Both the position numbers and the translations under genes were made by a program. A stretch of 64,000 nucleotides of DNA, taken from the NCBI GenBank assembly GCA_016212095.1, contig JACRHH010000002.1, forward strand, positions 58,997-122,996, in the 5' to 3' direction. This DNA comes from Nitrospirota bacterium. Its GTDB lineage: Bacteria > Nitrospirota > Thermodesulfovibrionia > SZUA-242. Position 1 is the first letter of the stretch. Every line of letters begins with the position of its first letter. Below are positions 1 to 64,000 of the stretch, in pieces. The notes under the pieces were generated by a model, which was not told the DNA's origin, did not search any database, and was given only the letters and a program-made list of their open reading frames with translations.

Positions 1-223
1 CGAGGATCTCCGGATGGGTGTTCGCCTTCACGGCGTAATAGACCTCGGCCCGGCGGATGTTGCGCCCGATCAGCCGCGCCTTGCGGGCGATGCGATCCTT
101 GTCCATCACCAGATACGGCGTTGGCTCGTCGGGGTGCGCGTTCATGAAGTCGAGGCATTTTTTTATGGTGGAGCGCACGTTGATTCCGGGTGGAATCGCG
201 CTTAAATCAAATCGTTTTTTCAT
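1..223 (-). CDS. Ornithine/lysine-type PLP decarboxylase, N-terminal part (cut by window edge)
   Basis: The reading frame starts at ATG 223 and runs off the left edge, leaving 74 residues. Residues 62-74 read YYAVKANTHPEIL, the pyridoxal-phosphate lysine motif (Lys66) of fold-type III (group IV) decarboxylases, preceded by the usual TPYLVMD strand. The spacing fits bacterial ornithine decarboxylases, which make putrescine in the cytoplasm. Diaminopimelate or carboxynorspermidine decarboxylase cannot be excluded without the rest of the protein. The gene begins 4 bases after the stop of the preceding gene, so it is probably co-transcribed with it. Its Shine-Dalgarno is weak. Confidence 0.8.
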   Translation of the reverse strand, partial: MKKRFDLSAIPPGINVRSTIKKCLDFMNAHPDEPTPYLVMDKDRIARKARLIGRNIRRAEVYYAVKANTHPEIL

Positions 224-227
224 GGCT

Positions 228-929
228 CTATTTCGACTGCTGCCTTCCTGCAAGCAGCCGTTTGGAAGCGGCGCGCACAAGTTCAGGCACGTTTTTGTTC
301 TTTTCAATTCGCACAAGATCACCTTTGTTGATACGGCTTATGAAATTCATAGAGACGCCGGGCGGGGTCTTCGGGTTGGTCACAAGCGCAAGGATTATGG
401 CGTAGTTCTTCACCCATTCCCTGTTTTTGGCTATGATGCGAAGCACGTCTTCCGCGATGTTGCGGTTTTTAGCGATAAGCTCAATCTCGCTGTCGGTGAG
501 CTTCGGATTGGCCATCACGGTCTTTACGACTTCCTTGTTCGAATCCTTGATGAGCAGATTTCTTACATCGCGTCCGCCGCGCATCGCAAGCTGAATTCGG
601 TCGCCAACCTTCATGCGCTGAAGCGTCTGATACAGCGTCAGCGCGCGCTCCTCGGCTGGCCGCGCGGTTTCGGCCTCGCGCTCGCGGTCGAGCACAGTGG
701 CGCTTGGAGGCGGCATTCCCAGAAAAGCGCTTGCATCGCGGCGCACATCGTCGGGCGTGTTGAAATGATGCAGCATCAGAAGAAGCACATCGCGGCGGGC
801 GCGGCAGGCTTCAAACGCCTCCCTGAAAAATCCGGGCGCGGTTGACTGCCCGGAGAAGAGTATCTCGAACGCCTCCCTCGAAAGCGAGCCCAGATCGAGC
901 CCTATCTGCAATACTTCGTTTTCAGCCAT
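228..929 (-). CDS. Conserved helical-repeat protein of unknown function
   Basis: A 233-residue soluble protein without signal peptide. The C-terminal half (from about residue 100) is built of short helical units around Asn-Pro and Ala-Lys-Asn-Arg/Lys turns (for example [15 protein letters not shown]), which resembles HEAT/leucine-rich-variant proteins seen as conserved hypotheticals in delta-proteobacterial genomes. I assign no function. ATG 929 is preferred over TTG 935 because the AGAGGG ribosome site lies 6 bases before 929 and directly abuts 935. The start overlaps the end of tlyA by 8 bases, so translation is probably coupled. Confidence 0.7.
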
Positions 930-1668
930 TTGCAACCCTCTTTAGGCAGATCAGGAATTCCACGTTGCCCCGCGCGCCCCTTATCGGCGATTCGATGACT
1001 CCGCATGAGGCAAGGCCGATCGATGCGGTAAACTCCTCGATTTCAGTCACAACGCGCCGCCTTTTCTCCTCGTCACGCACAATGCCGTTTTTCCCGACCT
1101 CGCCCTTTCCAACCTCAAACTGCGGCTTTATCAGGGCAATAATTGTACCATGACCGGCAAGGAATTCAGCGGCCTTCGGAAGCACAAGGCGCAGCGAAAT
1201 GAATGACACATCGATGACTACCAGGTCGATTACGGCATCGATTGCATCGCGACCAAGATGGCGAATGTTCGTTTTCTCCATCAGAGCTACACGCGGATCG
1301 TTCCGGAGCTTCCAGTCGAGCTGGCCGTAGCCCACATCAACCGCGAATACGCGGGATGCGCCGCGCTGCAAGAGGCAGTCGGTGAAGCCGCCGGTTGACG
1401 CGCCGATGTCCATGCAGGCGGCTCCGGCGCAATCGACTCCGAATGCATCCAGCGCGGCGGCAAGCTTCAATCCGCCGCGGCTCACATACGGCAGGTCTTC
1501 AAGCACCTCGACCTCAGCGTCATCGGGAACCAGGTTTCCGGCCTTGTCGGCGCGCCGTCCGCCCACGGTCACGCGTCCGCCCATGATGAGCGCCTGAGCA
1601 CGCTCACGGCTTTGGGCAAGCCCGCGTTCAACAATTAGCCTATCCAGGCGTAGTTTGGTTACAGACAT
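922..1668 (-). CDS. tlyA: TlyA-family S4 / FtsJ-like RNA 2'-O-methyltransferase
   Basis: A 248-residue protein with an N-terminal S4 RNA-binding domain (residues 5-65) followed by an FtsJ-type Rossmann methyltransferase domain. The SAM loop [11 protein letters not shown] is at residues 87-97 and the downstream strand reads [10 protein letters not shown]. The family was first named haemolysin and includes TlyA, which methylates the 2'-OH of 16S and 23S rRNA nucleotides. Length is normal. It leads a short leftward run with the helical-repeat protein and the decarboxylase, with overlapping or near-overlapping ends. Start ATG 1668. Confidence 0.9.
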
Positions 1669-1994
1669 TCAGGCTTCAATAATAACGTAAAAATGACATG
1701 CTCTGCGCGTTCCGCCCCATTCTTGGGGGTCGGGCATCACATGCCGGCACCATAAGCTTTTAGTGTCAGCTTTTAGCTTGACTTGCGCACAATCTAAATA
1801 CTATGATGCCTGTGTTTTGAATTTCTACTTTATGCAACTGAGCAATCGCACTATGGCAAGTGAAACCGACATCATGGATTTTTCATCTTTCCACTACTTC
1901 ATCATGAGTCACAGGCTTTGTGAAATCCTGAGATTTCGGGATCGTCAAGACCGATTTCCCAGGAACATTATTTAAAAGAAAGGAGGTAAATCCG
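1669..1994. other. Divergent intergenic region with promoter of the cytochrome gene
   Basis: This 326-base spacer separates tlyA (leftward) from the cytochrome gene (rightward). I see no convincing gene; a 70-codon open frame (1763-1975) is low complexity and lacks a ribosome site. It holds a sigma70-like promoter (listed separately) and a strong AAGGAGGT ribosome site about 8 bases before the cytochrome ATG. Confidence 0.5.
1778..1807 (+). promoter_or_regulatory. Candidate sigma70 promoter for the c7-type cytochrome
   Basis: TTGACT (1778-1783) is followed after 18 bases by TATGAT (1802-1807), 5/6 matches at each hexamer. A start near 1814 would give a leader of about 180 bases before the ATG at 1995, long enough for regulation, but no known riboswitch was recognised. 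Confidence 0.4.
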
Positions 1995-2312
1995 ATGCGT
2001 AAAATCATGTTCGCTATTGTTGCCATTATCGCGTTTGGCCTCGTCGGCACCGCTATGGCGGTTCCGCCGGGCAAGACTGTCGAGTTCGACGGCAAGGGCG
2101 GAGGCAAAGTTGTCTTTGACGGCAAGTCTCACGCCGAGAAGGGCAAGAAGTGCAACGACTGCCATCCTAAGATCTTCAAGATGAAGAAGGGAGCGGAAGC
2201 AGTAACCATGAAAGACATCAACGCCGGCAAGTTCTGCGGAGCCTGCCACAACGGCAAGGATGCTTTTGATGCCAAGGCCGCCGATTCCTGCAAGAAGTGC
2301 CATCACAAATAG
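1995..2312 (+). CDS. Periplasmic triheme c7-type cytochrome
   Basis: A 105-residue protein with a clear Sec signal peptide (about residues 1-22, cleaved after AMA). It has exactly three CxxCH haem-binding motifs: CNDCH 53-57, CGACH 81-85 and CKKCH 99-103. It matches the small c7 triheme domain family of Geobacter-like and related bacteria, which carry electrons through the periplasm between inner-membrane and outer electron-transfer partners. The monocistronic layout (own promoter, strong ribosome site, terminator directly after) suggests high expression. Axial histidines are probably the CxxCH His plus others such as His46 and His104. The electron partner is not in the window. Confidence 0.92.
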   Translation: MRKIMFAIVAIIAFGLVGTAMAVPPGKTVEFDGKGGGKVVFDGKSHAEKGKKCNDCHPKIFKMKKGAEAVTMKDINAGKFCGACHNGKDAFDAKAADSCKKCHHK

Positions 2313-2336
2313 GTTGAAAAACCCTTAAGTGAAAAC

Positions 2337-2366
2337 AAAAGGCCCGGTTAATTCCGGGCCTTTTTA
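2337..2366 (+). terminator. Rho-independent terminator of the cytochrome gene
   Basis: A GC-rich stem (GGCCCGG / CCGGGCC, 2341-2347 and 2354-2360) with loop TTAATT, flanked by A4 on the left and T5 on the right. The A/T flanks make it usable from both strands, although the leftward gene downstream (TumE-like) ends about 70 bases further on. Confidence 0.9.
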
Positions 2367-2438
2367 TTTGGCGCACCGGGCAAACAGTGCCCATGCCGCC
2401 CCCGACAAACCCGCAACCGCGCGCATAATCAAGCTATT

Positions 2439-2819
2439 TCACAGAAAATAGCCCATTATTTCCTCCAGTATTCCGGACAGTTCCGGCACTTCGGAGCGGA
2501 GAGCGCGACCATCGGCCAGATGCTTGTGATCGGGAAAGTCGCACGCAGGCTTATGGCGGGCGTTGTCGTAGCGAAAAAGCATCGCGCCGTCACAATCCTG
2601 GTAATGGAAAGAGTAGGTGAGCTTTTCTGCCCTGTACCTGAGATCAAGGTACTCGGTGAAGAATAGGCTGGATCCATCGACGAAAATTATGGTTCCCCTG
2701 ATAACCCCGATCTTGGCTGTCCTGCAATCGGCGGCAACGGTCGAATCGACTATCAGTTCGGTGTTCGAATAGTCGTCAACTATCCGGGCCAGCGTGGCGG
2801 CGTATTCAGTGAGCAACAT
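2439..2819 (-). CDS. TumE-like (DUF6516) toxin-antitoxin component
   Basis: A 126-residue protein whose C-terminal RYDNARHKP and FPDHKHLADG segments are the signature of the DUF6516/TumE family, proposed as the toxin of a type II toxin-antitoxin pair. It follows the smaller partner gene with a 14-base overlap, the normal order and coupling for such pairs. ATG 2819 is chosen; TTG 2825 is possible and neither has a strong ribosome site. The biochemical target is not evident from sequence. Confidence 0.75.
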   Translation of the reverse strand: MLLTEYAATLARIVDDYSNTELIVDSTVAADCRTAKIGVIRGTIIFVDGSSLFFTEYLDLRYRAEKLTYSFHYQDCDGAMLFRYDNARHKPACDFPDHKHLADGRALRSEVPELSGILEEIMGYFL

Positions 2820-3102
2820 ACTCAATGGCCCGGAGTTTTTGCAGGTCGGCGACGATCCTGTCCCTTATTTTCAACTCTCCAGCCCACTCAACGTACTCAC
2901 TGTCGCCGCGCTCCAGGTCTTCGGATGCATAATCTTTAATAAACGTCTCGGTAGAAACGCCGTACAGGCTCTCTTGAGCGGCGATTTGCCGCTCAGTTTT
3001 ATGCAGGCCTATTTCCAGCCGCTTGATTTCCGCAACGATGGCGGCCTTGACTATATCAATGGCATTGTCCTGCACATCCGACTGAATCTGCAACCGTATC
3101 AT
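2806..3102 (-). CDS. TumA-like antitoxin partner
   Basis: A 98-residue, mostly alpha-helical protein with no recognisable DNA-binding fold. The segment around YGVSTETFIKDYASEDLE is typical of the small gene found upstream of DUF6516/TumE genes. It has a strong AAAGGAGG ribosome site 7-8 bases before ATG 3102, while the downstream toxin has none, a common arrangement that favours antitoxin synthesis. The assignment rests on gene order and length. Confidence 0.65.
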   Translation of the reverse strand: MIRLQIQSDVQDNAIDIVKAAIVAEIKRLEIGLHKTERQIAAQESLYGVSTETFIKDYASEDLERGDSEYVEWAGELKIRDRIVADLQKLRAIEYVAH

Positions 3103-3185
3103 CTGCTTGCCTCCTTTTATGGTTCCGCTTTCAATATACCTGTCATTACGTTAGATTTCGAGTGGTGAGTAGAGAACGATGCAGG

Positions 3186-3205
3186 CAGCGGGCTTAAGCC
3201 CGCTG
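3186..3205. repeat. Perfect 20-bp palindrome at the 3' end of the rluA-type gene
   Basis: CAGCGGGCTT and its reverse complement AAGCCCGCTG are joined without a loop, overlapping the stop codon (3194-3196) of the pseudouridine synthase. No T-run follows on the minus strand, so it is not a standard terminator. It resembles short dispersed palindromes. Confidence 0.6.
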
Positions 3206-3880
3206 TTGCAACAACTTCCACGGGTATTCATCTCCCGGCGGCTCTGCCAAAAGCCGTATTCGCTCTTTTGTAACCGGGTGATCGAACTCAAGCATAGCCG
3301 AAAAAAGGGCAATGTTGCGCCCGGCAAGCGCCTTTGGCGCGCCGTATTTTAGGTCGCCGCATAGCGGCCAGCCCCGCGACGACATCTGCACCCGTATCTG
3401 GTGCGGGCGTCCGGTGATCAGATCGACCTCGACAAGCGACAGTCCGCCGCCGCCTGCGGCTACAACACGATAGCGCAGCCGCGCCTCTTTCGAGCCCGAA
3501 ACATGGCTCGATACATTAATAGCTGTGTTTCGCTCGTGATCTTTCAGCAGATAATCGACCAGTTCGTCTTCCGGCGGCGGCTCGCCATGCAGAACGGCAA
3601 GATAACGCTTGGCTATCGTGCCGGTTCTGAACTGTTCCGAAAGCCTTGACGCCGCCTTTGAGGTTCTGGCAAACAGCACAATGCCGCCAGCCGGCCGGTC
3701 TATCCGGTGCAGAAGCCCGATGAAGACGTTGCCGGGCTTGGCGTATTTTTGCTTGACCCAATCCTTAACCCAGTCAATCAGCGCGGCGTCGCCGGTTATA
3801 TCGCCCTGAACGAGCATGTTCCAGGGCTTGACCACGGCGATGCAGTGATTGTCCTCGAAGATTACAATTGGTTCAGGCAT
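3194..3880 (-). CDS. RluA-family RNA pseudouridine synthase
   Basis: A 228-residue RluA/RluC/RluD-type enzyme that converts specific uridines in RNA to pseudouridine. The catalytic motif HRIDRPAGG puts the nucleophile at Asp61, and the downstream TGRPHQIRVQ and CGDLKYG motifs are intact. It lacks an N-terminal S4 domain, so the exact substrate is unclear. The open frame extends upstream, but ATG 3880 is chosen: homology begins there, a GGAG lies just before it, and it overlaps the stop of the upstream methyltransferase by 8 bases. Confidence 0.88.
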   Translation of the reverse strand: MPEPIVIFEDNHCIAVVKPWNMLVQGDITGDAALIDWVKDWVKQKYAKPGNVFIGLLHRIDRPAGGIVLFARTSKAASRLSEQFRTGTIAKRYLAVLHGEPPPEDELVDYLLKDHERNTAINVSSHVSGSKEARLRYRVVAAGGGGLSLVEVDLITGRPHQIRVQMSSRGWPLCGDLKYGAPKALAGRNIALFSAMLEFDHPVTKERIRLLAEPPGDEYPWKLLQQRA

Positions 3881-4754
3881 CTCCGTCAACGCCAATCGAC
3901 GCCGCAGACCACCGGGCGAATATGCCGCACGGAAGAACGCGCCGCGATGACGACTGCGGAATGACCAGATCGCCAGATTCCAGCGTCCCGCCGAGACGAT
4001 CCGCATAATCCTCCAGGAAATTCCTCATGCTCATGTGGGCGTAGCCGGACGCGTATGTGTTAATCAGAAAGAAAAGCGGCCTGTCCGAAAGAAGCGACAT
4101 GCAGCCTGAAACCAATGGCGCGAGATCGGTCTCGATCTTCCACATCTCGCCGGAGGCGCCGCGCCCGTAGGGAGGCGGATCCATCACAACCGCGTCGTAG
4201 CGCGCGCCACGGCGCGTCTCCCGCGCAACGAACGCCGACACGTCATCCTGAATCCAGCGGATTTTCCTGCCTGTCAGCCCGCTCGCCTCCTGATTCTCCC
4301 GCGCCCATTTTATCGCACCCTTCGATGCGTCAACATGAACCACCTCTGCCCCAACAGACGCCGCCGCAAGCGTGGCCCCGCCGGTATAGGCGAACAGATT
4401 CAGCACCCGCCCGCCGCCGCGTTTTGCAATCAGGCGCTGAAGCCAGAGCCAGTTTGCCGCCTGTTCCGGAAAAAGGCCGGTATGCTTGAAAGATGTGGGC
4501 TTGACCCTGAAAACCAGCTCGCGAAACGATACCGTCCAGCTTTCCGGCAGGCTGCGCCTGAACGTCCATTCGCCTTCGCGCCCGCTTCGCGCGTATTCGG
4601 CGTCGGCCTTGCGCCACTCGGCTTCCGGAAGCGCGGGCAGCCATATCGCCTGCGGATCGGGCCGCACAAGACGGTATTTGCCGTAGCGCTCGAATTTCCG
4701 TCCGCCGCCGGAGTCGATCAGCTCGTAGTCAGTCCAGTTGAAATCGGTTTCCAT
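3873..4754 (-). CDS. SAM-dependent rRNA-type methyltransferase (RlmI/RlmK-like)
   Basis: A 293-residue class I methyltransferase. The glycine-rich SAM loop is LNLFAYTGGATLAAASVG (about 118-135), the acidic strand VVHVDAS follows, and the catalytic-type motif DPPPYG is at 192-197, as in RNA cytosine/guanine base methyltransferases related to RlmI and the RlmK half of RlmKL. It lacks the PUA domain of RlmI, and the target nucleotide is unknown. It sits 6 bases downstream of rnhB and overlaps the pseudouridine synthase, so it belongs to the same translation-related operon. Confidence 0.82.
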   Translation of the reverse strand: METDFNWTDYELIDSGGGRKFERYGKYRLVRPDPQAIWLPALPEAEWRKADAEYARSGREGEWTFRRSLPESWTVSFRELVFRVKPTSFKHTGLFPEQAANWLWLQRLIAKRGGGRVLNLFAYTGGATLAAASVGAEVVHVDASKGAIKWARENQEASGLTGRKIRWIQDDVSAFVARETRRGARYDAVVMDPPPYGRGASGEMWKIETDLAPLVSGCMSLLSDRPLFFLINTYASGYAHMSMRNFLEDYADRLGGTLESGDLVIPQSSSRRVLPCGIFARWSAASIGVDGDA

Positions 4755-4760
4755 CGTTTT

Positions 4761-5378
4761 CTAAAACAGCCTGCGTTGTCTTACGCCGCCGAAAGTCATG
4801 CGGTGAATGGCGCACGGGCCGAATTGCTCGATCCGCTCCAGATGAAGCTTCGTGCCGTACCCCTTGTGACCGGTGAAGCCGTATTTGGGAAATTGTTTGT
4901 GGTAACTGCGCATCATCGAGTCGCGCACTTCCTTGGCAACTATTGATGCGGCGGCTATGGATGCGCTCGTGTCGTCGCCCTTGACGATGCCGCGCTGTTC
5001 GATGTCAACGTCGTCAAGTCGAAGCGCGTCGATCAGCAGCAGATCGGGCGGGGTTTTCAGGGCATCCAGCGCGGCGCGCATCGCCATCTTCGTGGCTTGC
5101 AGAATGTTCACGCGGTCTATCACGTCGGCACTCACCACGCCCACGCCGAAGTCGGCGCATCCGTCAAGGATGCGAAGATACAGATCGTAACGGGCGTCAG
5201 GCTTCACCTGCTTCGAGTCGCGCAGGCCATCGGCAAAAAAATCCCCCGGCAGAACAACCGCGGCCGCAACCACGGGGCCTGCCAGGGGGCCTCTTCCTAC
5301 TTCGTCGATGCCCGCGATATTTGTAAAACCGGCGTTACGAAATTCGCGGTCATACGCAAACAGATCGCGGACGGCCAT
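4761..5378 (-). CDS. rnhB: Ribonuclease HII
   Basis: A 205-residue RNase HII, which cleaves the RNA strand of RNA-DNA hybrids and single ribonucleotides in DNA. The active-site motif GIDEVGRGPLAGPV places Asp25 and Glu26; further acidic residues are in LLLIDAL and KGDDTSASIAAAS. Length is standard. The gene follows rplS by 7 bases, the common trmD-rplS-rnhB order. Confidence 0.95.
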   Translation of the reverse strand: MAVRDLFAYDREFRNAGFTNIAGIDEVGRGPLAGPVVAAAVVLPGDFFADGLRDSKQVKPDARYDLYLRILDGCADFGVGVVSADVIDRVNILQATKMAMRAALDALKTPPDLLLIDALRLDDVDIEQRGIVKGDDTSASIAAASIVAKEVRDSMMRSYHKQFPKYGFTGHKGYGTKLHLERIEQFGPCAIHRMTFGGVRQRRLF

Positions 5379-5385
5379 CGCGGCC

Positions 5386-5739
5386 CTACTTCTTGACGAA
5401 GTTGTCCTTTTCCCTGATCTTGGCGTCCTTGCCCTTCTTGTCGCGCAGATAGTAGAGCTTCGCCCTTCTCACGCGGCCAAGCTTCACCACCTCGATCTTG
5501 TCGATAAGCGGCGAGCAGAACGGAATTATACGCTCCACGCCCACGCCATATGTTACCTTGCGGACGGTAAAGGACTCGCGCGTGCCGCTTCCGCGCCGCG
5601 AGATGACAACGCCCTGAAACACCTGAATGCGTTCCTTGTCGCCCTCCTTCACCTTCATATGCACCTTTATGGTGTCTCCGGAATTGAACGAGGGCAGTTC
5701 ACGGCTGTACGCCGCCTCGATCATGCTCAAGCTGTTCAT
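5386..5739 (-). CDS. rplS: Ribosomal protein bL19
   Basis: A 117-residue bL19, complete from the N-terminal helix to the C-terminal [13 protein letters not shown] region, with the family motif [17 protein letters not shown] near the start. It is a large-subunit protein at the inter-subunit interface. The ATG at 5739 overlaps the trmD stop, and the AAGGAGG ribosome site lies inside the end of trmD, indicating coupling. Confidence 0.96.
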
Positions 5740-6479
5740 TGCGCTTCTTCCTCCTTTAACCTCTTCAACAATCTTGCGTCTTCATCCGTCAGGACGGTTT
5801 TATCCAGCAAATCCGGACGCTTGAGAAGCGTGTTTCTAAGCGCCTCTCCGCGCCGCCAAATTTCGATCTTCCGGTGATCGCCCGAAAGCAGAACATCCGG
5901 AACCGCCATCCCGCTATAGACGGGAGGCCTCGTGTAATGAGGGTAATCAAGCAATCCCCACGAAAACGAATCGACCTCCGACGACCGCTCGTCGCCCAGA
6001 ACGCCCGGCACCAGTCTGACGGAAGCGTCTATTATAGCAAGAGACGCAAGCTCTCCGCCAGTGATCACAAAATCGCCCAGCGAAACCTCGTCATCAACAA
6101 GCGCCATTCGCACCCGCTCGTCGATTCCCTCGTATCTTCCGCAAATAAAAGTGAGCGTCCGCGTCTCCGCCGCAAGCTCCTCGGCCATGCGCTGATCGAA
6201 CCGCCTGCCCTGAGGCGACGGCAAAATCACGCGCCGCGCCGCGCCGTCGGCTCTCAGATACTCGATGGCGTTGAACACCGGTTCGGGCTTCATCACCATG
6301 CCCGCGCCGCCGCCGTATGGCGAATCGTCGGTTGATCGGTGCTTTCCGGGCGCGAAGTCGCGGATGTTCACCACCGTCGCGCTGAAAAGCCCCTTTGCCG
6401 CAGCGCGGGCCAGAATGCTCTCGCCGACGTAGGCTTCGATCATCGCGGGGAATATGGTGAGAATTTCGCAGTGAAGCAT
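5736..6479 (-). CDS. trmD: tRNA (guanine37-N1)-methyltransferase
   Basis: TrmD is a SPOUT-class enzyme that makes m1G37 in tRNA and prevents frameshifting. Family motifs are visible: the N-terminal [23 protein letters not shown], the SAM-knot segment [12 protein letters not shown] and DYPHYTRPP. Start ATG 6479 best matches family N-termini and has GGA 7 bases upstream; ATG 6482 and ATG 6491 are in-frame alternatives. It lies between rimM and rplS in the conserved order. Confidence 0.94.
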
Positions 6480-6620
6480 CATCGTTTCCATCTTATAGCA
6501 ATTATCCCACCACCGTCCCTACCGCAACACACTCGAACATACCTCAAACCGGAGGGATCATGCTAAGGAAAAAGTCTTTATTCTCATTTTTGCCAAGCAA
6601 ATCAGGCGCACTGCAATCGC

Positions 6621-7133
6621 TTACTCAATCATACCCTCAAGCGGCTCGATCACGATCTCGCCCTTTTCCAGATCGACGCTTACGATCACATCGGGAATGG
6701 CAGGAACCAGAATCTCCGGCCCGTGTTCCGGGCGGACAACGTAAACATCGTTGCCGCCGGTTTCCATGATTTCTTCCACAACGCCAAGACGCCTGCCGTC
6801 GTTTGTCCGCACGTCAAGCCCTTCAATCTGAAAGCGGTAGTACCGGCCATCGGGAAGCGGCGGCATTTCGGCGGCAGGAAGCAGAAGTTCAGCGCCGCGA
6901 AGCCTTTCGGCATCATCGCGCGAGTTCACGCCCTCGAACCGGATCAGGGCCATGCCATTGTCGTGGCGCGCATCGGCAATGCGCATTCGAACCATGCCGC
7001 CGGATGCGTCGCGAACAAGAACAGATTCAATATCGCAAAAGAAATCCGGGGAATCTGTATGGGGGAAAACCTTCAGTTCGCCCCGCAAGCCCCGGACGGA
7101 AACCACTTTCCCCAGTAACGCGAGGTCAGCCAA
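6621..7133 (-). CDS. rimM: 16S rRNA processing factor RimM
   Basis: A 170-residue protein with the RimM beta-barrel (GKVVSVRGLRGELKV at residues 8-22) and a C-terminal PRC-barrel (from about residue 95, YYRFQIEGLDV). It binds S19 and assists 30S maturation. It lies between rpsP and trmD. The 141-base gap to trmD (6480-6620) shows no gene or clear signal. Many relatives carry a small KH-domain gene between rpsP and rimM; it is absent here. Confidence 0.93.
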   Translation of the reverse strand: MADLALLGKVVSVRGLRGELKVFPHTDSPDFFCDIESVLVRDASGGMVRMRIADARHDNGMALIRFEGVNSRDDAERLRGAELLLPAAEMPPLPDGRYYRFQIEGLDVRTNDGRRLGVVEEIMETGGNDVYVVRPEHGPEILVPAIPDVIVSVDLEKGEIVIEPLEGMIE

Positions 7134-7147
7134 TTATTAACATTATT

Positions 7148-7175
7148 GTAGGGGCGAACTGCCGTTCGCCCTTAC
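7148..7175. repeat. 28-bp palindromic repeat between rpsP and rimM
   Basis: Two 12-base arms, GTAGGGGCGAAC and GTTCGCCCTTAC (one mismatch), flank a 4-base loop TGCC. The size, arm length and GTAG...CTAC ends are the same as the palindromes found inside murD and ftsW, suggesting one family of dispersed palindromic elements. Confidence 0.6.
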
Positions 7176-7197
7176 GGCGTTACAGAATTGTATGGCG

Positions 7198-7434
7198 TTA
7201 AACCCCGGCGATTTGAAGCAATTTCCTGACGGGCGACGTGGGCTGCGCGCCCAGTCCAAGCCAGTGCTTCGCGCGCTCGGTGTTAATCTTGATGGTTGAC
7301 GGATCCGTAAGCGGATCGTATGTGCCGATGATCTCAAGGAACGGCCCGTCGCGACGCGAGCGGGAGTCCGCGATGATCACGCGGTAGAACGGCTGTTTCT
7401 TTGCGCCGAGGCGCGTAAGGCGAATCTTTACCAA
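7198..7434 (-). CDS. rpsP: Ribosomal protein bS16
   Basis: A 78-residue bS16 starting [18 protein letters not shown], the canonical N-terminus, with [17 protein letters not shown] in the second half. It is a structural protein of the 30S subunit. It follows ffh by 16 bases in the usual ffh-rpsP-rimM-trmD-rplS order. Length is normal. Confidence 0.96.
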
Positions 7435-7450
7435 AACAAAAACCTCCTCA

Positions 7451-8782
7451 TCATCTAAACTTCGGAAGACCTGGCATCTTCATGCCTCTCATGCCGCCTG
7501 AACGGAACATCTTCATCATCTTCCGCATCTCCATGTATTGCTTGAGCAGCCGGTTCACCTCGGCAACGGTTGTGCCGCTTCCGTTTGCGATGCGCCGCCT
7601 GCGGCTGCCGTTGATTATAGCATAGTCGGCCCGCTCGCGCCGCGTCATCGAACTGATGATCGCCTCTATCCGGCCAAGCTGCTTTTCATCAACATTTACA
7701 TCCTTCATTTTCGCGCCAAGGCCGGGAATCATCCCCAGCAGATTCTGTATCGGCCCCATCTTGCGCATCTGACGCATCTGGTTAAGCAGATCGTCGAGCG
7801 TGAAGCTGTCGGTCTGAATCTTTTTGGCAAGCTCCTGAGCCTGCTTCTCCTCGACCGCGTCCTTCGCCTTTTCGATGAGGCTTAGAACATCGCCCATGCC
7901 AAGAATGCGCGAAGCCATCCGGGGCGGATGAAACGGCTCAAGCGGATCGAGCTTTTCGCCCACGCCCATGAACTTCACCGGCTTGCCGGTAACCCACATG
8001 ATCGAGAGCGCCGCGCCGCCGCGAGCGTCGCCGTCCATCTTCGTGAGCGCAACGCCGGTAAGGCCGATCTTCTTGTCGAACGAGTCGGCGATGTTCACCG
8101 CCTCCTGACCTGTCATCGCGTCGGCCACCAGCAGAACCTCTTGCGGCGAAACCTCGGCCTTGATCCTCTGCAACTGATCCATCAACTCGTCATCTATCTG
8201 CAACCGTCCGGCGGTATCGAGAATGACGATGTCGTATCCTTCGGTTTTGGACAGCTTGACTGCGTCCTTGCATATGCGCACCGGATCGTCGCGCTCCACG
8301 GTTGCGTGAACCGGAACGCCGATCTGTGCGCCGAGCGTCTGAAGCTGTGTGATGGCGGCGGGGCGCTGAGTGTCGGCGGCCACAAGAAGCGGGCGGCGGC
8401 CTTCGCGCTTGTACATTTTTGCGAGCTTGGCCGAAGATGTGGTTTTGCCCGATCCCTGAAGACCGGCCATCATGATGACAGTCGGAGGGTTAGGCGAAAG
8501 CTGGATTCCGGTATGCGCGCCGCCCATCAGGGCCACAAGCTCGTCGTAGACGATTTTAACCACCTGCTGGCCGGGCGTAAGGCTGTCGAGCACCTCGCTT
8601 CCAACGGCCCGCGCGCGCACCTTCTCAACAAAATCCTTCACGGCGCGGAAGTTCACGTCGGCCTCAAGCAGGGCCAGACGCACCTCCTTCATGGCGGCGG
8701 TGACGTCTTCCTCCCTCACGAGGCCTCTGCCGCGCAGCTTTTTAAATACGCCCTCTAGCTTTTCTGATAACGCTTCAAACAT
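7451..8782 (-). CDS. ffh: Signal recognition particle protein Ffh
   Basis: A 443-residue SRP GTPase that delivers nascent inner-membrane proteins to FtsY and SecYEG. The NG domain carries the P-loop GLQGSGKTT (107-115), [14 protein letters not shown] and TKMDGD motifs. The C-terminal M domain (from about 300) is methionine-rich, with MRKMMKMF and MRGMKMPG near the end, and binds 4.5S RNA and signal peptides. The gene is complete and lies between the TlpA-like gene and rpsP. Confidence 0.96.
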
Positions 8783-8794
8783 TTATATATACAC

Positions 8795-9358
8795 TCACAG
8801 TAAGGCTTCTATCTTCGCCGCCGTCTCTTTTTCGGAACCCGGCTCGTATCCCTCTATCCGGTGAACAATCTTGCCGTCTTTGCCTATGATAAAAAGCGCC
8901 GGTATGCCGCGCACTCCGTACAGCCGTGAGACCACCGAGTCGTCAAGCAGAACCGGAAGCGTCAGCCCCTTTTCGGAAACCAGTTGCGCCACATCGTCCT
9001 TGTCGCTGTCTACAGCAACCGCCAGCACCGAAACGCCACGGCCTGCAAACTTGCGATTAATGCTGTCCAGCGCCAGAAGCGACTCTCGGCACGGCCCGCA
9101 CCACGTGGCCCAGAATTCGACCACCTTCACGCCGCCGCGAAGGCTCGACAGCGATACGGCCTTGCCGCCAAAATCGTCAAGCGTGAACATCGGCGCTGCT
9201 TCGCCGGAACGCGATGTTTCGCCGCCCTGCCTGCTGCAACCGCCTGTTATCGCAATGCAGAGAAAAAGAAGGACGAACGTCCTGATGGAATTAACCCGAT
9301 TAGCCCAGCAGAGAATCGAGCTTTGAGCGAAGCGCACCCTCAGGAACCGCGCCAACAA
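8795..9358 (-). CDS. TlpA/ResA-like thiol-disulfide lipoprotein
   Basis: A periplasmic thioredoxin-fold protein with active site WATWCGPC and the cis-proline loop GIPALFII. A hydrophobic stretch ends in ITGGC, a plausible lipobox. TlpA/ResA proteins reduce disulfides outside the cytoplasm, often for cytochrome c maturation, and the window does encode a c-type cytochrome. The start is unusual: no ATG, GTG or TTG lies just before the signal sequence. The nearest candidates are GTG 9337 and TTG 9358 (the latter with GGATCAGG in front), both inside the trxA coding region. Confidence 0.82.
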   Translation of the reverse strand: MLARFLRVRFAQSSILCWANRVNSIRTFVLLFLCIAITGGCSRQGGETSRSGEAAPMFTLDDFGGKAVSLSSLRGGVKVVEFWATWCGPCRESLLALDSINRKFAGRGVSVLAVAVDSDKDDVAQLVSEKGLTLPVLLDDSVVSRLYGVRGIPALFIIGKDGKIVHRIEGYEPGSEKETAAKIEALL

Positions 9359-9629
9359 CCTGATCCACTTTCTTGCCGTCGCGGAAAAACATCAGTGTAG
9401 GGATTCCCATTATGCCGTGCTTGCTTGCCACATCCGGATTTTCATCTGTGTTGAGCTTGAGAACCTTCACCTTGCCTGCGTATTCGCCTGCCAGCTTCTC
9501 GACCATGGGGGCGATCATTCTGCACGGGCCGCACCAAGTTGCCCAGAAATCAACCATCACAAGTCCCTGCGCCTTGAGAACCTCACTGTCCCAGTTCGCC
9601 GACGTTACACCATTGACGCCACCCGCCAT
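9300..9629 (-). CDS. trxA: Thioredoxin 1
   Basis: A 109-residue cytoplasmic thioredoxin with WCGPC (Cys33 and Cys36) and the cis-Pro loop MGIPTLMFF. ATG 9629 is chosen: GGAGG lies 7 bases upstream and the length is normal; an upstream ATG would add a 20-residue tail without homology. A strong promoter lies just upstream. The downstream TlpA-like gene overlaps it by 38-59 bases, a rare pairing of cytoplasmic and periplasmic thioredoxin-fold proteins in one transcript. Confidence 0.95.
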   Translation of the reverse strand: MAGGVNGVTSANWDSEVLKAQGLVMVDFWATWCGPCRMIAPMVEKLAGEYAGKVKVLKLNTDENPDVASKHGIMGIPTLMFFRDGKKVDQVVGAVPEGALRSKLDSLLG

Positions 9630-9659
9630 GTACAACCTCCGGTCGAGAAATTTGATGTG

Positions 9660-9689
9660 ATTATATTTTTCGCTGGAGATTATTGTCAA
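9660..9689 (-). promoter_or_regulatory. Strong sigma70-type promoter for trxA
   Basis: Read on the minus strand, TTGACA (9689-9684) and TATAAT (9665-9660) are perfect consensus hexamers separated by 18 bases. Transcription would start near 9653, about 24 bases before the trxA ATG. It probably drives trxA, the TlpA-like gene and the ffh-rnhB cluster. Confidence 0.75.
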
Positions 9690-9731
9690 GCAATACGATT
9701 TTGTTCGGCTATTCCAGCAAGGAACAACCGG

Positions 9732-10862
9732 CTAACCGGAAGCCACAGATCCAACAATCCCCTCAACCCACCTCATCTCCCTGATTATCGAATCGGTCAC
9801 GCCCGGCAGCCGCAGTTCCGGCGGCAGCACGTCCCAAGTGTACGTCTCCACCTCCAGCAGAACCGACGGATCGAGCATCGGGATCACCTCCTCCAGGAAA
9901 AAGCGCGTGGTTCCAAACGGGCCGAAGCGTTCGGCGAAAACCGGAACGTGGTAGTGAATCCGCCATTGGCCGAGGCTGCGCCGCTGGCCTTCGCCGCATT
10001 TCCACGCCTTCAGGGCATCCGGCAGATCGTTGAAGCGATCAATTGCGCCGCCGGGCCGCCGCGCCGCAACCTGATGCAGATAGACCGGATCGATAAATCG
10101 TTTCATGTCGCTTTTGCGGATTTTTTCAATATCGTCGATAACAAGGCCTGACGACACCTGAACCTTGCCGATACGCACCCCGGCGTCCGCAAGCAGACGC
10201 AGGCAGTCAGTCGGATTCTCGAACTCAACCGCCTGATGGCAGCAGTCGAGGCATATGCCGACAAACCGCGATTGTGCCGGTGACAGCGCCAGGCTGTCGA
10301 TGAACTGCGCCAGTTCGGCGGTGGTTTCGAGCACGCAAGCCGGTTCAGGCTCAAGCGAAAGGACGATCTCGCAGCCGCTTCGCTCCCGGACATCGGCAAG
10401 ATAATTGAGCGTTTCGATGATGTTCCGTTGGACGAGCGGCATGTCATCCCCCGAAATCGCGCTACGGAACCCGACCGGCACGGTTGAGATCGAGCCGACT
10501 GCGCTGGCGGGCAGCCATGCGGCCAGAATATCGGCAAGGCGTTTTGTGTAGGTAACTCGTTCCGGAGAACGCCAGTCCGGCAGATAGACGTTTTCCTTAA
10601 CTGCCGATCCGTGAAACTGGCCGTATGGGAAGCCGTTGATTGTCGGCACAAAACAGCCGTGTTCGCCAAGCCAGCCGGCAAAACGCGCGGCCTCGTCGCC
10701 GGATATTTCGGAAGCCGCGCGGGCCGACAGCCGCAGGCCGATCGGGAACAAACGATTCGGCGAAATGGACTCTTTCACCCGAAGCGTGTAGTTTTCGATA
10801 TTTGCGCGTGTTTCGGGCCACGATTCGCCCGGATGGATGTTCGTGCAGTAGGCGAGCATCAA
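9732..10862 (-). CDS. eboE: EboE-type TIM-barrel sugar isomerase/epimerase-like protein
   Basis: A 376-residue TIM-barrel protein of the xylose-isomerase/AP-endonuclease-2 fold. It starts LAYCTNIHPGESW, and the NGFPYG, SLEPEPAC, GICLDCCHQAVEF and LLEVETYTWDVLP motifs match the EboE family of 'metabolite traffic' proteins. Ebo genes are known from cyanobacterial scytonemin export and from algal/bacterial ebo (EDB) operons; the chemistry is unproven. Here it is last in a run small protein-eboB-eboE with gaps of 3-9 bases. Confidence 0.82.
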   Translation of the reverse strand: MMLAYCTNIHPGESWPETRANIENYTLRVKESISPNRLFPIGLRLSARAASEISGDEAARFAGWLGEHGCFVPTINGFPYGQFHGSAVKENVYLPDWRSPERVTYTKRLADILAAWLPASAVGSISTVPVGFRSAISGDDMPLVQRNIIETLNYLADVRERSGCEIVLSLEPEPACVLETTAELAQFIDSLALSPAQSRFVGICLDCCHQAVEFENPTDCLRLLADAGVRIGKVQVSSGLVIDDIEKIRKSDMKRFIDPVYLHQVAARRPGGAIDRFNDLPDALKAWKCGEGQRRSLGQWRIHYHVPVFAERFGPFGTTRFFLEEVIPMLDPSVLLEVETYTWDVLPPELRLPGVTDSIIREMRWVEGIVGSVASG

Positions 10863-10871
10863 GCTCCGGCA

Positions 10872-11669
10872 TCAGCCCGCAAATTTCGGGCTTTGGCCAA
10901 GAAACGCCGCCGGATTATCGTGAAAAACCTTGCGGATGGTCTCCTCCGGATAGCCGCGCATTCTCATCTCGTTTGCCGCCTTCACGGTTGCCAGAGGGTC
11001 GCTCACGCCCCAGTCGGCGGCGGAATTGAGCCAAATCCTGTCGGTTCCATTCGTCTCAAGAATATCAACGGCGCGCGCCGGGCTGCATTTCGACACAGGA
11101 TAAAGTGTAAGCCCCGCCCAGAATCCCCTGTCAAGAATCTCGCCGACGGTATGCTCCTCGCCGTGATCGATGATCACGCGGGACGGATCGATCCGGAAGT
11201 TTTTTACGGCGTCCATGATGAGGCGCGTACCCTTCAGCTTGTCCTCCAGATGCGGCGTGTGGACAAGCACCAACTCGTTTCGATCCGCCGCGATTTGGAG
11301 ATGCATCTCAAGCACCGCAAGCTCGTTCCGGCTGTTTTTGTTCAGGCCGATTTCGCCTACGCCAAGCACGGTCGTCCTGTCCAGAAATTCCGGCACAATC
11401 GCCAGCACGTCACGCGCAAGCGCGAGGTCTTCCGCCTCCTTCGGGTTCAGGCATATCCAGCAGTAATGCCGGATGCCGAATTTGGCGGCGCGCGCCGGTT
11501 CGAACACCGTGAGATGCTCGAAGTAGTCGCGGAAGCCCGCCGCGCTTCCACGGTCGTATCCGGCCCAGAACGCCGGTTCGGTGATCGTGCGGATTCCGGC
11601 CAGAGCCATCGCCTCGTAATCGGCTGTGGTGCGTGAAACCATATGGATGTGCGGATCGATGAAGTTCAT
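10872..11669 (-). CDS. eboB: EboB-type TatD-like metal-dependent hydrolase
   Basis: A 265-residue amidohydrolase-fold protein. The metal motif DPHIHM is at residues 5-10, and the likely further ligands are in VGEIGLNK, HTPH and IIDHGEEHT. It belongs to the TatD-related EboB family rather than the DNase TatD, judging from the PAFWAGYDRGS segment and its neighbours. It is predicted to be cytoplasmic. It lies between the small helical protein (3-base gap) and eboE (9-base gap). Confidence 0.82.
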   Translation of the reverse strand: MNFIDPHIHMVSRTTADYEAMALAGIRTITEPAFWAGYDRGSAAGFRDYFEHLTVFEPARAAKFGIRHYCWICLNPKEAEDLALARDVLAIVPEFLDRTTVLGVGEIGLNKNSRNELAVLEMHLQIAADRNELVLVHTPHLEDKLKGTRLIMDAVKNFRIDPSRVIIDHGEEHTVGEILDRGFWAGLTLYPVSKCSPARAVDILETNGTDRIWLNSAADWGVSDPLATVKAANEMRMRGYPEETIRKVFHDNPAAFLGQSPKFAG

Positions 11670-11672
11670 GGC

Positions 11673-12038
11673 TCAGCCCTCCGCGTTGTCGCAAGAAGCA
11701 TTGGAAGCGCTGCACACACCCGTTGCCGTGGCGCACACACCCTTCCATGCGCCGCAAGCGCCCTTCATTCCGGCGGCGCTTTCAATGGGTTCAGTCGATA
11801 AATCGCTGAACGCAAGCTGGGCGCGGGCGGCCTTGTTGCCGCCGCCGTCGAGCAGAACGCCAACGGCGTTTCGAAGCGAGATCAGCCGGAAGTCGGACTC
11901 TGCGGCTTCGGCTCCGGCTCCGGAAGCCCTGCCAACCCGGTCTAAAAACGCAGCTATTTCTATTACACGCGCACGGTTTTCAAGAAAGTAGCGTTCTATT
12001 ACTTCGGCGGCCTGCATGTGGATGATTTGTGCCGGCAT
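11673..12038 (-). CDS. Small conserved helical protein of the ebo cluster (function unknown)
   Basis: A 121-residue soluble protein. The first 75 residues look helical (VIERYFLENRARVIEIAAFL) and are followed by the conserved-looking block FSDLSTEPIESAAGMKGACG and a cysteine-containing tail (GVCATATGVCSASNASC). It occupies the place where eboA might be expected but is shorter than typical EboA, so I leave it unnamed. ATG 12038 has GAGGT 6 bases upstream. It is co-transcribed with eboB and eboE from the promoter at about 12085-12112. Confidence 0.65.
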   Translation of the reverse strand: MPAQIIHMQAAEVIERYFLENRARVIEIAAFLDRVGRASGAGAEAAESDFRLISLRNAVGVLLDGGGNKAARAQLAFSDLSTEPIESAAGMKGACGAWKGVCATATGVCSASNASCDNAEG

Positions 12039-12084
12039 ACAATTACCTCACAGGTGAAGTTATTCCAATTGCATTATACTTTGC

Positions 12085-12112
12085 ATTATCAATAGGCAAA
12101 ACAACCAGTCAA
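12085..12112 (-). promoter_or_regulatory. Candidate sigma70 promoter of the small protein-eboB-eboE run
   Basis: On the minus strand TTGACT (12112-12107) precedes GATAAT (12090-12085) by 16 bases, and a second TATAAT lies at 12078-12073. It separates eboD from the rest of the ebo cluster, so the two parts could be transcribed separately. Confidence 0.5.
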
Positions 12113-12123
12113 GAGTAGATGCC

Positions 12124-13341
12124 TCAAGTCCGCATGTTTCTGTCGTCATGCCTGGTCGCCCCGGATGCAGTATCTGTGACTGATGAATTTACGCCGGATT
12201 TTACCGTCTTTCGCTGTGACAACACCGTTATGCATTCTGCCACAAGCGCCTCGTCAATGTTGTTGACCTCAACCTTGCGGCCCATGCCGTTTGGCAGGGT
12301 GATGTGAAGCTCGCCGCCAAGATGCTCGCGGAATGCTTCCAGCGCATCGTGAATGTTCATCCAGCGCAGCGCCCAGTGATAGAGGCTGAAGCCGATGCCA
12401 TCCAATGCGCCAATAATTCTCGCAAGCTCGAATTCGCTGATAAGGCCAAGGCGCTGCGCGTATACCGAATCCAGTGCTACGCCGATGGCAACCGCCTCGC
12501 CGTGCCTGAGCTCGCCGCCGGTAAGCTCTTCCAGCCTGTGTGCAGTCCAGTGGCCGAAATCCAGCGGACGGGCCGATCCCATCTCGAACGGATCGCCTCC
12601 CTCGGCGATGTGCTGAAGATGCAGCTCGGCGCAGCGTTGAATCATCTGCTCCATGGCGTCCGGCGCGAATGCGGCCAGACGTAGGCGCTCACTGTAAAGG
12701 TAGTCGAAAAACTCCGCGTCCTTGATGACGGCAACCTTGACCGCTTCGGAAATACCCGCTCTCAGCTCCCGCGCGGGAAGGCTTTTCAGGAAATCGAAAT
12801 CGTTGATTACCGCGTATGGCGGCGCGAACGAACCAAGGTAATTTTTCTTGCCAAAGGCATTGATTCCGTTTTTCACGCCGACCCCGGCGTCGTTCTGGGC
12901 AAGCACTGTTGTTGGCATCCGGATGAGACGCACGCCGCGATGGGCGGTTGCAGCCGCATATCCCACGGCGTCCAGAACCGCGCCGCCGCCGATTGCTATT
13001 ACAAAAGACTGGCGGCATATGTGGTGGCGCTCGATAAGCGCATGAATCTCGGCCACCACATCCGGGCCGTGCTTGCACGCCTCGCCGCCGCGAACAACCG
13101 TGGGCGGCGCGACAAGCTGAACCAGATCGGCGTGATGTTCCGCATAGTCGCGCAGGCGTTCGCAGAGTTCCGGCATTGCATCGAGCACGTTGGAATCGAC
13201 GGCGGCCAGCACGCGGTGGCGGCGATTGCCCGCATCCCGCAGAATATCGGCGAATGCGGTATTTTCCGTGCTGAAAACCGACCTCGTGAAGATAACCCGG
13301 AATTCATGGGTTACCGCTATTTTCTGTCTGAATATGTTCAT
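12124..13341 (-). CDS. eboD: EboD-type 3-dehydroquinate synthase-like protein
   Basis: A 405-residue protein of the dehydroquinate synthase/sedoheptulose 7-phosphate cyclase superfamily. The NAD-binding GGGAVLDAVGYAA motif and the zinc-ligand segments ISEAVKVAVIKD, DFGHWTAHRLEE and LRHGEAVAIG are present, so it is probably catalytically active on a sugar phosphate. The context points to EboD rather than shikimate-pathway AroB. ATG 13341 is chosen because AAGGAGGG lies 5 bases upstream; an upstream frame adds 10 residues. About 30 C-terminal residues after LSQRKTVKSG look like a non-conserved tail. Confidence 0.83.
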   Translation of the reverse strand: MNIFRQKIAVTHEFRVIFTRSVFSTENTAFADILRDAGNRRHRVLAAVDSNVLDAMPELCERLRDYAEHHADLVQLVAPPTVVRGGEACKHGPDVVAEIHALIERHHICRQSFVIAIGGGAVLDAVGYAAATAHRGVRLIRMPTTVLAQNDAGVGVKNGINAFGKKNYLGSFAPPYAVINDFDFLKSLPARELRAGISEAVKVAVIKDAEFFDYLYSERLRLAAFAPDAMEQMIQRCAELHLQHIAEGGDPFEMGSARPLDFGHWTAHRLEELTGGELRHGEAVAIGVALDSVYAQRLGLISEFELARIIGALDGIGFSLYHWALRWMNIHDALEAFREHLGGELHITLPNGMGRKVEVNNIDEALVAECITVLSQRKTVKSGVNSSVTDTASGATRHDDRNMRT

Positions 13342-13395
13342 GATTCCCTCCTTGCGATAGCGGCTCGGCACCGGAAACTTTCATGACAATCATAT

Positions 13396-13434
13396 CCCAA
13401 AAACAAGCCCCGGAGGATTCCTCCCTCCGGGGCT
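13396..13434 (-). terminator. Rho-independent terminator of the downstream cassette copy
   Basis: A perfect 11-bp stem (AGCCCCGGAGG, 13406-13416, with CCTCCGGGGCT, 13424-13434) and a 7-base loop, followed on the minus strand by TGTTTTT. It ends the PKD/toroid gene transcript and insulates the ebo cluster from it. Confidence 0.9.
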
Positions 13435-13459
13435 GTTGATCATGCCGGGACGAGAAGCG

Positions 13460-15862
13460 TTATTGCGGAACGTTTCTCACAACGTGGCGCGTTCCAAGGG
13501 CATCGGTGAACTCGATGTCCCATGTGATCCTTGTCAGATCAACGCCGGTTCCGCGCCTGTACGAATACCTGAACGTGTCGGCGCTCTGCAATGTTCCGCC
13601 GTTGGGGGCGATGCTTCCAGTCCATGAGAGGTTGCCGTCGATCACGGTCACTCCAAACGGCACGCTCGACATGGTGGCAGTTATGGCGCTTGCCGCGCCG
13701 TCACCAACGTTTGCAAGCGTCATGCAGCGTGTTACAGTGGTCACGCCGGTAAGACGGTTGAGCGTCTGAGTCAGACAGCCATAGCTGGACGCCTGCAGGT
13801 TCGATACCGCAACCGTGGTTGAGGTTGTGCTGGCCGCCGCCGTTGCGCCGTAACTGTCTGTCACGCGAAGGGCGACGGTTTTGGTTCCGACGAACGAAAG
13901 TCCGAAGTTCACGACCGGGCTAATGCCGAAAGCGTCGTTGAAGTCGTTGTCGCCGTCCAGATCCCATGCGTAGGTGACAATATGATCGTTGAGCGGATCG
14001 GGAGCCGCGTTCGGATCATACGATCCGGAACCGTCGAGAGTGATGTCCTCGCCGATGGCAACCAGATACGGGCCGCCCGCATCCGAAACAGGCGGAACAT
14101 TGCCGGTCTGCACATGAACATTGGCGATGTCAGTGCTGGTGTGTCCATCCTCATCGGTCACCTGAAGCGTAGCAGTCACATCGTAGTCGTGGCCGAGATC
14201 GGCATATCCGCCCAGCTTGGTGACAACCTGAGCCGTGGAATCGGGAGCCGCCCAGTTCACGCCGTTGGATGCGTCGAAGTCCCACTTGTAGCCGACGATA
14301 TGCTTGGTGGGGTCGGAATGGAACGAGGCGCTTCCGTCAAACGTGACGTTCATTCCCGGATTGACAACCTGGTCTATGCCAGCATTGGCAACAGGCGGAA
14401 GTTCCACAAGTCCGGGAGCCATAACCAGAAGGCCGAAGGATGCCGAAGGAATGCCTGCGCCTATCCAGTAACCTGTCGCCCAGTAACCGGACGAATTCTG
14501 GTTGTTCACATACCATGTGTTGTATTCCTTCTGCCAGTCGTGTGCGCCGACCATCGAAATTCCAGCGTACTGAAGGCCCTTCTTCACGGCATACATCGCA
14601 TAGTGATAGCGGATGTTGTAGTGGTACAGCCAGCCGCCACCGTCAGCATTCCAGTAGGTATTCAGAAAGCTCAGCGCATTCGCAATGTTGCCGCCGCCGC
14701 CCGCGTAGGTTATCGATATGATTCCTGAGCCGGTCTTGGCAACGTTATCGTAATAGTTGGACTGGGTATAACCGAACCCGCCGCTGGCGCTCTGGCTGTA
14801 GTTGATCCAGTTGACAAGCTTGGTCTTAACCCAGGCTGGGGCTGCGATGCTGAACGGAGGCTGTTCGGCGGCTATGAGGCCGAGCACCGGCCACTGGTTG
14901 ACCGAGTTGTCGGCGCCGCCGTTGGCGCCGTATCTCCAGCCGCCCTTGGCTACACCTGAATCGTGCTGGGCATAAACCGTCCAGTCAACCATGTCACGCA
15001 GAACGTCGGAATAGCTCCTTCCATTCTGCGATCCGCCCGACACTATCGCCGTTGGATCGGATGTGTTGGCAAGGGCCATCATGGCCGCGCCCTGATGATA
15101 GAGGTTGGCGCTGTAGTAGTAAACGCCCTTGTTGTTGCCGTTTGAGTCGCAGGGCAAACCGGATACAGGATCGTTGCCGAGCGCGCCGCTGTTTGTCATG
15201 ATGCTGAACATGTAATTGAGGCCCTGCTGAACAAGCGGAGCGTAGATGTCCTTCGTTACGTCATTCTTGGCGCGATGCCCGTGATCCTCAAACGCAAGAA
15301 TCGCAAACGGAGTGTATTCGTAGCTGTAGAAGTATGCATTGCTGCCTGTAACCGTGCGGTTCATATATAGATACTTCATCGCCTTCTGGATCGCGAGATT
15401 GACCTTCACCTCGTCGCTGACCGGAACAACGTCGAGCTTGAGTGTGGAGCTTTCAACCTTGCCGTTCGCGTCGGTAACGGTCAGGCTGGCAAGATAGCTT
15501 CCTGCCGCGTATGTGTGCATGGCTGAGATATTTCTCGCCGCGGTCGCAGTCGTGGCGGTGCCGGTTGCGTTCGGCGAACCGTCGCCAAAGTTCCATACAT
15601 AGGTAAAAGGAGCGGTTCCGTATGTGGCCGAACCCCAGACATCGAGTGAAAGGCCCGGATACGCATACGGTTGGCTATCGCCGTTTCCCACGGGAGTGGC
15701 AAGACCGTTTGGCATGGTGTTGACGCGAAGGGCATAGCCGGGATTGGCATCCACGGCATCATCGATTCCGTCGCCGTCGGCGTCAACCGCGTATGCTCCG
15801 GTTGCGGTCATGAAAATCATTGCGAATATCGCAATCAATATATGTAATGATGTTTTCTTCAT
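13460..15862 (-). CDS. Secreted PKD-domain / squalene-cyclase-like toroid protein, copy A
   Basis: An 800-residue exported protein. In order: signal peptide (1-25); an acidic calcium-binding-like DADGDGIDDAVDANPG segment (27-42); a PKD domain (45-150, YVWNFGDGSPN); an alpha-alpha toroid of the prenyltransferase/squalene-oxidase repeat type (about 160-480, GGWRYGANGG and SVNQWPVLGL); two more PKD domains (about 490-690, each with a DGS turn); and a C-terminal beta domain (about 700-800). No membrane or PEP-CTERM anchor is seen. The toroid may be enzymatic or a glycan-binding scaffold. GGAGGT precedes ATG 15862. Nearly the whole protein is repeated in copy B at 17470-19863. Confidence 0.8.
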   Translation of the reverse strand: MKKTSLHILIAIFAMIFMTATGAYAVDADGDGIDDAVDANPGYALRVNTMPNGLATPVGNGDSQPYAYPGLSLDVWGSATYGTAPFTYVWNFGDGSPNATGTATTATAARNISAMHTYAAGSYLASLTVTDANGKVESSTLKLDVVPVSDEVKVNLAIQKAMKYLYMNRTVTGSNAYFYSYEYTPFAILAFEDHGHRAKNDVTKDIYAPLVQQGLNYMFSIMTNSGALGNDPVSGLPCDSNGNNKGVYYYSANLYHQGAAMMALANTSDPTAIVSGGSQNGRSYSDVLRDMVDWTVYAQHDSGVAKGGWRYGANGGADNSVNQWPVLGLIAAEQPPFSIAAPAWVKTKLVNWINYSQSASGGFGYTQSNYYDNVAKTGSGIISITYAGGGGNIANALSFLNTYWNADGGGWLYHYNIRYHYAMYAVKKGLQYAGISMVGAHDWQKEYNTWYVNNQNSSGYWATGYWIGAGIPSASFGLLVMAPGLVELPPVANAGIDQVVNPGMNVTFDGSASFHSDPTKHIVGYKWDFDASNGVNWAAPDSTAQVVTKLGGYADLGHDYDVTATLQVTDEDGHTSTDIANVHVQTGNVPPVSDAGGPYLVAIGEDITLDGSGSYDPNAAPDPLNDHIVTYAWDLDGDNDFNDAFGISPVVNFGLSFVGTKTVALRVTDSYGATAAASTTSTTVAVSNLQASSYGCLTQTLNRLTGVTTVTRCMTLANVGDGAASAITATMSSVPFGVTVIDGNLSWTGSIAPNGGTLQSADTFRYSYRRGTGVDLTRITWDIEFTDALGTRHVVRNVPQ

Positions 15863-15877
15863 TGCCTCAGTACCTCC

Positions 15878-16288
15878 TTATTCCAGAGTAATCAGGACAA
15901 CGGCGGTCTTCTTCTGGGGAATACCGTCCGAATCCTGATACGTGATGGATACCGGCAGTCCAACATTGCCCGAAGGGGTGACAGCCGAATCCATTGTTAC
16001 TGTGAAGGTGTCTGTTGAAACAGCGGAAGCTCCGCCGCCAACGCTGCCGAGTGACACGGTATCGTCTGTTACGGTCACGCCGTCACCGATGGCAGTTACA
16101 CTGCCCACAATGTTGTTGATGGCTCCTGCCGAATCGTTTGTGATGCCGATTCTTGCGTTCACGGTTGAAACCGTGCCTGATGTCGATACTGAATCGACCT
16201 GCGCGCTCACCAGGATGTCTCCGGCAAAAGCCGGCGACACGCCAGCGATGATGATTGCTACAAGAAAATACGACAATCTGGTAATCAT
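15878..16288 (-). CDS. Small secreted beta-sandwich protein, copy A
   Basis: A 136-residue protein with a signal peptide (about 1-22, cleaved after PAFA) and a Ser/Thr/Val-rich beta-strand domain. The core GVTVTDDTVSL...GGGASAVSTDTFTV resembles the C-terminal domain of the adjacent large protein (GVTVIDGNLSW...QSADTFRYSY), suggesting a stand-alone version of that domain. It ends 15 bases before the large-protein gene, so the two are surely co-expressed. Function unknown; I suggest an accessory or assembly partner. Confidence 0.7.
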   Translation of the reverse strand: MITRLSYFLVAIIIAGVSPAFAGDILVSAQVDSVSTSGTVSTVNARIGITNDSAGAINNIVGSVTAIGDGVTVTDDTVSLGSVGGGASAVSTDTFTVTMDSAVTPSGNVGLPVSITYQDSDGIPQKKTAVVLITLE

Positions 16289-16480
16289 GCTTTCCTCCTT
16301 AAGAATTTGTTGTTCCCGCAGTTTTCACCGTCCTACGGAACGATGCCGCTTTCACCAGTCCACCAAAGCGGAATGCGAAAACGGCACTATTCATCTCACC
16401 CTCCCACCGGCTTGTTTATTCAATCAACCGAAACCGTTAACATCGGCGTCCGGCTGTTGTTTGCGTTCTAGCCCCGATGG

Positions 16481-17146
16481 TTATTGTTTTTTACGCGCCA
16501 AGCCATGACCCACGAGTCCGGCCAGGCCGATTCCGAAAAGAAGCATCGTTCCGGGCTCCGGAATTACAGCAGGACCCGGCGGCGGTGGCGGAGGCAGCGG
16601 CGCGACAAACGTGGTCGTTCCGTTAGCGTCGCCCATAATCCAGTAGCCGCCCATGTCGGTTCCATTGCCGATGAGGTTTGTGCCGAATTCGGCGTGGTAG
16701 CTGAAAAAATGATCGTCAATGTCAAGAAGCGCCGGAGGCGTTACGCCGCCGTAATTGAATGTCACAGCGAATCCGCCGAGCGATGCGCCCTGCGCAATGC
16801 CGCCGCTTCCGGCGACAAGAACCGAATCATCCGCGGTCACGTTTGAAACGCCGCTAAGGGCTGATGTTGAATCTTCAGCGAAAACCGACCAACCGTTGCT
16901 CGCGCCCCAAGTCAGTCCGGAATAGCGCGAAGCAATCGCGTCCGCATCGAAGAATATCTGAAAAAAGTCGAGTCCGCCGGTATCCGCTCCGGTTGATGTG
17001 TTCGCCACGTTGAAATTGAACGTGTAGTTGCCTCCCCCGTTGTCCGTAGCCGTGTACGAGATGTCCGCCTGGTACGTTGCATACGCTCCCCCAGCCGTCA
17101 AGCCAAGCGACAATGCGGCCAGCATCGAGATCAGTATTTTTTTCAC
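16481..17146 (-). CDS. PEP-CTERM sorting-domain protein, copy A
   Basis: A 221-residue exported protein with a signal peptide (about 1-23), a beta-rich body and a C-terminal sorting signal: VIPEPGT, a hydrophobic helix (LLFGIGLAGLVGHGL) and the basic end ARKKQ. PEP-CTERM proteins are processed by exosortase and placed in the extracellular matrix; no exosortase gene is in the window. The start is GTG 17146 with GGAGG upstream. It is first gene of cassette copy A, behind a sigma-54-like promoter. Confidence 0.88.
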   Translation of the reverse strand: MKKILISMLAALSLGLTAGGAYATYQADISYTATDNGGGNYTFNFNVANTSTGADTGGLDFFQIFFDADAIASRYSGLTWGASNGWSVFAEDSTSALSGVSNVTADDSVLVAGSGGIAQGASLGGFAVTFNYGGVTPPALLDIDDHFFSYHAEFGTNLIGNGTDMGGYWIMGDANGTTTFVAPLPPPPPPGPAVIPEPGTMLLFGIGLAGLVGHGLARKKQ

Positions 17147-17200
17147 AATAAAACCTCCTTCATCAAAATATTATCTTCCCCCGTCACATTTACTGCTTAT

Positions 17201-17217
17201 TGCAATTATTGCGCCAA
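17201..17217 (-). promoter_or_regulatory. Sigma-54 (RpoN) type promoter of PEP-CTERM cassette A
   Basis: Read on the minus strand the sequence is TTGGCGCAATAATTGCA. It matches the -24/-12 consensus (TGGCAC-N5-TTGCA) with GG and GC exactly 10 bases apart. Transcription would start near 17190, about 45 bases before the GTG. PEP-CTERM systems in other bacteria are known to be RpoN-dependent through PrsK/PrsR, which fits; the regulator is not in the window. Confidence 0.6.
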
Positions 17218-17280
17218 GCCTCTAACGGATTGAAATAACATGATTTAGGCAAAAGAAAAGATTTCAGCAAGATGCAGGTG

Positions 17281-17395
17281 AAAATATTTCCGACACCGCT
17301 TCCGGGGAAGGCATATTGTTATTATCTTTTGAAACTGGCAAATATGAATGCAAACGGCGCTCAAGCCGCCATAAACCTGTAAATATTTCCGACAT
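17281..17395 (-). promoter_or_regulatory. Paired TGTCGGAAATATTT repeats upstream of the sigma-54-like promoter
   Basis: On the minus strand TGTCGGAAATATTT occurs at 17295-17282 and 17395-17382, exactly 100 bases apart and about 65 and 165 bases upstream of the -24 element. That is the usual place for enhancer-binding-protein sites. Related TGTCGGAAAA and TGTCGAAATA sequences lie upstream of cassette B. Confidence 0.45.
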
Positions 17396-17411
17396 TACTT
17401 TGTGTTACACC

Positions 17412-17452
17412 CACCCTACCCTCCCTTTAAAGGGGGGCAGGGTGTTTTTTTT
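17412..17452. repeat. Dispersed-type hairpin with T8 tract downstream of copy B
   Basis: CACCCT (17412-17417) pairs with AGGGTG (17439-17444) around a CCCTTTAAAGGG core, followed on the plus strand by T8. No plus-strand gene ends here, and on the minus strand the T-run lies on the wrong side, so it is unlikely to terminate the large protein gene. It looks like the CCCTCCCTTTAAAGGG-type repeats scattered in many genomes. Confidence 0.5.
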
Positions 17453-17469
17453 CAATACTTGAACCGGAA

Positions 17470-19863
17470 TTACTGCGGAACGTTTCGCACGATGTGCCTG
17501 GTGCCAAGCGCGTCGGTAAACTCGATGTCCCATGTAATCCGTGTGAGATCAACGCCGGTTCCACGTCTGTACGAGTACTTGAAGGTATCGCTGCTCTGGG
17601 CCGACGCGCCGCCGGCAATGGTTCCCGGCCATGAAAGCGCGCCGTCGATCACGGTTACTCCAAACGGAACGCTGGACATGGTTGCGGTTATATTGCTTGC
17701 GGCGCCGGTTCCCAGATTTGAGAGTGTCATGCAGCGGGTTATGGTTGTTATGCCGGTAAGCCTGTTAAGCGTCTGGGTGAGGCAGCCGTAGCTTGTCGGC
17801 TGAAGGTTCGAGACCGCGACGGTTGTTGACATTGTGCTGGCGGCGGCGGTTGCGCCGAAGCTGTCTGTCACACGCAGGCCGATCGTTTTTGTCCCCTCGA
17901 ACGACGGGCCGAAGTTGACTGTGGGAGCAACGCCGGTTGCGTCGTCGTAGGCTCCGTCGCCGTCGATGTCCCATTCGTAGAGCGCGATGAAGTCGTTCAG
18001 CGGCGGGCCGGCGTTTGGATCGTAGGAGCCGGAGCCGTCAAGCGTGAGGTCTTCGCCAACCGCAACCAGATACGGGCCGCCCGCATCGGCAACCGGCGGA
18101 ACATTTCCGGTCTGCACATGAACATTAGCGGTATCCACGCTGGTGCGTCCGTCCTCGTCCGTCACCTGAAGCGTTGCCGTGACGTCGTAGGCATGGCCGA
18201 TGTCGGGATACCCGCCCATCTTCGTGACCATCTGGCCCGTTGCGTCGGGAGCTGCCCAGTTCAGGCCATCGGATGCGTCGAAGTCCCACTTGTAGCCCAC
18301 GATATGTTTAGTCGGATCGGAATGGTACGACGCGCTGCCGTCAAACGCGACATTCACGCCAGGGTTGACGATCTGGTCGATTCCGGCGTTGGCAACCGGC
18401 GGAAGCTCCACAAGCCCGGGAGCCAGCACCAGAAGGCCGAGCGAAGTGGCCTGAATGCCGCTTGCGATGCGGACGGAACTGCCCCAGTATCCGCTTGAAT
18501 TCTGATGCGCGACATACCAGTTGTTATACTCCTTCTGCCAGTCGTGCGTGCCAAGCAGTGTTACACCGGCGAAGCCAAGCCCCTTCTTCACGGCGTACAT
18601 CGCATAGTGATCGCCAATGTTGCCGTAATCGTAAGTGGTTGTTCCCCAATTGGATGTAAGAAACCCCAGCGCGCTGACCATGCGCGGATCGGTATTTGCG
18701 TATCCGGCATATTTCATCTGGATGACGCCCGCGCCGGTTTTGGCGACATTGTACCAGTAGGAGGCGTATGTGTAACCGAATCCGCCGTTTGAGTACTGGC
18801 TGTAAGCGATCCAGGTCGGCAGCTTGGTTTTCACGAAGGACGGCGCGCCGATGCTCCATGGCAGAGGCTCGGCAGATGCCAGCCCAAGCACAGGCCACTG
18901 CGAAACCGAGTTGTCGCTGTCGCCATAGTTCGGGCCATAGCGCCAGCCGCCTTTCCTGTAATATACGGAGTCGTTTTGCGCCCAAGAAGTCCAGTCAACC
19001 ATGTCGCGCAGCACGTCGGCGTATGTTCTGCCCGCCTGCGGGCCGAGAGTGACAACGGCGGCAGGATCGGATGTGTTGGCAAGTGCCATCATCGCGCAGC
19101 CCTGATGGTACAGGTTTTGCGAGTAGTAATACACGCCCTTGTTGTTGCCGTTTGAGTCGCAGGCAATGCCGGTGTCCGGATCGTTGCCGAGAGCGCCGCT
19201 GTTATAGAAATAGTTGAACATATAGTTGAGTCCCTGCTGAACCAGCGGCGCGTAGATGTCTTTGGCAACGTCGTTTTTTGCCCGGTGGCCGTGATCCTCA
19301 AAGGCCAGAACCGCAAGCGGAGTGGTTTCGTAGTTGTAGAAGTAGGCATTGCTTCCGGAAAGCGTGCGGTTCAGGTAGAGATACTTCATCGCCTTCTGGA
19401 TGGCAAGATTCACCTTCACGTCGTCAGTCATCGGAACCACATCGAGTTTGAGCGTTGAACTTTCAACCCTGCCGTTGGCATCGGTAACTGCAAGAGTGGC
19501 AAGATAGCTGCCCGCAACGTAGGCATGTGTAACCGCGATATTCCTGACATTTGAAACAGCGCCAACCGCGTTTGGCGAACCGTCGCCGAAGTTCCATACA
19601 TAGGTGAACGGCGCTGTGCCGAAGGTGACCGCGCCCCAGACGTCGAGCGCAAGGCCCGGATACGCATACGGCTGGCTGTCACCGTTGCCGATTGGCGTGA
19701 TGACGCCGTTTGGCATGGTGTTTACGCGAAGCGCATAGCCCGGATTGACGTCAACCGCATCATCGATTCCGTCGCCGTCGGCGTCAACGGCGAACGCGCC
19801 ATGCGCCGAAAACAGCGTCAGGGCCAATGCCGCGAACAGGTGGAATAATCTGCGCTTTTTCAT
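17470..19863 (-). CDS. Secreted PKD-domain / squalene-cyclase-like toroid protein, copy B
   Basis: A 797-residue paralogue of the 13460-15862 protein with the same layout: signal peptide, acidic DADGDGIDDAVDVNPG segment, PKD domain, alpha-alpha toroid (KGGWRYGPNYG, SVSQWPVLGL), two PKD domains and a C-terminal beta domain ending RHIVRNVPQ. The two copies are close to identical over long stretches but differ in signal peptide and in toroid loops. ATG 19863 overlaps the stop of the small protein gene (ATGA), indicating tight coupling. Function unknown, probably extracellular. Confidence 0.8.
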   Translation of the reverse strand: MKKRRLFHLFAALALTLFSAHGAFAVDADGDGIDDAVDVNPGYALRVNTMPNGVITPIGNGDSQPYAYPGLALDVWGAVTFGTAPFTYVWNFGDGSPNAVGAVSNVRNIAVTHAYVAGSYLATLAVTDANGRVESSTLKLDVVPMTDDVKVNLAIQKAMKYLYLNRTLSGSNAYFYNYETTPLAVLAFEDHGHRAKNDVAKDIYAPLVQQGLNYMFNYFYNSGALGNDPDTGIACDSNGNNKGVYYYSQNLYHQGCAMMALANTSDPAAVVTLGPQAGRTYADVLRDMVDWTSWAQNDSVYYRKGGWRYGPNYGDSDNSVSQWPVLGLASAEPLPWSIGAPSFVKTKLPTWIAYSQYSNGGFGYTYASYWYNVAKTGAGVIQMKYAGYANTDPRMVSALGFLTSNWGTTTYDYGNIGDHYAMYAVKKGLGFAGVTLLGTHDWQKEYNNWYVAHQNSSGYWGSSVRIASGIQATSLGLLVLAPGLVELPPVANAGIDQIVNPGVNVAFDGSASYHSDPTKHIVGYKWDFDASDGLNWAAPDATGQMVTKMGGYPDIGHAYDVTATLQVTDEDGRTSVDTANVHVQTGNVPPVADAGGPYLVAVGEDLTLDGSGSYDPNAGPPLNDFIALYEWDIDGDGAYDDATGVAPTVNFGPSFEGTKTIGLRVTDSFGATAAASTMSTTVAVSNLQPTSYGCLTQTLNRLTGITTITRCMTLSNLGTGAASNITATMSSVPFGVTVIDGALSWPGTIAGGASAQSSDTFKYSYRRGTGVDLTRITWDIEFTDALGTRHIVRNVPQ

Positions 19864-20324
19864 GGCGTTTGCCCTCCTTGCTCAAGATTTACAAGAAGGT
19901 GCGCTGTCTGTTTCTGCGGTGTGCCGTTTGCGTCCTGCCATGTAATGTCAAGCGGAATCGCCACGTTCAGGGAAGGCTCAACGGCTGAATCGATGGTTAC
20001 GGTAAATGTGTCGATTGAGACGGCTGAAGCGCCGCTTGCAATGTCTGAGAAGGTTACGGCGTCATCGTTTAAAACAACGCCGTCGCCGATCGATACGATT
20101 CTGCCGACAACATTGTTTATTGCGCCGCCGGTGTCGTTTTCGATGCCGACCCTTGCGCTGACAATGGAAACCGTCCCGGATTTGGAGACGGAATCTATTT
20201 GCGTGTTCACCACCATGTCGCTTGCCGCGGCAAGCGACACAACGGCGATCAGAACCGCTGCCAGAATAAACGCGAGGGCAAGCGCCGGGGTAATTGCCGA
20301 GGGAATTGATTCTCTTGCAATCAT
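19860..20324 (-). CDS. Small secreted beta-sandwich protein, copy B
   Basis: A 154-residue paralogue of the 136-residue protein of copy A, with a longer hydrophobic N-terminus (signal peptide about 1-35, cleaved near SLAAA). The body shows the same beta pattern: QIDSVSKSGTVSIVSARVG, GDGVVLNDDAVTF and GASAVSIDTFTV. GGAGG precedes ATG 20324. The stop overlaps the start of the large gene by 4 bases. Confidence 0.7.
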   Translation of the reverse strand: MIARESIPSAITPALALAFILAAVLIAVVSLAAASDMVVNTQIDSVSKSGTVSIVSARVGIENDTGGAINNVVGRIVSIGDGVVLNDDAVTFSDIASGASAVSIDTFTVTIDSAVEPSLNVAIPLDITWQDANGTPQKQTAHLLVNLEQGGQTP

Positions 20325-20389
20325 GTCGTCCTCCTTGCGCGTCTGTTAGTCTGATCGATTAATACAGGTTTTGTTGCTGTTGGAACGCC

Positions 20390-21061
20390 TTATTGAATAC
20401 CGCTTCGCCGCGATTTTGCCGCGCGGATCATGCCGCGAGCTGCAATCCCTGCCAGTCCAACGCCGAACAGGAATACCGTTCCCGGTTCAGGTATGACATA
20501 GCCGGCATCAACATATCGAGTCGTGCCGTCCGCCGCCCCCTGAATCCAGTAGCCTCCCATGTCGGTTCCGGTTCCGCTCATGTTGGTTCCGAACTCGGCG
20601 TGCCAACTGAAAAGCTGATCGCTCATTGCAAGAAGCGCAGGTGGCGTTGCGCCGCCGTAGCCGAATGTAACCGAGAAGCCGCCGAGCGATGCGCCCTGCG
20701 CAATTCCGCCGCCTCCGGAGCCGAACGGGACGGAATCATCCGCCCAGACAGACGCGGGCAGTCCGCTGAATCCAGGATCGAACTGGTATTCGGCAGTGAC
20801 CCATCCGTTGCCGGATGCCCACGCAAGCCCGGAGTAACGAGCCCATTGTGCATCCGCGTTGAAGTCAATCTTGAAAAAGTCCAGTCCGGCAGTGTCCAAG
20901 CCGGTGGATGTGTTTGCGACAGTGTAGTTGAAGGTGTAACTTCCACCTCCGTTGTCAACCGCCGTGTAGGAAATGTCCGCCTGGTAGAGTGCCTGTGCGC
21001 CCGGCGCTGCCATTAAAAGCGCCAGCGCCGCAACCGTGATCGTGAGTAATCGCTTGACCAT
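20390..21061 (-). CDS. PEP-CTERM sorting-domain protein, copy B
   Basis: A 223-residue paralogue of the copy A PEP-CTERM protein, with a signal peptide (about 1-24), a beta-rich body with the shared QADISYTAVDNGGGSYTFNY start, and a C-terminal VIPEPGT, hydrophobic helix and Arg/Lys-rich end. ATG 21061 is chosen: GGAGG lies 6 bases upstream; TTG 21067 is too close to that site. It is first gene of cassette copy B. Confidence 0.88.
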   Translation of the reverse strand: MVKRLLTITVAALALLMAAPGAQALYQADISYTAVDNGGGSYTFNYTVANTSTGLDTAGLDFFKIDFNADAQWARYSGLAWASGNGWVTAEYQFDPGFSGLPASVWADDSVPFGSGGGGIAQGASLGGFSVTFGYGGATPPALLAMSDQLFSWHAEFGTNMSGTGTDMGGYWIQGAADGTTRYVDAGYVIPEPGTVFLFGVGLAGIAARGMIRAAKSRRSGIQ

Positions 21062-21441
21062 GATCAACCTCCTTTTGCCTTCGGTTTAGGGACTTAAAAC
21101 CAATCCCCCTCCAAAAAACAAAAGCCATGGCATCCGCGGATAATCAAGCTAGCTGCAATTATCAAGCAATCTAAATCTGGAACAACTAATTGCATCGGAT
21201 ATGCCATACGGCATTTATCCATGAAAAATCGGTGGTTATGCGTACTGTCCGGTCGGCGCTGATACATTCTGGCAGCTTTTCCGACACCTGATGAATGGCC
21301 TGCTTTCCGTGATTACGCGCCTATATCGGCTGGCTCCAATAAAAGTCCATGTAATTATGTTAAGTATTTCGACATGCCATGCTTTCTCCATATTCCTCCT
21401 TGCAGGGCCAAATTCCTTTGCGGCTGTTATAATCATCCGTT
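21062..21441. other. Intergenic region upstream of cassette B and dusB
   Basis: This 380-base divergent spacer has no convincing gene. On the minus strand ATTGCTTGATAATTGCA (21170-21154) is a degenerate counterpart of the sigma-54-like promoter of copy A (it has the -12 TTGCA but TG instead of GG at -24). Upstream lie TGTCGGAAAA (21286-21277) and TGTCGAAATA (21374-21365). On the plus strand an extended -10 promoter lies directly before dusB. Confidence 0.5.
21425..21433 (+). promoter_or_regulatory. Extended -10 promoter directly before dusB
   Basis: TGTTATAAT contains a perfect -10 hexamer with the TGn extension and no good -35. It ends 8 bases before the GTG start, so the RNA would begin at or within a base or two of the start codon (leaderless or nearly so), consistent with the absence of a ribosome site. 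Confidence 0.5.
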
Positions 21442-22395
21442 GTGCTTGTTATTGGTAACCTGAAAATCGAAAACGGTCTGGTTCTTGCTCCGCTCGCCGG
21501 TATATCAGATATTCCGTTCCGCCTCATATGCCGAAGCCTTGGCGCCGGCCTGGTCTTCTCCGAGATGATCAGCGCCAGCGGGCTTGTTCACGGCAACGCT
21601 TCCACGCAGTCAATCAGCGCCACGATTCCGGAGGATCATCCGGTTGTGATGCAGCTTTTTGGAAGTGAGCCGGAACTTATGGGCGAGGCGGCGGCGATTC
21701 TTTCCACTCACGACATAAACGCCATAGACATAAACATGGGCTGTCCGGTGAAAAAGGTGGTCTGCCGCGGCGCGGGCTCGGCTCTTCTGCGCGATCTTGA
21801 GCTTGCGGAACGGATCATCCGGGCTGTTGTGAAAAACAGCACGCTTCCGGTTACAGTGAAGATCCGCACCGGCTGGGATTCAGATTCCATTGTGGCGGTC
21901 GAGACGGCCTTAATGGCCGAGGCTTCCGGCGCGTCTTGCGTGACGGTTCATGGCCGCACGTCGCGGCAGTTGTTCGGCGGGAAGGTAGACAGGCAAGTCA
22001 TCCGCGCGGTCAAGGAGGCTGTTTCCATTCCGGTGATCGGAAACGGCGACGTTGCCAGCCTCGAAGGCATCGAACAAATGCGCGCCGAAACCGGATGCGA
22101 CGGGGTGATGATCGGGCGGGCGGCGCTTGGCAATCCGTGGATTTTTTCTCCGGCAGGAGCGCCGTCAGGTCACGCCGAGCGGATGGCGGTGGCTTTCAGG
22201 CATTTCGACCTGATAGAAAAATACCTTTCGCCCCACGGCGCGCTGGTTTCGGCCCGCATAAACGCGGGTTGGTATGTGAAGGGCATTCCCGGATGTTCGC
22301 AACTACGGAAACAGCTTTTCGTGGTGCGTGACGTTGACGAGGTGAGGGAGTTGCTGAGGGAGTTTTTTCACATGCCTACGCAAACATCTTCCTGA
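21442..22395 (+). CDS. dus: tRNA-dihydrouridine synthase (DusB type)
   Basis: A 317-residue flavin enzyme that reduces uridine to dihydrouridine in tRNA. FMN-barrel motifs are clear: LAPLAGISDIPFR near the start, DINMGCPVKKV with catalytic Cys101, VKIRTGWD, TVHGRTSRQ and GVMIGRAALGNPW. The DusB/Nif3-like subtype is inferred from these motifs. GTG 21442 lacks a Shine-Dalgarno, matching the extended -10 element just upstream. The 3' end overlaps the oppositely oriented nfo gene by 20 bases. Confidence 0.93.
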   Translation: MLVIGNLKIENGLVLAPLAGISDIPFRLICRSLGAGLVFSEMISASGLVHGNASTQSISATIPEDHPVVMQLFGSEPELMGEAAAILSTHDINAIDINMGCPVKKVVCRGAGSALLRDLELAERIIRAVVKNSTLPVTVKIRTGWDSDSIVAVETALMAEASGASCVTVHGRTSRQLFGGKVDRQVIRAVKEAVSIPVIGNGDVASLEGIEQMRAETGCDGVMIGRAALGNPWIFSPAGAPSGHAERMAVAFRHFDLIEKYLSPHGALVSARINAGWYVKGIPGCSQLRKQLFVVRDVDEVRELLREFFHMPTQTSS

Positions 22396-23233
22396 CCCGC
22401 GCAAGATTCCTCGGATCGTCGTCCTCGGTCTTCTTCGGCGTCTCCAGAATAAACGGCAGGCGGCGCAGTTTAGGGTGGTTTAAAAACAGCCCGATTCCCT
22501 CGTCGCCAATCTGCCCCATTCCGATATGCTCGTGCCTGTCCACGCCCGATCCGGCGGCGTTTTTCGCGTCGTTCAGGTGAACGCACTTTACGCTGTCGAT
22601 GCCTATGTGCTCCTCGATTTCGCCGATCAGCCGCTCGATTCCGCTTGCCGTTGAAATATCGTAACCTGCCGAGAAAGCGTGGCATGTGTCGATGCAGACG
22701 CCGCCGGCGAGCTCCGGCCCGATTTCGCGGAGCAGAAACCCCAGATCGGCCATCTTCGATGTTATATCGCCGCGCTCGCCGGCAGTGTTTTCGAACAGTA
22801 TCCGGCTCTTCCATGAACCTAAACGCGCAAGCAACCGCAGAGAGCCAAGCGCGGTGTTGCGCGCCTCGTCCGGATCGACGCCCGACGCGCTTCCTGTGTG
22901 CAGTATCACATGCTCGATGCCGAGGGCGTCGGCCCTGTCCATCTCGGCCTTCATCAGAGCTATGGATTTTTCGAGAAGATCGGCGGTTTTGGCCGCCAGA
23001 TTGATAAGGTACGACGTGTGAATTACCGCGTGAATTTCGTATTTTTCGCGCAGCCGCCTGAACTCCGCAGCCTCCTCATCGCCAAACGGCTTCACGAACC
23101 AGCCTCGCGGGTTATGCGAAAAAATCTGCATGGCGTTGCAGCCAAGCTCCCGCGCGCGCTCAAGCGACAGGGCGATGCCGCCCGCAATCGAAACATGAAC
23201 GCCCAGAATCCGCTGTTCGGCTGCCCGCTTCAC
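22376..23233 (-). CDS. nfo: Endonuclease IV (AP endonuclease)
   Basis: A 285-residue endonuclease IV that cuts DNA 5' of abasic sites during base excision repair, using three zinc ions. Metal-ligand motifs are GVHVSIAGG, VIHTSYL, VILHTGS, ILFENTAGE, CIDTCHAFSAG, HLNDAK and FILETP. GTG 23233 gives a family-like N-terminus (MKRAAEQRILGVHV) and no overlap with the upstream gene. TTG 23281 (16 residues longer) is an alternative; neither has a strong ribosome site. Confidence 0.92.
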   Translation of the reverse strand: MKRAAEQRILGVHVSIAGGIALSLERARELGCNAMQIFSHNPRGWFVKPFGDEEAAEFRRLREKYEIHAVIHTSYLINLAAKTADLLEKSIALMKAEMDRADALGIEHVILHTGSASGVDPDEARNTALGSLRLLARLGSWKSRILFENTAGERGDITSKMADLGFLLREIGPELAGGVCIDTCHAFSAGYDISTASGIERLIGEIEEHIGIDSVKCVHLNDAKNAAGSGVDRHEHIGMGQIGDEGIGLFLNHPKLRRLPFILETPKKTEDDDPRNLARVRKMFA

Positions 23234-23237
23234 GGTG

Positions 23238-23711
23238 TTATCTGTAAAACCTTCTGCGTCCGGCAGACACGCGCCCGGCAAGCCATCCGGCGAAAAACAC
23301 CGCGCCGCCAGCCATGAACCAGCCGACAGAGCCGCTGCGGTTCATCCTCACGTTTTCCTGCATGAGAAAATCCTTTTCCGCCTTCGTTTTTTCGAACATG
23401 TCCCTGAACTTGTCGCGCTCGGCCACAATCGACACAACAGTGGCCGACTGTTTCGCAAGCGCCTCGTAACGCTCGCTCACATCCTGAAGCTTCTGCGCTG
23501 TCGCGGCGGACTCTTCCTGCAATTTAAGCAGCATCTGCTCCGGGGTTTCGACGGCAGGGGATTCTTCGGCGGGCGCGGCTGCGGCGGGCGGTGTTTCGAC
23601 CGGATTTTCAACCGCCATTGCCGGCAAAGCAGAGAAAAAAGCCACTGTCAGCAAAGCAATCCGTATTAAAAAATGTGTGTTTGGCATGAAAAAGTATATA
23701 GATTCCTTCAT
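23238..23711 (-). CDS. Exported coiled-coil protein with C-terminal membrane anchor
   Basis: A 157-residue protein with an N-terminal signal sequence (ending ALPAMA), an Ala/Pro/Glu linker, a coiled coil (about 60-120, LLKLQEESAATAQKLQ onward), and a C-terminal transmembrane helix (VGWFMAGGAVFFAGWLAG) with a basic end. It resembles the C-terminal half of TIGR04211-type envelope proteins but lacks their SH3 domain. Function unknown. ATG 23711 is used; ATG 23687 is an internal alternative that starts closer to the signal peptide. Confidence 0.6.
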   Translation of the reverse strand: MKESIYFFMPNTHFLIRIALLTVAFFSALPAMAVENPVETPPAAAAPAEESPAVETPEQMLLKLQEESAATAQKLQDVSERYEALAKQSATVVSIVAERDKFRDMFEKTKAEKDFLMQENVRMNRSGSVGWFMAGGAVFFAGWLAGRVSAGRRRFYR

Positions 23712-23718
23712 TTGTTTG

Positions 23719-24519
23719 TCAGCCTGAATCCCGCTGCCGCAGCGCCTCGTACATGAAGAGCGCCGCCGACACCGCCACGTTCAGGGAATCGGCCCGGCCC
23801 TTCATCGGAATTCGAACGCGGCGAACATCCGCGCCGCTCATCCAGTCCGGGCCAAGCCCTTTATCCTCGCTTCCAAGCACGATTGCGCACGGCCCGGTCA
23901 TGTCTGCCTTGGTGTAGTCGATCTCGGCGTGTGGCGTGGCCGCGAATATTTTCACGCCGTTGCGCCTTAGCCAATCCTTTGCCGCCTTCGGCGACGCGGC
24001 GGCAAACGGCACGGTAAAAAACGCTCCCATGCTTGCTCGAACGGCGTTCGGGCTGAAAATGTCGGTTCCGCCGCAGAGAATCACGCCGCTGGCTCCCGCG
24101 CCGTCCGCCGCACGAAACACCGCGCCTATGTTGCCCGGTTTTTCAATGTCGGCAAGCACCACATAAAGCGGCGACGGGCCTGATGGAAGCAGCTCAAGCC
24201 CTCGCGCGGGGCGCGGCGCAACCGCCAGCATTCCCTCGGCGCGGTTGCCGTAGGCCATTTTTTCGGCGACAGCAAGGCTGACCTCGACAATCTCCGCCCC
24301 CAGAGCCTCAGCGCCATGAACAATATCCTCGTCGCCAGCCATGAAAAGCTCGATACACTGGTAAATCGTGCGAAGCGGCATTTTGGCTTCAACGGCAAGC
24401 CGGATTTCCCGCCGCCCGTCGATAAGCATCAGGCCGCTTTCGTCGCGCCCCCGGCGGCTGCGCAGGCGGTCAACCTCGGAAACGCGGGGGTTTTTGGTGC
24501 TGGAGATTACTTGGGACAT
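23719..24519 (-). CDS. TrmH/SpoU-family RNA 2'-O-ribose methyltransferase
   Basis: A 266-residue SPOUT methyltransferase. The N-terminal substrate-binding part (ISSTKNPRVSEVDRL) is followed by the three SpoU motifs: DIEKPGNIGAVFRAADGAG, VLGSEDKGLGPDW and IPMKGRADSLNVAVSAALF. It most likely methylates a ribose in 23S rRNA or tRNA; the site is not deducible. ATG 24519 is chosen because homology starts there; the longer frame would run into the upstream DUF3368 gene. Confidence 0.88.
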   Translation of the reverse strand: MSQVISSTKNPRVSEVDRLRSRRGRDESGLMLIDGRREIRLAVEAKMPLRTIYQCIELFMAGDEDIVHGAEALGAEIVEVSLAVAEKMAYGNRAEGMLAVAPRPARGLELLPSGPSPLYVVLADIEKPGNIGAVFRAADGAGASGVILCGGTDIFSPNAVRASMGAFFTVPFAAASPKAAKDWLRRNGVKIFAATPHAEIDYTKADMTGPCAIVLGSEDKGLGPDWMSGADVRRVRIPMKGRADSLNVAVSAALFMYEALRQRDSG

Positions 24520-24541
24520 GGGGCAGTCATCGAGTCGATTG

Positions 24542-25015
24542 CTATTCCCCAACCTCTCGCGCTAGCCGTTCAACAAGTTTGGGATTGAACCGAATCCCTT
24601 TCACCTGCATATCTTCGGAAACATTGCGAAACGATGGTATCAATCCCTGAGCCTTGGCCTTAAGCAGTATTCCAAGTGTGCCGATGACCTTAAGCCCCAT
24701 GTATTCGGCCACATTTCTGCCGATTCGCTCATCCATTACCAGCAAATCCGCCTTCATGTCCGCCGCTGTGTTGATAGTGTTTCTCTCGCCATGGTCGAGC
24801 TCCATAAGAATGGATGCTGCCGGAGCAGGCAGGGAAGAAACCACGGTAATCCACGGCAATGCCCGAAGATCGGGAACCGGAATCAAGCCACCGGCGGCGC
24901 ATTCATCGGCAACCTCATCAACCACATGAATACCGCCGAGAATGGCGGGCATCAGATCGAGGCGGTTTGCAGCGCAAAGCGCGATAAACGGAGTCGTATT
25001 ACTGAAAACCATCAT
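24542..25015 (-). CDS. DUF3368 PIN-fold putative toxin
   Basis: A 157-residue protein of the DUF3368 group of PIN-like nucleases. Features are the N-terminal FSNTTPFIAL strand, LDHGERNTI in the middle, LLVMDERIGRNVA and VIGTLGILLKAKAQGLI, which together form the PIN acidic pocket region. These proteins are usually paired with UPF0175 antitoxins, as here. ATG 25015 overlaps the antitoxin stop by 4 bases (ATGA). Predicted RNase toxin, not proven for the family member. Confidence 0.8.
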   Translation of the reverse strand: MMVFSNTTPFIALCAANRLDLMPAILGGIHVVDEVADECAAGGLIPVPDLRALPWITVVSSLPAPAASILMELDHGERNTINTAADMKADLLVMDERIGRNVAEYMGLKVIGTLGILLKAKAQGLIPSFRNVSEDMQVKGIRFNPKLVERLAREVGE

Positions 25016-25266
25016 AACAGCGATGTTTCACGCTGAAAGTCGTCTTCCGAATCATCAAGAAGCGTTGCGCCGGCAGCCATAGCTTTTAGAAGGAAATCCA
25101 CCCTCGACATGCCAAGCCAACTGCCGGCCATGCCGGATGAAACCTTGCCTTCCTTGAAAAGCGCGATTGCCGCCTGAAGCTTGATCAACTCACCGAAATT
25201 GCGCGCATCGGTATGAAGACCGATGAGCAGTTCGGATGGACAGTTTATGGTGATGTTCGTCTGCAT
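25012..25266 (-). CDS. UPF0175-family antitoxin
   Basis: An 84-residue small protein with the UPF0175 pattern: an N-terminal strand ITINCPSELL, then a helix-turn-helix-like LQAAIALFKEGKVSSGMAGSWLGMSRVDFLL. It is the probable DNA-binding antitoxin of the DUF3368 protein. ATG 25266 is chosen for its GGGAGG ribosome site; the open frame extends 20 residues further without homology. Confidence 0.82.
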   Translation of the reverse strand: MQTNITINCPSELLIGLHTDARNFGELIKLQAAIALFKEGKVSSGMAGSWLGMSRVDFLLKAMAAGATLLDDSEDDFQRETSLL

Positions 25267-25291
25267 TGTTACAACCTCCCCATATGGCCCA

Positions 25292-25300
25292 ATTATAGCA
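25292..25300 (-). promoter_or_regulatory. Extended -10 promoter of the UPF0175/DUF3368 pair
   Basis: Minus strand TGCTATAAT (25300-25292) is a perfect -10 with TGn extension. Transcription would begin near 25285, about 19 bases before the antitoxin ATG, and include its GGGAGG ribosome site. Confidence 0.5.
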
Positions 25301-25329
25301 TTCCCAAGCCCTGTCCCTATCAACACGCC

Positions 25330-26259
25330 TTACGGATGCCCGGCGCTTCCCGGCTTCATTGGCTGCGCGCCTTCGGTGATGCTTTTCAGGAGCGCATCGT
25401 TCACGTTTGAGATTTTCGCGGCCTGCTTGAGGCGCTTCACAAGGTCGTCGTATCCCTGCCGCCGCCTTTCCTCCTCAAGCCGCGTCTTGATGAAGTCTGA
25501 AACCTTCTCAACGGAAACCTGCTCCTCCGGCATCTTCTCGACAACCTTGATGACATGCCACCCGAATTCGGTTTTCACCGGCGCGCTCACGCTTCCGGCG
25601 GCAAGCGCGAACGCCGCTTCCTCGAACGCCGGAACCAGGCTTCCGCGCGGGAAGGTTCCAAGATCGCCGCCCTGTTCCTTCGAAGAATCATCGATGGACT
25701 TCTCCGCTGCGAGCTTTTCAAACGACGCGCCGCCTTTCAGCATCGCGCTAACCTGCCTGGCTTCCTGCTCGCTCTTCACAAGAATATGCGCCGCGTGAAT
25801 CTTCGGCGGCGCAACGAAACCGGCCTTGTTCTCATCGTAATATTTTTTCACGTCCGCTTCCGTCACGGGCATTGAGCTTTTAATCTCGCGCTCTATGAAC
25901 ATCGAGGCAAGCTGGGCCTTCCTGAACGATTCGAGCGCGCCAAGATACTCGCTGTCGCGGTCGAGCCCCTTTTCAATCGCCGCCTGATAGAGAAGCTCCC
26001 GCCCGACGATTTCATCTAGAAAACGCTTTCCGCCCTCGGCTCCCGCAAACTCGGTGCGGGCATAGGACGGCAGAAGGGCGATGTCGCGCTTGAACTGCCC
26101 CGCGGTTACCGGCTTGCTGTTCACCGTGACCAGCGTTTCGCCTCCGCCCGCGCCGGAGTCGCCAGCGCCGGAGCCCTCCTGAATCCGGCTGCAACCGGAT
26201 AATGCAACGCAAACCGCAAACGCGGCGGCAATTCGTTTCAGTGCCATGCTTCCATTCAT
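25330..26259 (-). CDS. Parvulin-type peptidyl-prolyl isomerase lipoprotein (SurA/PrsA-like)
   Basis: A 309-residue exported foldase. A lipoprotein signal ends at VALSGC (Cys23). A SurA-N-like helical region follows (about 45-145), then a parvulin domain (about 150-245: PKIHAAHILVKSEQEA, GGDLGTFPRGSLVPAFEEAAF, TEFGWHVIKV) and a C-terminal helix. It probably helps outer-membrane or periplasmic proteins fold. AAGGAG precedes ATG 26259. It is divergent from the DUF1015 gene. Confidence 0.88.
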   Translation of the reverse strand: MNGSMALKRIAAAFAVCVALSGCSRIQEGSGAGDSGAGGGETLVTVNSKPVTAGQFKRDIALLPSYARTEFAGAEGGKRFLDEIVGRELLYQAAIEKGLDRDSEYLGALESFRKAQLASMFIEREIKSSMPVTEADVKKYYDENKAGFVAPPKIHAAHILVKSEQEARQVSAMLKGGASFEKLAAEKSIDDSSKEQGGDLGTFPRGSLVPAFEEAAFALAAGSVSAPVKTEFGWHVIKVVEKMPEEQVSVEKVSDFIKTRLEEERRRQGYDDLVKRLKQAAKISNVNDALLKSITEGAQPMKPGSAGHP

Positions 26260-26300
26260 AATTCTCCTTATTTTAAGACGGGTTGACGATAATTCGGGCT

Positions 26301-26352
26301 GTTATAGCACACGCCGGACGCTTTTGCAATTTGAAAAATCCTGTGATATATT
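26301..26352. promoter_or_regulatory. Divergent promoters sharing one palindromic -35 element
   Basis: TTGCAA (26324-26329) is its own reverse complement. To the right it lies 17 bases from TATATT (26347-26352, with a TGn extension) driving DUF1015. To the left it lies 17 bases from TATAAC (26306-26301) driving the isomerase gene. Both spacings are optimal, so the same hexamer could serve as -35 for both, which would make the two promoters mutually exclusive. Confidence 0.5.
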
Positions 26353-26363
26353 AAGCGCCCATT

Positions 26364-27593
26364 ATGGCCAAGTTAAGCCCCTTAAGGGGTGTAAGATATA
26401 ACACAGGCAAGATAGACAATCCCTCCGGAGTTCTTGCGCCTCCCTACGACATCATTTCGGCTGATGCGAAAGAAAAGCTCTACACCCAAAGCCCTTACAA
26501 TATCGTTCAGATAGATTTCGGCAAGGATTTTCCCGGCGACAGCGATGCCGAAAACAGATACACGCGTTCCGCCGCATTCCTGCGCGAATGGATGGCGTCC
26601 GGCATTCTTGTGCGCGACGAGCGTCCGGCGTACTACTGCTACGAGGTCGAATATTCGATGGGCGGCGAGCGGCTGAAGTTTCGCGGCCTGCTTGGAATGG
26701 TCGGAATCGAGCCGTTCGAGGCCGGAGTTGTTCTGCCGCACGAAGAAACTCACTCGAAGCCAAAGTCCGACAGGCTGAACCTGCTTCGCGCGACAAACGC
26801 AAACATAAGCCCGATATTTTCGCTTTACAGCGGCGAGCGCAAGATCACATCCGGCATTCTCGCCTCCGTGGCCGAAACCGCGTCGCCGCTGATAGAAGGC
26901 GCTGATTCGCTCGGCTCGATTCACCGCATGTGGCGGGTTGACGATCCGGCTGGCATCGCGGCCATTTCGGATGAAATGGCGGACAAAAAAATATTCATCG
27001 CCGACGGACACCACCGTTATGAAACGTCGCTTGCGCATATGAACGAAACCGGCGGCAGGGCGTCGCGCGTGTTGATGTTTCTTGCCAACATGGAGGAGCC
27101 GGGCCTTACGGTGCTTCCCACGCACAGGCTCATCCGCTCGCTTCCCGGCGACGCCGTCGCTCGCCTGAAGACCGCTTTTTCGGTGCTAGAAACAGACGCG
27201 GCGGATCCGGCTTCGCTGCTTGCCGAAATAGCCCGGCGGGCGAATAACCATTCATTCGGATTCTACGCGGGCGGCAAGGGGTATGTCATTGAGATTGAGC
27301 GCGGCTCGTTCACCGATGCGCCGCAGCCGCTTGGCTCGCTCGACGTGACCGTTCTGCACAGGCTGATAATGGAGAAAACGCTCGGCGTGCAGGAGTTCGC
27401 ATACGAGATGGATGCGGCAGTTTCGATGCGGATGGTTGACGAGAGCCGGTACGACGCGACGTTTCTTCTCAATCCCACACGGCTTCACGAACTGCGCGAT
27501 GTTGCGCTTGCCGGAAGGCGGATGCCGCCCAAATCCACATACTTCTATCCGAAGCTTATGACCGGCATGGTGATTTCCATGCTGGATGAATAA
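26364..27593 (+). CDS. DUF1015 family protein
   Basis: A 409-residue cytoplasmic protein matching the DUF1015 family, which is widespread and has no agreed function. Visible family features are the N-terminal PLRGVRYN and VLAPPYDIIS, GLLGMVGIE, LPHEETHSKPKSDRLNLLRA and IADGHHRYETSL; the His/Asp-rich last motif looks like a catalytic or metal site. The ATG lies 12 bases after a -10 element and has no ribosome site, so it is probably translated from a leaderless message. It is not obviously linked to its neighbours. Confidence 0.88.
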   Translation: MAKLSPLRGVRYNTGKIDNPSGVLAPPYDIISADAKEKLYTQSPYNIVQIDFGKDFPGDSDAENRYTRSAAFLREWMASGILVRDERPAYYCYEVEYSMGGERLKFRGLLGMVGIEPFEAGVVLPHEETHSKPKSDRLNLLRATNANISPIFSLYSGERKITSGILASVAETASPLIEGADSLGSIHRMWRVDDPAGIAAISDEMADKKIFIADGHHRYETSLAHMNETGGRASRVLMFLANMEEPGLTVLPTHRLIRSLPGDAVARLKTAFSVLETDAADPASLLAEIARRANNHSFGFYAGGKGYVIEIERGSFTDAPQPLGSLDVTVLHRLIMEKTLGVQEFAYEMDAAVSMRMVDESRYDATFLLNPTRLHELRDVALAGRRMPPKSTYFYPKLMTGMVISMLDE

Positions 27594-27677
27594 TCGTTTT
27601 CGCGATACAATTCAAGAATGCATTCACATTTTCCGAATCATTATATGGTTTAGCCTTTCGCATATTCATGCCATTAG

Positions 27678-28691
<1,014 letters not shown>

Positions 28692-28722
28692 GCCATGACC
28701 GCGAAAAACACTGGAGGCAGCC

Positions 28723-29949
28723 ATGACTGACGCACAGGGACGCGACCGCAGCGGCATCCTGAACAAGCTCACAATCGAGGAGTTGAACCTCAAGGGCAAA
28801 AGGGTTCTCATCCGTGTGGACTTCAATGTTCCGCTCGACGACAACCTGAACATAACCGACGACCGCCGCATCCGCGAGGCGTTGCCGACGATAAACTACG
28901 CAATCGACGAGGGCGCGAAGGTGATTCTGGCCTCGCATCTGGGGCGGCCCAAGGGCAAGGTCGATCTGCGCTACAGCCTTTCGCCTGTGGTTAAACGCCT
29001 GAAGCGCCTGCTCGACAAGGAGGTTGTTTTCGTCGAGGACAGCGTGGGCGAAGTCGTTTCAAAGGCTGTCTCGAAGATGAAGGACGGCGATGTGATGCTT
29101 CTTGAAAACGTCCGCTTCCATGCCGGCGAAGAGAAGAACGATCCGGAGTTTGCAAAGGCGCTTTCGTCGAACGCGGACTTTTTCGTGAACGACGCATTCG
29201 GCACATGCCACCGCGCCCATGCCTCCACGGCGGGCGTGGCGAAGCATCTGACATCCGCTGCCGGATTTCTGATGAAGCGCGAGGTTGAATACCTCATGGG
29301 CACGGTTCATAGCCCGGTGCGTCCGTTTACCGCAATTCTGGGCGGCGCCAAGGTGTCGGGAAAGATCGGCGTTATCGAAAACCTCGCCGACAGCGTTGAC
29401 CGCGTTATCATCGGCGGAGGAATGGCATTCACATTCCTGAAAGCTATGGGCTATGAGGTGGGCGATTCGCTCGTCGAGGACGAGATGCTGGAGACCGCCG
29501 AGCGCATTCGCCAGAAGGTGCGCAAGACGGGGTTGAAATTCTATCTGCCGGTTGACTGCGTTGTGGCGGAGTCGATGGATCCGGGCGCGCAGACCAAGAT
29601 CGTGAGCACGCAAGAGATTCCGAAGGGCTGGAAGGCGCTCGACATAGGCCCGGCAACCGCAAGGCTCTTCTCCGACGCGCTTTCGAATTCCAAGACCATC
29701 ATCTGGAACGGCCCCATGGGCATGTTCGAGGTTGACGCGTATTCACGCGGAACGTTTGCAATCGCGCGCGCGGTTGCCGACGCATACGCGCTTACCATCG
29801 TGGGCGGCGGCGACACGGCGCTTGCCGTGCATCGCGCTGGCGTGACCAACGCCATTACGTTCATTTCCACAGGCGGCGGCGCATCGCTCCAGCTTCTTGA
29901 GGGCAAGGCGCTGCCGGGGTTGGAAGCGCTGACAGACAGACCGGATTAG
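28723..29949 (+). CDS. pgk: Phosphoglycerate kinase
   Basis: A 408-residue enzyme converting 1,3-bisphosphoglycerate and ADP to 3-phosphoglycerate and ATP. Substrate motifs RVDFNVPLD, ASHLGRPKGK and LLENVRFHAGEE, and nucleotide motifs AILGGAKVSGKI, WNGPMGMFE and GGGDTALAV are all present. It has about 15 additional N-terminal residues before the core NLKGKRVLIRVDF. GGAGG precedes ATG 28723. A terminator follows directly. Confidence 0.96.
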   Translation: MTDAQGRDRSGILNKLTIEELNLKGKRVLIRVDFNVPLDDNLNITDDRRIREALPTINYAIDEGAKVILASHLGRPKGKVDLRYSLSPVVKRLKRLLDKEVVFVEDSVGEVVSKAVSKMKDGDVMLLENVRFHAGEEKNDPEFAKALSSNADFFVNDAFGTCHRAHASTAGVAKHLTSAAGFLMKREVEYLMGTVHSPVRPFTAILGGAKVSGKIGVIENLADSVDRVIIGGGMAFTFLKAMGYEVGDSLVEDEMLETAERIRQKVRKTGLKFYLPVDCVVAESMDPGAQTKIVSTQEIPKGWKALDIGPATARLFSDALSNSKTIIWNGPMGMFEVDAYSRGTFAIARAVADAYALTIVGGGDTALAVHRAGVTNAITFISTGGGASLQLLEGKALPGLEALTDRPD

Positions 29950-29976
29950 TCCGGGCTGTTCGGTGGAATCATCGCC

Positions 29977-30009
29977 AAGGGGCGAGGCAAAGCCTCGCCC
30001 CTTTCTTTT
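29977..30009 (+). terminator. Rho-independent terminator after pgk
   Basis: A 12-bp perfect stem (AAGGGGCGAGGC, 29977-29988, with GCCTCGCCCCTT, 29992-30003) and an AAA loop, followed by TCTTTT. It separates gap-pgk from glnD, which begins only 16 bases later. Confidence 0.9.
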
Positions 30010-30024
30010 AGAATATCAGACGAA

Positions 30025-32523
30025 ATGAAACAGGCCTTTGCCTTCGCCGACGTAATCCGCGCCCTTACCGCTTCCGAGCGGAGCGGGCTATCCCTCTGCC
30101 ATGCCATGTCGGCGCTTATAGACGATTATCTGCTCGGATTATGGAACGGCAATCTGCCGGGCGTTGCGCTCATTGCTGTCGGGGGCTACGGACGAGCCGA
30201 GATGGCCCCGTTTTCCGACATCGATCTGATGATCCTCACCGGGCGATCTCCCTCGGCTGAAGCTGCCGAGGCGGCTCGCGCCCTTGTTTACAGGCTTTGG
30301 GACGACGGATTTCAGGTCGGTTATTCGGTGCGCGGATTCCGCGACTGCCTCGATGTGGGTCTTGCCGACGCCACAGCCCGCACGGCGGTGCTCGAATCGC
30401 GTTTTCTTGCCGGAGACGCCGGAGTATTTGCCGGACTGATGAAGGATGTGTATCCCAGGCTTATCAAGAGCGGGGTGCGCCAGTATGTGAAGGGGCTGTT
30501 GAAGGACAGGGAAGAGCGTCATCATTCATACGGAGAAGCCGCCTCCCTGCTTGAGCCGCAGATAAAGGAAGGCGAAGGAGGGCTTCGCGACATTCATCTT
30601 GCGCTCTGGCTCATGCGCGTGGCGTTTGGAACGGACGGATTTCGCGGCCTCGACAGGCATCTGGATAAAAAGGACGTCATAAAACTCTTTGCCGCGTATG
30701 ATTTTATCCAGAAAATCAGGGTACGGCTGCATCTCGCCTCCGGACGCAAGAACGATACGCTCGACTTCGAAAACCAGGATCTCATGGCGGTTGACGCCGG
30801 ATTTGCCGAACGGTTCGGCCTAAGCCCGGCGGAACGCATGATGCGCCGCTATTACCTTCATGCGCGCGAGGGCGCGGCGGTGTCGAAGGTGCTTATCGAT
30901 ACGGCGGTTCGGCAGGTCTTCGGGAATATCGGCGGGCCGTCCTGGTTTCGGTGGGAAACGCTTTCGCCGCCTTTTCGCATAATGAAGGGCTGGCTGGTGG
31001 CGGAAAACCCGGCAGCCATACTCGATCCTCCTCACCGCATGATCGAGACATACGCCGTTTCCGCAAGGCGCGGCGCGCCGATTGGCGCGGGCCTGAAAAG
31101 GCTGATACGCGAAAACATGAAGATAGCAAGCGGCCCGCTTCGCGCGGATCGCACCGCAGCCGCGCATTTCCGCGAAATCCTCTCCGGACAGCGTGTTTCG
31201 CGAACGCTTCGAGAGATGCATGCAGACGGCATTCTTGGGCGATACATTCCGGAGTTCGGACGGCTTCGCGCCCTTGTGGTGCGCGAGCCGTATCATCGGT
31301 ACACGGTTGACGAGCACACGCTGAACGCTGTTGAAGCGGTTGAAGCCATTGGCGATCCGGCGCATCCGGCGCATCCGGCGCACGGGATACTTCGGGACGT
31401 TTTGCGCGGCATCAGGCATCGGCATCTGCTTTATCTTGCCGTACTCATTCACGACACCGGGAAGGCGCTGCGCATTGCAGGGGCGCATGAGCACGCCGAT
31501 GTTTCGGAGATCCTCGATCGGCTTCGCATAAACGGCGACGACAGGCGGCTGGTTGAGTTTCTGGTGCGAAACCATCTGCTGATGTCCGTAACCTCACAGA
31601 AACGCGAGATCGACAATCCGGAAGTGGTGCGAGAGTTCGCGGCGCGCGTGGAGGATATCGAACGGCTCGATTACCTGTTTCTTCTTACATATGCCGACAT
31701 GTCGGCCGTGCGGCCCGGCTTCTGGTCGGGGTGGCGGCAGTATCTGGTTACAGAGCTGCACACAAGGGCGGCGGCCCATCTGCGCGGAGAGCTTCGCGGC
31801 GAGCGGCGTTCGATTCTGCTTGCCGGAGTTCCTGAACGCGGCAATCCGTCGAGGCAAGATGTCGAAGATCACCTGAACATTTATTCGAAACGTTATCTGC
31901 GCGAAACCCCCGACGACACCGTTCCGGGCGACGTGCTTCTGCTGAATGCGGCGCGGCGCGACGGATTTGCCTGCCGCGTGACGAAACGCCCCGCAATGGG
32001 CGGCGTCGAGATAACGGTCTGCGCGATTGACAGGCCTGGGCTACTTGCCGGTTTCGCGCGAATCCTGTCATCCGCCGGGTTGGATATTCTCAAGGCGCAG
32101 GCGTATACCGGCTCCGACAACACCATACTGGATCGATTCACCATCTCGAACTGGGACGATGTTTTCTGGAGCGGTCTCGACAGCAGACTGGCTGATGAAT
32201 TCAGGGCGTTTATCATAAACGGCTCGCGCCGCCCTGTGACTCCTGCCAAAAAGGCCGGAAAGGCTTTGGGTATCGAGCCGTCAATCGTCATCGATAATGA
32301 GTTGTCGCAGCGCGTCACGGCCATCGAAATAGTGACTCCGGACAGGATCGGCCTTCTCGCCGACATGTTCTACGCAATTCACGACGCGGGCCTGAATGTG
32401 GTTTCGGCGCGCATCCAGACAGACGGCGGCGTGGCCACGGACATCATTTATACGCGAAAAGCCGGATTTCAGCCATTGCTTTCCGCCCTCGCGGGACTGC
32501 GCGAGATTTTGATCCTCTCGTAA
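30025..32523 (+). CDS. glnD: PII uridylyltransferase / uridylyl-removing enzyme GlnD
   Basis: An 832-residue nitrogen sensor that modifies and demodifies PII according to glutamine. In order: nucleotidyltransferase domain (GGYGRAEMAPFSDIDLMIL, 53-71, catalytic Asp65 and Asp67); a helical linker; an HD phosphohydrolase domain (about 420-530, VLIHDTGKA and AHEHADV); and two ACT domains (about 650-720 and 755-832). It is complete. No good ribosome site precedes the ATG; TAGAAT (30009-30014) could be a -10 element giving a nearly leaderless message. glnB and glnK are not in the window. Confidence 0.94.
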   Translation: MKQAFAFADVIRALTASERSGLSLCHAMSALIDDYLLGLWNGNLPGVALIAVGGYGRAEMAPFSDIDLMILTGRSPSAEAAEAARALVYRLWDDGFQVGYSVRGFRDCLDVGLADATARTAVLESRFLAGDAGVFAGLMKDVYPRLIKSGVRQYVKGLLKDREERHHSYGEAASLLEPQIKEGEGGLRDIHLALWLMRVAFGTDGFRGLDRHLDKKDVIKLFAAYDFIQKIRVRLHLASGRKNDTLDFENQDLMAVDAGFAERFGLSPAERMMRRYYLHAREGAAVSKVLIDTAVRQVFGNIGGPSWFRWETLSPPFRIMKGWLVAENPAAILDPPHRMIETYAVSARRGAPIGAGLKRLIRENMKIASGPLRADRTAAAHFREILSGQRVSRTLREMHADGILGRYIPEFGRLRALVVREPYHRYTVDEHTLNAVEAVEAIGDPAHPAHPAHGILRDVLRGIRHRHLLYLAVLIHDTGKALRIAGAHEHADVSEILDRLRINGDDRRLVEFLVRNHLLMSVTSQKREIDNPEVVREFAARVEDIERLDYLFLLTYADMSAVRPGFWSGWRQYLVTELHTRAAAHLRGELRGERRSILLAGVPERGNPSRQDVEDHLNIYSKRYLRETPDDTVPGDVLLLNAARRDGFACRVTKRPAMGGVEITVCAIDRPGLLAGFARILSSAGLDILKAQAYTGSDNTILDRFTISNWDDVFWSGLDSRLADEFRAFIINGSRRPVTPAKKAGKALGIEPSIVIDNELSQRVTAIEIVTPDRIGLLADMFYAIHDAGLNVVSARIQTDGGVATDIIYTRKAGFQPLLSALAGLREILILS

Positions 32524-32584
32524 CAGTTTCATTAGCAACGCAATATACCCCGCCTGACCTCTATAATCCCCCGCCTTCGGTTTC

Positions 32585-32603
32585 CCACCTTTGACAAAGG
32601 TGG
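32585..32603. repeat. Hairpin of the dispersed CCACCTTT...AAAGGTGG type after glnD
   Basis: CCACCTTT (32585-32592) and AAAGGTGG (32596-32603) form an 8-bp stem with a GAC loop, followed by a G-run rather than T-run, so it is not a standard terminator. The remaining 32524-32707 region shows no gene. Confidence 0.45.
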
Positions 32604-32707
32604 CAATGGGGGGGATTTCACAAAAATACTAACACCACCTTTTACCACCCTACATATTGTTTACGTTGCCTGAAACTAGTCAATATATTGAACCAGTAAA
32701 TAATTAC

Positions 32708-32736
32708 TTGACAATGCAAAGGCATTAAATCACAAT
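32708..32736 (+). promoter_or_regulatory. Promoter of the dcw cluster
   Basis: A perfect TTGACA (32708-32713) is separated by 17 bases from CACAAT (32731-32736). The start point would be near 32743, immediately before repeated GTGGAG/GTGTGG/AAAGTG-type sequences (32746-32782) that lie where MraZ autoregulation sites occur in other bacteria (direct repeats rich in GTGG/TGGG). MraZ binding here is inference. Confidence 0.55.
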
Positions 32737-32760
32737 TCTCGGTACAAAGTGGAGAATGGT

Positions 32761-33234
32761 GTGGAAGACGGGCATAAAGTGAAAAATTTCCGTGGGCGGC
32801 ATTTCCTTTCGATGGACTCGAAGGGACGCGTGAGTGTTCCATCCCAGTTCCGCGAGGCTCTGGTCAACAGAAACGGCGGCACGCGGCTGATTCTTGCCAC
32901 GCCGTTTGACCGTTGCGTCTGCGGTTATCCGCCTGAAGAGTGGGAGATTATTTCGGAAAATGCGGCGCAGCTTCCTCAGACAGACCCGAATGTGAAGAAA
33001 TTCAACAGGCACTTCATATCGTCGATGGTCGAGGTTGAATGCGACGGACAGGGGAGAATCCTGATACCGCCAAGCCTCCGCGAATGGGCCGGAATAAATG
33101 GCGGACAGGTCGTGTTTCTTGGTCTGACGACCAAAATGGAGATTTGGGACAGGGCTCGCTTCGACGCGGAAATGGAGGTTGAAGACTCCGGATCGGTCGA
33201 AGAGGCCATTACCAGGCTGGGCGGACGGATTTGA
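32761..33234 (+). CDS. mraZ: Transcriptional regulator / division protein MraZ
   Basis: A 157-residue protein with two AbrB-like SpoVT repeats (FRGRHFLSMDSKGRVSVPSQ near residue 10 and VEVECDGQGRILIPPSL near 85), each with the family D-x-K/Q-G-R core. MraZ is a ring-forming DNA-binding repressor of its own dcw operon. GTG 32761 is chosen because GGAG lies 6 bases upstream; GTG 32749 and GTG 32779 are in frame. Slightly longer than average because of its N- and C-terminal extensions. Confidence 0.9.
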   Translation: MEDGHKVKNFRGRHFLSMDSKGRVSVPSQFREALVNRNGGTRLILATPFDRCVCGYPPEEWEIISENAAQLPQTDPNVKKFNRHFISSMVEVECDGQGRILIPPSLREWAGINGGQVVFLGLTTKMEIWDRARFDAEMEVEDSGSVEEAITRLGGRI

Positions 33235-34280
33235 TCAGGCATGTCCCGGTCATGCCGGGGGAGGTTCTTGAGTGTCTCGGAATCGATCCCTCCGGAATTT
33301 ACGTGGATGCAACCGTGGGTTTGGGAGGACACGCGGCGCGCATTCTCGAACACCTCGGCCCGGAAGGCCGGCTGGTGGGCATCGATCAGGACGATGAAGC
33401 TCTGGCAGAGGCTGTGAGTAAACTGGCGGGAGACTTCAGGGTGACAATTCTAAAAGGAAATTTCAGCGAAATGCGTAGCCTTCTGGCAAGCTGCGGCATA
33501 GACAAGGTAAACGGCGTCCTGATGGACTTGGGCGTCTCGTCTCTTCAACTGCGCGCAACCGGGCGCGGATTCAGCTTCGCAAGCAACGATCCCCTGGACA
33601 TGAGGATGGACAAGACATCCGGCGCGACGGCTGCCGATGTAATAAATCATTCGTCCGAAAAAGACATAGCCGACATCATATTCAACTACGGCGAGGAGCA
33701 CCGCTCACGCCGCATCGCCCGCGCCATTGTGCGAAGCCGTCCGCTTGCAACATGCGCCGACCTTGCCAAGGTTGTAGAGTCCGCCGTGCCGCGCACCGGG
33801 CGCACGCATCCGGCCACACGCACGTTTCAGGCTCTTCGAATCGCTGTAAACCGCGAGCTTGAGGTGCTTCCTGCGGCCATCGACGATGCCGTTCGGCTTC
33901 TGGTTCCGGGCGGGCGGATATGCGTCATAAGCTATCACTCGCTGGAAGACCGTATCGTCAAGAACAGATTCCGCGAACTGGGCGGAACGGTTCTCGACAT
34001 CATCACACGCAAGCCTCTTGCGCCGTCGCGCCAGGAGGTGATTGCCAATCCGCCGTCACGCAGCGCAAAGCTGCGCGCGGCCCAAAAGATGGAACAGTCG
34101 GCAATAGATTCAGGGCATTCTTCGCATATGCGGAAAGGAGGAAAATACAATGCCCAGGGCAAAAAAAAACAGGAGTTCGGTACTCGGCTATCTTGTGAAG
34201 CCAACAGCGGTTCTGCTTCTGGTTCTAGGCGGCTTCTCTCTCATCTGGATTCGCACGAAGGTGATGGAGGCGAAGTATGA
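33231..34280 (+). CDS. rsmH: 16S rRNA (cytosine1402-N4)-methyltransferase
   Basis: A 349-residue RsmH (MraW). N-terminal HVPVMPGEVLECL, SAM loop VDATVGLGGHA, VLMDLGVSSLQL, RGFSFASNDPLDMRMD and the late CVISYHSLEDRIVKNRF are all present. The family domain ends at about residue 305 (NPPSRSAKLRAAQK); the last 40 residues are a non-conserved tail read in a frame that overlaps ftsL by 131 bases. The start is TTG 33231, overlapping the mraZ stop (TTGA). Confidence 0.92.
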   Translation: MIRHVPVMPGEVLECLGIDPSGIYVDATVGLGGHAARILEHLGPEGRLVGIDQDDEALAEAVSKLAGDFRVTILKGNFSEMRSLLASCGIDKVNGVLMDLGVSSLQLRATGRGFSFASNDPLDMRMDKTSGATAADVINHSSEKDIADIIFNYGEEHRSRRIARAIVRSRPLATCADLAKVVESAVPRTGRTHPATRTFQALRIAVNRELEVLPAAIDDAVRLLVPGGRICVISYHSLEDRIVKNRFRELGGTVLDIITRKPLAPSRQEVIANPPSRSAKLRAAQKMEQSAIDSGHSSHMRKGGKYNAQGKKKQEFGTRLSCEANSGSASGSRRLLSHLDSHEGDGGEV

Positions 34281-34536
34281 AATCGGTAGTCTTGAGAGCG
34301 CGCGCGGCGCGGCGCTGATTGAGCAAAAGAAATTGATAAGCGACAGAAGCAGGTTGTCGTCTCCGGTTCGCGTGGCCGCCGTGGCTGCCGAAAAGCTCGG
34401 CCTTGAGCTTCCGAGCAGGGCCGACGTTTATGTTGTCAGGTACGATCCGTCGTCGAACATTGTGCGCGCAAAGGGCGTTTACAAGCGCCGTCATGTTCAG
34501 GCCAGCGATTACGCCGGAGTGAACAGGGAGCTATAA
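34150..34536 (+). CDS. ftsL: FtsL-like division protein
   Basis: A 128-residue bitopic protein with a basic N-terminus (PRAKKNR), one transmembrane helix (about 17-34, AVLLLVLGGFSLIWI) and a periplasmic coiled-coil-like region (about 38-75), as in FtsL, which recruits and activates the FtsW-FtsI synthase with FtsB and FtsQ. Sequence is poorly conserved in the family, so position between rsmH and ftsI is the main support. A strong GGAGG precedes ATG 34150. The 5' third overlaps rsmH. Confidence 0.8.
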   Translation: MPRAKKNRSSVLGYLVKPTAVLLLVLGGFSLIWIRTKVMEAKYEIGSLESARGAALIEQKKLISDRSRLSSPVRVAAVAAEKLGLELPSRADVYVVRYDPSSNIVRAKGVYKRRHVQASDYAGVNREL

Positions 34537-34539
34537 GCC

Positions 34540-36225
34540 ATGGCTCATGGGCGGCTCGTAATCATCAAGACGCTTGTGCTGCTGGGGTTTCTCAGCGTCA
34601 CGCTGAGGCTGTTCGACCTGATGATTCTTGAGCACAAGCAGCTTGCGGTGAGGGCTCAGAAGCAGCATCGCGCCGCCGAGCCCATCGACGCCCGGCGCGG
34701 AGCGATCTTCGACAGGCATTACCGCGAGCTTGCGGTGAACCGGCGTGTTGAATCTCTATATGGCGTGCCGCAGAAGGTGACGGATGCGCGCGCGGTGGCA
34801 GCAAGCCTATCGCCGTTTGTAGGAAGCGAGAAGACGGATCTGGTTGTGAAGCGCCTTTCAGCCGACAGGAGCAAGGGATTTGTATGGCTTGCGCGGAAGC
34901 TGGACGACAACACCGCCGAAAGCATTAAACGCCTCAAGCTCGGGGAGCAGATCGGGCTTGCCCCTGAGAGCTACCGAAGCTATCCGAAAGAGGCTCTGGC
35001 GGCGCATCTTCTTGGTTCGGTCAACATCGACAACGACGGCGTCGAGGGTGTCGAACTCAAATACGACGAGTATCTGCGCGGCAAGGGCGGAAGCAAGGTT
35101 CATGCGCGAGACGCGCGCGGCAGGGCACTCTCAAACGGCGGCGATTATGAGCAGCCCGGAAACAGCCTCGTGCTCACAATTGATGAAGACCTCCAGTACA
35201 TCGTGGAAAAACAGCTTGCCGACGCGGTGGAGAAATGGAATCCGCGCGCGGCAACCGCGATTGTGATGGATCCGTTCACGGGCGAGATTCTGGCGATGGG
35301 CGTCAATCCGACATTTTCGCCCGAAAAGCCGGACAGATCCGAAAACAGGCGAAATTTCGCCATAAGCGACGTTTACGAGCCGGGCTCCGTGTTCAAGGTC
35401 GTGGTGGCGTCCGCAGCGCTCGATCTTGGCGTGTACACGCCGTATGACCGCTTCGACTGCTCGCGCGGCTCGATAGAGGTTGGCGGGCGAGTTATACGGG
35501 ATGTTCACCGAAACGGCATGCTGACACTGGCCGAGGTTATCAAGAAATCGTCGAACGTCGGCTCGATAAAAATCGCGATGGGCGTCGGCAAGGATCGTTA
35601 CTTCGAGTATGTGAAAAAATTCGGCTTTGGGCAGTCAACAGGCATCGATCTTCCGGGCGAGGCTCGCGGGCTTTTCAGCGCAAACGCATCCTACGCCTCG
35701 GTCTCCATCGGATACGGAATCGCGGTGACGCCGCTTCAGCTTCTCACCGCCTATTCAGCCATCGCAAACGGCGGAACGCTGATGAAGCCGTATCTGGTTC
35801 AGGAGATTGTGGGCCCGGACGGCGAGACTGTGAAATCATTCCAGCCCGCGCAGGTGCGCCGGGTGATCTCGGAAAACACCAGCAGGACGATGGCCGAAAT
35901 ACTCTCAAGCGTGACGCAGGAGGGCGGAACCGCCAAAAAGGCCGCGGTGGATGGCAACGGCGTGGCCGGCAAGACCGGCACGGCCAGAAAGCTCGACATG
36001 ACCACCAAACGATATTCCGAGAGCAAGTACATGAGCTCGTTCGTTGGCTTCGTTCCGGCCAACGATCCGAAGCTTGCGATCATTGTTGTCATAGATGAGC
36101 CGAGAGGCGCGATTTACGGCGGCGAGGTTGCCGCGCCCGTTTTCAAGGGAATCTCCGAACACGCGCTCGTCTATCTGAAAGTGCCGAGGGAAGACACGAA
36201 GAATGTCCTGCTTGTGTCGAACTAG
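34540..36225 (+). CDS. ftsI: Division-specific peptidoglycan transpeptidase (penicillin-binding protein, FtsI type)
   Basis: A 561-residue class B penicillin-binding protein that cross-links septal peptidoglycan. N-terminal membrane helix (about 8-30), PBP dimerisation region (about 48-200, starting with DARRGAIFDRH), and transpeptidase domain with active-site Ser283 (SVFK), SSN at 337-339 and KTGTA near residue 480. It ends shortly after the domain, without a PASTA region. It starts 3 bases after ftsL and overlaps murEF at its 3' end. Confidence 0.93.
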   Translation: MAHGRLVIIKTLVLLGFLSVTLRLFDLMILEHKQLAVRAQKQHRAAEPIDARRGAIFDRHYRELAVNRRVESLYGVPQKVTDARAVAASLSPFVGSEKTDLVVKRLSADRSKGFVWLARKLDDNTAESIKRLKLGEQIGLAPESYRSYPKEALAAHLLGSVNIDNDGVEGVELKYDEYLRGKGGSKVHARDARGRALSNGGDYEQPGNSLVLTIDEDLQYIVEKQLADAVEKWNPRAATAIVMDPFTGEILAMGVNPTFSPEKPDRSENRRNFAISDVYEPGSVFKVVVASAALDLGVYTPYDRFDCSRGSIEVGGRVIRDVHRNGMLTLAEVIKKSSNVGSIKIAMGVGKDRYFEYVKKFGFGQSTGIDLPGEARGLFSANASYASVSIGYGIAVTPLQLLTAYSAIANGGTLMKPYLVQEIVGPDGETVKSFQPAQVRRVISENTSRTMAEILSSVTQEGGTAKKAAVDGNGVAGKTGTARKLDMTTKRYSESKYMSSFVGFVPANDPKLAIIVVIDEPRGAIYGGEVAAPVFKGISEHALVYLKVPREDTKNVLLVSN

Positions 36226-39049
36226 AACGATGCCGCTGCCGGAGCTGGTCGCCGCCGCGGGCGGCGTTTGCGTTTCAGGCCCGTGCGTTGGCGATATATG
36301 CGGAATCGCATACGACTCGCGTAGCATCCGGCCAGGATTCCTGTTTGCCGCCATGAAGGGCGCGGAGACGGACGGCAGGCAATTCATTGCTCAGGCTGTG
36401 GCAAACGGCGCAATCGCGGTTGCCGGGGAGAATATTGCGGATTATGCGGTTCCGGGAATTTCCATGATTGAGTGCGATGACATGCGGACGGCTACGGCCT
36501 CGATGAGCGCGGCGTTTTACGGCCAGCCGTCGAAACGCATGGGCGTTGTGGGAATAACCGGAACAAACGGCAAGACCACAACGGCGATGATTCTGCGGTC
36601 GATTCTGGAACATGCCGGAAACCGGACTGGTTTTATCGGAACGATCGGGTACATTACCGGCGAGGCAGAAATTGTACCCGCTTCAAGGACAACTCCCGAA
36701 TCGCCCGATCTTCAGGCGATGCTTGCCGACATGGCCGAAAACGGGCTTGCCCACGCGGTGATGGAGGTTTCGTCCCACGCGCTTGCGCTGAAAAGGGTGC
36801 ATGGCTGCGAGTTCGAGGCGGTTGTGTTTACGAACCTCACGCAGGATCATCTCGATTTCCACAGCACCATGGAGGAGTATTTCGAGACCAAGAGCGAGCT
36901 TTTCGATCACCTGCGCCCCGGCGGATTCGGCGCGATAAACGTTGACGACGCTTACGGCGCGAGACTTGTCGATTCCTCGGAGCTTGCCGACACCCGCCTG
37001 ATCACCTTCGGCGTGGAATCGGCGGCTGATGTTCGCGCGTTCGATGTTGAATCGGGAATGCGCGGGCTGCGGTTCCGGATCGAGTGGGAAGGCGGAAGCC
37101 GCGTGGCTTCGTCCGGATTGATCGGGCGCCACAACGTTTACAACATCCTTGCCGCCTTTTCGGTTGCCGTCGGCCTGGGCATTGCCGTTGATGTCGTGAT
37201 CGAGGCAATTGCGGCGGCCAATCGCGTTCCGGGCAGGTTCGAGAGGGTTGACGCGGGGCAGGATTTCGTTGTCGCGGTAGATTACGCTCATACGCACGAC
37301 GCGCTCGAACGTTCGATTGCGGCGGCCCGCGCCATCGCCGGAGCATCGGCCAAATTGTCCGGACTCTCGTCCGGACAAGGGCGCGTGATCACGGTCTTCG
37401 GCTGCGGCGGCGACCGCGACCGGGGCAAGCGCCCCAAAATGGGCGCGGTTGCGGCGAAGCATTCCGATTATGTTGTGATCACAAACGACAACCCAAGGCG
37501 CGAAAGGCCGGAGGACATTATTGCCGACATACTGGCCGGAGTTAAAAAGGACGGTCACATCGTGATTCCAGACAGGCGCGAGGCCATTCGCCATGCGATT
37601 GAGGCGGCCAAAAGCGGCGACGTTGTGCTGATTGCGGGCAAGGGACACGAGGATTACCAGGAAACCGGCGGCGTGAAGACGCATTTCAGCGACAGGGAAG
37701 AGGCATTGACCGCGCTTCGCGAGCGCATCGGCTTCACCGGAGCTTCGATAGACACGCGCACCATCAAGGCCGGCGAACTCTTCGTGGCGCTTCCGGGCGC
37801 GAAGGCCGACGGTCACGCGTTCGTGCCGCAGGCGTTTTCAAAAGGCGCGGCTGCGGCGCTTGTGAAAAGCGATTACATCCGCCCCGAAGGCATTGAGGAA
37901 TCGCGGCTGATCCGCGTTCCCGACCCTCTGGTTGCGCTTCAGGGCATGGCGATGCGGCGCAGGGCGATGCGCGGCGATATTCCTGTTGTAGGGGTTACCG
38001 GCAGCGCCGGGAAAACCACCACGAAAGAGATGATCGCAACTGTTCTGGGCGCGCGGTTCGATGTGCTCAAGACCAGTGGCAACCTGAACAACCATATCGG
38101 CGTTCCGCTCACGCTGATGGCGCTTCAACCCAGTCACACGGCGGCGGTTGTCGAGATGGGCATGAACCATCCGGGCGAGATTCGCAAGCTTTCCGAAATT
38201 GCGCGCCCCACGGTCGGCGTGATCACCAACATCGGCCCGGCGCATCTGGAAGGGCTCGGCAGCGTGGAGAACGTGCTTGCTGCAAAGCTCGAAATTCTGG
38301 ATCACCTGCAAGGCCCGATAGTTCTTAATGCCGACAATCAGTATTTGGCCAACGCGGCGATTAGAATCGCCGATGGGGCCAACGCTGTTAGCTCCATAAC
38401 CTCCTGCAAGGTGATCACATACGGCTTGAAAGAAGGCGCCGACATCCGGGCAACGGATGTTCAGGCGGGCGCGGACAGCGTGAGTTTCGTTGTTAATTTA
38501 GCTTCCGGCGGCGTGAAGTTCCGCATTCCTGTTCCGGGCATTTTCAATGTGTCGAACGTGCTTGCGTCAATCGCGGTCGGAACGATTCTGGGCATTCCGC
38601 TACATGAAATGGCGGAGCGGCTTTCGAATTTCAGCGGCGCTTCAATGCGGTTTGAGATTGCAAATATCGGGCCGTATCTGGTTATCAACGACGCGTACAA
38701 CGCAAATCCGCTTTCGATGCGAGCGGCGATTGAAACGCTGGCCGCTCAAGATGGAAGAAAGGTTGCTGTTCTGGGCGACATGCTTGAGCTTGGCCCCGAC
38801 GCGGCGCGCTTTCACGAAGAGATACTGCGTTTCGCGCGCGGCAGGGGAATTGACCGGATTGTCACGGTCGGGCCGATTTTCAGGTATGCGATAGATACCG
38901 CCATGGTTGACGCCACTGCCTTCAACGACGCAGCGACAGCCGCTTCCGCCATCGGCTCGATCATCCGCGCTGGCGACCGGATTCTGGTAAAAGGCTCGCG
39001 CGGAATGGCGATGGAGAATGTTGCGAGGGGGATACGCGATGCTTGCTAG
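36203..39049 (+). CDS. murEF: MurE-MurF fusion: UDP-MurNAc-tripeptide and -pentapeptide synthetase
   Basis: A 948-residue fusion of two Mur ligases. MurE half (about 10-500): P-loop GITGTNGKTTT (118-128), the Lys-bearing MEVSSHAL region and DNPRRERPEDI, the DNPR signature of meso-diaminopimelate-adding enzymes. MurF half (about 515-948): IDTRTIKAGELFVAL, P-loop GVTGSAGKTTT, NNHIGVPLTLM and NDAYNANPLSM. Both catalytic sites look intact, so one polypeptide adds DAP and then D-Ala-D-Ala to the UDP precursor. ATG 36203 overlaps ftsI by 23 bases; ATG 36230 is an alternative. Confidence 0.93.
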   Translation: MSCLCRTRTMPLPELVAAAGGVCVSGPCVGDICGIAYDSRSIRPGFLFAAMKGAETDGRQFIAQAVANGAIAVAGENIADYAVPGISMIECDDMRTATASMSAAFYGQPSKRMGVVGITGTNGKTTTAMILRSILEHAGNRTGFIGTIGYITGEAEIVPASRTTPESPDLQAMLADMAENGLAHAVMEVSSHALALKRVHGCEFEAVVFTNLTQDHLDFHSTMEEYFETKSELFDHLRPGGFGAINVDDAYGARLVDSSELADTRLITFGVESAADVRAFDVESGMRGLRFRIEWEGGSRVASSGLIGRHNVYNILAAFSVAVGLGIAVDVVIEAIAAANRVPGRFERVDAGQDFVVAVDYAHTHDALERSIAAARAIAGASAKLSGLSSGQGRVITVFGCGGDRDRGKRPKMGAVAAKHSDYVVITNDNPRRERPEDIIADILAGVKKDGHIVIPDRREAIRHAIEAAKSGDVVLIAGKGHEDYQETGGVKTHFSDREEALTALRERIGFTGASIDTRTIKAGELFVALPGAKADGHAFVPQAFSKGAAAALVKSDYIRPEGIEESRLIRVPDPLVALQGMAMRRRAMRGDIPVVGVTGSAGKTTTKEMIATVLGARFDVLKTSGNLNNHIGVPLTLMALQPSHTAAVVEMGMNHPGEIRKLSEIARPTVGVITNIGPAHLEGLGSVENVLAAKLEILDHLQGPIVLNADNQYLANAAIRIADGANAVSSITSCKVITYGLKEGADIRATDVQAGADSVSFVVNLASGGVKFRIPVPGIFNVSNVLASIAVGTILGIPLHEMAERLSNFSGASMRFEIANIGPYLVINDAYNANPLSMRAAIETLAAQDGRKVAVLGDMLELGPDAARFHEEILRFARGRGIDRIVTVGPIFRYAIDTAMVDATAFNDAATAASAIGSIIRAGDRILVKGSRGMAMENVARGIRDAC

Positions 39050-40118
39050 CCTGCTCTATTCCCTGCACGACATGTATTCGCCGCTGAACGTGTTCAGGTA
39101 CATCACGTTCAGGAGCACTCTCGCGGTTATGACGGCGCTTGCCCTGAGTCTGCTTGTTGGGCCGATGATAATCCGCTACCTCAAGGGAATGCGTGTCACG
39201 CAACAGGTTCGGGACGACGGGCCGCAGACGCATCTTGGAAAGCGCGGCACGCCGACTGCCGGAGGTCTGATCATAATCGCGGCAATCTCATCCACTGTAT
39301 TGCTTTGGGGCGATCTGAACAACCGCTTCATGTGGATCACGCTCTTTTCGCTGATCTCATTCGGAGCGATCGGCTACTGGGACGACTGGCTGAAGATCAG
39401 CCGCAGAAACACGGCCGGCATGAAGGCCCGATACAAGTTCGGACTCCAGATACTTGTCGCCACCGTCATCGCCGTGGTGGTGCGCTCGCAGGAAACGGCC
39501 TACGCAACAATGCTGAGCATCCCGTTTTTCAAGAAGGTGATGATCGATCTGGGTATTTTTTATGTGCCGTTTGCGGTGCTGGTGATCGTCGGATCGTCAA
39601 ACGCGGTGAACCTGACCGACGGCCTCGACGGCCTGGCGATCGGGCTGGTGGGCATCGCAAGCGTGGCTAACGCGCTTCTTATCTACATATCCGGCCACAG
39701 CCAGATGGCGCAGTATCTGCAAGTTTTCTATCTGCCCGGAACCGGCGAGCTCACCGTCTTCTGCTCGGCCATGCTAGGGGCGTCGCTCGGGTTTCTCTGG
39801 TTCAACTCGCACCCGGCTGAGGTCTTCATGGGCGACGTCGGCTCGCTTTCTCTTGGCGGCGCGCTCGGAACGCTTGCGGTTATTTCGAAGCACGAGATTG
39901 TGCTGGCGGTTGTGGGCGGCATCTTCGTGATCGAGACCGTCTCGGTGATCATTCAGGTGGTCTCGTTCAAGACCACCGGCAAGCGGGTATTCCGGATGGC
40001 CCCGATTCATCACCATTTCGAGCAGAAGGGCTGGCCGGAGTCGAAGGTTATCGTGCGGTTCTGGATTGTGGGAATTCTGCTGTCGCTGGTCAGTCTGGCC
40101 ACGCTAAAGTTGAGGTAG
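39039..40118 (+). CDS. mraY: Phospho-MurNAc-pentapeptide transferase (lipid I synthase)
   Basis: A 359-residue polytopic membrane enzyme that links phospho-MurNAc-pentapeptide to undecaprenyl phosphate. About ten transmembrane helices are visible, with the family motifs GKRGTPTAGGL, IGYWDDWLK, SSNAVNLTDGLDGLA, NSHPAEVFMGDVGSLSLGG and MAPIHHHFE. ATG 39039 has GAGGGGG upstream and overlaps the murEF stop by 11 bases. Confidence 0.95.
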   Translation: MLASLLYSLHDMYSPLNVFRYITFRSTLAVMTALALSLLVGPMIIRYLKGMRVTQQVRDDGPQTHLGKRGTPTAGGLIIIAAISSTVLLWGDLNNRFMWITLFSLISFGAIGYWDDWLKISRRNTAGMKARYKFGLQILVATVIAVVVRSQETAYATMLSIPFFKKVMIDLGIFYVPFAVLVIVGSSNAVNLTDGLDGLAIGLVGIASVANALLIYISGHSQMAQYLQVFYLPGTGELTVFCSAMLGASLGFLWFNSHPAEVFMGDVGSLSLGGALGTLAVISKHEIVLAVVGGIFVIETVSVIIQVVSFKTTGKRVFRMAPIHHHFEQKGWPESKVIVRFWIVGILLSLVSLATLKLR

Positions 40119-40121
40119 ACG

Positions 40122-41534
40122 ATGCGTGATAAATATGTAGAGACGCATAATTATGCGTCTCTACGCGGCAAACATGTAACGGTTGTCGGTCTCGCCCGAA
40201 GCGGCGCGGGCGCGGCGCGGCTTCTGGCGCGGCATGGCGCGATTGTCACGGTAAACGACAAGCGCCCCGCCGACACACTTGCCAATGCCATCGCCATGCT
40301 TTCAGCCACGACCCCGGATAATCGCGTGATAATTCTGCCTGGCGGACATCCGGACGAGGCGTTCGACGGCGCGGAACTGGTTGTGATAAGCCCCGGCGTG
40401 CCTTCGAATATCGAGCCGCTCGAAAAATGCCGCAGGCGCGGCGTTCCGGTGATCGGCGAGCTGGAGCTTGGATTCCGGTTCATGAACGCGCCGTTTGCGG
40501 CCATTACCGGAACCAACGGCAAATCCACCGTCACCACCCTGCTTGGCCTCATGATCGGCGCATCCGGAAAGCACGCGTTTGTGGGCGGCAACATCGGTCT
40601 GTCGATCTGCGAGGCGGCGGCGGATGTCGAGGCCGGGGCGATGCCGCGTCCGGATTGGGTTGTGGCTGAAGTGTCGAGCTTCCAGCTTGAAACAATTCAG
40701 GAATTCCGGCCAAAAATTGCGGCGATCCTGAACATCACGCCCGATCATCTAGACCGCTACGATTCGCCGGATGATTACGCCAGGGCAAAGACGCGCATAT
40801 TCGAGCGGCAGGCGGGCGGCGATGTTCTTGTGCTGAACGCCGACGACGCGGCAGTTGCGGCGCTCGGCAAAATAGCGCCCGCCAGTGTTGCGCTTTTCAG
40901 CCGCGCTATCGAGGTCTCAAACGGCGTCTTCATGCGCGGCGAAATGATGTGTTACAACCTCGACGGCTCTTCCGGAAACATCATCCCGGTGGCGGATATA
41001 AAAATTCGCGGCGTTCACAATCTGGAAAACGCGATGGCAGCCTCCTGCATGGCGCTTCTGGCCGGAGTGAAGGCCGAAGTTATCGCCTCGGTGTTGAGAG
41101 AATTTCCGGGGCTTGAGCACAGGCTTGAGCATGTGGCCGAAATCGACGGCGTGACATACATAAACGATTCCAAGGGAACGAACGTGGGCGCGGTCGAAAA
41201 ATCGCTTGCAAGCTTCGAGCAGCCAGTGGTGCTGATCGCGGGCGGGCGCGACAAGGCGTCGGATTTCACGGCGCTTGCGCCGCTTGTCCGAAGGCACGCA
41301 AAGGCTGTCGTTCTGATCGGCGAGGCTGCCGGAAAGCTCGAAAAGGCGCTTGCCGGAACCGTTCCGATAATCCATGCCGAAAGCATGGCCGATGCCGTGA
41401 GGAAATCGCGCGACGCTGCCAAACCCGGCGATGTTGTGCTGCTCTCTCCGGCCTGCGCCAGCTTCGACATGTTCAGGGATTTCGAGGACAGGGGACGCGT
41501 GTTCAAGAAGGAGGTTGGAAAACTTCGTGAATAA
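40122..41534 (+). CDS. murD: UDP-MurNAc-L-alanine:D-glutamate ligase
   Basis: A 470-residue Mur ligase. The N-terminal domain begins KHVTVVGLARSGAG, the P-loop is ITGTNGKSTVTT (GTNGKS 130-135), followed by VAEVSSFQLE, NITPDHLDRY and the C-terminal INDSKGTN and LLSPACASFDMF. It adds D-glutamate to UDP-MurNAc-L-Ala. Residues 6-15 (VETHNYASLR) are encoded by a 28-bp palindromic repeat lying just after the start codon. The alternative that translation starts after the repeat is weak because no in-frame start codon with a ribosome site is evident there. Confidence 0.94.
   Translation: MRDKYVETHNYASLRGKHVTVVGLARSGAGAARLLARHGAIVTVNDKRPADTLANAIAMLSATTPDNRVIILPGGHPDEAFDGAELVVISPGVPSNIEPLEKCRRRGVPVIGELELGFRFMNAPFAAITGTNGKSTVTTLLGLMIGASGKHAFVGGNIGLSICEAAADVEAGAMPRPDWVVAEVSSFQLETIQEFRPKIAAILNITPDHLDRYDSPDDYARAKTRIFERQAGGDVLVLNADDAAVAALGKIAPASVALFSRAIEVSNGVFMRGEMMCYNLDGSSGNIIPVADIKIRGVHNLENAMAASCMALLAGVKAEVIASVLREFPGLEHRLEHVAEIDGVTYINDSKGTNVGAVEKSLASFEQPVVLIAGGRDKASDFTALAPLVRRHAKAVVLIGEAAGKLEKALAGTVPIIHAESMADAVRKSRDAAKPGDVVLLSPACASFDMFRDFEDRGRVFKKEVGKLRE
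40137..40164. repeat. 28-bp perfect palindrome inside the murD 5' end
   Basis: GTAGAGACGCATAA followed by its exact reverse complement. It is in the murD reading frame and encodes VETHNYASL. The same family occurs in the ftsW 3' end, in the same frame. Confidence 0.85.
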
Positions 41535-42813
41535 TTCATCCGGCGTTGACAGGGCGCTTCTGTTTTCGGCTGTCACCCTTGCGCTCGTGGGCGTTTTCAT
41601 GGTTTACAGCGCGACAGCCGTCATGGCCGTAAATGGCAAAAGCGGAAGTTTTGCGTACCTTATTCGGCACATGATTTCGCTTGCAATAGGCTTTGGCGCG
41701 ATGGCTGTTTTCACGTTCATCGATTACCGCGAACTGCGAAAACTGGCGGTTCCGCTTCTGATAGCATCGTTCGCGCTGCTCATTCTGGTCTTCATGCCGG
41801 TGATCGGAATCAAGGCAAACGGCGCGCAGCGCTGGCTTCGGCTCTGGCCGACAACGTTTCAGCCGTCGGAACTGGCCAAACTCGCGTTTGTTATTTTTCT
41901 TGCCGATTACGTCAGCCGCCCGAACGGTTTCAATCCGGCCACTCGCGCAAACGTGGCGATGTCGCTGAAGCAGAAGATGGAGCATCCGGTGACCGGGTTT
42001 GCGATGCCGCTTGGAATCATGCTGCTTTTCCAGGTCGTGCTTATAAAACAGCCGGATTTCGGCGCGGTGATGAATCTTGGCATCATCACGGTGACAATGC
42101 TGATTCTGGGCGGCGTGAGGATGAAGTTTTTCCTGGCCTTCCTTCCGTTTGCGCTGGCGGCCATATTCATGCTGGTTCAGGCTCCGTACAGGATGCGGCG
42201 AATAACATCGTTTCTGGATCCGTGGGGCGACGAGCGCGGAAGCGGCTACCAGCTTGTGCAGTCGCTCATCTCGTTCGGAAACGGCGGACTTGGCGGCCTC
42301 GGACTTGGCAAGGGGCAGCAGAAGCTCTTCTTCCTGCCGGAGCCGCATACGGATTTCATATTCTCGATGATCGGCGAGGAACTCGGTTTTATCGGCGCTA
42401 TTTTCGTGATCGGGCTGTTTCTGGTCGTTTTCGCGCGCGGAATGAAAATATCGGCGCGAGCCGGTGATGCGTTCGGCAAGTATCTGGCGTTCGGGCTTAC
42501 GTTCATGATCGTGCTGCAAGCCATTTTGAACGCGGCGGTTTCCACGGGGCTGATGCCTACCAAGGGATTGCCGCTTCCTTTTGTTAGCTACGGAGGGTCG
42601 TCGCTTCTGGTCAGCCTCTCGGCAGCCGGAATACTGCTGAACATATCGTCGCGCCAGACATCGGGGGTGTTTCTTTCTAACGCAGCGATGCGGCATAGCA
42701 AAAGGTTTATTGCCAATCCGCGTCTTGCAGGCGTAGAGACGCATCATCATGCGTCTCTACAGGCCGATGCGACGCATTATCATGCGTCTCTACAGGCTGC
42801 GGGCGAGGCATAA
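41527..42813 (+). CDS. ftsW: Septal peptidoglycan glycosyltransferase FtsW
   Basis: A 428-residue SEDS-family polymerase with about ten membrane helices that extends glycan strands from lipid II together with FtsI. Family motifs: VYSATAVMA, GAQRWLRL, FQPSELAKLAFVIFLADY, LIKQPDFGAV, DPWGDERGSGYQLVQSL and GLPLPFVSYGGSSLL. GTG 41527 (AAGGAGG upstream) overlaps the murD stop. The last 26 residues come from palindromic repeats and read VETHHHASLQ and DATHYHASLQ. Confidence 0.93.
   Translation: MNNSSGVDRALLFSAVTLALVGVFMVYSATAVMAVNGKSGSFAYLIRHMISLAIGFGAMAVFTFIDYRELRKLAVPLLIASFALLILVFMPVIGIKANGAQRWLRLWPTTFQPSELAKLAFVIFLADYVSRPNGFNPATRANVAMSLKQKMEHPVTGFAMPLGIMLLFQVVLIKQPDFGAVMNLGIITVTMLILGGVRMKFFLAFLPFALAAIFMLVQAPYRMRRITSFLDPWGDERGSGYQLVQSLISFGNGGLGGLGLGKGQQKLFFLPEPHTDFIFSMIGEELGFIGAIFVIGLFLVVFARGMKISARAGDAFGKYLAFGLTFMIVLQAILNAAVSTGLMPTKGLPLPFVSYGGSSLLVSLSAAGILLNISSRQTSGVFLSNAAMRHSKRFIANPRLAGVETHHHASLQADATHYHASLQAAGEA
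42733..42793. repeat. Two palindromic repeats encoding the FtsW C-terminus
   Basis: Copy 1 (42733-42760) has 12-base arms GTAGAGACGCAT / ATGCGTCTCTAC and loop CATC. Copy 2 (about 42766-42793) keeps GACGCAT / ATGCGTC and the right arm, but its left arm has decayed. Both are in the ftsW frame. Confidence 0.85.
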
Positions 42814-42817
42814 AACT

Positions 42818-43924
42818 ATGCGGGCGGTGATTGCAGGCGGCGGCACTGGCGGGCATCTCTATCCGGGGATTGCCATAGCCACAGAGATCGTTTCGCGCGA
42901 GCCCGACAACCGTGTGCTGTTTATAGGCACGCGCCGCGGCATCGAGGAAAAGGTTGTTCCGAGGGAAGGGTTTAACATCAGGTTCATCAAGATCGAGGGA
43001 TTTGTGAACGTGGGCATTGCCGGAAAGATACGGACGATTGCGGCGATTCCGGGTGCGGTTTCCGAATCGAAGCGCATACTGGGCGAGTTCGATCCGCATG
43101 TGGTGATCGGCGTTGGCGGCTACGCCTCCGGCCCGGCGGTCATAGGCGCGCGCTGCATGGGGTTTCCCACGATGATACAGGAGCAGAACGCCATGCCGGG
43201 CCTTGCCAACCGGATTCTGGGAAGGCTTGTTGATACAGTGGCGATAACCTACCCGGACAGCAGACGCTGGTTCGACGGCGAAAAAACCGTGTTCACCGGC
43301 AACCCGGTTCGGAGCTCGATAGGCACGGCTGAGCGCAAGAACGCTCTTGCATCGCTGGGCCTTGAAGACGGCAGGTTCACGGTTCTGGTGCTTGGCGGCT
43401 CGCGCGGCGCGCACAGCATAAACATGGCGATGATCGGCGCGCTCGACAGGCTGGAAGACATACGCTGGAAAATCCAGATAATTCACCAGACCGGCGACGC
43501 GGACGAGGCCGCGGTGAAGGAAGCGTATAGAAAACGCTCGATGCACGGCGTTGTGTCGGCCTTCATGCACGAGATGGCGCAGGCATACGCTGCCGCCGAT
43601 CTGGTTGTCTGCCGGGCCGGAGCGTCCACGCTTGCCGAGGTTTCGGCTTGCGGCAAGGCGTCGGTGCTTGTGCCGTATCCGTATGCGGCGCGAAATCATC
43701 AGGAGATAAACGCGCGGAAGGTGTTCGAGATGGGCGCGTGCCGCGTCATTCACGATACCGATCTTACAGGCGCGGTGCTTGCGGCCACGGTCAGGGAGCT
43801 TTACGAAAACAGGGACGAAATAGGTGCGATGGAGAGGGCCAGCAAGTCGCTTGGAAAAAGCGGCGCGGCCCGTCACATAGTCGATCTTGCGTATGAGCTT
43901 TGCAGAAGAAAAGGAGTGCTATGA
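42818..43924 (+). CDS. murG: Lipid II synthase (UDP-GlcNAc transferase) MurG
   Basis: A 368-residue peripheral membrane GT28 glycosyltransferase that adds GlcNAc to lipid I. It starts MRAVIAGGGTGGHLYPG with the N-terminal G-loop, followed by GVGGYASGPAV, QEQNAMPGLANR, VLGGSRGAHSIN and the UDP-binding ADLVVCRAGASTLAE and PYPYAARNHQ. ATG 42818 is chosen on homology, with GAGG upstream; the frame upstream runs through the ftsW repeats. Confidence 0.95.
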   Translation: MRAVIAGGGTGGHLYPGIAIATEIVSREPDNRVLFIGTRRGIEEKVVPREGFNIRFIKIEGFVNVGIAGKIRTIAAIPGAVSESKRILGEFDPHVVIGVGGYASGPAVIGARCMGFPTMIQEQNAMPGLANRILGRLVDTVAITYPDSRRWFDGEKTVFTGNPVRSSIGTAERKNALASLGLEDGRFTVLVLGGSRGAHSINMAMIGALDRLEDIRWKIQIIHQTGDADEAAVKEAYRKRSMHGVVSAFMHEMAQAYAAADLVVCRAGASTLAEVSACGKASVLVPYPYAARNHQEINARKVFEMGACRVIHDTDLTGAVLAATVRELYENRDEIGAMERASKSLGKSGAARHIVDLAYELCRRKGVL

Positions 43925-44169
43925 ACATGCTGAATGAAGAAAAAGACGAAAGAAATCATGAGCTTCGGTTAATGCCGGAGCTTCAGCTGATGACTGTCAG
44001 GGAAGCAGAATCTCCCTCGCGCCACAGGTTCCTGATGGGAATCATCAACAGGCATACGCGTAGGCTTCCGTCGCGTCCGGTTCTGTTTCCAGGCATGGGA
44101 GACGGCATGGCGTGGCGCTCCGCAACCTCGTTCGACGACATAACCTGCACCGGCAGGCAGGACGCGTGA
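43921..44169 (+). CDS. Small uncharacterised protein between murG and murC
   Basis: An 82-residue open frame with a good AAAGGAG ribosome site 4-5 bases before ATG 43921. The start overlaps the murG stop (ATGA) and its stop overlaps the murC GTG start (GTGA), the tight coupling seen for genuine genes in this operon. The protein is acidic at first (LNEEKDERNHELRL), then basic (IINRHTRRLPSRP) and has no membrane helix or recognisable domain. I know no family for it. It may serve only to couple murC translation to murG. Confidence 0.55.
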   Translation: MNMLNEEKDERNHELRLMPELQLMTVREAESPSRHRFLMGIINRHTRRLPSRPVLFPGMGDGMAWRSATSFDDITCTGRQDA

Positions 44170-45551
44170 CGCGCTTTCGCGGCATACGCAGCATCCATTT
44201 CGTCGGAATAGGCGGAATAGGAATGAGCGGCATCGCCGAGGTGCTGCATAACCTTGGCTACGCCGTAAGCGGCACCGACGCGAAGGAATCGGCCACAACG
44301 CTTCGCCTGCGGGATCTTGGGCTGCGCGTGACCATCGGCCATTCGGCGGCTGCCGTTGCCGGAGCGCAGGTTGTCGTGATCTCGTCGGCTGTGAAGCCGG
44401 ACAATCCGGAGGTTGTCGAGGCGAAAAGGCGCTCGGTTCCCGTCATACCGCGCGCCGAGATGCTGGCCGAACTGATGCGCCTCAAAGACGGCATCGCGGT
44501 TGCCGGAAGCCACGGCAAGACCACGACCACTTCGCTTATAGCCACAGTGCTCTCCGGCTTCGATCCCACGGTGGTGATCGGCGGAAAGCTCAAGGCGCTT
44601 GGAACGAATGCCCGGCTCGGACAAGGCGATCTCCTGGTTGCCGAGGCCGACGAAAGCGACGGATCGTTTCTGTTTCTCACGCCGATAGTCTCGGTTGTGA
44701 CGAACATAGACCGCGAGCATATGGATCATTACAAGTCGATGGAGGCGCTCCGGAAGGCGTTTCTCGATTTCATGAACAAGGTTCCGTTCTACGGGCTGTC
44801 TATCGTCTGCAAGGACGACCAGAACCTTCGCGACCTCATTCCCGACGTCCACCGCCGCCTGATCACGTACGGAATTACAGCCGACGCCGATCTGGTGGCC
44901 CGCGACATCGAACGCTCAGGCGCGGGCTCGCGGTTCACCGCGCTTTTGAAGGGCGCCACGCTCGGCAGGTTTTTTGTGCCGTCGCCCGGCATTCATAACG
45001 TGTCGAACTCGCTTGCGGCCATCGCGGCGGCGCTCGAAGTGGGGATGAGTCCGGCGGCCATTGCCGACGCGCTTGCCACATTCGACGGCATTCAGCGCAG
45101 GTTCGAGCTTAAGGGCGCAGCGGGCGGCATTCGCGTTTACGACGATTACGCGCATCATCCGTCGGAGATACGGGCCACGCTTGCAGCGGCCAAAAGCCTT
45201 GACGGACGGCTTCTGGTTCTGTTCCAGCCGCACAGATACACGCGCACCAGAGACCTGATGGCGGATTTCTTCAACGCGTTCCGCGACGCCGGCCGGCTTT
45301 ACCTGATGGACATTTACCCGGCGGGCGAGACGCCGATTGATGGCGTGCATTCGTCGGTTCTCGAAAACGGCATAGGCGAATACAGTCAGGTGGATGTGGT
45401 TTACGAGGCAGACCGCGCCGTGATGCGCCGCAGGATTCTGGCTGACATGCGCCCCGGCGACGTTCTGTTTACGATGGGCGCAGGCGATGTTTTTAAAATG
45501 GGCGAGGAGATTGTCGTGGAATTATCGGTTGAAGACGCGGATGAAGGGTAG
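44166..45551 (+). CDS. murC: UDP-MurNAc:L-alanine ligase
   Basis: A 461-residue Mur ligase that adds the first L-alanine of the stem peptide. IHFVGIGGIGMSGIAE lies near the N-terminus, the P-loop is AGSHGKTTTTSL, then EADESDGSF, NIDREHMDHY, DDYAHHPSEI and FQPHRYTRT. GTG 44166 is chosen because it overlaps the upstream stop (GTGA) with AGGCAGGA before it, and gives a normal N-terminus; a longer frame from 44112 is less likely. Confidence 0.94.
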   Translation: MTRFRGIRSIHFVGIGGIGMSGIAEVLHNLGYAVSGTDAKESATTLRLRDLGLRVTIGHSAAAVAGAQVVVISSAVKPDNPEVVEAKRRSVPVIPRAEMLAELMRLKDGIAVAGSHGKTTTTSLIATVLSGFDPTVVIGGKLKALGTNARLGQGDLLVAEADESDGSFLFLTPIVSVVTNIDREHMDHYKSMEALRKAFLDFMNKVPFYGLSIVCKDDQNLRDLIPDVHRRLITYGITADADLVARDIERSGAGSRFTALLKGATLGRFFVPSPGIHNVSNSLAAIAAALEVGMSPAAIADALATFDGIQRRFELKGAAGGIRVYDDYAHHPSEIRATLAAAKSLDGRLLVLFQPHRYTRTRDLMADFFNAFRDAGRLYLMDIYPAGETPIDGVHSSVLENGIGEYSQVDVVYEADRAVMRRRILADMRPGDVLFTMGAGDVFKMGEEIVVELSVEDADEG

Positions 45552-45554
45552 GCA

Positions 45555-46499
45555 ATGATGTCGGCGATTATCAGGCTGACGCCGGAATACTGGCTTGAAC
45601 GCTTCCCAGAAGGCGCGTTTTCGGGCGAGGCTCATTTCGACGAGCCGATGTCCGCGCATACCACGCTGCGGCTTGGCGGCCCGGCGGACGCTTTCATCGT
45701 TCCAGCCGACGTGGTCTCGTTTCAGCGCGTGATAAAGGGATTGACTGAAGACGGCAGCCCGCTTGCGGTTGTGGGAGCCGGAAGCAATCTGGTTGTGCGC
45801 GACGGCGGCATTACGGGCGCGGCGGTTTCGCTGTCGAAGCTTTCACGGCTTGAGACGCTGAAGGAGGACGATTCGACTGTCCGGGTTTTCGTTGAGGCAG
45901 GCGCAATGCTTGGCCGCCTTGTGCGCTTCTGCGCGGAAAAGGGCCTGACCGGAATGGAAGGGCTTGCCGGAATTCCGGGAACTGTCGGCGGCGCGATAAG
46001 AATGAACGCCGGTTCGTATGGCTGCGAAATGAGGAATGTGATCGATTCCGTGGTTGTCATGAGCGCAAGGGGATCGATCGAGCGCGTTGTCGCAGGCAAA
46101 ATTCCGTTTGCGTACAGGGATTGGGGGCTTGGAGCGGACAGGTTCGTGATCGGCGCGAATCTTGTTTTCGGCAAAAGCGAGCCGGTGAAGGTTTTAAACG
46201 CAACCACCGAAAACCTTCGCCGCAAGCGCGAAAGCCAGCCGATTGCCGAGCGGAGCGCCGGATGCGTGTTCAAAAACCCGCCCGAAATGGCGGCATGGCG
46301 GCTGATCGACGAGGCCGGAATGCGCGGCGCGGCGGAAGGCGCGATTGCTGTTAGCGCGATGCACGCGAATTTCTTCATAAACACCGGCGGCGGCACGACG
46401 GCGCAGTTCGTTGCGCTCATGGAACGCGTGGCCGAGGCGGTTGAAAAAACGGCGGGCGTGAGGCTTGAACCTGAAGTGAAGCTGATTGGCCAGCAGTGA
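45555..46499 (+). CDS. murB: UDP-N-acetylenolpyruvoylglucosamine reductase
   Basis: A 314-residue flavoprotein that reduces UDP-GlcNAc-enolpyruvate to UDP-MurNAc. FAD-binding motifs HTTLRLGGPADAF, VVGAGSNLVVRDGGI and GIPGTVGGAIRMNAG are present. The proton-donor position lies in RSAGCVFKNP, so Cys replaces the Ser of the E. coli enzyme, a substitution seen in other MurB proteins. The last codons (KLIGQQ) are the first unit of a 20-bp tandem repeat that continues past the stop. Confidence 0.93.
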   Translation: MMSAIIRLTPEYWLERFPEGAFSGEAHFDEPMSAHTTLRLGGPADAFIVPADVVSFQRVIKGLTEDGSPLAVVGAGSNLVVRDGGITGAAVSLSKLSRLETLKEDDSTVRVFVEAGAMLGRLVRFCAEKGLTGMEGLAGIPGTVGGAIRMNAGSYGCEMRNVIDSVVVMSARGSIERVVAGKIPFAYRDWGLGADRFVIGANLVFGKSEPVKVLNATTENLRRKRESQPIAERSAGCVFKNPPEMAAWRLIDEAGMRGAAEGAIAVSAMHANFFINTGGGTTAQFVALMERVAEAVEKTAGVRLEPEVKLIGQQ

Positions 46500-46569
46500 A
46501 ACTGATTGGCCAGCAGTGAAACTGATTGGCCAGCAATGAAACTGATTGGCCAGCAATGAAACTGATTGG
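46477..46569. repeat. 20-bp tandem repeat, four units plus a partial one, at the murB-ddl junction
   Basis: The unit TGAAACTGATTGGCCAGCAG recurs at 46477, 46497, 46517 and 46537 with one or two substitutions, and a 13-base partial unit starts at 46557. Because the unit begins with TGA and 20 is not a multiple of three, the copies place stop codons in successive frames. The first unit codes for the MurB end; the rest are untranslated and run up to the ddl ribosome site. Confidence 0.9.
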
Positions 46570-46586
46570 AAGGGAGACTGTGGAAG

Positions 46587-47534
46587 TTGACGGGTAACGG
46601 AAAAAAGCCGGGCGTAAGGCGAATCGGCGTGATCATGGGCGGCGAGTCGGCTGAGCGCGAGGTTTCGCTTGCAAGCGGGCGCGGCATTGCCGACGAGCTT
46701 GCGCGAATTGGCTACACGGTTGTCGAGATCGACGCCGGACGCGATCTTGCGGCGCGGGTGACGGAAGCCGAAATCGATCTGGCGTTTATTGCGCTTCACG
46801 GCGGAGCCGGGGAAAACGGCGCGGTTCAGGGCATGTTCGAGGTGATGGGAATGCCGTACACCGGTTCCGGCATTCTGGCCTCGGCGGCTGCCATGGACAA
46901 GGCGGCGTCGAAAATTCTGTTTGCGCGCGCGGGCCTTCGCGTTCCCGGTCATGTGGTTGTAGATAAGGATTCAGCGGAAGCATTTTCAGCGGACAGCATC
47001 GGTTTTCCTCTTCCATACGTGGTCAAGCCCGCCGCCGAAGGCTCCAGCATCGGCGTCTGCATAGTTAACAGCGAACCTGAACTCCAAGCCGCGCTTGCAG
47101 ATGCCTTCCGCTACGGAAGCCGGGCGCTTGTCGAGGAGTATGTGAAGGGCAAGGAAATTCAGATAGGCGTGCTTCGCAACAGGACGCTTGGCGGCGTTGA
47201 GGTTCGCCCGAAAAAGGCGTTCTACGATTACGAATGCAAGTACACGAAGGGCATGACCGAGTATATCCTGCCGCCGGAAATTCCGGACGACGTGCTTGAA
47301 CGCCTGAAAGACGCGGCGCTTCGGGCGCACCGGGCGCTTGGATGCTCGGTTTACAGCCGCGTGGATTTTCTGGTTGACAGCACCGGCAGGGAATATGTTC
47401 TTGAGGTGAACACGCTTCCGGGCATGACGCCCACAAGCCTGATGCCGAAGATTGCGGCCCTTGCGGGCATGAGTTTTGGAATGCTGCTGGAGGAGATCAT
47501 TGGCGCGTCGATCGAAGAACGAAAGCGGCGATAA
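46587..47534 (+). CDS. ddl: D-alanine-D-alanine ligase
   Basis: A 315-residue ATP-grasp enzyme producing D-Ala-D-Ala for MurF. Motifs: GVIMGGESAEREVSLASG, FIALHGGAGENGAVQG, YTGSGILASAAAMDK, VKPAAEGSSIGV, YSRVDFLVD and LEVNTLPGMTPTSL. TTG 46587 is chosen because AGGGAG lies 10 bases upstream and the N-terminus is family-like; TTG 46566, inside the tandem repeat, is the longer alternative. Confidence 0.94.
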   Translation: MTGNGKKPGVRRIGVIMGGESAEREVSLASGRGIADELARIGYTVVEIDAGRDLAARVTEAEIDLAFIALHGGAGENGAVQGMFEVMGMPYTGSGILASAAAMDKAASKILFARAGLRVPGHVVVDKDSAEAFSADSIGFPLPYVVKPAAEGSSIGVCIVNSEPELQAALADAFRYGSRALVEEYVKGKEIQIGVLRNRTLGGVEVRPKKAFYDYECKYTKGMTEYILPPEIPDDVLERLKDAALRAHRALGCSVYSRVDFLVDSTGREYVLEVNTLPGMTPTSLMPKIAALAGMSFGMLLEEIIGASIEERKRR

Positions 47535-48459
47535 GCCCGAATCCGCCCGGCGCGGAACAAGGCTCAGACGTTGGCTGATCCTTCCGGCGGCGCTTCTGCT
47601 TGTTGGCGTGGCCGCGCTTGCCGTCTATGCGGCAACCGGCGGAGCGTCATCCGTATTCGCCTCGGTCGCTCCGGTGCGCTATATCCTTGTGGAGGGCAAC
47701 CGCAGGCTTGCAAAGGGCGAGGTCGCTTCGGCCATCGATACCACCCGCGACGGCATGTTCACGCTGAACCTGGGAAACGTGGAGAGCGATCTTGTAACCC
47801 GCGTGCCGTGGATAAAGGATGTGCGCATAAGGAAGGAATTCCCGGCGACGCTTCGGGTGCTTGTGAGCGAGCGCAGCCCGGTTGCGCTTCTTGACAGCGG
47901 CCTGTCGCTTTACTATGTCGATGCCGAGGGCAAGGTCATCGAGAAGATAGCATCCGGCGAAACGCAGCCGTTCCTGCCGGTCGTCAAGGGGGTTACAACC
48001 GGTGCTGTCTCGCGGGATGTGATCGAGCTGATCGAAGCGCTTGAGGCCAAGGGTTTTACCGGCGGAAACGAGCCGGTCGAAATTCAGGCTGGCGATCCGG
48101 GCGCGATGTCCGTGAAGGTTGACGGTCTGCTTGTGAGGATGGGCGTGGGGCGGTACGAGGAGAAGCTCGACCGATGGATCGACATAGAGGAGCAGATCAT
48201 GAAGCAGGGCGCGCCGATTGAATACGTGGATCTGCGCTTTGCCGGACGGGTTGTGGTTCAGCAGGCCGCGCCGCCGGAGGAAGAGAAAACGGAAGCTGAA
48301 AAAGATGAAAAGAAGCGCGACGCCAAGGCTGTCGCCAAAAAATCGCCTGAAACCGGAAAGACTGTGAAGACGGTGAAAAAGGAAACACCCAAACGGGGGT
48401 CGAAACCGGCTCCGAAACAGGTTGTGTCGAAGGGGAAGAAACATGCCAAGGCAGGCTGA
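47500..48459 (+). CDS. ftsQ: Cell division protein FtsQ with long charged C-terminal tail
   Basis: A 319-residue bitopic protein: basic cytoplasmic N-terminus, transmembrane helix (about 28-46, LILPAALLLVGVAALAVYA), a POTRA domain (about 60-130, RYILVEGNRRLAKGEV) and the FtsQ beta domain. It bridges the divisome with FtsL and FtsB. The last 63 residues are rich in Lys, Glu and Ala (from EEEKTEAEKDEKK), an unusual periplasmic tail. TTG 47500 has GGAGGAG just upstream and overlaps ddl by 35 bases. Confidence 0.87.
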   Translation: MARRSKNESGDKPESARRGTRLRRWLILPAALLLVGVAALAVYAATGGASSVFASVAPVRYILVEGNRRLAKGEVASAIDTTRDGMFTLNLGNVESDLVTRVPWIKDVRIRKEFPATLRVLVSERSPVALLDSGLSLYYVDAEGKVIEKIASGETQPFLPVVKGVTTGAVSRDVIELIEALEAKGFTGGNEPVEIQAGDPGAMSVKVDGLLVRMGVGRYEEKLDRWIDIEEQIMKQGAPIEYVDLRFAGRVVVQQAAPPEEEKTEAEKDEKKRDAKAVAKKSPETGKTVKTVKKETPKRGSKPAPKQVVSKGKKHAKAG

Positions 48460-49705
48460 TATTGTTGTCGGCCTCGACGTTGGCGCGACGAAGATATGCG
48501 CCATTGTCGGCGAGGTCAAGCCGGGCGGCGTTGATGTGACCGGCGTGGGTTGCGCTGTATCGAAAGGGCTTCGCAAGGGCATGGTCGTCAATATCGAAAC
48601 GACGGTCGAGTCGATAAAAAAGGCCGTGCATGAGGCCGGAGAGATGGCCGGAGTCGAGATCCGCTCGGTTGCCGCCGGAATCGCCGGTGGCCATGTGAAG
48701 GGCTTTTCGAGCAGGGGAGCGGTTGCCGTGCGCGACGGCGAGGTTTCTCAAGCCGACATCGACAGGGCAGTGGATGCGGCGAAGGCTGTAGCCATTCCGA
48801 TTGACCGCGAGATACTTCATGTGATCGTGCGCGGCTACTCTATAGACGGGCAGGACGGAATTGAAAATCCGCTCGGCATGTCGGGCTCGCGTCTTGAGGC
48901 CGATGTTCATCTGGTAACCGGCGCGGTTTCGGCTGTTCGCAATCTGGTGAAATGCTGCGAGAAGGCCGGGCTTGAGGTGTCGGACATTGTGCTCGACACC
49001 ATCGCTTCCGCCGAGGCGGTGCTCACGAAAGACGAAAAGGAGCTTGGCGTCGCGCTTGTGGACATCGGCGGCGACACAACTGACATCGCGCTATTCCGCG
49101 AGCGGGCGATAATGGGAACCTCGGTAATCGCAATCGGCGGAAATCATTTCAGCACAGATCTGGCTGTCGGTCTGCGGATTCCGCCCGCCGATGCCGAGCG
49201 CACAAAAATTGACTTCGGAACCGCGCTTGTGTCGCGCATAAAGAAAAACGAGATGATACGCGTGAAGGGAATCGCCGAGGGAGGCGCGGTCGAGCTTCCG
49301 AGGCGCTATCTGGTGGAGATCATCCAGCCCCGCGCCGACGAGCTTCTGCGCCTGATCGAGCGGGAGATCAGGAGCGTGTCGGCGGACGGCGAAATGCCGG
49401 CTGCGGTTGTGTTTACCGGCGGCGCATGCCTGCTTGACGGCTTTCGCGAGCTGGCAGAAGAAATTCTGGGAATTCCGGCAAGAAGAGGAATTCCGTCCGG
49501 CGCTGGCGGTCTGGCAGAGCTTGTCAATTCTCCGGCGCACGCAACCGGCGTGGGGCTTCTGCTTCGCATGGCCAGAACGCGCGGCGAAGCGCGCGACTGC
49601 ATTATGGCTGACGAATCGGACGGAGGCGAAACAGGAGAAGACGGCGCGTTCAAGGGCGTGCTTGAGAGGATGAAATCGTGGGCAGGCGGGATTCTGGGAT
49701 TTTAG
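48443..49705 (+). CDS. ftsA: Cell division protein FtsA
   Basis: A 420-residue actin-like protein that tethers FtsZ to the membrane. IVVGLDVGATKICAIVGE opens domain 1A, the ATPase motifs VALVDIGGDTTDIAL and VVFTGGACLLDGF are present, and the C-terminus (LERMKSWAGGILGF) is the amphipathic membrane-targeting helix. AAGGGGAAG precedes ATG 48443, which overlaps ftsQ by 17 bases. Confidence 0.95.
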   Translation: MPRQADIVVGLDVGATKICAIVGEVKPGGVDVTGVGCAVSKGLRKGMVVNIETTVESIKKAVHEAGEMAGVEIRSVAAGIAGGHVKGFSSRGAVAVRDGEVSQADIDRAVDAAKAVAIPIDREILHVIVRGYSIDGQDGIENPLGMSGSRLEADVHLVTGAVSAVRNLVKCCEKAGLEVSDIVLDTIASAEAVLTKDEKELGVALVDIGGDTTDIALFRERAIMGTSVIAIGGNHFSTDLAVGLRIPPADAERTKIDFGTALVSRIKKNEMIRVKGIAEGGAVELPRRYLVEIIQPRADELLRLIEREIRSVSADGEMPAAVVFTGGACLLDGFRELAEEILGIPARRGIPSGAGGLAELVNSPAHATGVGLLLRMARTRGEARDCIMADESDGGETGEDGAFKGVLERMKSWAGGILGF

Positions 49706-49721
49706 CCGTCTGCGTTAAATT

Positions 49722-49750
49722 TTGTTTTAAAAATAGTCGCAAGCTGTAAT
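49722..49750 (+). promoter_or_regulatory. Weak candidate promoter before ftsZ
   Basis: TTGTTT (49722-49727) and TGTAAT (49745-49750) are 17 bases apart in the 66-base ftsA-ftsZ spacer, the only sizeable gap in the later dcw cluster. An internal promoter here would allow extra ftsZ expression, as is common in dcw clusters. Confidence 0.3.
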
Positions 49751-49771
49751 AAGCAAAGGAGGATTCAGTGC

Positions 49772-51073
49772 ATGTTTGAGATCGAGGAAATCGGCGGGAC
49801 TTTCAACAGGGCAAAGATCAAGGTCGTGGGCGTTGGAGGCGCGGGCGGAAACGCGGTGAACAACATGATAACCTCAGGCCTGAGCGGCGTGGAATTCATT
49901 GTTATGAATACCGACAATCAGGACTTGGCGGCGTCGCTTGCGCCGCGCAAGATTCAGATCGGCGAGGCAATTACGCGCGGGCTTGGCGCCGGAGCCGATC
50001 CGGAAAGAGGCAGGCAGGCGGCGCTTGAGGCAAAAGACGCCATTTCAGAAGCGATTGCCGGAGCGGACATGGTGTTCATCACAGCCGGAATGGGCGGCGG
50101 AACCGGAACCGGAGCCGCTCCGGTCGTGGCCGAGGCCGCGCGCGAGCAGGGCATACTCACCGTCGGCGTCGTAACCAAGCCGTTCATATTCGAGGGCGTG
50201 CGCCGCACGAGAAACGCCGAATCCGGCCTGAAGGAATTGAAGCAGCATGTCGATTCGATCATCACCATCCAGAACAACCGCCTGCTTTCGGTTGCAAAAG
50301 ATCGCCCGTTCCTCGAAGCGTTCCGCATCGCCGACGACGTGTTGCGTCATGCGGTGCAGGGAATCTCGGACATCATTCAGGTGTCGGGACTTATAAATGT
50401 TGATTTCGCCGACGTGAGCGCCGTGATGAGCGGCATGGGCAAGACCGTCATGGGAACCGGCAGGAGTTCGGGCGAAAACCGGGCGCATACCGCCGCGAAG
50501 CAGGCCATCGCAAGCCCGCTTCTGGACGACATCAGCATAGAGGGCGCGCGCGGCATTCTTGTGAACATCACCGGCGGCGCGGGCATGTCGGTCATGGATG
50601 TTCACGAGGCTGTTTCGCTCGTTCAGGAGATGGCCGATCAGGACGCAAACGTTATCTTCGGCGCGGTGATCAATCCCGCTCTTGAAGACGAGATCATCGT
50701 CACCGTTATCGCAACCGGGTTCGAGGAGAAGCGCGAGGCGGTCAAGCCTCCGGCCAGCGTTCGCGACTGGGCCGCAAGCCGGCCGGCCATGACCATGCCG
50801 CCGGTTGCGCCAATCGTATCAACCAGGCAACAGGCTGCGCCAATTTCATCCGTTGAGCCGGTTTCGGCTCCTGTTTCCACTCCCGTATCCGCGCCTGCGA
50901 TGCCGTCGTTTGCGTCTGTTTCGCATAACAGGGGCGGCGGTTTGGGCAGGCTTCTGTCGAAGGATATTTCGCTCGATTTCATCCCGGAGCCGCAGATAAA
51001 CGAGGACCCGCTCGATGTGCCGACATTCCTGCGCCGCCCGATGGCCGCGCTGTCACGCGGCGGAAGCGCGTGA
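49772..51073 (+). CDS. ftsZ: Cell division GTPase FtsZ
   Basis: A 433-residue tubulin homologue forming the Z-ring. [15 protein letters not shown] (18-32), the tubulin signature GGGTGTG (108-114) and the synergy-loop NVDFADV are intact. A Pro/Ser/Val-rich linker (about 325-390) leads to the C-terminal partner-binding peptide [12 protein letters not shown] strong AAAGGAGG precedes ATG 49772. Confidence 0.97.
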
Positions 51074-51132
51074 TTTAGTAAACAGGCCCAGCAAGCGCGG
51101 AGTCTGGCCCAGCCCGACGCCGCGCTCCATTC

Positions 51133-51164
51133 CCGGTTGCGCCCCCGCGCAACCGGTTTTTTTT
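51133..51164 (+). terminator. Strong rho-independent terminator of the dcw cluster
   Basis: CCGGTTGCGC (51133-51142) and GCGCAACCGG (51147-51156) form a perfect 10-bp stem with a C4 loop, followed by T8. It ends the ftsZ transcript; the rest of the 51074-51311 spacer holds the VapBC promoter. Confidence 0.95.
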
Positions 51165-51256
51165 GTATTGGGATGCTTGCAGAGATGCCAGATCGTAGAT
51201 GCTTGATCGTTAGGGACGGCTTCATGAACGGTGTCAGTTCGCCCGTTGCGTGCCGT

Positions 51257-51285
51257 TTGACAGACATCCATTCGCATCATACAAT
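51257..51285 (+). promoter_or_regulatory. Consensus sigma70 promoter of the vapBC-like pair
   Basis: A perfect TTGACA (51257-51262), exactly 17 bases, then TACAAT (51280-51285). The start near 51292 lies 20 bases before the antitoxin ATG. VapB-VapC complexes usually repress such promoters; the operator is not resolved. Confidence 0.75.
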
Positions 51286-51311
51286 GAGCGCATATCAAGG
51301 AGGTGCATATT

Positions 51312-51545
51312 ATGCGTGCAACATTAAACATACCTGACGGTCTCATGGCCGAGGTGCAGAAATATTCGGGTGAAAAGACGAAAACCGGAGCCATTGTTGT
51401 GGCGATGGAGGAGTTTGTGCGGGAAAAAAAGATGAGACAGTTGCTTGCCCTGCGCGGCAAGATACAGATCGACTACGACTGGGAAAAGGAAGAAGAGCTT
51501 GAACTGAAGGCTCAGGAGGAGAGGTTAAAGCTTTTTGAACGATAA
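51312..51545 (+). CDS. vapB: VapB-type antitoxin (DUF2191-like)
   Basis: A 77-residue protein with an N-terminal ribbon-helix-helix-like strand and helices (MRATLNIPDGLMAEVQKYSG, then TGAIVVAMEEFVREKK) and a charged C-terminal tail, as expected of a VapB antitoxin that binds DNA and the toxin. AAGGAGGT lies 8 bases before ATG 51312; an upstream in-frame GTG is too close to that site. The toxin gene overlaps its end. Confidence 0.85.
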   Translation: MRATLNIPDGLMAEVQKYSGEKTKTGAIVVAMEEFVREKKMRQLLALRGKIQIDYDWEKEEELELKAQEERLKLFER

Positions 51546-51921
51546 GATTCTTGCCGATACAAGTGTCTGGGTGGAATTCTTCAGATACGAAACCGTTGCC
51601 GGAAACCAGCTTGCGGCGCTTCTTTCTGCGAACTCCGTATGCACCTGCGGCATTGTGCTGTTCGAACTGGTTCAGGGCGTAAGGTCTGACAAGGAGAAGG
51701 CAGTTGTGCTGAACTCGCTTTCCGGCCTGCGGTATTACGAGATGAACGAGCGATTATGGCAAAATTCCGCAGCGCTTTCGGCGGGCCTCAAGAAAAATGG
51801 ACTGACTTTGCCGCTATCCGACATCTTCATCGCCGCAATCGCCATCGAGCACGATCTCTCCATTTTCACCATCGACAGGCATTTCGAGCAGATTCCGGGC
51901 GCGCGGCTCTGGAACCCCTGA
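51535..51921 (+). CDS. vapC: VapC-type PIN-domain ribonuclease toxin
   Basis: A 128-residue PIN domain with the four acidic positions visible: Asp in ILADTSVWVEFF, Glu in VLFELVQGV, Asp in LPLSDIFIAAIAIEH and Asp in IFTIDRHFEQI. VapC toxins cleave tRNA or rRNA when free of antitoxin. Start TTG 51535 overlaps the vapB stop by 11 bases and lies 9-10 bases after GAGAGG. Confidence 0.88.
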   Translation: MNDKILADTSVWVEFFRYETVAGNQLAALLSANSVCTCGIVLFELVQGVRSDKEKAVVLNSLSGLRYYEMNERLWQNSAALSAGLKKNGLTLPLSDIFIAAIAIEHDLSIFTIDRHFEQIPGARLWNP

Positions 51922-52183
51922 TAATCAAAAATAGCGCTTGACAATCTTCCCGTGCAGGCTCTTAATATCATAAAAAGCGCTAATCGGGTAATCAGCAAAT
52001 AAAATAGCGCAATAGCAGCAAGCCGGTTTGCATCCCCCATGCAAGCCGGCGCTCGACCCCGGCAGAGAACAGGCGCACCACACAAATACGCGCCGTTTAG
52101 CATTGCAGGTGTAAAAGAACCGGCCGTTCCGGCGCATTAGCCGAACGCGGCCAGATGCTTTTAATAACTGTTGGAGGTTGGGC
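51922..52183. promoter_or_regulatory. Upstream region of the hydrogenase operon
   Basis: This 262-base spacer has no gene. TTGACA (51938-51943) with CTTAAT 17 bases on (51961-51966) is a possible promoter. Three copies of an A-rich AGCGC motif surround it: AAAATAGCGC 51928-51937, TAAAAAGCGC 51971-51980 and AAAATAGCGC 52001-52010. A 12-bp-arm palindrome with loop CCCCC follows at 52022-52050. The hydrogenase ribosome site GGAGG precedes ATG 52184. Confidence 0.4.
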
Positions 52184-53296
52184 ATGGGCGAGTTTTTCGA
52201 TCTCAAGTACGAAAGCGCCGTAGACCGGATGGCCCGCGAGGGCGTTTCACGGCGCGACTTCATGAAGTTCTGCACCGCCATGGCCGCCGCTCTGGCTCTT
52301 CCCGCTTCGATGGCTCCGAAGATTGCCGAGGCTATTGAAACGCGGAAAAAGCCGGTGGTGGTATGGCTCGAATTCCAGGACTGCTGCGGCAACACCGAAT
52401 CGTTCCTTCGCGCAAGCAAGCCGACGGTTGCCGAAATCGTTCTCGATGTCCTTTCCGTTGACTACCACGAGACGATCATGGCGGCTGCCGGGCATCAGGC
52501 CCATGCCGCGCTCGACGGCGTTGTTAAGAACCTGAAAGGCCAGTACATCGCCATTGTTGAGGGTTCCATTCCGATGAAGGACGGCGGAGTTTACTGCTGC
52601 ATCGGCGGGCGTTCGGCAATCGACATTGCCAAAACCGTATGCGGCAACGCGCTTGCAACCATCGCCGTGGGCAACTGCGCGTGGGACGGCGGACTGCCCG
52701 CGGCGGCTCCAAATCCAACCGGCGCTGTGGGCGTGGGCGCTGCCGTTCCGGGCATCACGCTTCTTAATCTGCCCGGCTGTCCGATGAACGCCGAAAATCT
52801 TACCGCCGTGGTTGTTCACTTTCTGACGTTCGGCACGCTTCCGGCCTGCGATTCAAAGGGCCGCCCTCTATTTGCCTACGGCAAGCGCATTCACGACAAC
52901 TGCGAGCGGCGGGCGCATTTCGACGCCGGACAGTTCGTGCGCTCATGGGGCGACGATGGCCACCGGAAGGGCTGGTGTCTGTACGAGATGGGCTGCAAGG
53001 GGCCGTCAACATTCGCCAACTGCCCAACGATGCGCTTCAACGAAAAAACAAGCTGGCCGGTTCAGGCCGGCCACGGCTGCATCGGCTGCGCGTCGGATAA
53101 TTTTTGGGACACCGCAACGCCGTTTTACAGGCGGCTGCCCAATGTTCCCGGCTTCGGCGCGGACGCAACCGCCGACAAGATCGGCGTCGGCGTTGTGGGC
53201 GCGGCTGCGGGCGCGGCTATCGCGCATGGAATCGGGCGGTTGATGTCGGGCAAGAAGGATGAGGAAACTTCAACAAATCGCAGGGAGGAAGGTTGA
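52184..53296 (+). CDS. hyaA: [NiFe] hydrogenase small subunit, Tat-exported, with altered proximal-cluster motif
   Basis: A 370-residue group 1-type small subunit carrying three FeS clusters. A Tat signal (SRRDFMKF, 22-29, then a hydrophobic stretch) exports the folded dimer. Distal and medial ligands are normal: [31 protein letters not shown] and GHGCIGC. The N-terminal proximal-cluster motif, usually QxCTGCTE, reads QDCCGNTE: Cys67 is kept, residue 70 is Asn and a Cys occupies position 68. A C-terminal hydrophobic segment ([17 protein letters not shown]) may anchor it. Operon order small subunit, large subunit, cytochrome b, protease is standard. Confidence 0.93.
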
Positions 53297-53297
53297 A

Positions 53298-55001
53298 ATG
53301 GCGAAAATTGTTATCGATCCGATCACAAGAATTGAAGGGCATCTGCGCATCGAGGCGAAGGTTGAGGGCGGCAAGGTGGTTGACGCGTGGAGCTCAAGCA
53401 CCATGTTTCGCGGCATCGAACTTATAATGAAAGGGCGCGATCCGCGAGACGCCTGGGCTTTCGTCCAGCGAATATGAGGCGTTTGAACCACGGTTCACGC
53501 AACCTGCTCCGTGCGAGCGGTAGAAAACGCCTTGGGAATCACAGTTCCGGACAACGCCCGGATTATCCGTAACCTCATCACCGGAAGCCAGTACGTTCAG
53601 GATCATGTAATACATTTTTACCACCTTCACGCCCTCGACTGGGTTGACATCGTCAGCGCGCTCTCGGCTGATCCGGCCAAGACCTCCGCGCTTGCGATGT
53701 CGATTTCCGACTGGCATAACTCCAGCGCCACCTACTTTGCCGGAGTGAAGGCGAAGGTGAAGAGCTTCGTGGATTCCGGCCAGCTTGGGCCGTTTGCAAA
53801 CGCATATTGGGGCCATCCGGCCTACAAGCTTCCGCCTGAGGCGAACCTCATGGCGGTTGCCCACTACCTCGAAGCGCTCGACTGGCAGCGCGATGTTATC
53901 AAAATGCACGCCATTTTGGGCAGCAAGAACCCGCACGCGCAGACATATCTCGTGGGCGGCATGGCTATTCCGATCGACCCGAACAGCCAGAACGCAATCA
54001 ACGCCGACACCATCGCGTTCATGAAAAAGCTCACGGTGAAGGCGAAGGAGTTCGTGGAAAAGGTTTATATTCCCGATCTGCTTGCTGTCGCATCGTTCTA
54101 CAAAGACTGGGCGGCGCACGGCGCGGGCGTTGGAAACTTCCTTGCCTACGGCGAGTTTCCGAACGATTCGGTGTCGAACACCGAAAACCTCTGGCTGCCG
54201 CGCGGCATCATTTTGAACAAGGATCTTTCCAGGGTTCATCCGGTGGATCATTCAAAGATCGAAGAGTATGTCACACATTCCTGGTACGATGACGACGCCA
54301 ACAAGTCGCGCCACCCGTGGGACGGCAAGACCGCGTTCAACTACACCGGGCCGAAGCCGCCGTATGAATTCCTCGACACCGACGCCAAATACAGCTGGAT
54401 CAAGTCGCCGCGCTACGAAAACAGGGCGATGGAGGTCGGTCCGCTTTCAAGAATGCTGGTGGCGTATGCGTCTGGCCACAAGCGGGTGCAGGAGGTTGTG
54501 GGGCTTGTGCTTTCGAAGCTGAACGTGGGGCCGGAGGTTCTTTTCTCGACGCTTGGCCGGGTTGCGGCGCGCGGCGTTGAAACCCTCGTTGTGGCCGAGA
54601 AGGTTCCTCTGATGATCGACGAGCTTGTTGCCAACATAAAAAAAGGCGACTACCGGGTTCATGACGACACGAAGTGGGAGCCGTCCTCATGGCCCGCCGA
54701 GGCGAAAGGTTACGGCATGTTCGAGGCTCCGCGCGGGGCGCTTGGGCATTGGGTGAAGATCAAAAACGGCGCAATCGACAACTACCAGTGCATCGTTCCA
54801 AGCACATGGAACGGCTCTCCGCGCGACGCGGCTGGCGTTCGCGGGCCGTATGAGGCGGCGCTTATCGGCACTCCGGTTGCCGATCCGGAAAAGCCGGTCG
54901 AGATACTTCGCACAATTCATTCGTTCGATCCGTGCATGTCGTGCGCCGTGCATGTGGTCGATCCGGCGGGAAACGAAGTGACCAGCGTGAAAATCGTGTG
55001 A
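53298..55001 (+). CDS. hyaB: [NiFe] hydrogenase large subunit with two in-frame TGA codons at the N-terminal nickel-binding cysteines (predicted selenoprotein)
   Basis: The frame from ATG 53298 to 55001 would give 567 residues, the normal length. It is broken only by TGA at 53475-53477 (residue 60) and 53484-53486 (residue 63). The surrounding sequence [26 protein letters not shown] is the conserved L1 motif RICGVCTxxHxxxSVRAVE, so both TGAs replace exactly the two Ni-binding cysteines. The C-terminal L2 motif DPCMSCAVH (Cys546, Cys549) is normal and followed by 15 residues that the protease should remove. TGA is a normal stop in adjacent genes. Best reading: Sec60 and Sec63; a UGA-decoding tRNA-Cys is the alternative. 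Simple gene callers would split it at 53477 and 53511. Confidence 0.85.
53478..53531 (+). promoter_or_regulatory. SECIS-like stem-loop directly after the first TGA
   Basis: GGCGTTT (53478-53484) pairs perfectly with AAACGCC (53525-53531). Inside, CACGG (53489-53493) pairs with CCGTG (53509-53513) and GCA/TGC closes a small apical loop near 53502-53504. The apex lies about 25 bases after the first TGA and 16 after the second, within the range of bacterial SelB-binding SECIS hairpins, and the second TGA sits on the stem. Bacterial SECIS sequences are weakly conserved, so this is structural inference. Confidence 0.5.
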
Positions 55002-55016
55002 TCCGGAGGTCATGCC

Positions 55017-55703
55017 ATGAGCGCCAATACCATGAATGAAAAAATCGGATCGCAAAGACGCGTCTATGTTTGGGAGTTCCCGGTTCGGCTCACGCATTGG
55101 GTTAACGTCGCGGCCATAACCGCGCTTTCCGTAACCGGCTTCATGATCGGCGGCCCGCATGTGCATTCTGTGCATACGGAGGATTTCGCAATGGGCATGT
55201 TGCGGTTTATCCACCTGCTTGCCGGTTACGTTTTCGTTGCAAGCCTGCTCGTTCGGCTATACTGGGCGTTTGCCGGAAACGATTTCGCATCGTGGCGGCA
55301 TCTGTTTCCGTTTGGGCGGCCAAAGGCCTGTTCCGTTTCGGAAAACCTGAAATACTACCTTTTCATGGGTGGACAGCCGCCGTTTGCGGTGGGCCACACA
55401 GCGCTGGGCGGCGTGTTCTACTGCGTTATCTGCGTGGTTTACATCGTCATGTTCACCACCGGATTCGCGCTTCACCAGCAAAGCATCTATCCGGCCTTCG
55501 CCAAATTCATGGGCGGATGGATGTGGTGCTCGCTGCCGCTTCAGACCGTGAAGCTGGTTCATCACGTCTCGATGTACGCGATAATCGGCGCAGTGGTAAT
55601 GCACATCTATATCGCGATGTATCTGGACAGGGCCGAAAAGAACAGCCTGATCGGAAGCATATTTGACGGCTACAAGATACTCACCGGGCGGGAGAGGTGT
55701 TGA
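55017..55703 (+). CDS. hyaC: Hydrogenase b-type cytochrome subunit
   Basis: A 228-residue integral membrane dihaem cytochrome b that passes electrons from the hydrogenase to the quinone pool. Four or five helices are visible; likely haem ligands are His in VRLTHWVN, RFIHLLAGY, VKLVHHVSMY and VMHIYIAMYL. GGAGG precedes ATG 55017, 15 bases after the large subunit. Its presence marks the enzyme as a membrane-bound respiratory (uptake-type) hydrogenase. Confidence 0.92.
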   Translation: MSANTMNEKIGSQRRVYVWEFPVRLTHWVNVAAITALSVTGFMIGGPHVHSVHTEDFAMGMLRFIHLLAGYVFVASLLVRLYWAFAGNDFASWRHLFPFGRPKACSVSENLKYYLFMGGQPPFAVGHTALGGVFYCVICVVYIVMFTTGFALHQQSIYPAFAKFMGGWMWCSLPLQTVKLVHHVSMYAIIGAVVMHIYIAMYLDRAEKNSLIGSIFDGYKILTGRERC

Positions 55704-56308
55704 CCGAAACACCTTCCGCGCTCCGGACACACTCCGCCGCCGGGAATATGGCAGATCCCGGCGGCCGGTGTGAGGATTTTACCAACCGCCTTGAACAAGG
55801 CGGCGGGTTTACCAACCGCCCTGAACAGGGCGGCGGGATTCTGGTTCTCGGCCTCGGCAACATCCTGATGTCCGACGACGGGGCCGGTGTGGAGGCGGCG
55901 ACCAGGCTGCAGAAACGCTTCGCCCCCATTCCGGGCCTGTCCATCGTGGACGGCGGAACGCTTGGGCTCGACCTTCTGCCGATGATCGAGGACGCCACGC
56001 ACCTTCTGATTATCGACGCGGTTGTGAAATCCGACGACTCGCAGCCCGGCGAAATCGTCCGCATCGACGGCGACGACATATCGGCGTTTTTCTCCACCAA
56101 AATATCCCCGCACCAGATGGGCATGAAAGACCTTTTCTTCTGCGCCCGGCTTCAGGGCCGAATGCCGAAACATGCCGTGTTGCTTGGCATAACCGCCGGA
56201 AGCCTCGATGTTGGCGTGGGGCTCACGCCGCCGGTGGCAACGGCGGTTGATGCGCTTGTGGACGCGGCGGTGGAGGAGTTGAGGGGGTGGGGAGAGGATT
56301 GTCTGTGA
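55697..56308 (+). CDS. hyaD: Hydrogenase maturation protease with repeat-derived N-terminal extension
   Basis: A 203-residue HyaD/HybD/HycI-type endopeptidase that trims the large-subunit C-terminus after nickel insertion. The family core ILVLGLGNILMSDDGAGVEA starts only at residue 48. Residues 28-47 are two copies of FTNR[L/P]EQGGG encoded by a tandem palindromic repeat. GTG 55697 overlaps the cytochrome stop; ATG 55748 is internal. No start codon with a ribosome site adjoins the core, so the extension is probably translated. Confidence 0.88.
   Translation: MLTETPSALRTHSAAGNMADPGGRCEDFTNRLEQGGGFTNRPEQGGGILVLGLGNILMSDDGAGVEAATRLQKRFAPIPGLSIVDGGTLGLDLLPMIEDATHLLIIDAVVKSDDSQPGEIVRIDGDDISAFFSTKISPHQMGMKDLFFCARLQGRMPKHAVLLGITAGSLDVGVGLTPPVATAVDALVDAAVEELRGWGEDCL
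55736..55837. repeat. Palindromic and tandem repeats inside the protease gene
   Basis: A hairpin CCGCCGGGA / TCCCGGCGG (about 55736-55763) is followed by two 30-bp units (55778-55807 and 55808-55837), each TTTACCAACCGCC, TTGAACAAGG or CTGAACAGGG, CGGCGGG, with an internal palindrome around TGAAC. Both units are in frame. Confidence 0.8.
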
Positions 56309-56414
56309 GCGCCAAATGAGTTTTTCTGGGAGAAAGCTATATACTGACAACGGAAGAAATGCGGTTGGCAGCCGACAAGACAGATGACGAATTACGAGAT
56401 GCCGCAATAACACC

Positions 56415-57782
56415 ATGAACCGCGCCGTTGTCATAAACGTCGTCGGCCTCACCCGCTCGCTAATCGGCGACGCCACGCCGCGCCTGCGCGAGTTTCTTTC
56501 CGCGTCCGCCGACATTCGCGCCATAGCTCCGGCTGTCACGTGTTCGGCGCAATCGACATATCTCACCGGCAGGCTGCCGCGCGAGCACGGAATTGTAGGA
56601 AACGGCTGGTATTTCAGAGACTTGGGCGAGGTTTTCTTCTGGCGGCAGTCGAACCGGCTTGTGCAGGGCGACAAGATCTGGCACGAGGGCAAGCGGCGGA
56701 ATCCGGAATTCACCTGCGCCAACTCGTTCTGGTGGTACAACATGAACACCGACGCCGATTATTCGGTCACGCCGCGCCCGCTCTATCTGGCAAACGGCCT
56801 GAAACTGCCGGACTGCGCCTCCGACCCGCCGGAGCTGCGCGAGCGTTTCAACCGCGAGTTCGGCACGTTTCCGCTCTTTAAATTCTGGGGGCCAGCCACA
56901 TCAATCGAGGCGAGCGACTGGATCGCCAGGGCTGCCATGGCGATTGAGGAAGCGCACAGCCCCACGCTTCAGCTTGTCTATCTGCCGCATCTCGACTATG
57001 TGCTCCAGCGCGAGGGCCCGCGCGGAAACATCGCGCGCGACCTGGCCGAAATCGACACGCTATGCGGCAAGCTGCTGGACTTCTTCCGCTCGCGCGGACT
57101 TCGCGTGATACTGCTTTCGGAATACGGCATAACGCCGGTTTCGCGCCATGTTCACCCGAACCGCATCCTGCGCGAGGCCGGTTTGCTTGGCGTGAAAGTC
57201 GATCTTGGCCGCGAATACCTGGACACTTTTAAAAGCCGCGCGTTTGCTGTGTCGGATCATCAGGTTGCGCATGTTTACATCCGCAACGCCGCCGACATTT
57301 CGGCGATTAAAAAGCTTTTTACCGGCGTTCCGGGAGTCGAGCGCGTGCTTGACGAGGACGGGAAACGCGAATTCGGCCTCGATCACGAGCGCTCCGGCGA
57401 GCTGGTTCTTGTTTCGGACGCAGACTGCTGGTTCACGTATTACTTCTGGCTTGACGACGCCAAAGCTCCTGACTACGCCAGAACCGTTGACATCCACCGC
57501 AAGCCCGGCTACGATCCGTGCGAGCTGTTTCTCGATCCGGAGATGAAATTCCCGAAGCTGAAGATCGGCGCAACGCTGATGAGAAAAATCCTCGGTTTTC
57601 GCTACATGATGGACGTGATTCCGCTCGACGCGTCTTTGGTAAAAGGTTCGCACGGGCACGTGACCGACAACGACGCGGACGGGCCGATATTCATGACGAC
57701 CGAGCCGAAATTCCTCTCCGGCGGGCGCATGGAATCGGTTGATGTTTACGGCGCGATACTTGACCACGTGTTTCGTGATTGA
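56415..57782 (+). CDS. eboF: EboF-type alkaline phosphatase / nucleotide pyrophosphatase-like protein
   Basis: A 455-residue protein of the alkaline phosphatase superfamily (nucleotide pyrophosphatase/phosphodiesterase branch). The probable nucleophile is Thr42 in APAVTCSAQSTYLTG, with VYLPHLDYVLQREG, LLSEYGITPVSRHVHPN and KGSHGHVTDNDADGP providing metal-site residues. The N-terminal VINVVGLTRSL lacks the usual first metal Asp, a trait I associate with the EboF group. It starts a rightward run with a small membrane protein and eboC. Confidence 0.8.
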   Translation: MNRAVVINVVGLTRSLIGDATPRLREFLSASADIRAIAPAVTCSAQSTYLTGRLPREHGIVGNGWYFRDLGEVFFWRQSNRLVQGDKIWHEGKRRNPEFTCANSFWWYNMNTDADYSVTPRPLYLANGLKLPDCASDPPELRERFNREFGTFPLFKFWGPATSIEASDWIARAAMAIEEAHSPTLQLVYLPHLDYVLQREGPRGNIARDLAEIDTLCGKLLDFFRSRGLRVILLSEYGITPVSRHVHPNRILREAGLLGVKVDLGREYLDTFKSRAFAVSDHQVAHVYIRNAADISAIKKLFTGVPGVERVLDEDGKREFGLDHERSGELVLVSDADCWFTYYFWLDDAKAPDYARTVDIHRKPGYDPCELFLDPEMKFPKLKIGATLMRKILGFRYMMDVIPLDASLVKGSHGHVTDNDADGPIFMTTEPKFLSGGRMESVDVYGAILDHVFRD

Positions 57783-57791
57783 CGGGATGCG

Positions 57792-57800
57792 TGTTATACT
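57792..57800 (+). promoter_or_regulatory. Extended -10 promoter directly before the small coiled-coil gene
   Basis: TGTTATACT (TGn plus TATACT) ends 6 bases before ATG 57807. RNA would start at about the A of the ATG, giving a leaderless message, consistent with the missing ribosome site. Confidence 0.45.
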
Positions 57801-57806
57801 TTTGCC

Positions 57807-58070
57807 ATGTCCGTATTAACCATTCCGAGGATTCTGAGGGACAAGCTTGGCGAGGACGGCGCTGACGCGCTTGCCGAGGTCATTAATGTTGTTGAGAAGG
57901 ACGCTCACGGCGAACTTGCGTTGAAAGATGATATACGCGTTCTCGAAAGAAAACTCGATGCGCTGGAACACAAGTTGAAGCAGTATTTCATCATCTTGGT
58001 CTGTCTTCTCATTCTCCTGAATCCCCATGCGGTCGATCTGATCGCCAAGCTTTTTGGCGTCGTGAAATAA
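57807..58070 (+). CDS. Small coiled-coil membrane protein (DUF1640-like)
   Basis: An 87-residue protein: N-terminal helix TIPRILRDKLGEDGADALAEVIN, a coiled coil (about 40-60, DDIRVLERKLDALEHKLKQ) and one C-terminal transmembrane helix (YFIILVCLLILLN). This layout matches small DUF1640/CCDC90-like bacterial proteins of unknown role. It has no Shine-Dalgarno. It separates eboF from eboC and may be an unrelated insertion. Confidence 0.7.
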   Translation: MSVLTIPRILRDKLGEDGADALAEVINVVEKDAHGELALKDDIRVLERKLDALEHKLKQYFIILVCLLILLNPHAVDLIAKLFGVVK

Positions 58071-58101
58071 CTCCGCATTATCCGGCAGACACGCGCCGCC
58101 C

Positions 58102-58812
58102 ATGCAATTCAAACCATGGCTGGATATCTGCCGCGTCAGCAACCTGCCCACGGTCTGGACAAACGTTCTGGCCGCGCTTGCGGTGTCGGGCGGTGCGTGG
58201 AGCACCGGCGAATATCTTGTAATCGCCGCGTCGATGTCGTTGTTCTACACCGGCGGCATGTGCCTGAACGACATCTTCGACGCTGACCTCGACGCCGGAT
58301 ACAAGCCGTTTCGCCCGATTCCATCAGGCCGCATAGCGATGCGTTCGGCAGTCAGGTTTACCACCGGCCTTTTCATCGCCGCGCTACTCTTGCTGCTTGT
58401 AGCGTCCGATCTCTCCGGCGTTCCGGCAGGCATCGCGCTTCTTTCGCTCATAATCGCATACGACCGTTTTCACAAGGGCCGCCCGGTCACTGTGCTTTTG
58501 ATGGCCGGATGTCGGCTTATGGTTTTCGTTACAGCCGGATACGCCGCGTTCGGCGGCATGGAAAAAGCTGTCTGGATTGCCGGTGCTGCCCAGTTTGTCT
58601 ATATCGTGGTTTTAAGCGCGGTTGCGGTGCTTGAAAAACGCCTTCCTGGCGGCTTCGGCTTTCCGCTCATTCCGTACATGATCGCCGGAATTTCGCTTAT
58701 TGACGCTGCGTTGATCGCAGCTCTTGCGCCATCTCCCGGCATCATGCCGCTAGTCGCGGCATCCGGCGCGGCGCTCACAATCGCGGGGCAGAGGTTTGTG
58801 CGGGGAGATTAG
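58102..58812 (+). CDS. eboC: EboC-type UbiA-family prenyltransferase
   Basis: A 236-residue polytopic membrane protein of the UbiA superfamily, with about seven helices and the Asp-rich prenyl-diphosphate motif NDIFDADLDAGYKPFRPI (about 55-72). UbiA enzymes attach prenyl chains to acceptors; EboC is the prenyltransferase of ebo clusters, acceptor unknown. The second Asp-rich motif is reduced (AYDRFHKG). No ribosome site precedes ATG 58102. It ends 3 bases from the convergent pilS. Confidence 0.8.
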   Translation: MQFKPWLDICRVSNLPTVWTNVLAALAVSGGAWSTGEYLVIAASMSLFYTGGMCLNDIFDADLDAGYKPFRPIPSGRIAMRSAVRFTTGLFIAALLLLLVASDLSGVPAGIALLSLIIAYDRFHKGRPVTVLLMAGCRLMVFVTAGYAAFGGMEKAVWIAGAAQFVYIVVLSAVAVLEKRLPGGFGFPLIPYMIAGISLIDAALIAALAPSPGIMPLVAASGAALTIAGQRFVRGD

Positions 58813-58815
58813 CGA

Positions 58816-60444
58816 TTACGCCTGCTTTCGGCCCGGCGCACGTTTGGGCAGCCTCACCGTAAACACCGCGCCGCCTTCCGGCGGCGATTCGGCTGTAATC
58901 GCGCCGCCGTGGGCCTCGACAATCCGGTAGGCTATCGCAAGCCCAAGTCCGGTTCCATGTTTTTTGGTCGAAAAGAATGGGAAAAATATCCTGCCGATGT
59001 TTTCCATGGCGATGCCGGTTCCGGTGTCCGCCACGCGCGCAACAACGCCTTTATCATCCGCCCGCGCTCGCACCGACAGAACGCCGCCATCCGGCATGGC
59101 ATCCACTGCGTTCACTACAAGGTTCAGAAACACCTGTTTTAGCTGATCCTCGTCGCCGTCGATTTCAAGCCGGTCGTCGATCATTTCATCGACACGGATT
59201 TCCTTGCGGTGGCCGATCATGAAAACAGTTTCGCAAAGCAACGCCGACAGATCGAGCCGCGCCATTCGCGGCTCCGCCGGGCGCGCATATGAAAGGAAAT
59301 CGGTGATTATCCGGTTCAGCCTGTCCATCTCCTTCACGGCTATGTCCATGAGCTGAGCCGTGTACCGCCCTTCGGAGCCTGCTGAAGAGGCGCTTTCCTC
59401 CCTTATCATCTCGATCGAGCCCTTGAGCGATGCAAGCGGATTTCTTAGCTCGTGCGCGATGGACGCCGACATCTCGCCCAGCGCCGCAAGCTCGCGCTTT
59501 CTTCGCATCTCGATCTCCAAGGCGCGGATATCGGTCAGGTCGCGGAATATTATGATCCGTCCGATTGCTTCGCCTGTGCGGTTTTTTAGCGGCGATATGC
59601 CCAGACCGATAACGCGCGTCGCGCTGCCGCGCCTGAATTCACCCTCGATTCGCCCGCCTTCCGCATCCGAGATATCTATGAACGGCAGCAACCGCACTAT
59701 TTGCAGGCCATCAATCCCGTCGCCCAGAATTCCACGCGCAGCCGGATTGGCGGTAAGTATCGTTCCGGAAATATCGGTTGTAATCAGGCCGACCGGAATG
59801 TTTTCGATCACATCGCGGCTGAACGCCTTCAAATCAGACAGATCCACATGCGTGCGCTCAAGATGCTCCGTCACCCTGCGAAGCCGCGCCGCAAGATAGG
59901 TTGACAGATACGCCATGCTGTAGAAGGCGATTATGTGAATGAAGATGTTGTAGACGAAATATATCGGAGGAAAACCGGACGGCGCGGCGGTGAGAATTAG
60001 CCCGTTTGCCTGAAGGCCAAGAATGCCGCCGTAGACAACCGTGGCGAAGGACGCCACAAGGTATCCGCCGCGTCCGTGCAGGATGATGCTTGCCGATAGT
60101 ATCGTGAGCGGAAACGTGAAGGTGAACCAGCTTCCGATGCCGCCGCTCATGTAAACAAGAACAGCTTCCGAAAGAATGTCGCCGCAGAACTGGAGATAGG
60201 CAAACCTGACGTTTTCGCCCAATCGCTGGTAGAGCAGGGAGTAGACGATCGTGAGGCCGTAGAGGCCGACGATGAACGCGGAGAGCCAGTGCGGATAAGG
60301 AATCAGGCCGAGGCCGACATCGAGAATGACGCCCGCGCCAAAAAGAAGGGATACGAATCCGGCCCTGAAAAAGATGAGAGCCTTGAGCTTCGAGGCGGAC
60401 GCCGTCCTGAGCTTCGAAGCCAAGGCTCCCTGAATCATCGACAA
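58816..60444 (-). CDS. pilS: PilS-type membrane sensor histidine kinase
   Basis: A 542-residue kinase: six transmembrane helices (about 20-185), a PAS domain (about 195-310, IENIPVGLITTDISGTILTA), a HisKA domain with the phosphorylated His in SIAHELRNPLASLKG, and a HATPase domain (NLVVNAVDAMPDGG, GTGIAMENIG, GTGLGLAIAY). PilS phosphorylates PilR to activate sigma-54-dependent pilin genes. It is last of the pilB-T-C-S run; pilR is not beside it. Confidence 0.88.
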   Translation of the reverse strand: MSMIQGALASKLRTASASKLKALIFFRAGFVSLLFGAGVILDVGLGLIPYPHWLSAFIVGLYGLTIVYSLLYQRLGENVRFAYLQFCGDILSEAVLVYMSGGIGSWFTFTFPLTILSASIILHGRGGYLVASFATVVYGGILGLQANGLILTAAPSGFPPIYFVYNIFIHIIAFYSMAYLSTYLAARLRRVTEHLERTHVDLSDLKAFSRDVIENIPVGLITTDISGTILTANPAARGILGDGIDGLQIVRLLPFIDISDAEGGRIEGEFRRGSATRVIGLGISPLKNRTGEAIGRIIIFRDLTDIRALEIEMRRKRELAALGEMSASIAHELRNPLASLKGSIEMIREESASSAGSEGRYTAQLMDIAVKEMDRLNRIITDFLSYARPAEPRMARLDLSALLCETVFMIGHRKEIRVDEMIDDRLEIDGDEDQLKQVFLNLVVNAVDAMPDGGVLSVRARADDKGVVARVADTGTGIAMENIGRIFFPFFSTKKHGTGLGLAIAYRIVEAHGGAITAESPPEGGAVFTVRLPKRAPGRKQA

Positions 60445-60452
60445 CCTCTGGG

Positions 60453-61667
60453 CTACTTGATGAGCGTTATCATGCGGAAGATCGGCAGATACATCGCAAC
60501 CACGATGAATCCGACCGATCCGCCGAGGAAAACCATCAGCAGCGGCTCCATCATGGCGGTCATGTTGGCAACCGCGTTGTCCACCTCGTCGTCGTAGAAG
60601 TCGGCGATCTTGCTGAGCATCGCGTCCAGCGCGCCGGTGGCCTCGCCAACCGAGATCATCTGATTGACCATCGGCGGAAACACGCCGGTCTTCATGAGCG
60701 GTTCCGCAATGGTCTTGCCCTCGGCCACCGCCTTTCGAACTTCCTGAACGCCGCGTTCCACAACCTTGTTGCCGGATGTTTTAGCGCAGATGTCGAGGCC
60801 GTCAAGAATAGGCACGCCGCTGCTTACCAGTGTGCCCAGCGTCCGGGTGAATTTGGCCACGGCCACCTTTCGTATCAACATGCCAAAGATTGGCATCTTG
60901 AGGGCAATGGTGTCGAAGATGAACTTGCCCTTGTCGGTCTTCCTGGCCTGCTTGATGCCGGTTATCGTGCCGAAGATGCCCACAAGAAGCGAAAGACCTC
61001 CCGGCCCTGCCAGAAACGAGCTCATCGCCATGACCGCGCGCGTTGGAGCCGGAAGCACGCCTCCCATGTTTGAAAACATGCTGGCGAAAATGGGGATCAC
61101 GTAGATCATGATGACCGAAATAACGCTTCCGGCAACGGTAACGATCACCGCCGGATACGTAAGCGCGCCCTTCACCTTCTTCTTGAGCTTCATCGATTTC
61201 TCGATGTATCCGGCAAGGCGGTTAAGGATCGTATCCAGAATGCCTCCGGCCTCTCCGGCTGCCACCATGTTCGAGTAGAGGTCGTCGAATACGCGCGGAT
61301 GCTTTTTCAGCGCGTCGGCATATGTTGCGCCAGCCTCCACATCGCTTTTCACCTTGCCGATGACAGCCGCAAGCGCCGGGCTCTCGGTCTGCTTCGAGAG
61401 GATTTCGAGCGCCTGTACAAGTGGAAGTCCGGCGTCGATCATCGTGGCGAACTGCCTCGTGAACACCACTATGTCCTTGTCCTTGACCTTCCCGCCCATT
61501 GCGAAAAGTCCGCCGAACGGCTTGTCATCCTTCAGCTTAAGTTCTGTAGGAATGACTCCCTGCCTGCGAAGAAGGGTTGTGGCTTCTTCCCTGCTTGCGG
61601 CGCTTATCTCGCCCGACTGAACCGCGCCCCGCACGGTTCTGCCGGTCCATTTGTATGTTGACGCCAT
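60453..61667 (-). CDS. pilC: Type IV pilus inner-membrane platform protein PilC
   Basis: A 404-residue GspF/PilC family protein with two homologous cytoplasmic halves (FTRQFATMIDAGLPLVQAL and FTRTLGTLVSSGVPILDGL) and three membrane helices. It couples the PilB and PilT motors to the pilus base. The family hallmark EAGGILDTILNRLA is present. It lies 8 bases before pilS and 18 after pilT. Confidence 0.94.
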   Translation of the reverse strand: MASTYKWTGRTVRGAVQSGEISAASREEATTLLRRQGVIPTELKLKDDKPFGGLFAMGGKVKDKDIVVFTRQFATMIDAGLPLVQALEILSKQTESPALAAVIGKVKSDVEAGATYADALKKHPRVFDDLYSNMVAAGEAGGILDTILNRLAGYIEKSMKLKKKVKGALTYPAVIVTVAGSVISVIMIYVIPIFASMFSNMGGVLPAPTRAVMAMSSFLAGPGGLSLLVGIFGTITGIKQARKTDKGKFIFDTIALKMPIFGMLIRKVAVAKFTRTLGTLVSSGVPILDGLDICAKTSGNKVVERGVQEVRKAVAEGKTIAEPLMKTGVFPPMVNQMISVGEATGALDAMLSKIADFYDDEVDNAVANMTAMMEPLLMVFLGGSVGFIVVAMYLPIFRMITLIK

Positions 61668-61685
61668 AATAGACCTCCGGCCCGC

Positions 61686-62786
61686 CTAGGGCTTTCGTAA
61701 CTGACCAGCGGCTCCGGGCTGGGGAGCCCGGCTGATCATCGTCATCATTTCTTCAGGTACGGGTGAGCGCGCTATGGCGTCATCCATCGCAATAATGCCT
61801 TTCGTAAAGAGAGAGTAGAGCGACTGGTTCATCGTCTGCATCCCGGAGCGGCCCTGGCCGGTCTGCATCATCGAATATATCTGGTGAATCTTGTCCTCGC
61901 GGATCAGGTTCCGTATGGCCGCGTTCGGAACCATGACCTCAAGCGCCAATACCCGTCCCTGCCCGCCCTTTTTTGGCATGAGCTGTTGAGCAATAATCGC
62001 CTCAAGCACAAAAGAGAGCTGAACACGCACCTGCTCCTGCTGAAACGGCGGGAAGACGTCGATGACACGGTTAATCGACTGAACCGCCGAATTGGTGTGA
62101 AGCGTGGCAAAGGTGAGATGTCCGGTTTCCGCAATTGTCAGCGCCGCCTCGATTGTTTCAAGGTCGCGCATTTCGCCGATCAGAACCACATCCGGATCCT
62201 GCCGCAGAATGTACCGGAGCGCGTTCTTGAACGAGGATGTGTCGGCGTTTATCTCGCGCTGGTTCACAAGACAGCTCTTGTGAGGATGCAGGAACTCTAT
62301 CGGGTCTTCAACCGTGACGATATGCTCCTGCCGCTCCTTGTTGATTTCGTCGATCATCGCGGCAAGTGTTGTGGACTTGCCGCTTCCGGTTGCGCCGGTA
62401 ACCAGCACCAGCCCCTTGGGCTTGCGGATAATCTCCTGAATGACCTGGGGCAGCCCAAGTTCGTTGAACGGCTTGATCTCAAAGGGGATCGTCCGGAAGG
62501 CTCCGGCCACCGCGCCCCTCTGCATGAAGATGTTTGCGCGGAAACGCGAAAGCCCCTTCACGCCGAACGAGAGGTCGAGCTCGTTGGCCTCCTCGAACCG
62601 GTGCTTCTGCGCGTCTGTAAGGATGCTGTAACAGAGCGCCTTGGTGTCGTTCGGCATGAGATTCGGATGCTCAACCGGAACCAGACGTCCGTTAATGCGC
62701 AGGCGGGGAGGCGAGCCTGTAGTGATATGAAGATCGGACGCGCCCCGTTCAATCATCGTTTTCAACATGTCGTATAGCGTTGCCAT
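61686..62786 (-). CDS. pilT: Type IV pilus retraction ATPase PilT
   Basis: A 366-residue hexameric ATPase powering pilus retraction. N-terminal ASDLHITTGSPP, Walker A VTGATGSGKSTTLAA, Asp box VTVEDPIEFLH, Walker B DVVLIGEMRDLET, His box LTFATLHTNSA, and the PilT-specific AIRNLIREDKIHQIYSMM near the C-terminus. Complete. Confidence 0.95.
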   Translation of the reverse strand: MATLYDMLKTMIERGASDLHITTGSPPRLRINGRLVPVEHPNLMPNDTKALCYSILTDAQKHRFEEANELDLSFGVKGLSRFRANIFMQRGAVAGAFRTIPFEIKPFNELGLPQVIQEIIRKPKGLVLVTGATGSGKSTTLAAMIDEINKERQEHIVTVEDPIEFLHPHKSCLVNQREINADTSSFKNALRYILRQDPDVVLIGEMRDLETIEAALTIAETGHLTFATLHTNSAVQSINRVIDVFPPFQQEQVRVQLSFVLEAIIAQQLMPKKGGQGRVLALEVMVPNAAIRNLIREDKIHQIYSMMQTGQGRSGMQTMNQSLYSLFTKGIIAMDDAIARSPVPEEMMTMISRAPQPGAAGQLRKP

Positions 62787-62807
62787 GAATTTCTGCCCGA
62801 TCCTCGC

Positions 62808-64000
62808 CTAATCCTCAAACGTCACGCGCAGCACTTCCTCAACCGATGTCACGCCATCCTTAACCTTGTTCAGGCCGGAACGGCGCAGCGTGTTCATCCC
62901 CAATCTTATCGCGGTCTTCTTGATTTCGGAAGCGGAAGCTCCCTCAAGCACGAGTTCCTTCAACTCTTCCTTCAGCGGCATCACCTCGTAAAGCGCTATC
63001 CGGCCCTTGTAACCCGTTCCGCCGCAAACATCGCAACCCCTGCCCTTCATGCACCTGATTGAATCCAGCTCATCCTCGCGAAAGCCAACCTTGAGCAGCG
63101 CCTGTGTCGAATGTTTTTCCTCTTCGGCACATTTTGAGCAAACCTTTCGCGCAAGCCGCTGGGCAAGAATAAGAATGACCGATGACGACACCAGAAACGG
63201 CTCGATTCCCATGTTCAGAAGCCGGCTGATCGTGCCCGGCGCATCGTTCGTGTGAAGCGTCGAAAGCACCAAGTGGCCGGTTAGCGCGGCCTTGACGCCT
63301 ATCTCGGCTGTCTCGAAGTCGCGGATTTCGCCCACCATGATGACATCCGGATCCTGGCGCAGAAACGAACGGAGCGCTGCGGCGAAGGTCAGGCCGATGT
63401 CCTCGCGCACATGAACCTGATTTATCCCCTGAAGGTTGTACTCAACCGGGTCTTCAGCCGTCATGATGTTCACGCCCACGCGGTTGACCGTGTTCAGCGC
63501 GGAGTAGAGCGAGGTTGTCTTGCCGCTTCCGGTTGGGCCGGTTACCAGCACCATGCCGTATGGCGACTCGATCGCTTCCCTGAAATCGGCAAGCGCGCCC
63601 TCCTCGAAACCCAGCTTGGTGAGATCGAGCTGCAGATTGCTTTTGTCCAGAATACGCATCACGATCTTCTCGCCGAACAGGGTGGGCAGCGTGGACACGC
63701 GAAGATCGACCGATTTGTTCTTTATTTTCAGCTTGATGCGCCCGTCCTGCGGAAGCCTGCGTTCGGCGATGTCGAGCTCCGACATGATCTTAAGGCGCGA
63801 CGAAAGAGCCGACTTGAGCTTTAGCGGCGGCTGCATCACGTCGTACAGAACGCCGTCCACCCGATAACGCACGCGGTAATTCTTCTCGTATGGCTCGATA
63901 TGAATATCGCTTGCCCCGCGGTTGATCGCCTCGGCCAGAATCAGGTTCACAAGTTTTACGACCGGCGCGTCCTCGACCTGCTGCTTTAGCTCCCCCACAT
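62808..64000 (-). CDS. pilB: Type IV pilus assembly ATPase PilB, C-terminal part (cut by window edge)
   Basis: About 397 residues of a GspE/PilB ATPase that polymerises pilins; the frame stays open to the right edge, so 150-200 N-terminal residues lie outside. Visible: ASDIHIEPYEK, Walker A VTGPTGSGKTTSLYSAL, MTAEDPVEYNL, DVIMVGEIRDFETAEI, LSTLHTNDAPGTI and the zinc-finger cysteines in CSKCAEEEK and RGCDVCGGTGYKG. GTG 63998 is internal, not the true start. It leads pilB-pilT-pilC-pilS. Confidence 0.93.
   Translation of the reverse strand, partial: VGELKQQVEDAPVVKLVNLILAEAINRGASDIHIEPYEKNYRVRYRVDGVLYDVMQPPLKLKSALSSRLKIMSELDIAERRLPQDGRIKLKIKNKSVDLRVSTLPTLFGEKIVMRILDKSNLQLDLTKLGFEEGALADFREAIESPYGMVLVTGPTGSGKTTSLYSALNTVNRVGVNIMTAEDPVEYNLQGINQVHVREDIGLTFAAALRSFLRQDPDVIMVGEIRDFETAEIGVKAALTGHLVLSTLHTNDAPGTISRLLNMGIEPFLVSSSVILILAQRLARKVCSKCAEEEKHSTQALLKVGFREDELDSIRCMKGRGCDVCGGTGYKGRIALYEVMPLKEELKELVLEGASASEIKKTAIRLGMNTLRRSGLNKVKDGVTSVEEVLRVTFED

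Follow-up and report, generated by a model that had tools for sequence, protein, structure and literature searches.

Two in-frame UGA codons at nickel-ligand positions of a group-1 hydrogenase large subunit: a predicted double-selenocysteine enzyme of Nitrospirota and Chloroflexota

Introduction

When an otherwise intact hydrogenase gene carries TGA at exactly the two codons of its N-terminal nickel-ligand cysteines, are these codons stops, errors or selenocysteine (Sec)? This question is raised by a gene in a 64,000-nucleotide stretch of a Nitrospirota genome (hereafter the window, to which all coordinates refer), for which an initial annotation had proposed a possible double-selenocysteine hydrogenase. 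In classic [NiFeSe] hydrogenases (HysA of sulfate reducers; VhuA/VhuU and FrhA of methanogens) a nickel-ligand cysteine is likewise replaced by Sec encoded by UGA. The Sec of these enzymes, however, sits in the C-terminal motif, whereas the window gene has two UGAs in its N-terminal part and a C-terminal DPCMSC. Evans and co-workers reportedly engineered an E. coli hydrogenase with one Sec in 2021. We analyzed the window gene, its relatives and the decoding machinery of their genomes.

Results

The large subunit gene (53298..55001, plus strand) encodes 567 residues when both internal TGAs are read. Read-through translation confirmed that a single frame is broken only by UGA 1 (53475..53477, plus strand; residue 60) and UGA 2 (53484..53486, plus strand; residue 63), with a terminal TGA at 54999-55001. 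Both codons indeed fall on cysteine positions of the L1 motif, which reads RI-TGA-GV-TGA-TTVH, and the C-terminal motif DPCMSCAVH is intact, providing Cys546 and Cys549. The read-through protein matched the whole hydrogenase domain PF00374 (804.9 bits, profile positions 1-508 of 508), which, together with its close solved group-1 relatives, places it among group-1 large subunits. Thirteen NCBIfam models matched without exceeding their cut-offs, and the HysA model NF045518 reached 434.8 bits against a cut-off of 780. The nearest solved structure was 3myr (737 bits, query residues 3-552), and E. coli Hyd-2 scored 592 bits, its residues 4-566 aligning with residues 3-566 of the window protein. 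The cysteine pair of the N-terminal motif in 3myr and 1h2a aligned with residues 60 and 63. We take residues 60 and 546 to be terminal and 63 and 549 to be bridging ligands in this fold; UGA 1 would thus lie at a terminal nickel site and UGA 2 at a bridging Ni-Fe site, leaving cysteine codons at only two of the four ligand positions. The nickel cysteines of Hyd-2, as given in the accessible text of PMC11212049, are 61, 64, 546 and 549, the equivalents of residues 60, 63, 546 and 549 in the window protein.

Family-model matches bore out that the operon is complete. The large subunit gene is preceded by a small subunit gene with a twin-arginine (Tat) signal (52184..53296; TIGR00391 445.1 bits, PF14720, PF01058) and followed by genes for a b-type cytochrome subunit (55017..55703; TIGR02125 138.5 bits, PF01292) and a hydrogenase maturation endopeptidase with an uncertain start codon (55697..56308; TIGR00072 140.5 bits, PF01750), all on the plus strand. 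Judged from these protein families, the operon fits a membrane-bound uptake (H2-oxidizing) enzyme that is predicted to pass electrons through cytochrome b. All four genes end in TGA, so this codon is an ordinary stop here, as had been stated for the neighboring genes, and the two internal ones are special. The proximal-cluster motif of the small subunit reads DCCGN, with Asn in place of the usual fourth Cys. This position held Cys, Asp and Asn in 23, 22 and 15 of the 60 loci read with two UGAs, and in 25, 12 and 12 of the 49 read with two cysteine codons; given this similar mix, the Asn is not tied to Sec.

A chance pair of nonsense mutations should not recur at the same codons. In a search of the window's class within Nitrospirota (101 genomes: the window's own and 100 relatives), 71 genomes had a match, of which 47 carried two TGAs and six carried one TGA in the gene. 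All 53 TGA-bearing genes were fetched; TGA pairs always occupied residues 60 and 63, and a lone TGA was always at residue 63. The recurrence of the same pair in 47 of the 71 matching genomes excludes chance, which the initial annotation had already considered very unlikely.

We extended the comparison beyond this class. Denoting the residues at positions 60 and 63 by C for Cys and U for a TGA, the best 80 of 594 confirmed matches in named genomes included ten U..U genes, assigned by their titles to Nitrospirota and Chloroflexota, and two C..U genes, from a Leptolinea bin and a bin labelled Deltaproteobacteria. Two of the U..U loci (L094 and L096) were identical over the motif region to loci of the class relatives (L078 and L046). 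In a class of Chloroflexota (probably Anaerolineae), 57 of 396 genomes matched, with a two-TGA gene in 25 and a one-TGA gene in five; 40 of the 60 match rows were fetched, including every row with an internal stop. Two of these genomes each carried one U..U and one C..U copy (L179 and L207 in G287; L206 and L199 in G161). Two other hits, with a TAA and a TAG, were considered as candidates for a different recoding and rejected, since these codons (residues 137 and 26) are not part of the motif. Altogether 190 loci were examined, and a motif could be read in 186, the exceptions being L056, L120, L134 and L210. In this sample, which is weighted to near relatives of the window, there were 82 U..U, 13 C..U and 91 C..C motifs and none of the type U..C, so that TGA stands at residue 60 in 82 and at residue 63 in 95 of 186. 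Removal of identical regions left 74 U..U, 13 C..U and 90 C..C.

In an alignment of the kind that the initial annotation had called for, TGA paired with Cys at both sites and never with another residue in any of the 186 motifs, the pairing expected of a selenoprotein. The C-terminal motif could be read in 181 homologues and was C..C in every one of them; five others were unread. Among the best 120 of 7,999 database proteins, 117 had Cys at both sites, two (P0088 and P0119) were unread, and the remaining one, P0002, was a 496-residue prediction, 96% identical to the window protein, whose start lies beyond the UGAs. None of the names shown for the best of these 7,999 proteins denoted a selenoprotein, and none of the 103 records from a plasmid search reached 60% identity.

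The same two codons could also mark a decayed gene or a run of assembly errors, a thought that is natural as most assemblies used here are drafts and the judgement was made from assembled sequence. We consider this barely conceivable, since the two codons recur in 82 of 186 motifs, including that of the single-contig genome G007, and since the gene is demonstrably constrained. Two-UGA genes were compared in ungapped pairs of equal length with a dS of 0.1-1.2; median dN/dS was 0.085 behind the UGAs (range 0.012 to 0.51, 76 pairs) and 0.092 before them (75 pairs); some pairs contain one gene fetched from two collections and the pairs are thus not independent. The codons downstream of the UGAs are under purifying selection. 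The concern that a second, intact copy might have released this one to decay also proved unfounded: the window's genome (2.97 Mb in 39 contigs, listed as 100% complete) yielded no second group-1 large subunit in a whole-genome search. Its two other large-subunit matches had 33% and 32% identity, and lay in one stretch of contig C6, the gene of which has an intact RICGICS motif. A second, distant large subunit on C6 (L018) has its N-terminal cysteines intact and lacks a C-terminal extension, its TGA following directly on DPCISCSVH.

The same selection data bear on whether ribosomes might stop at the UGAs and restart downstream, giving a shortened protein. A frame from GTG 53511 would indeed yield 496 residues, and the database prediction P0002 has that start. 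Such a protein would lack two of the four nickel ligands, and constraint is as strong on the part before the UGAs as on the part behind them. We therefore give this reading practically no weight and return to full-length translation with both UGAs decoded.

Decoding as Sec needs a dedicated apparatus, and the initial annotation had named selA, selB, selD and tRNA-Sec as the genes to look for. All four were found in the window's genome: a tRNA-Sec with a UCA anticodon, a selB scoring above its cut-off, selA, and a selD with its own TGA at a UxxK site. Of the 52 further TGA-bearing relatives, 50 had selA; it was missing in G092 (78% complete) and G050. It was also present in 11 of the 12 genomes behind the named contigs (missing in G107), at least two of which, judged by the places of selA, are also among the 52. 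As selB occurred in 93 of the 101 class genomes whatever their hydrogenase, co-occurrence of the machinery is weak evidence inside the class. Among the 47 two-UGA genomes, selB was not found in G050 and G074, and no tRNA-Sec was found in G035, G038, G048, G050, G066 and G078, even with a second search. The only tRNA-Sec-model matches in G055 and G085 turned out to be tRNA-Ser, which leaves tRNA-Sec in 39 of the 47. The 20 best matches fetched from two-UGA genomes all read UCA. G050 has two UGAs and lacks selA, selB and tRNA-Sec; either its bin is incomplete or it is a genuine exception.

UGA could in principle be read as cysteine instead, which would make the enzyme an ordinary [NiFe] hydrogenase. 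Contig C5 of the window's genome contains a tRNA-Sec-like gene (L002:1501-1598) with an encoded U before CCA, near an open reading frame that resembles serC; its anticodon is GCA. This gene fits a tRNA-Cys of the selC* type. Such tRNAs have been described from Nitrospirae and other groups, and some of them carry UCA (PMC7609411, accessible text), so that both a suitable tRNA elsewhere and a related gene in this genome speak for cysteine insertion. The search for a UCA-anticodon tRNA-Cys, however, gave none in the window's genome. Twenty weaker tRNA-Sec-model matches, 19 from two-UGA genomes and one from G049, comprised nine with GCA, ten of the Ser type and one (L233) that is the UCA tRNA-Sec of G022 cut by a contig end; a Cys-type UCA tRNA was found neither among these nor in the window's genome. 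Because the selC*-type tRNA-Cys here has GCA, and because selA, the maker of Sec on tRNA-Sec, is present in 50 of the 52 TGA-bearing relatives, we regard decoding of the UGAs as cysteine as highly unlikely and insertion of Sec as the preferred reading.

Bacterial Sec insertion would require a SECIS hairpin 3' of the UGA. A predicted hairpin core occupies 53504..53520 (plus strand), with a stem of 53504-53509 and 53515-53520 and the loop CGUGC at 53510-53514; the loop starts 23 nt past UGA 2 and 32 nt past UGA 1. Folding all two-UGA sequences to a single consensus found almost nothing, because the hairpin occurs in two registers, and testing these separately resolved it. In register A (first base of UGA 1 = 0), bases 29-34 pair with 40-45 and enclose a loop of five bases, in most cases CGUGC or CGUGA; register B has a shifted stem with a bulged C and a GGUGA loop. 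All six pairs were formed in 69 of 74 distinct U..U genes (37 in register A and 32 in register B), compared with 8.8 expected from resampling of synonymous codons, and in 8 of 13 C..U genes (0.6 expected). For C..C genes the count was at chance level (13 of 90; 11.3 expected). Five U..U genes missed at least one pair, and three C..U genes formed a different hairpin that was also seen in three C..C genes.

Covariation was evaluated in 44 distinct register A sequences that had been selected for forming five or all six of the pairs, so their 98.5% pairing is partly by construction. The covariation score was 0.380, compared with 0.098 in shuffles (none of 500 as high) and at most 0.059 in slid controls, and 38 cells had changed on both sides (12.8 in shuffles). 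Two further counts did not stand out from the shuffles: three pairs were doubly changed (shuffled mean 2.3), and six pair types occurred (shuffled mean 7.1). The codons that carry the pairs changed together even across amino acids (TGC/GCA 18, AGC/GCT 14, GCC/GGC 9, GCT/AGC 4), with one combination, AGC/GCG (4), breaking a pair. Register B showed no covariation; it is uniform and rests on kinship alone. We do not claim a lower stem of 53478-53484 with 53525-53531, for which the single informative pair covaried weakly in U..U genes (Fisher p 0.006, kinship uncorrected) and not in C..C genes (p 0.56). The residue that best separated U..U proteins from their near Cys homologues, again uncorrected for kinship, was residue 68, which lies in the hairpin region and whose identity is therefore probably set by the RNA.

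As the C..U genes have the hairpin at the same place, we read it as serving UGA 2 and, in U..U genes, both codons. It is conceivable that only UGA 2 is read efficiently as Sec, while UGA 1 halts the majority of ribosomes or is read as a different residue. The distance from the hairpin to UGA 2 is constant in C..U and U..U genes and close to that in selD, where the first hairpin folded behind the UGA, itself a candidate, has its loop after 21 nt; UGA 1 lies 32 nt off. Yet UGA 1 persists in 82 genes, Cys is its only counterpart in homologues, and two-UGA genes have extra fixed codons around it. The Ile codon directly upstream (53472..53474, plus strand) is ATA in 72 of 74 U..U genes, compared with 2 of 13 C..U and 6 of 90 C..C genes, and the Thr codon at +5 (53490..53492, plus strand) is ACG in 73 of 74, 4 of 13 and 22 of 90, respectively. 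These two codons, near-fixed only in two-UGA genes, may help the reading of UGA 1. We consider restriction of Sec to UGA 2 unlikely and prefer Sec at both codons.

Finally, we followed the motif states on a tree that FastTree built from 172 distinct proteins after masking of the two motif residues; the program warned of long branches. The three states needed 17 changes (shuffled mean 65.2). C..C versus the rest needed 12, all 12 forced by starred branches, and the corresponding numbers for C..U and U..U were 8 and 10; gain and loss are indistinguishable on this tree. The family thus appears to have swapped selenium and sulfur on many occasions. In every one-Sec gene read, the predicted Sec lay at the bridging position, as if recoding began at this site.

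Discussion

Taken as a whole, the gene very probably encodes a group-1 large subunit in which both UGAs are read as Sec by the SelB and tRNA-Sec of the same genome. The double UGA occurs in dozens of genomes of two phyla, mostly with a conserved hairpin, and on this basis both codons are predicted to be Sec. The double-selenocysteine proposal of the initial annotation is hence supported by sequence-level tests, from which we infer Sec insertion. The hairpin 23 nt past UGA 2 is the likely SECIS for that codon, and the same hairpin probably serves UGA 1, nine bases upstream. By homology, the mature enzyme would carry a terminal selenolate and a second one that bridges Ni and Fe, and Cys546 and Cys549 would complete the ligand set. 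As a best guess by analogy, selenium would help an oxidized nickel site to recover; for classic [NiFeSe] enzymes, the accessible text of PMC13188914 mentions a proposed protection of nickel from irreversible over-oxidation.

How does this enzyme compare with known systems? Known classic [NiFeSe] enzymes carry a single Sec at the nickel site, and Table 1 of PMC13188914 lists their motif as UxxC. Single Sec residues have been engineered into two E. coli hydrogenases, Hyd-1 and Hyd-2 (Evans and co-workers, 2024 and reportedly 2021), at sites equivalent to 60 and 63; those variants are man-made, with one Sec at a time inserted via UAG, whereas the window gene has two natural UGAs. According to the accessible text of PMC11212049, all four single Cys-to-Sec variants of Hyd-2 oxidized H2 at lower activity, with C546U as the variant of markedly different voltammetry. 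We therefore expect the enzyme to tolerate selenium at residues 60 and 63. Two Sec residues separated by two others are likewise found in the UxxU selenoproteins of Table 1 of PMC13188914 (Prx-like, mercuric reductase-like and FmdB families), but these belong to other protein families and none is listed as a hydrogenase. Conversely, P0003, a Cys-type group-1 [NiFe] hydrogenase, shares 79% identity over its full length and the same motif context, but has Cys at both positions.

The table of this 2026 review covers 119 families or subfamilies and contains no group-1 large subunit and no UxxU hydrogenase; its Sec-bearing hydrogenase subunits are all UxxC or CxxU, and the review text, in its accessible part, treats [NiFeSe] enzymes as restricted to methanogens and sulfate reducers (PMC13188914). 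We found no report of an N-terminal Sec in a natural hydrogenase among the titles and abstract starts listed for the mainly open-access literature covered. On our best reading, the genes represent an undescribed family of hydrogenase selenoproteins in which selenium is predicted to occupy a terminal and a bridging position at the nickel. That they form a natural [NiFeSe2] family in the fuller sense, with Sec at both positions, one shared SECIS for UGAs nine bases apart, a stepwise origin from the bridging site and repeated exchange of selenium and sulfur across Nitrospirota and Chloroflexota, we hold to be reasonably probable.

Nature here seems to use at once two nickel positions that chemists changed singly in E. 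coli enzymes. The natural series of C..C, C..U and U..U enzymes offers material for testing the role of selenium at terminal versus bridging positions, and the hairpin is a possible case of one RNA signal serving two UGAs. P0002, whose gene model is truncated at the UGAs, illustrates how enzymes of this kind can go unnoticed, and H2 oxidation by these lineages may consequently be under-called.
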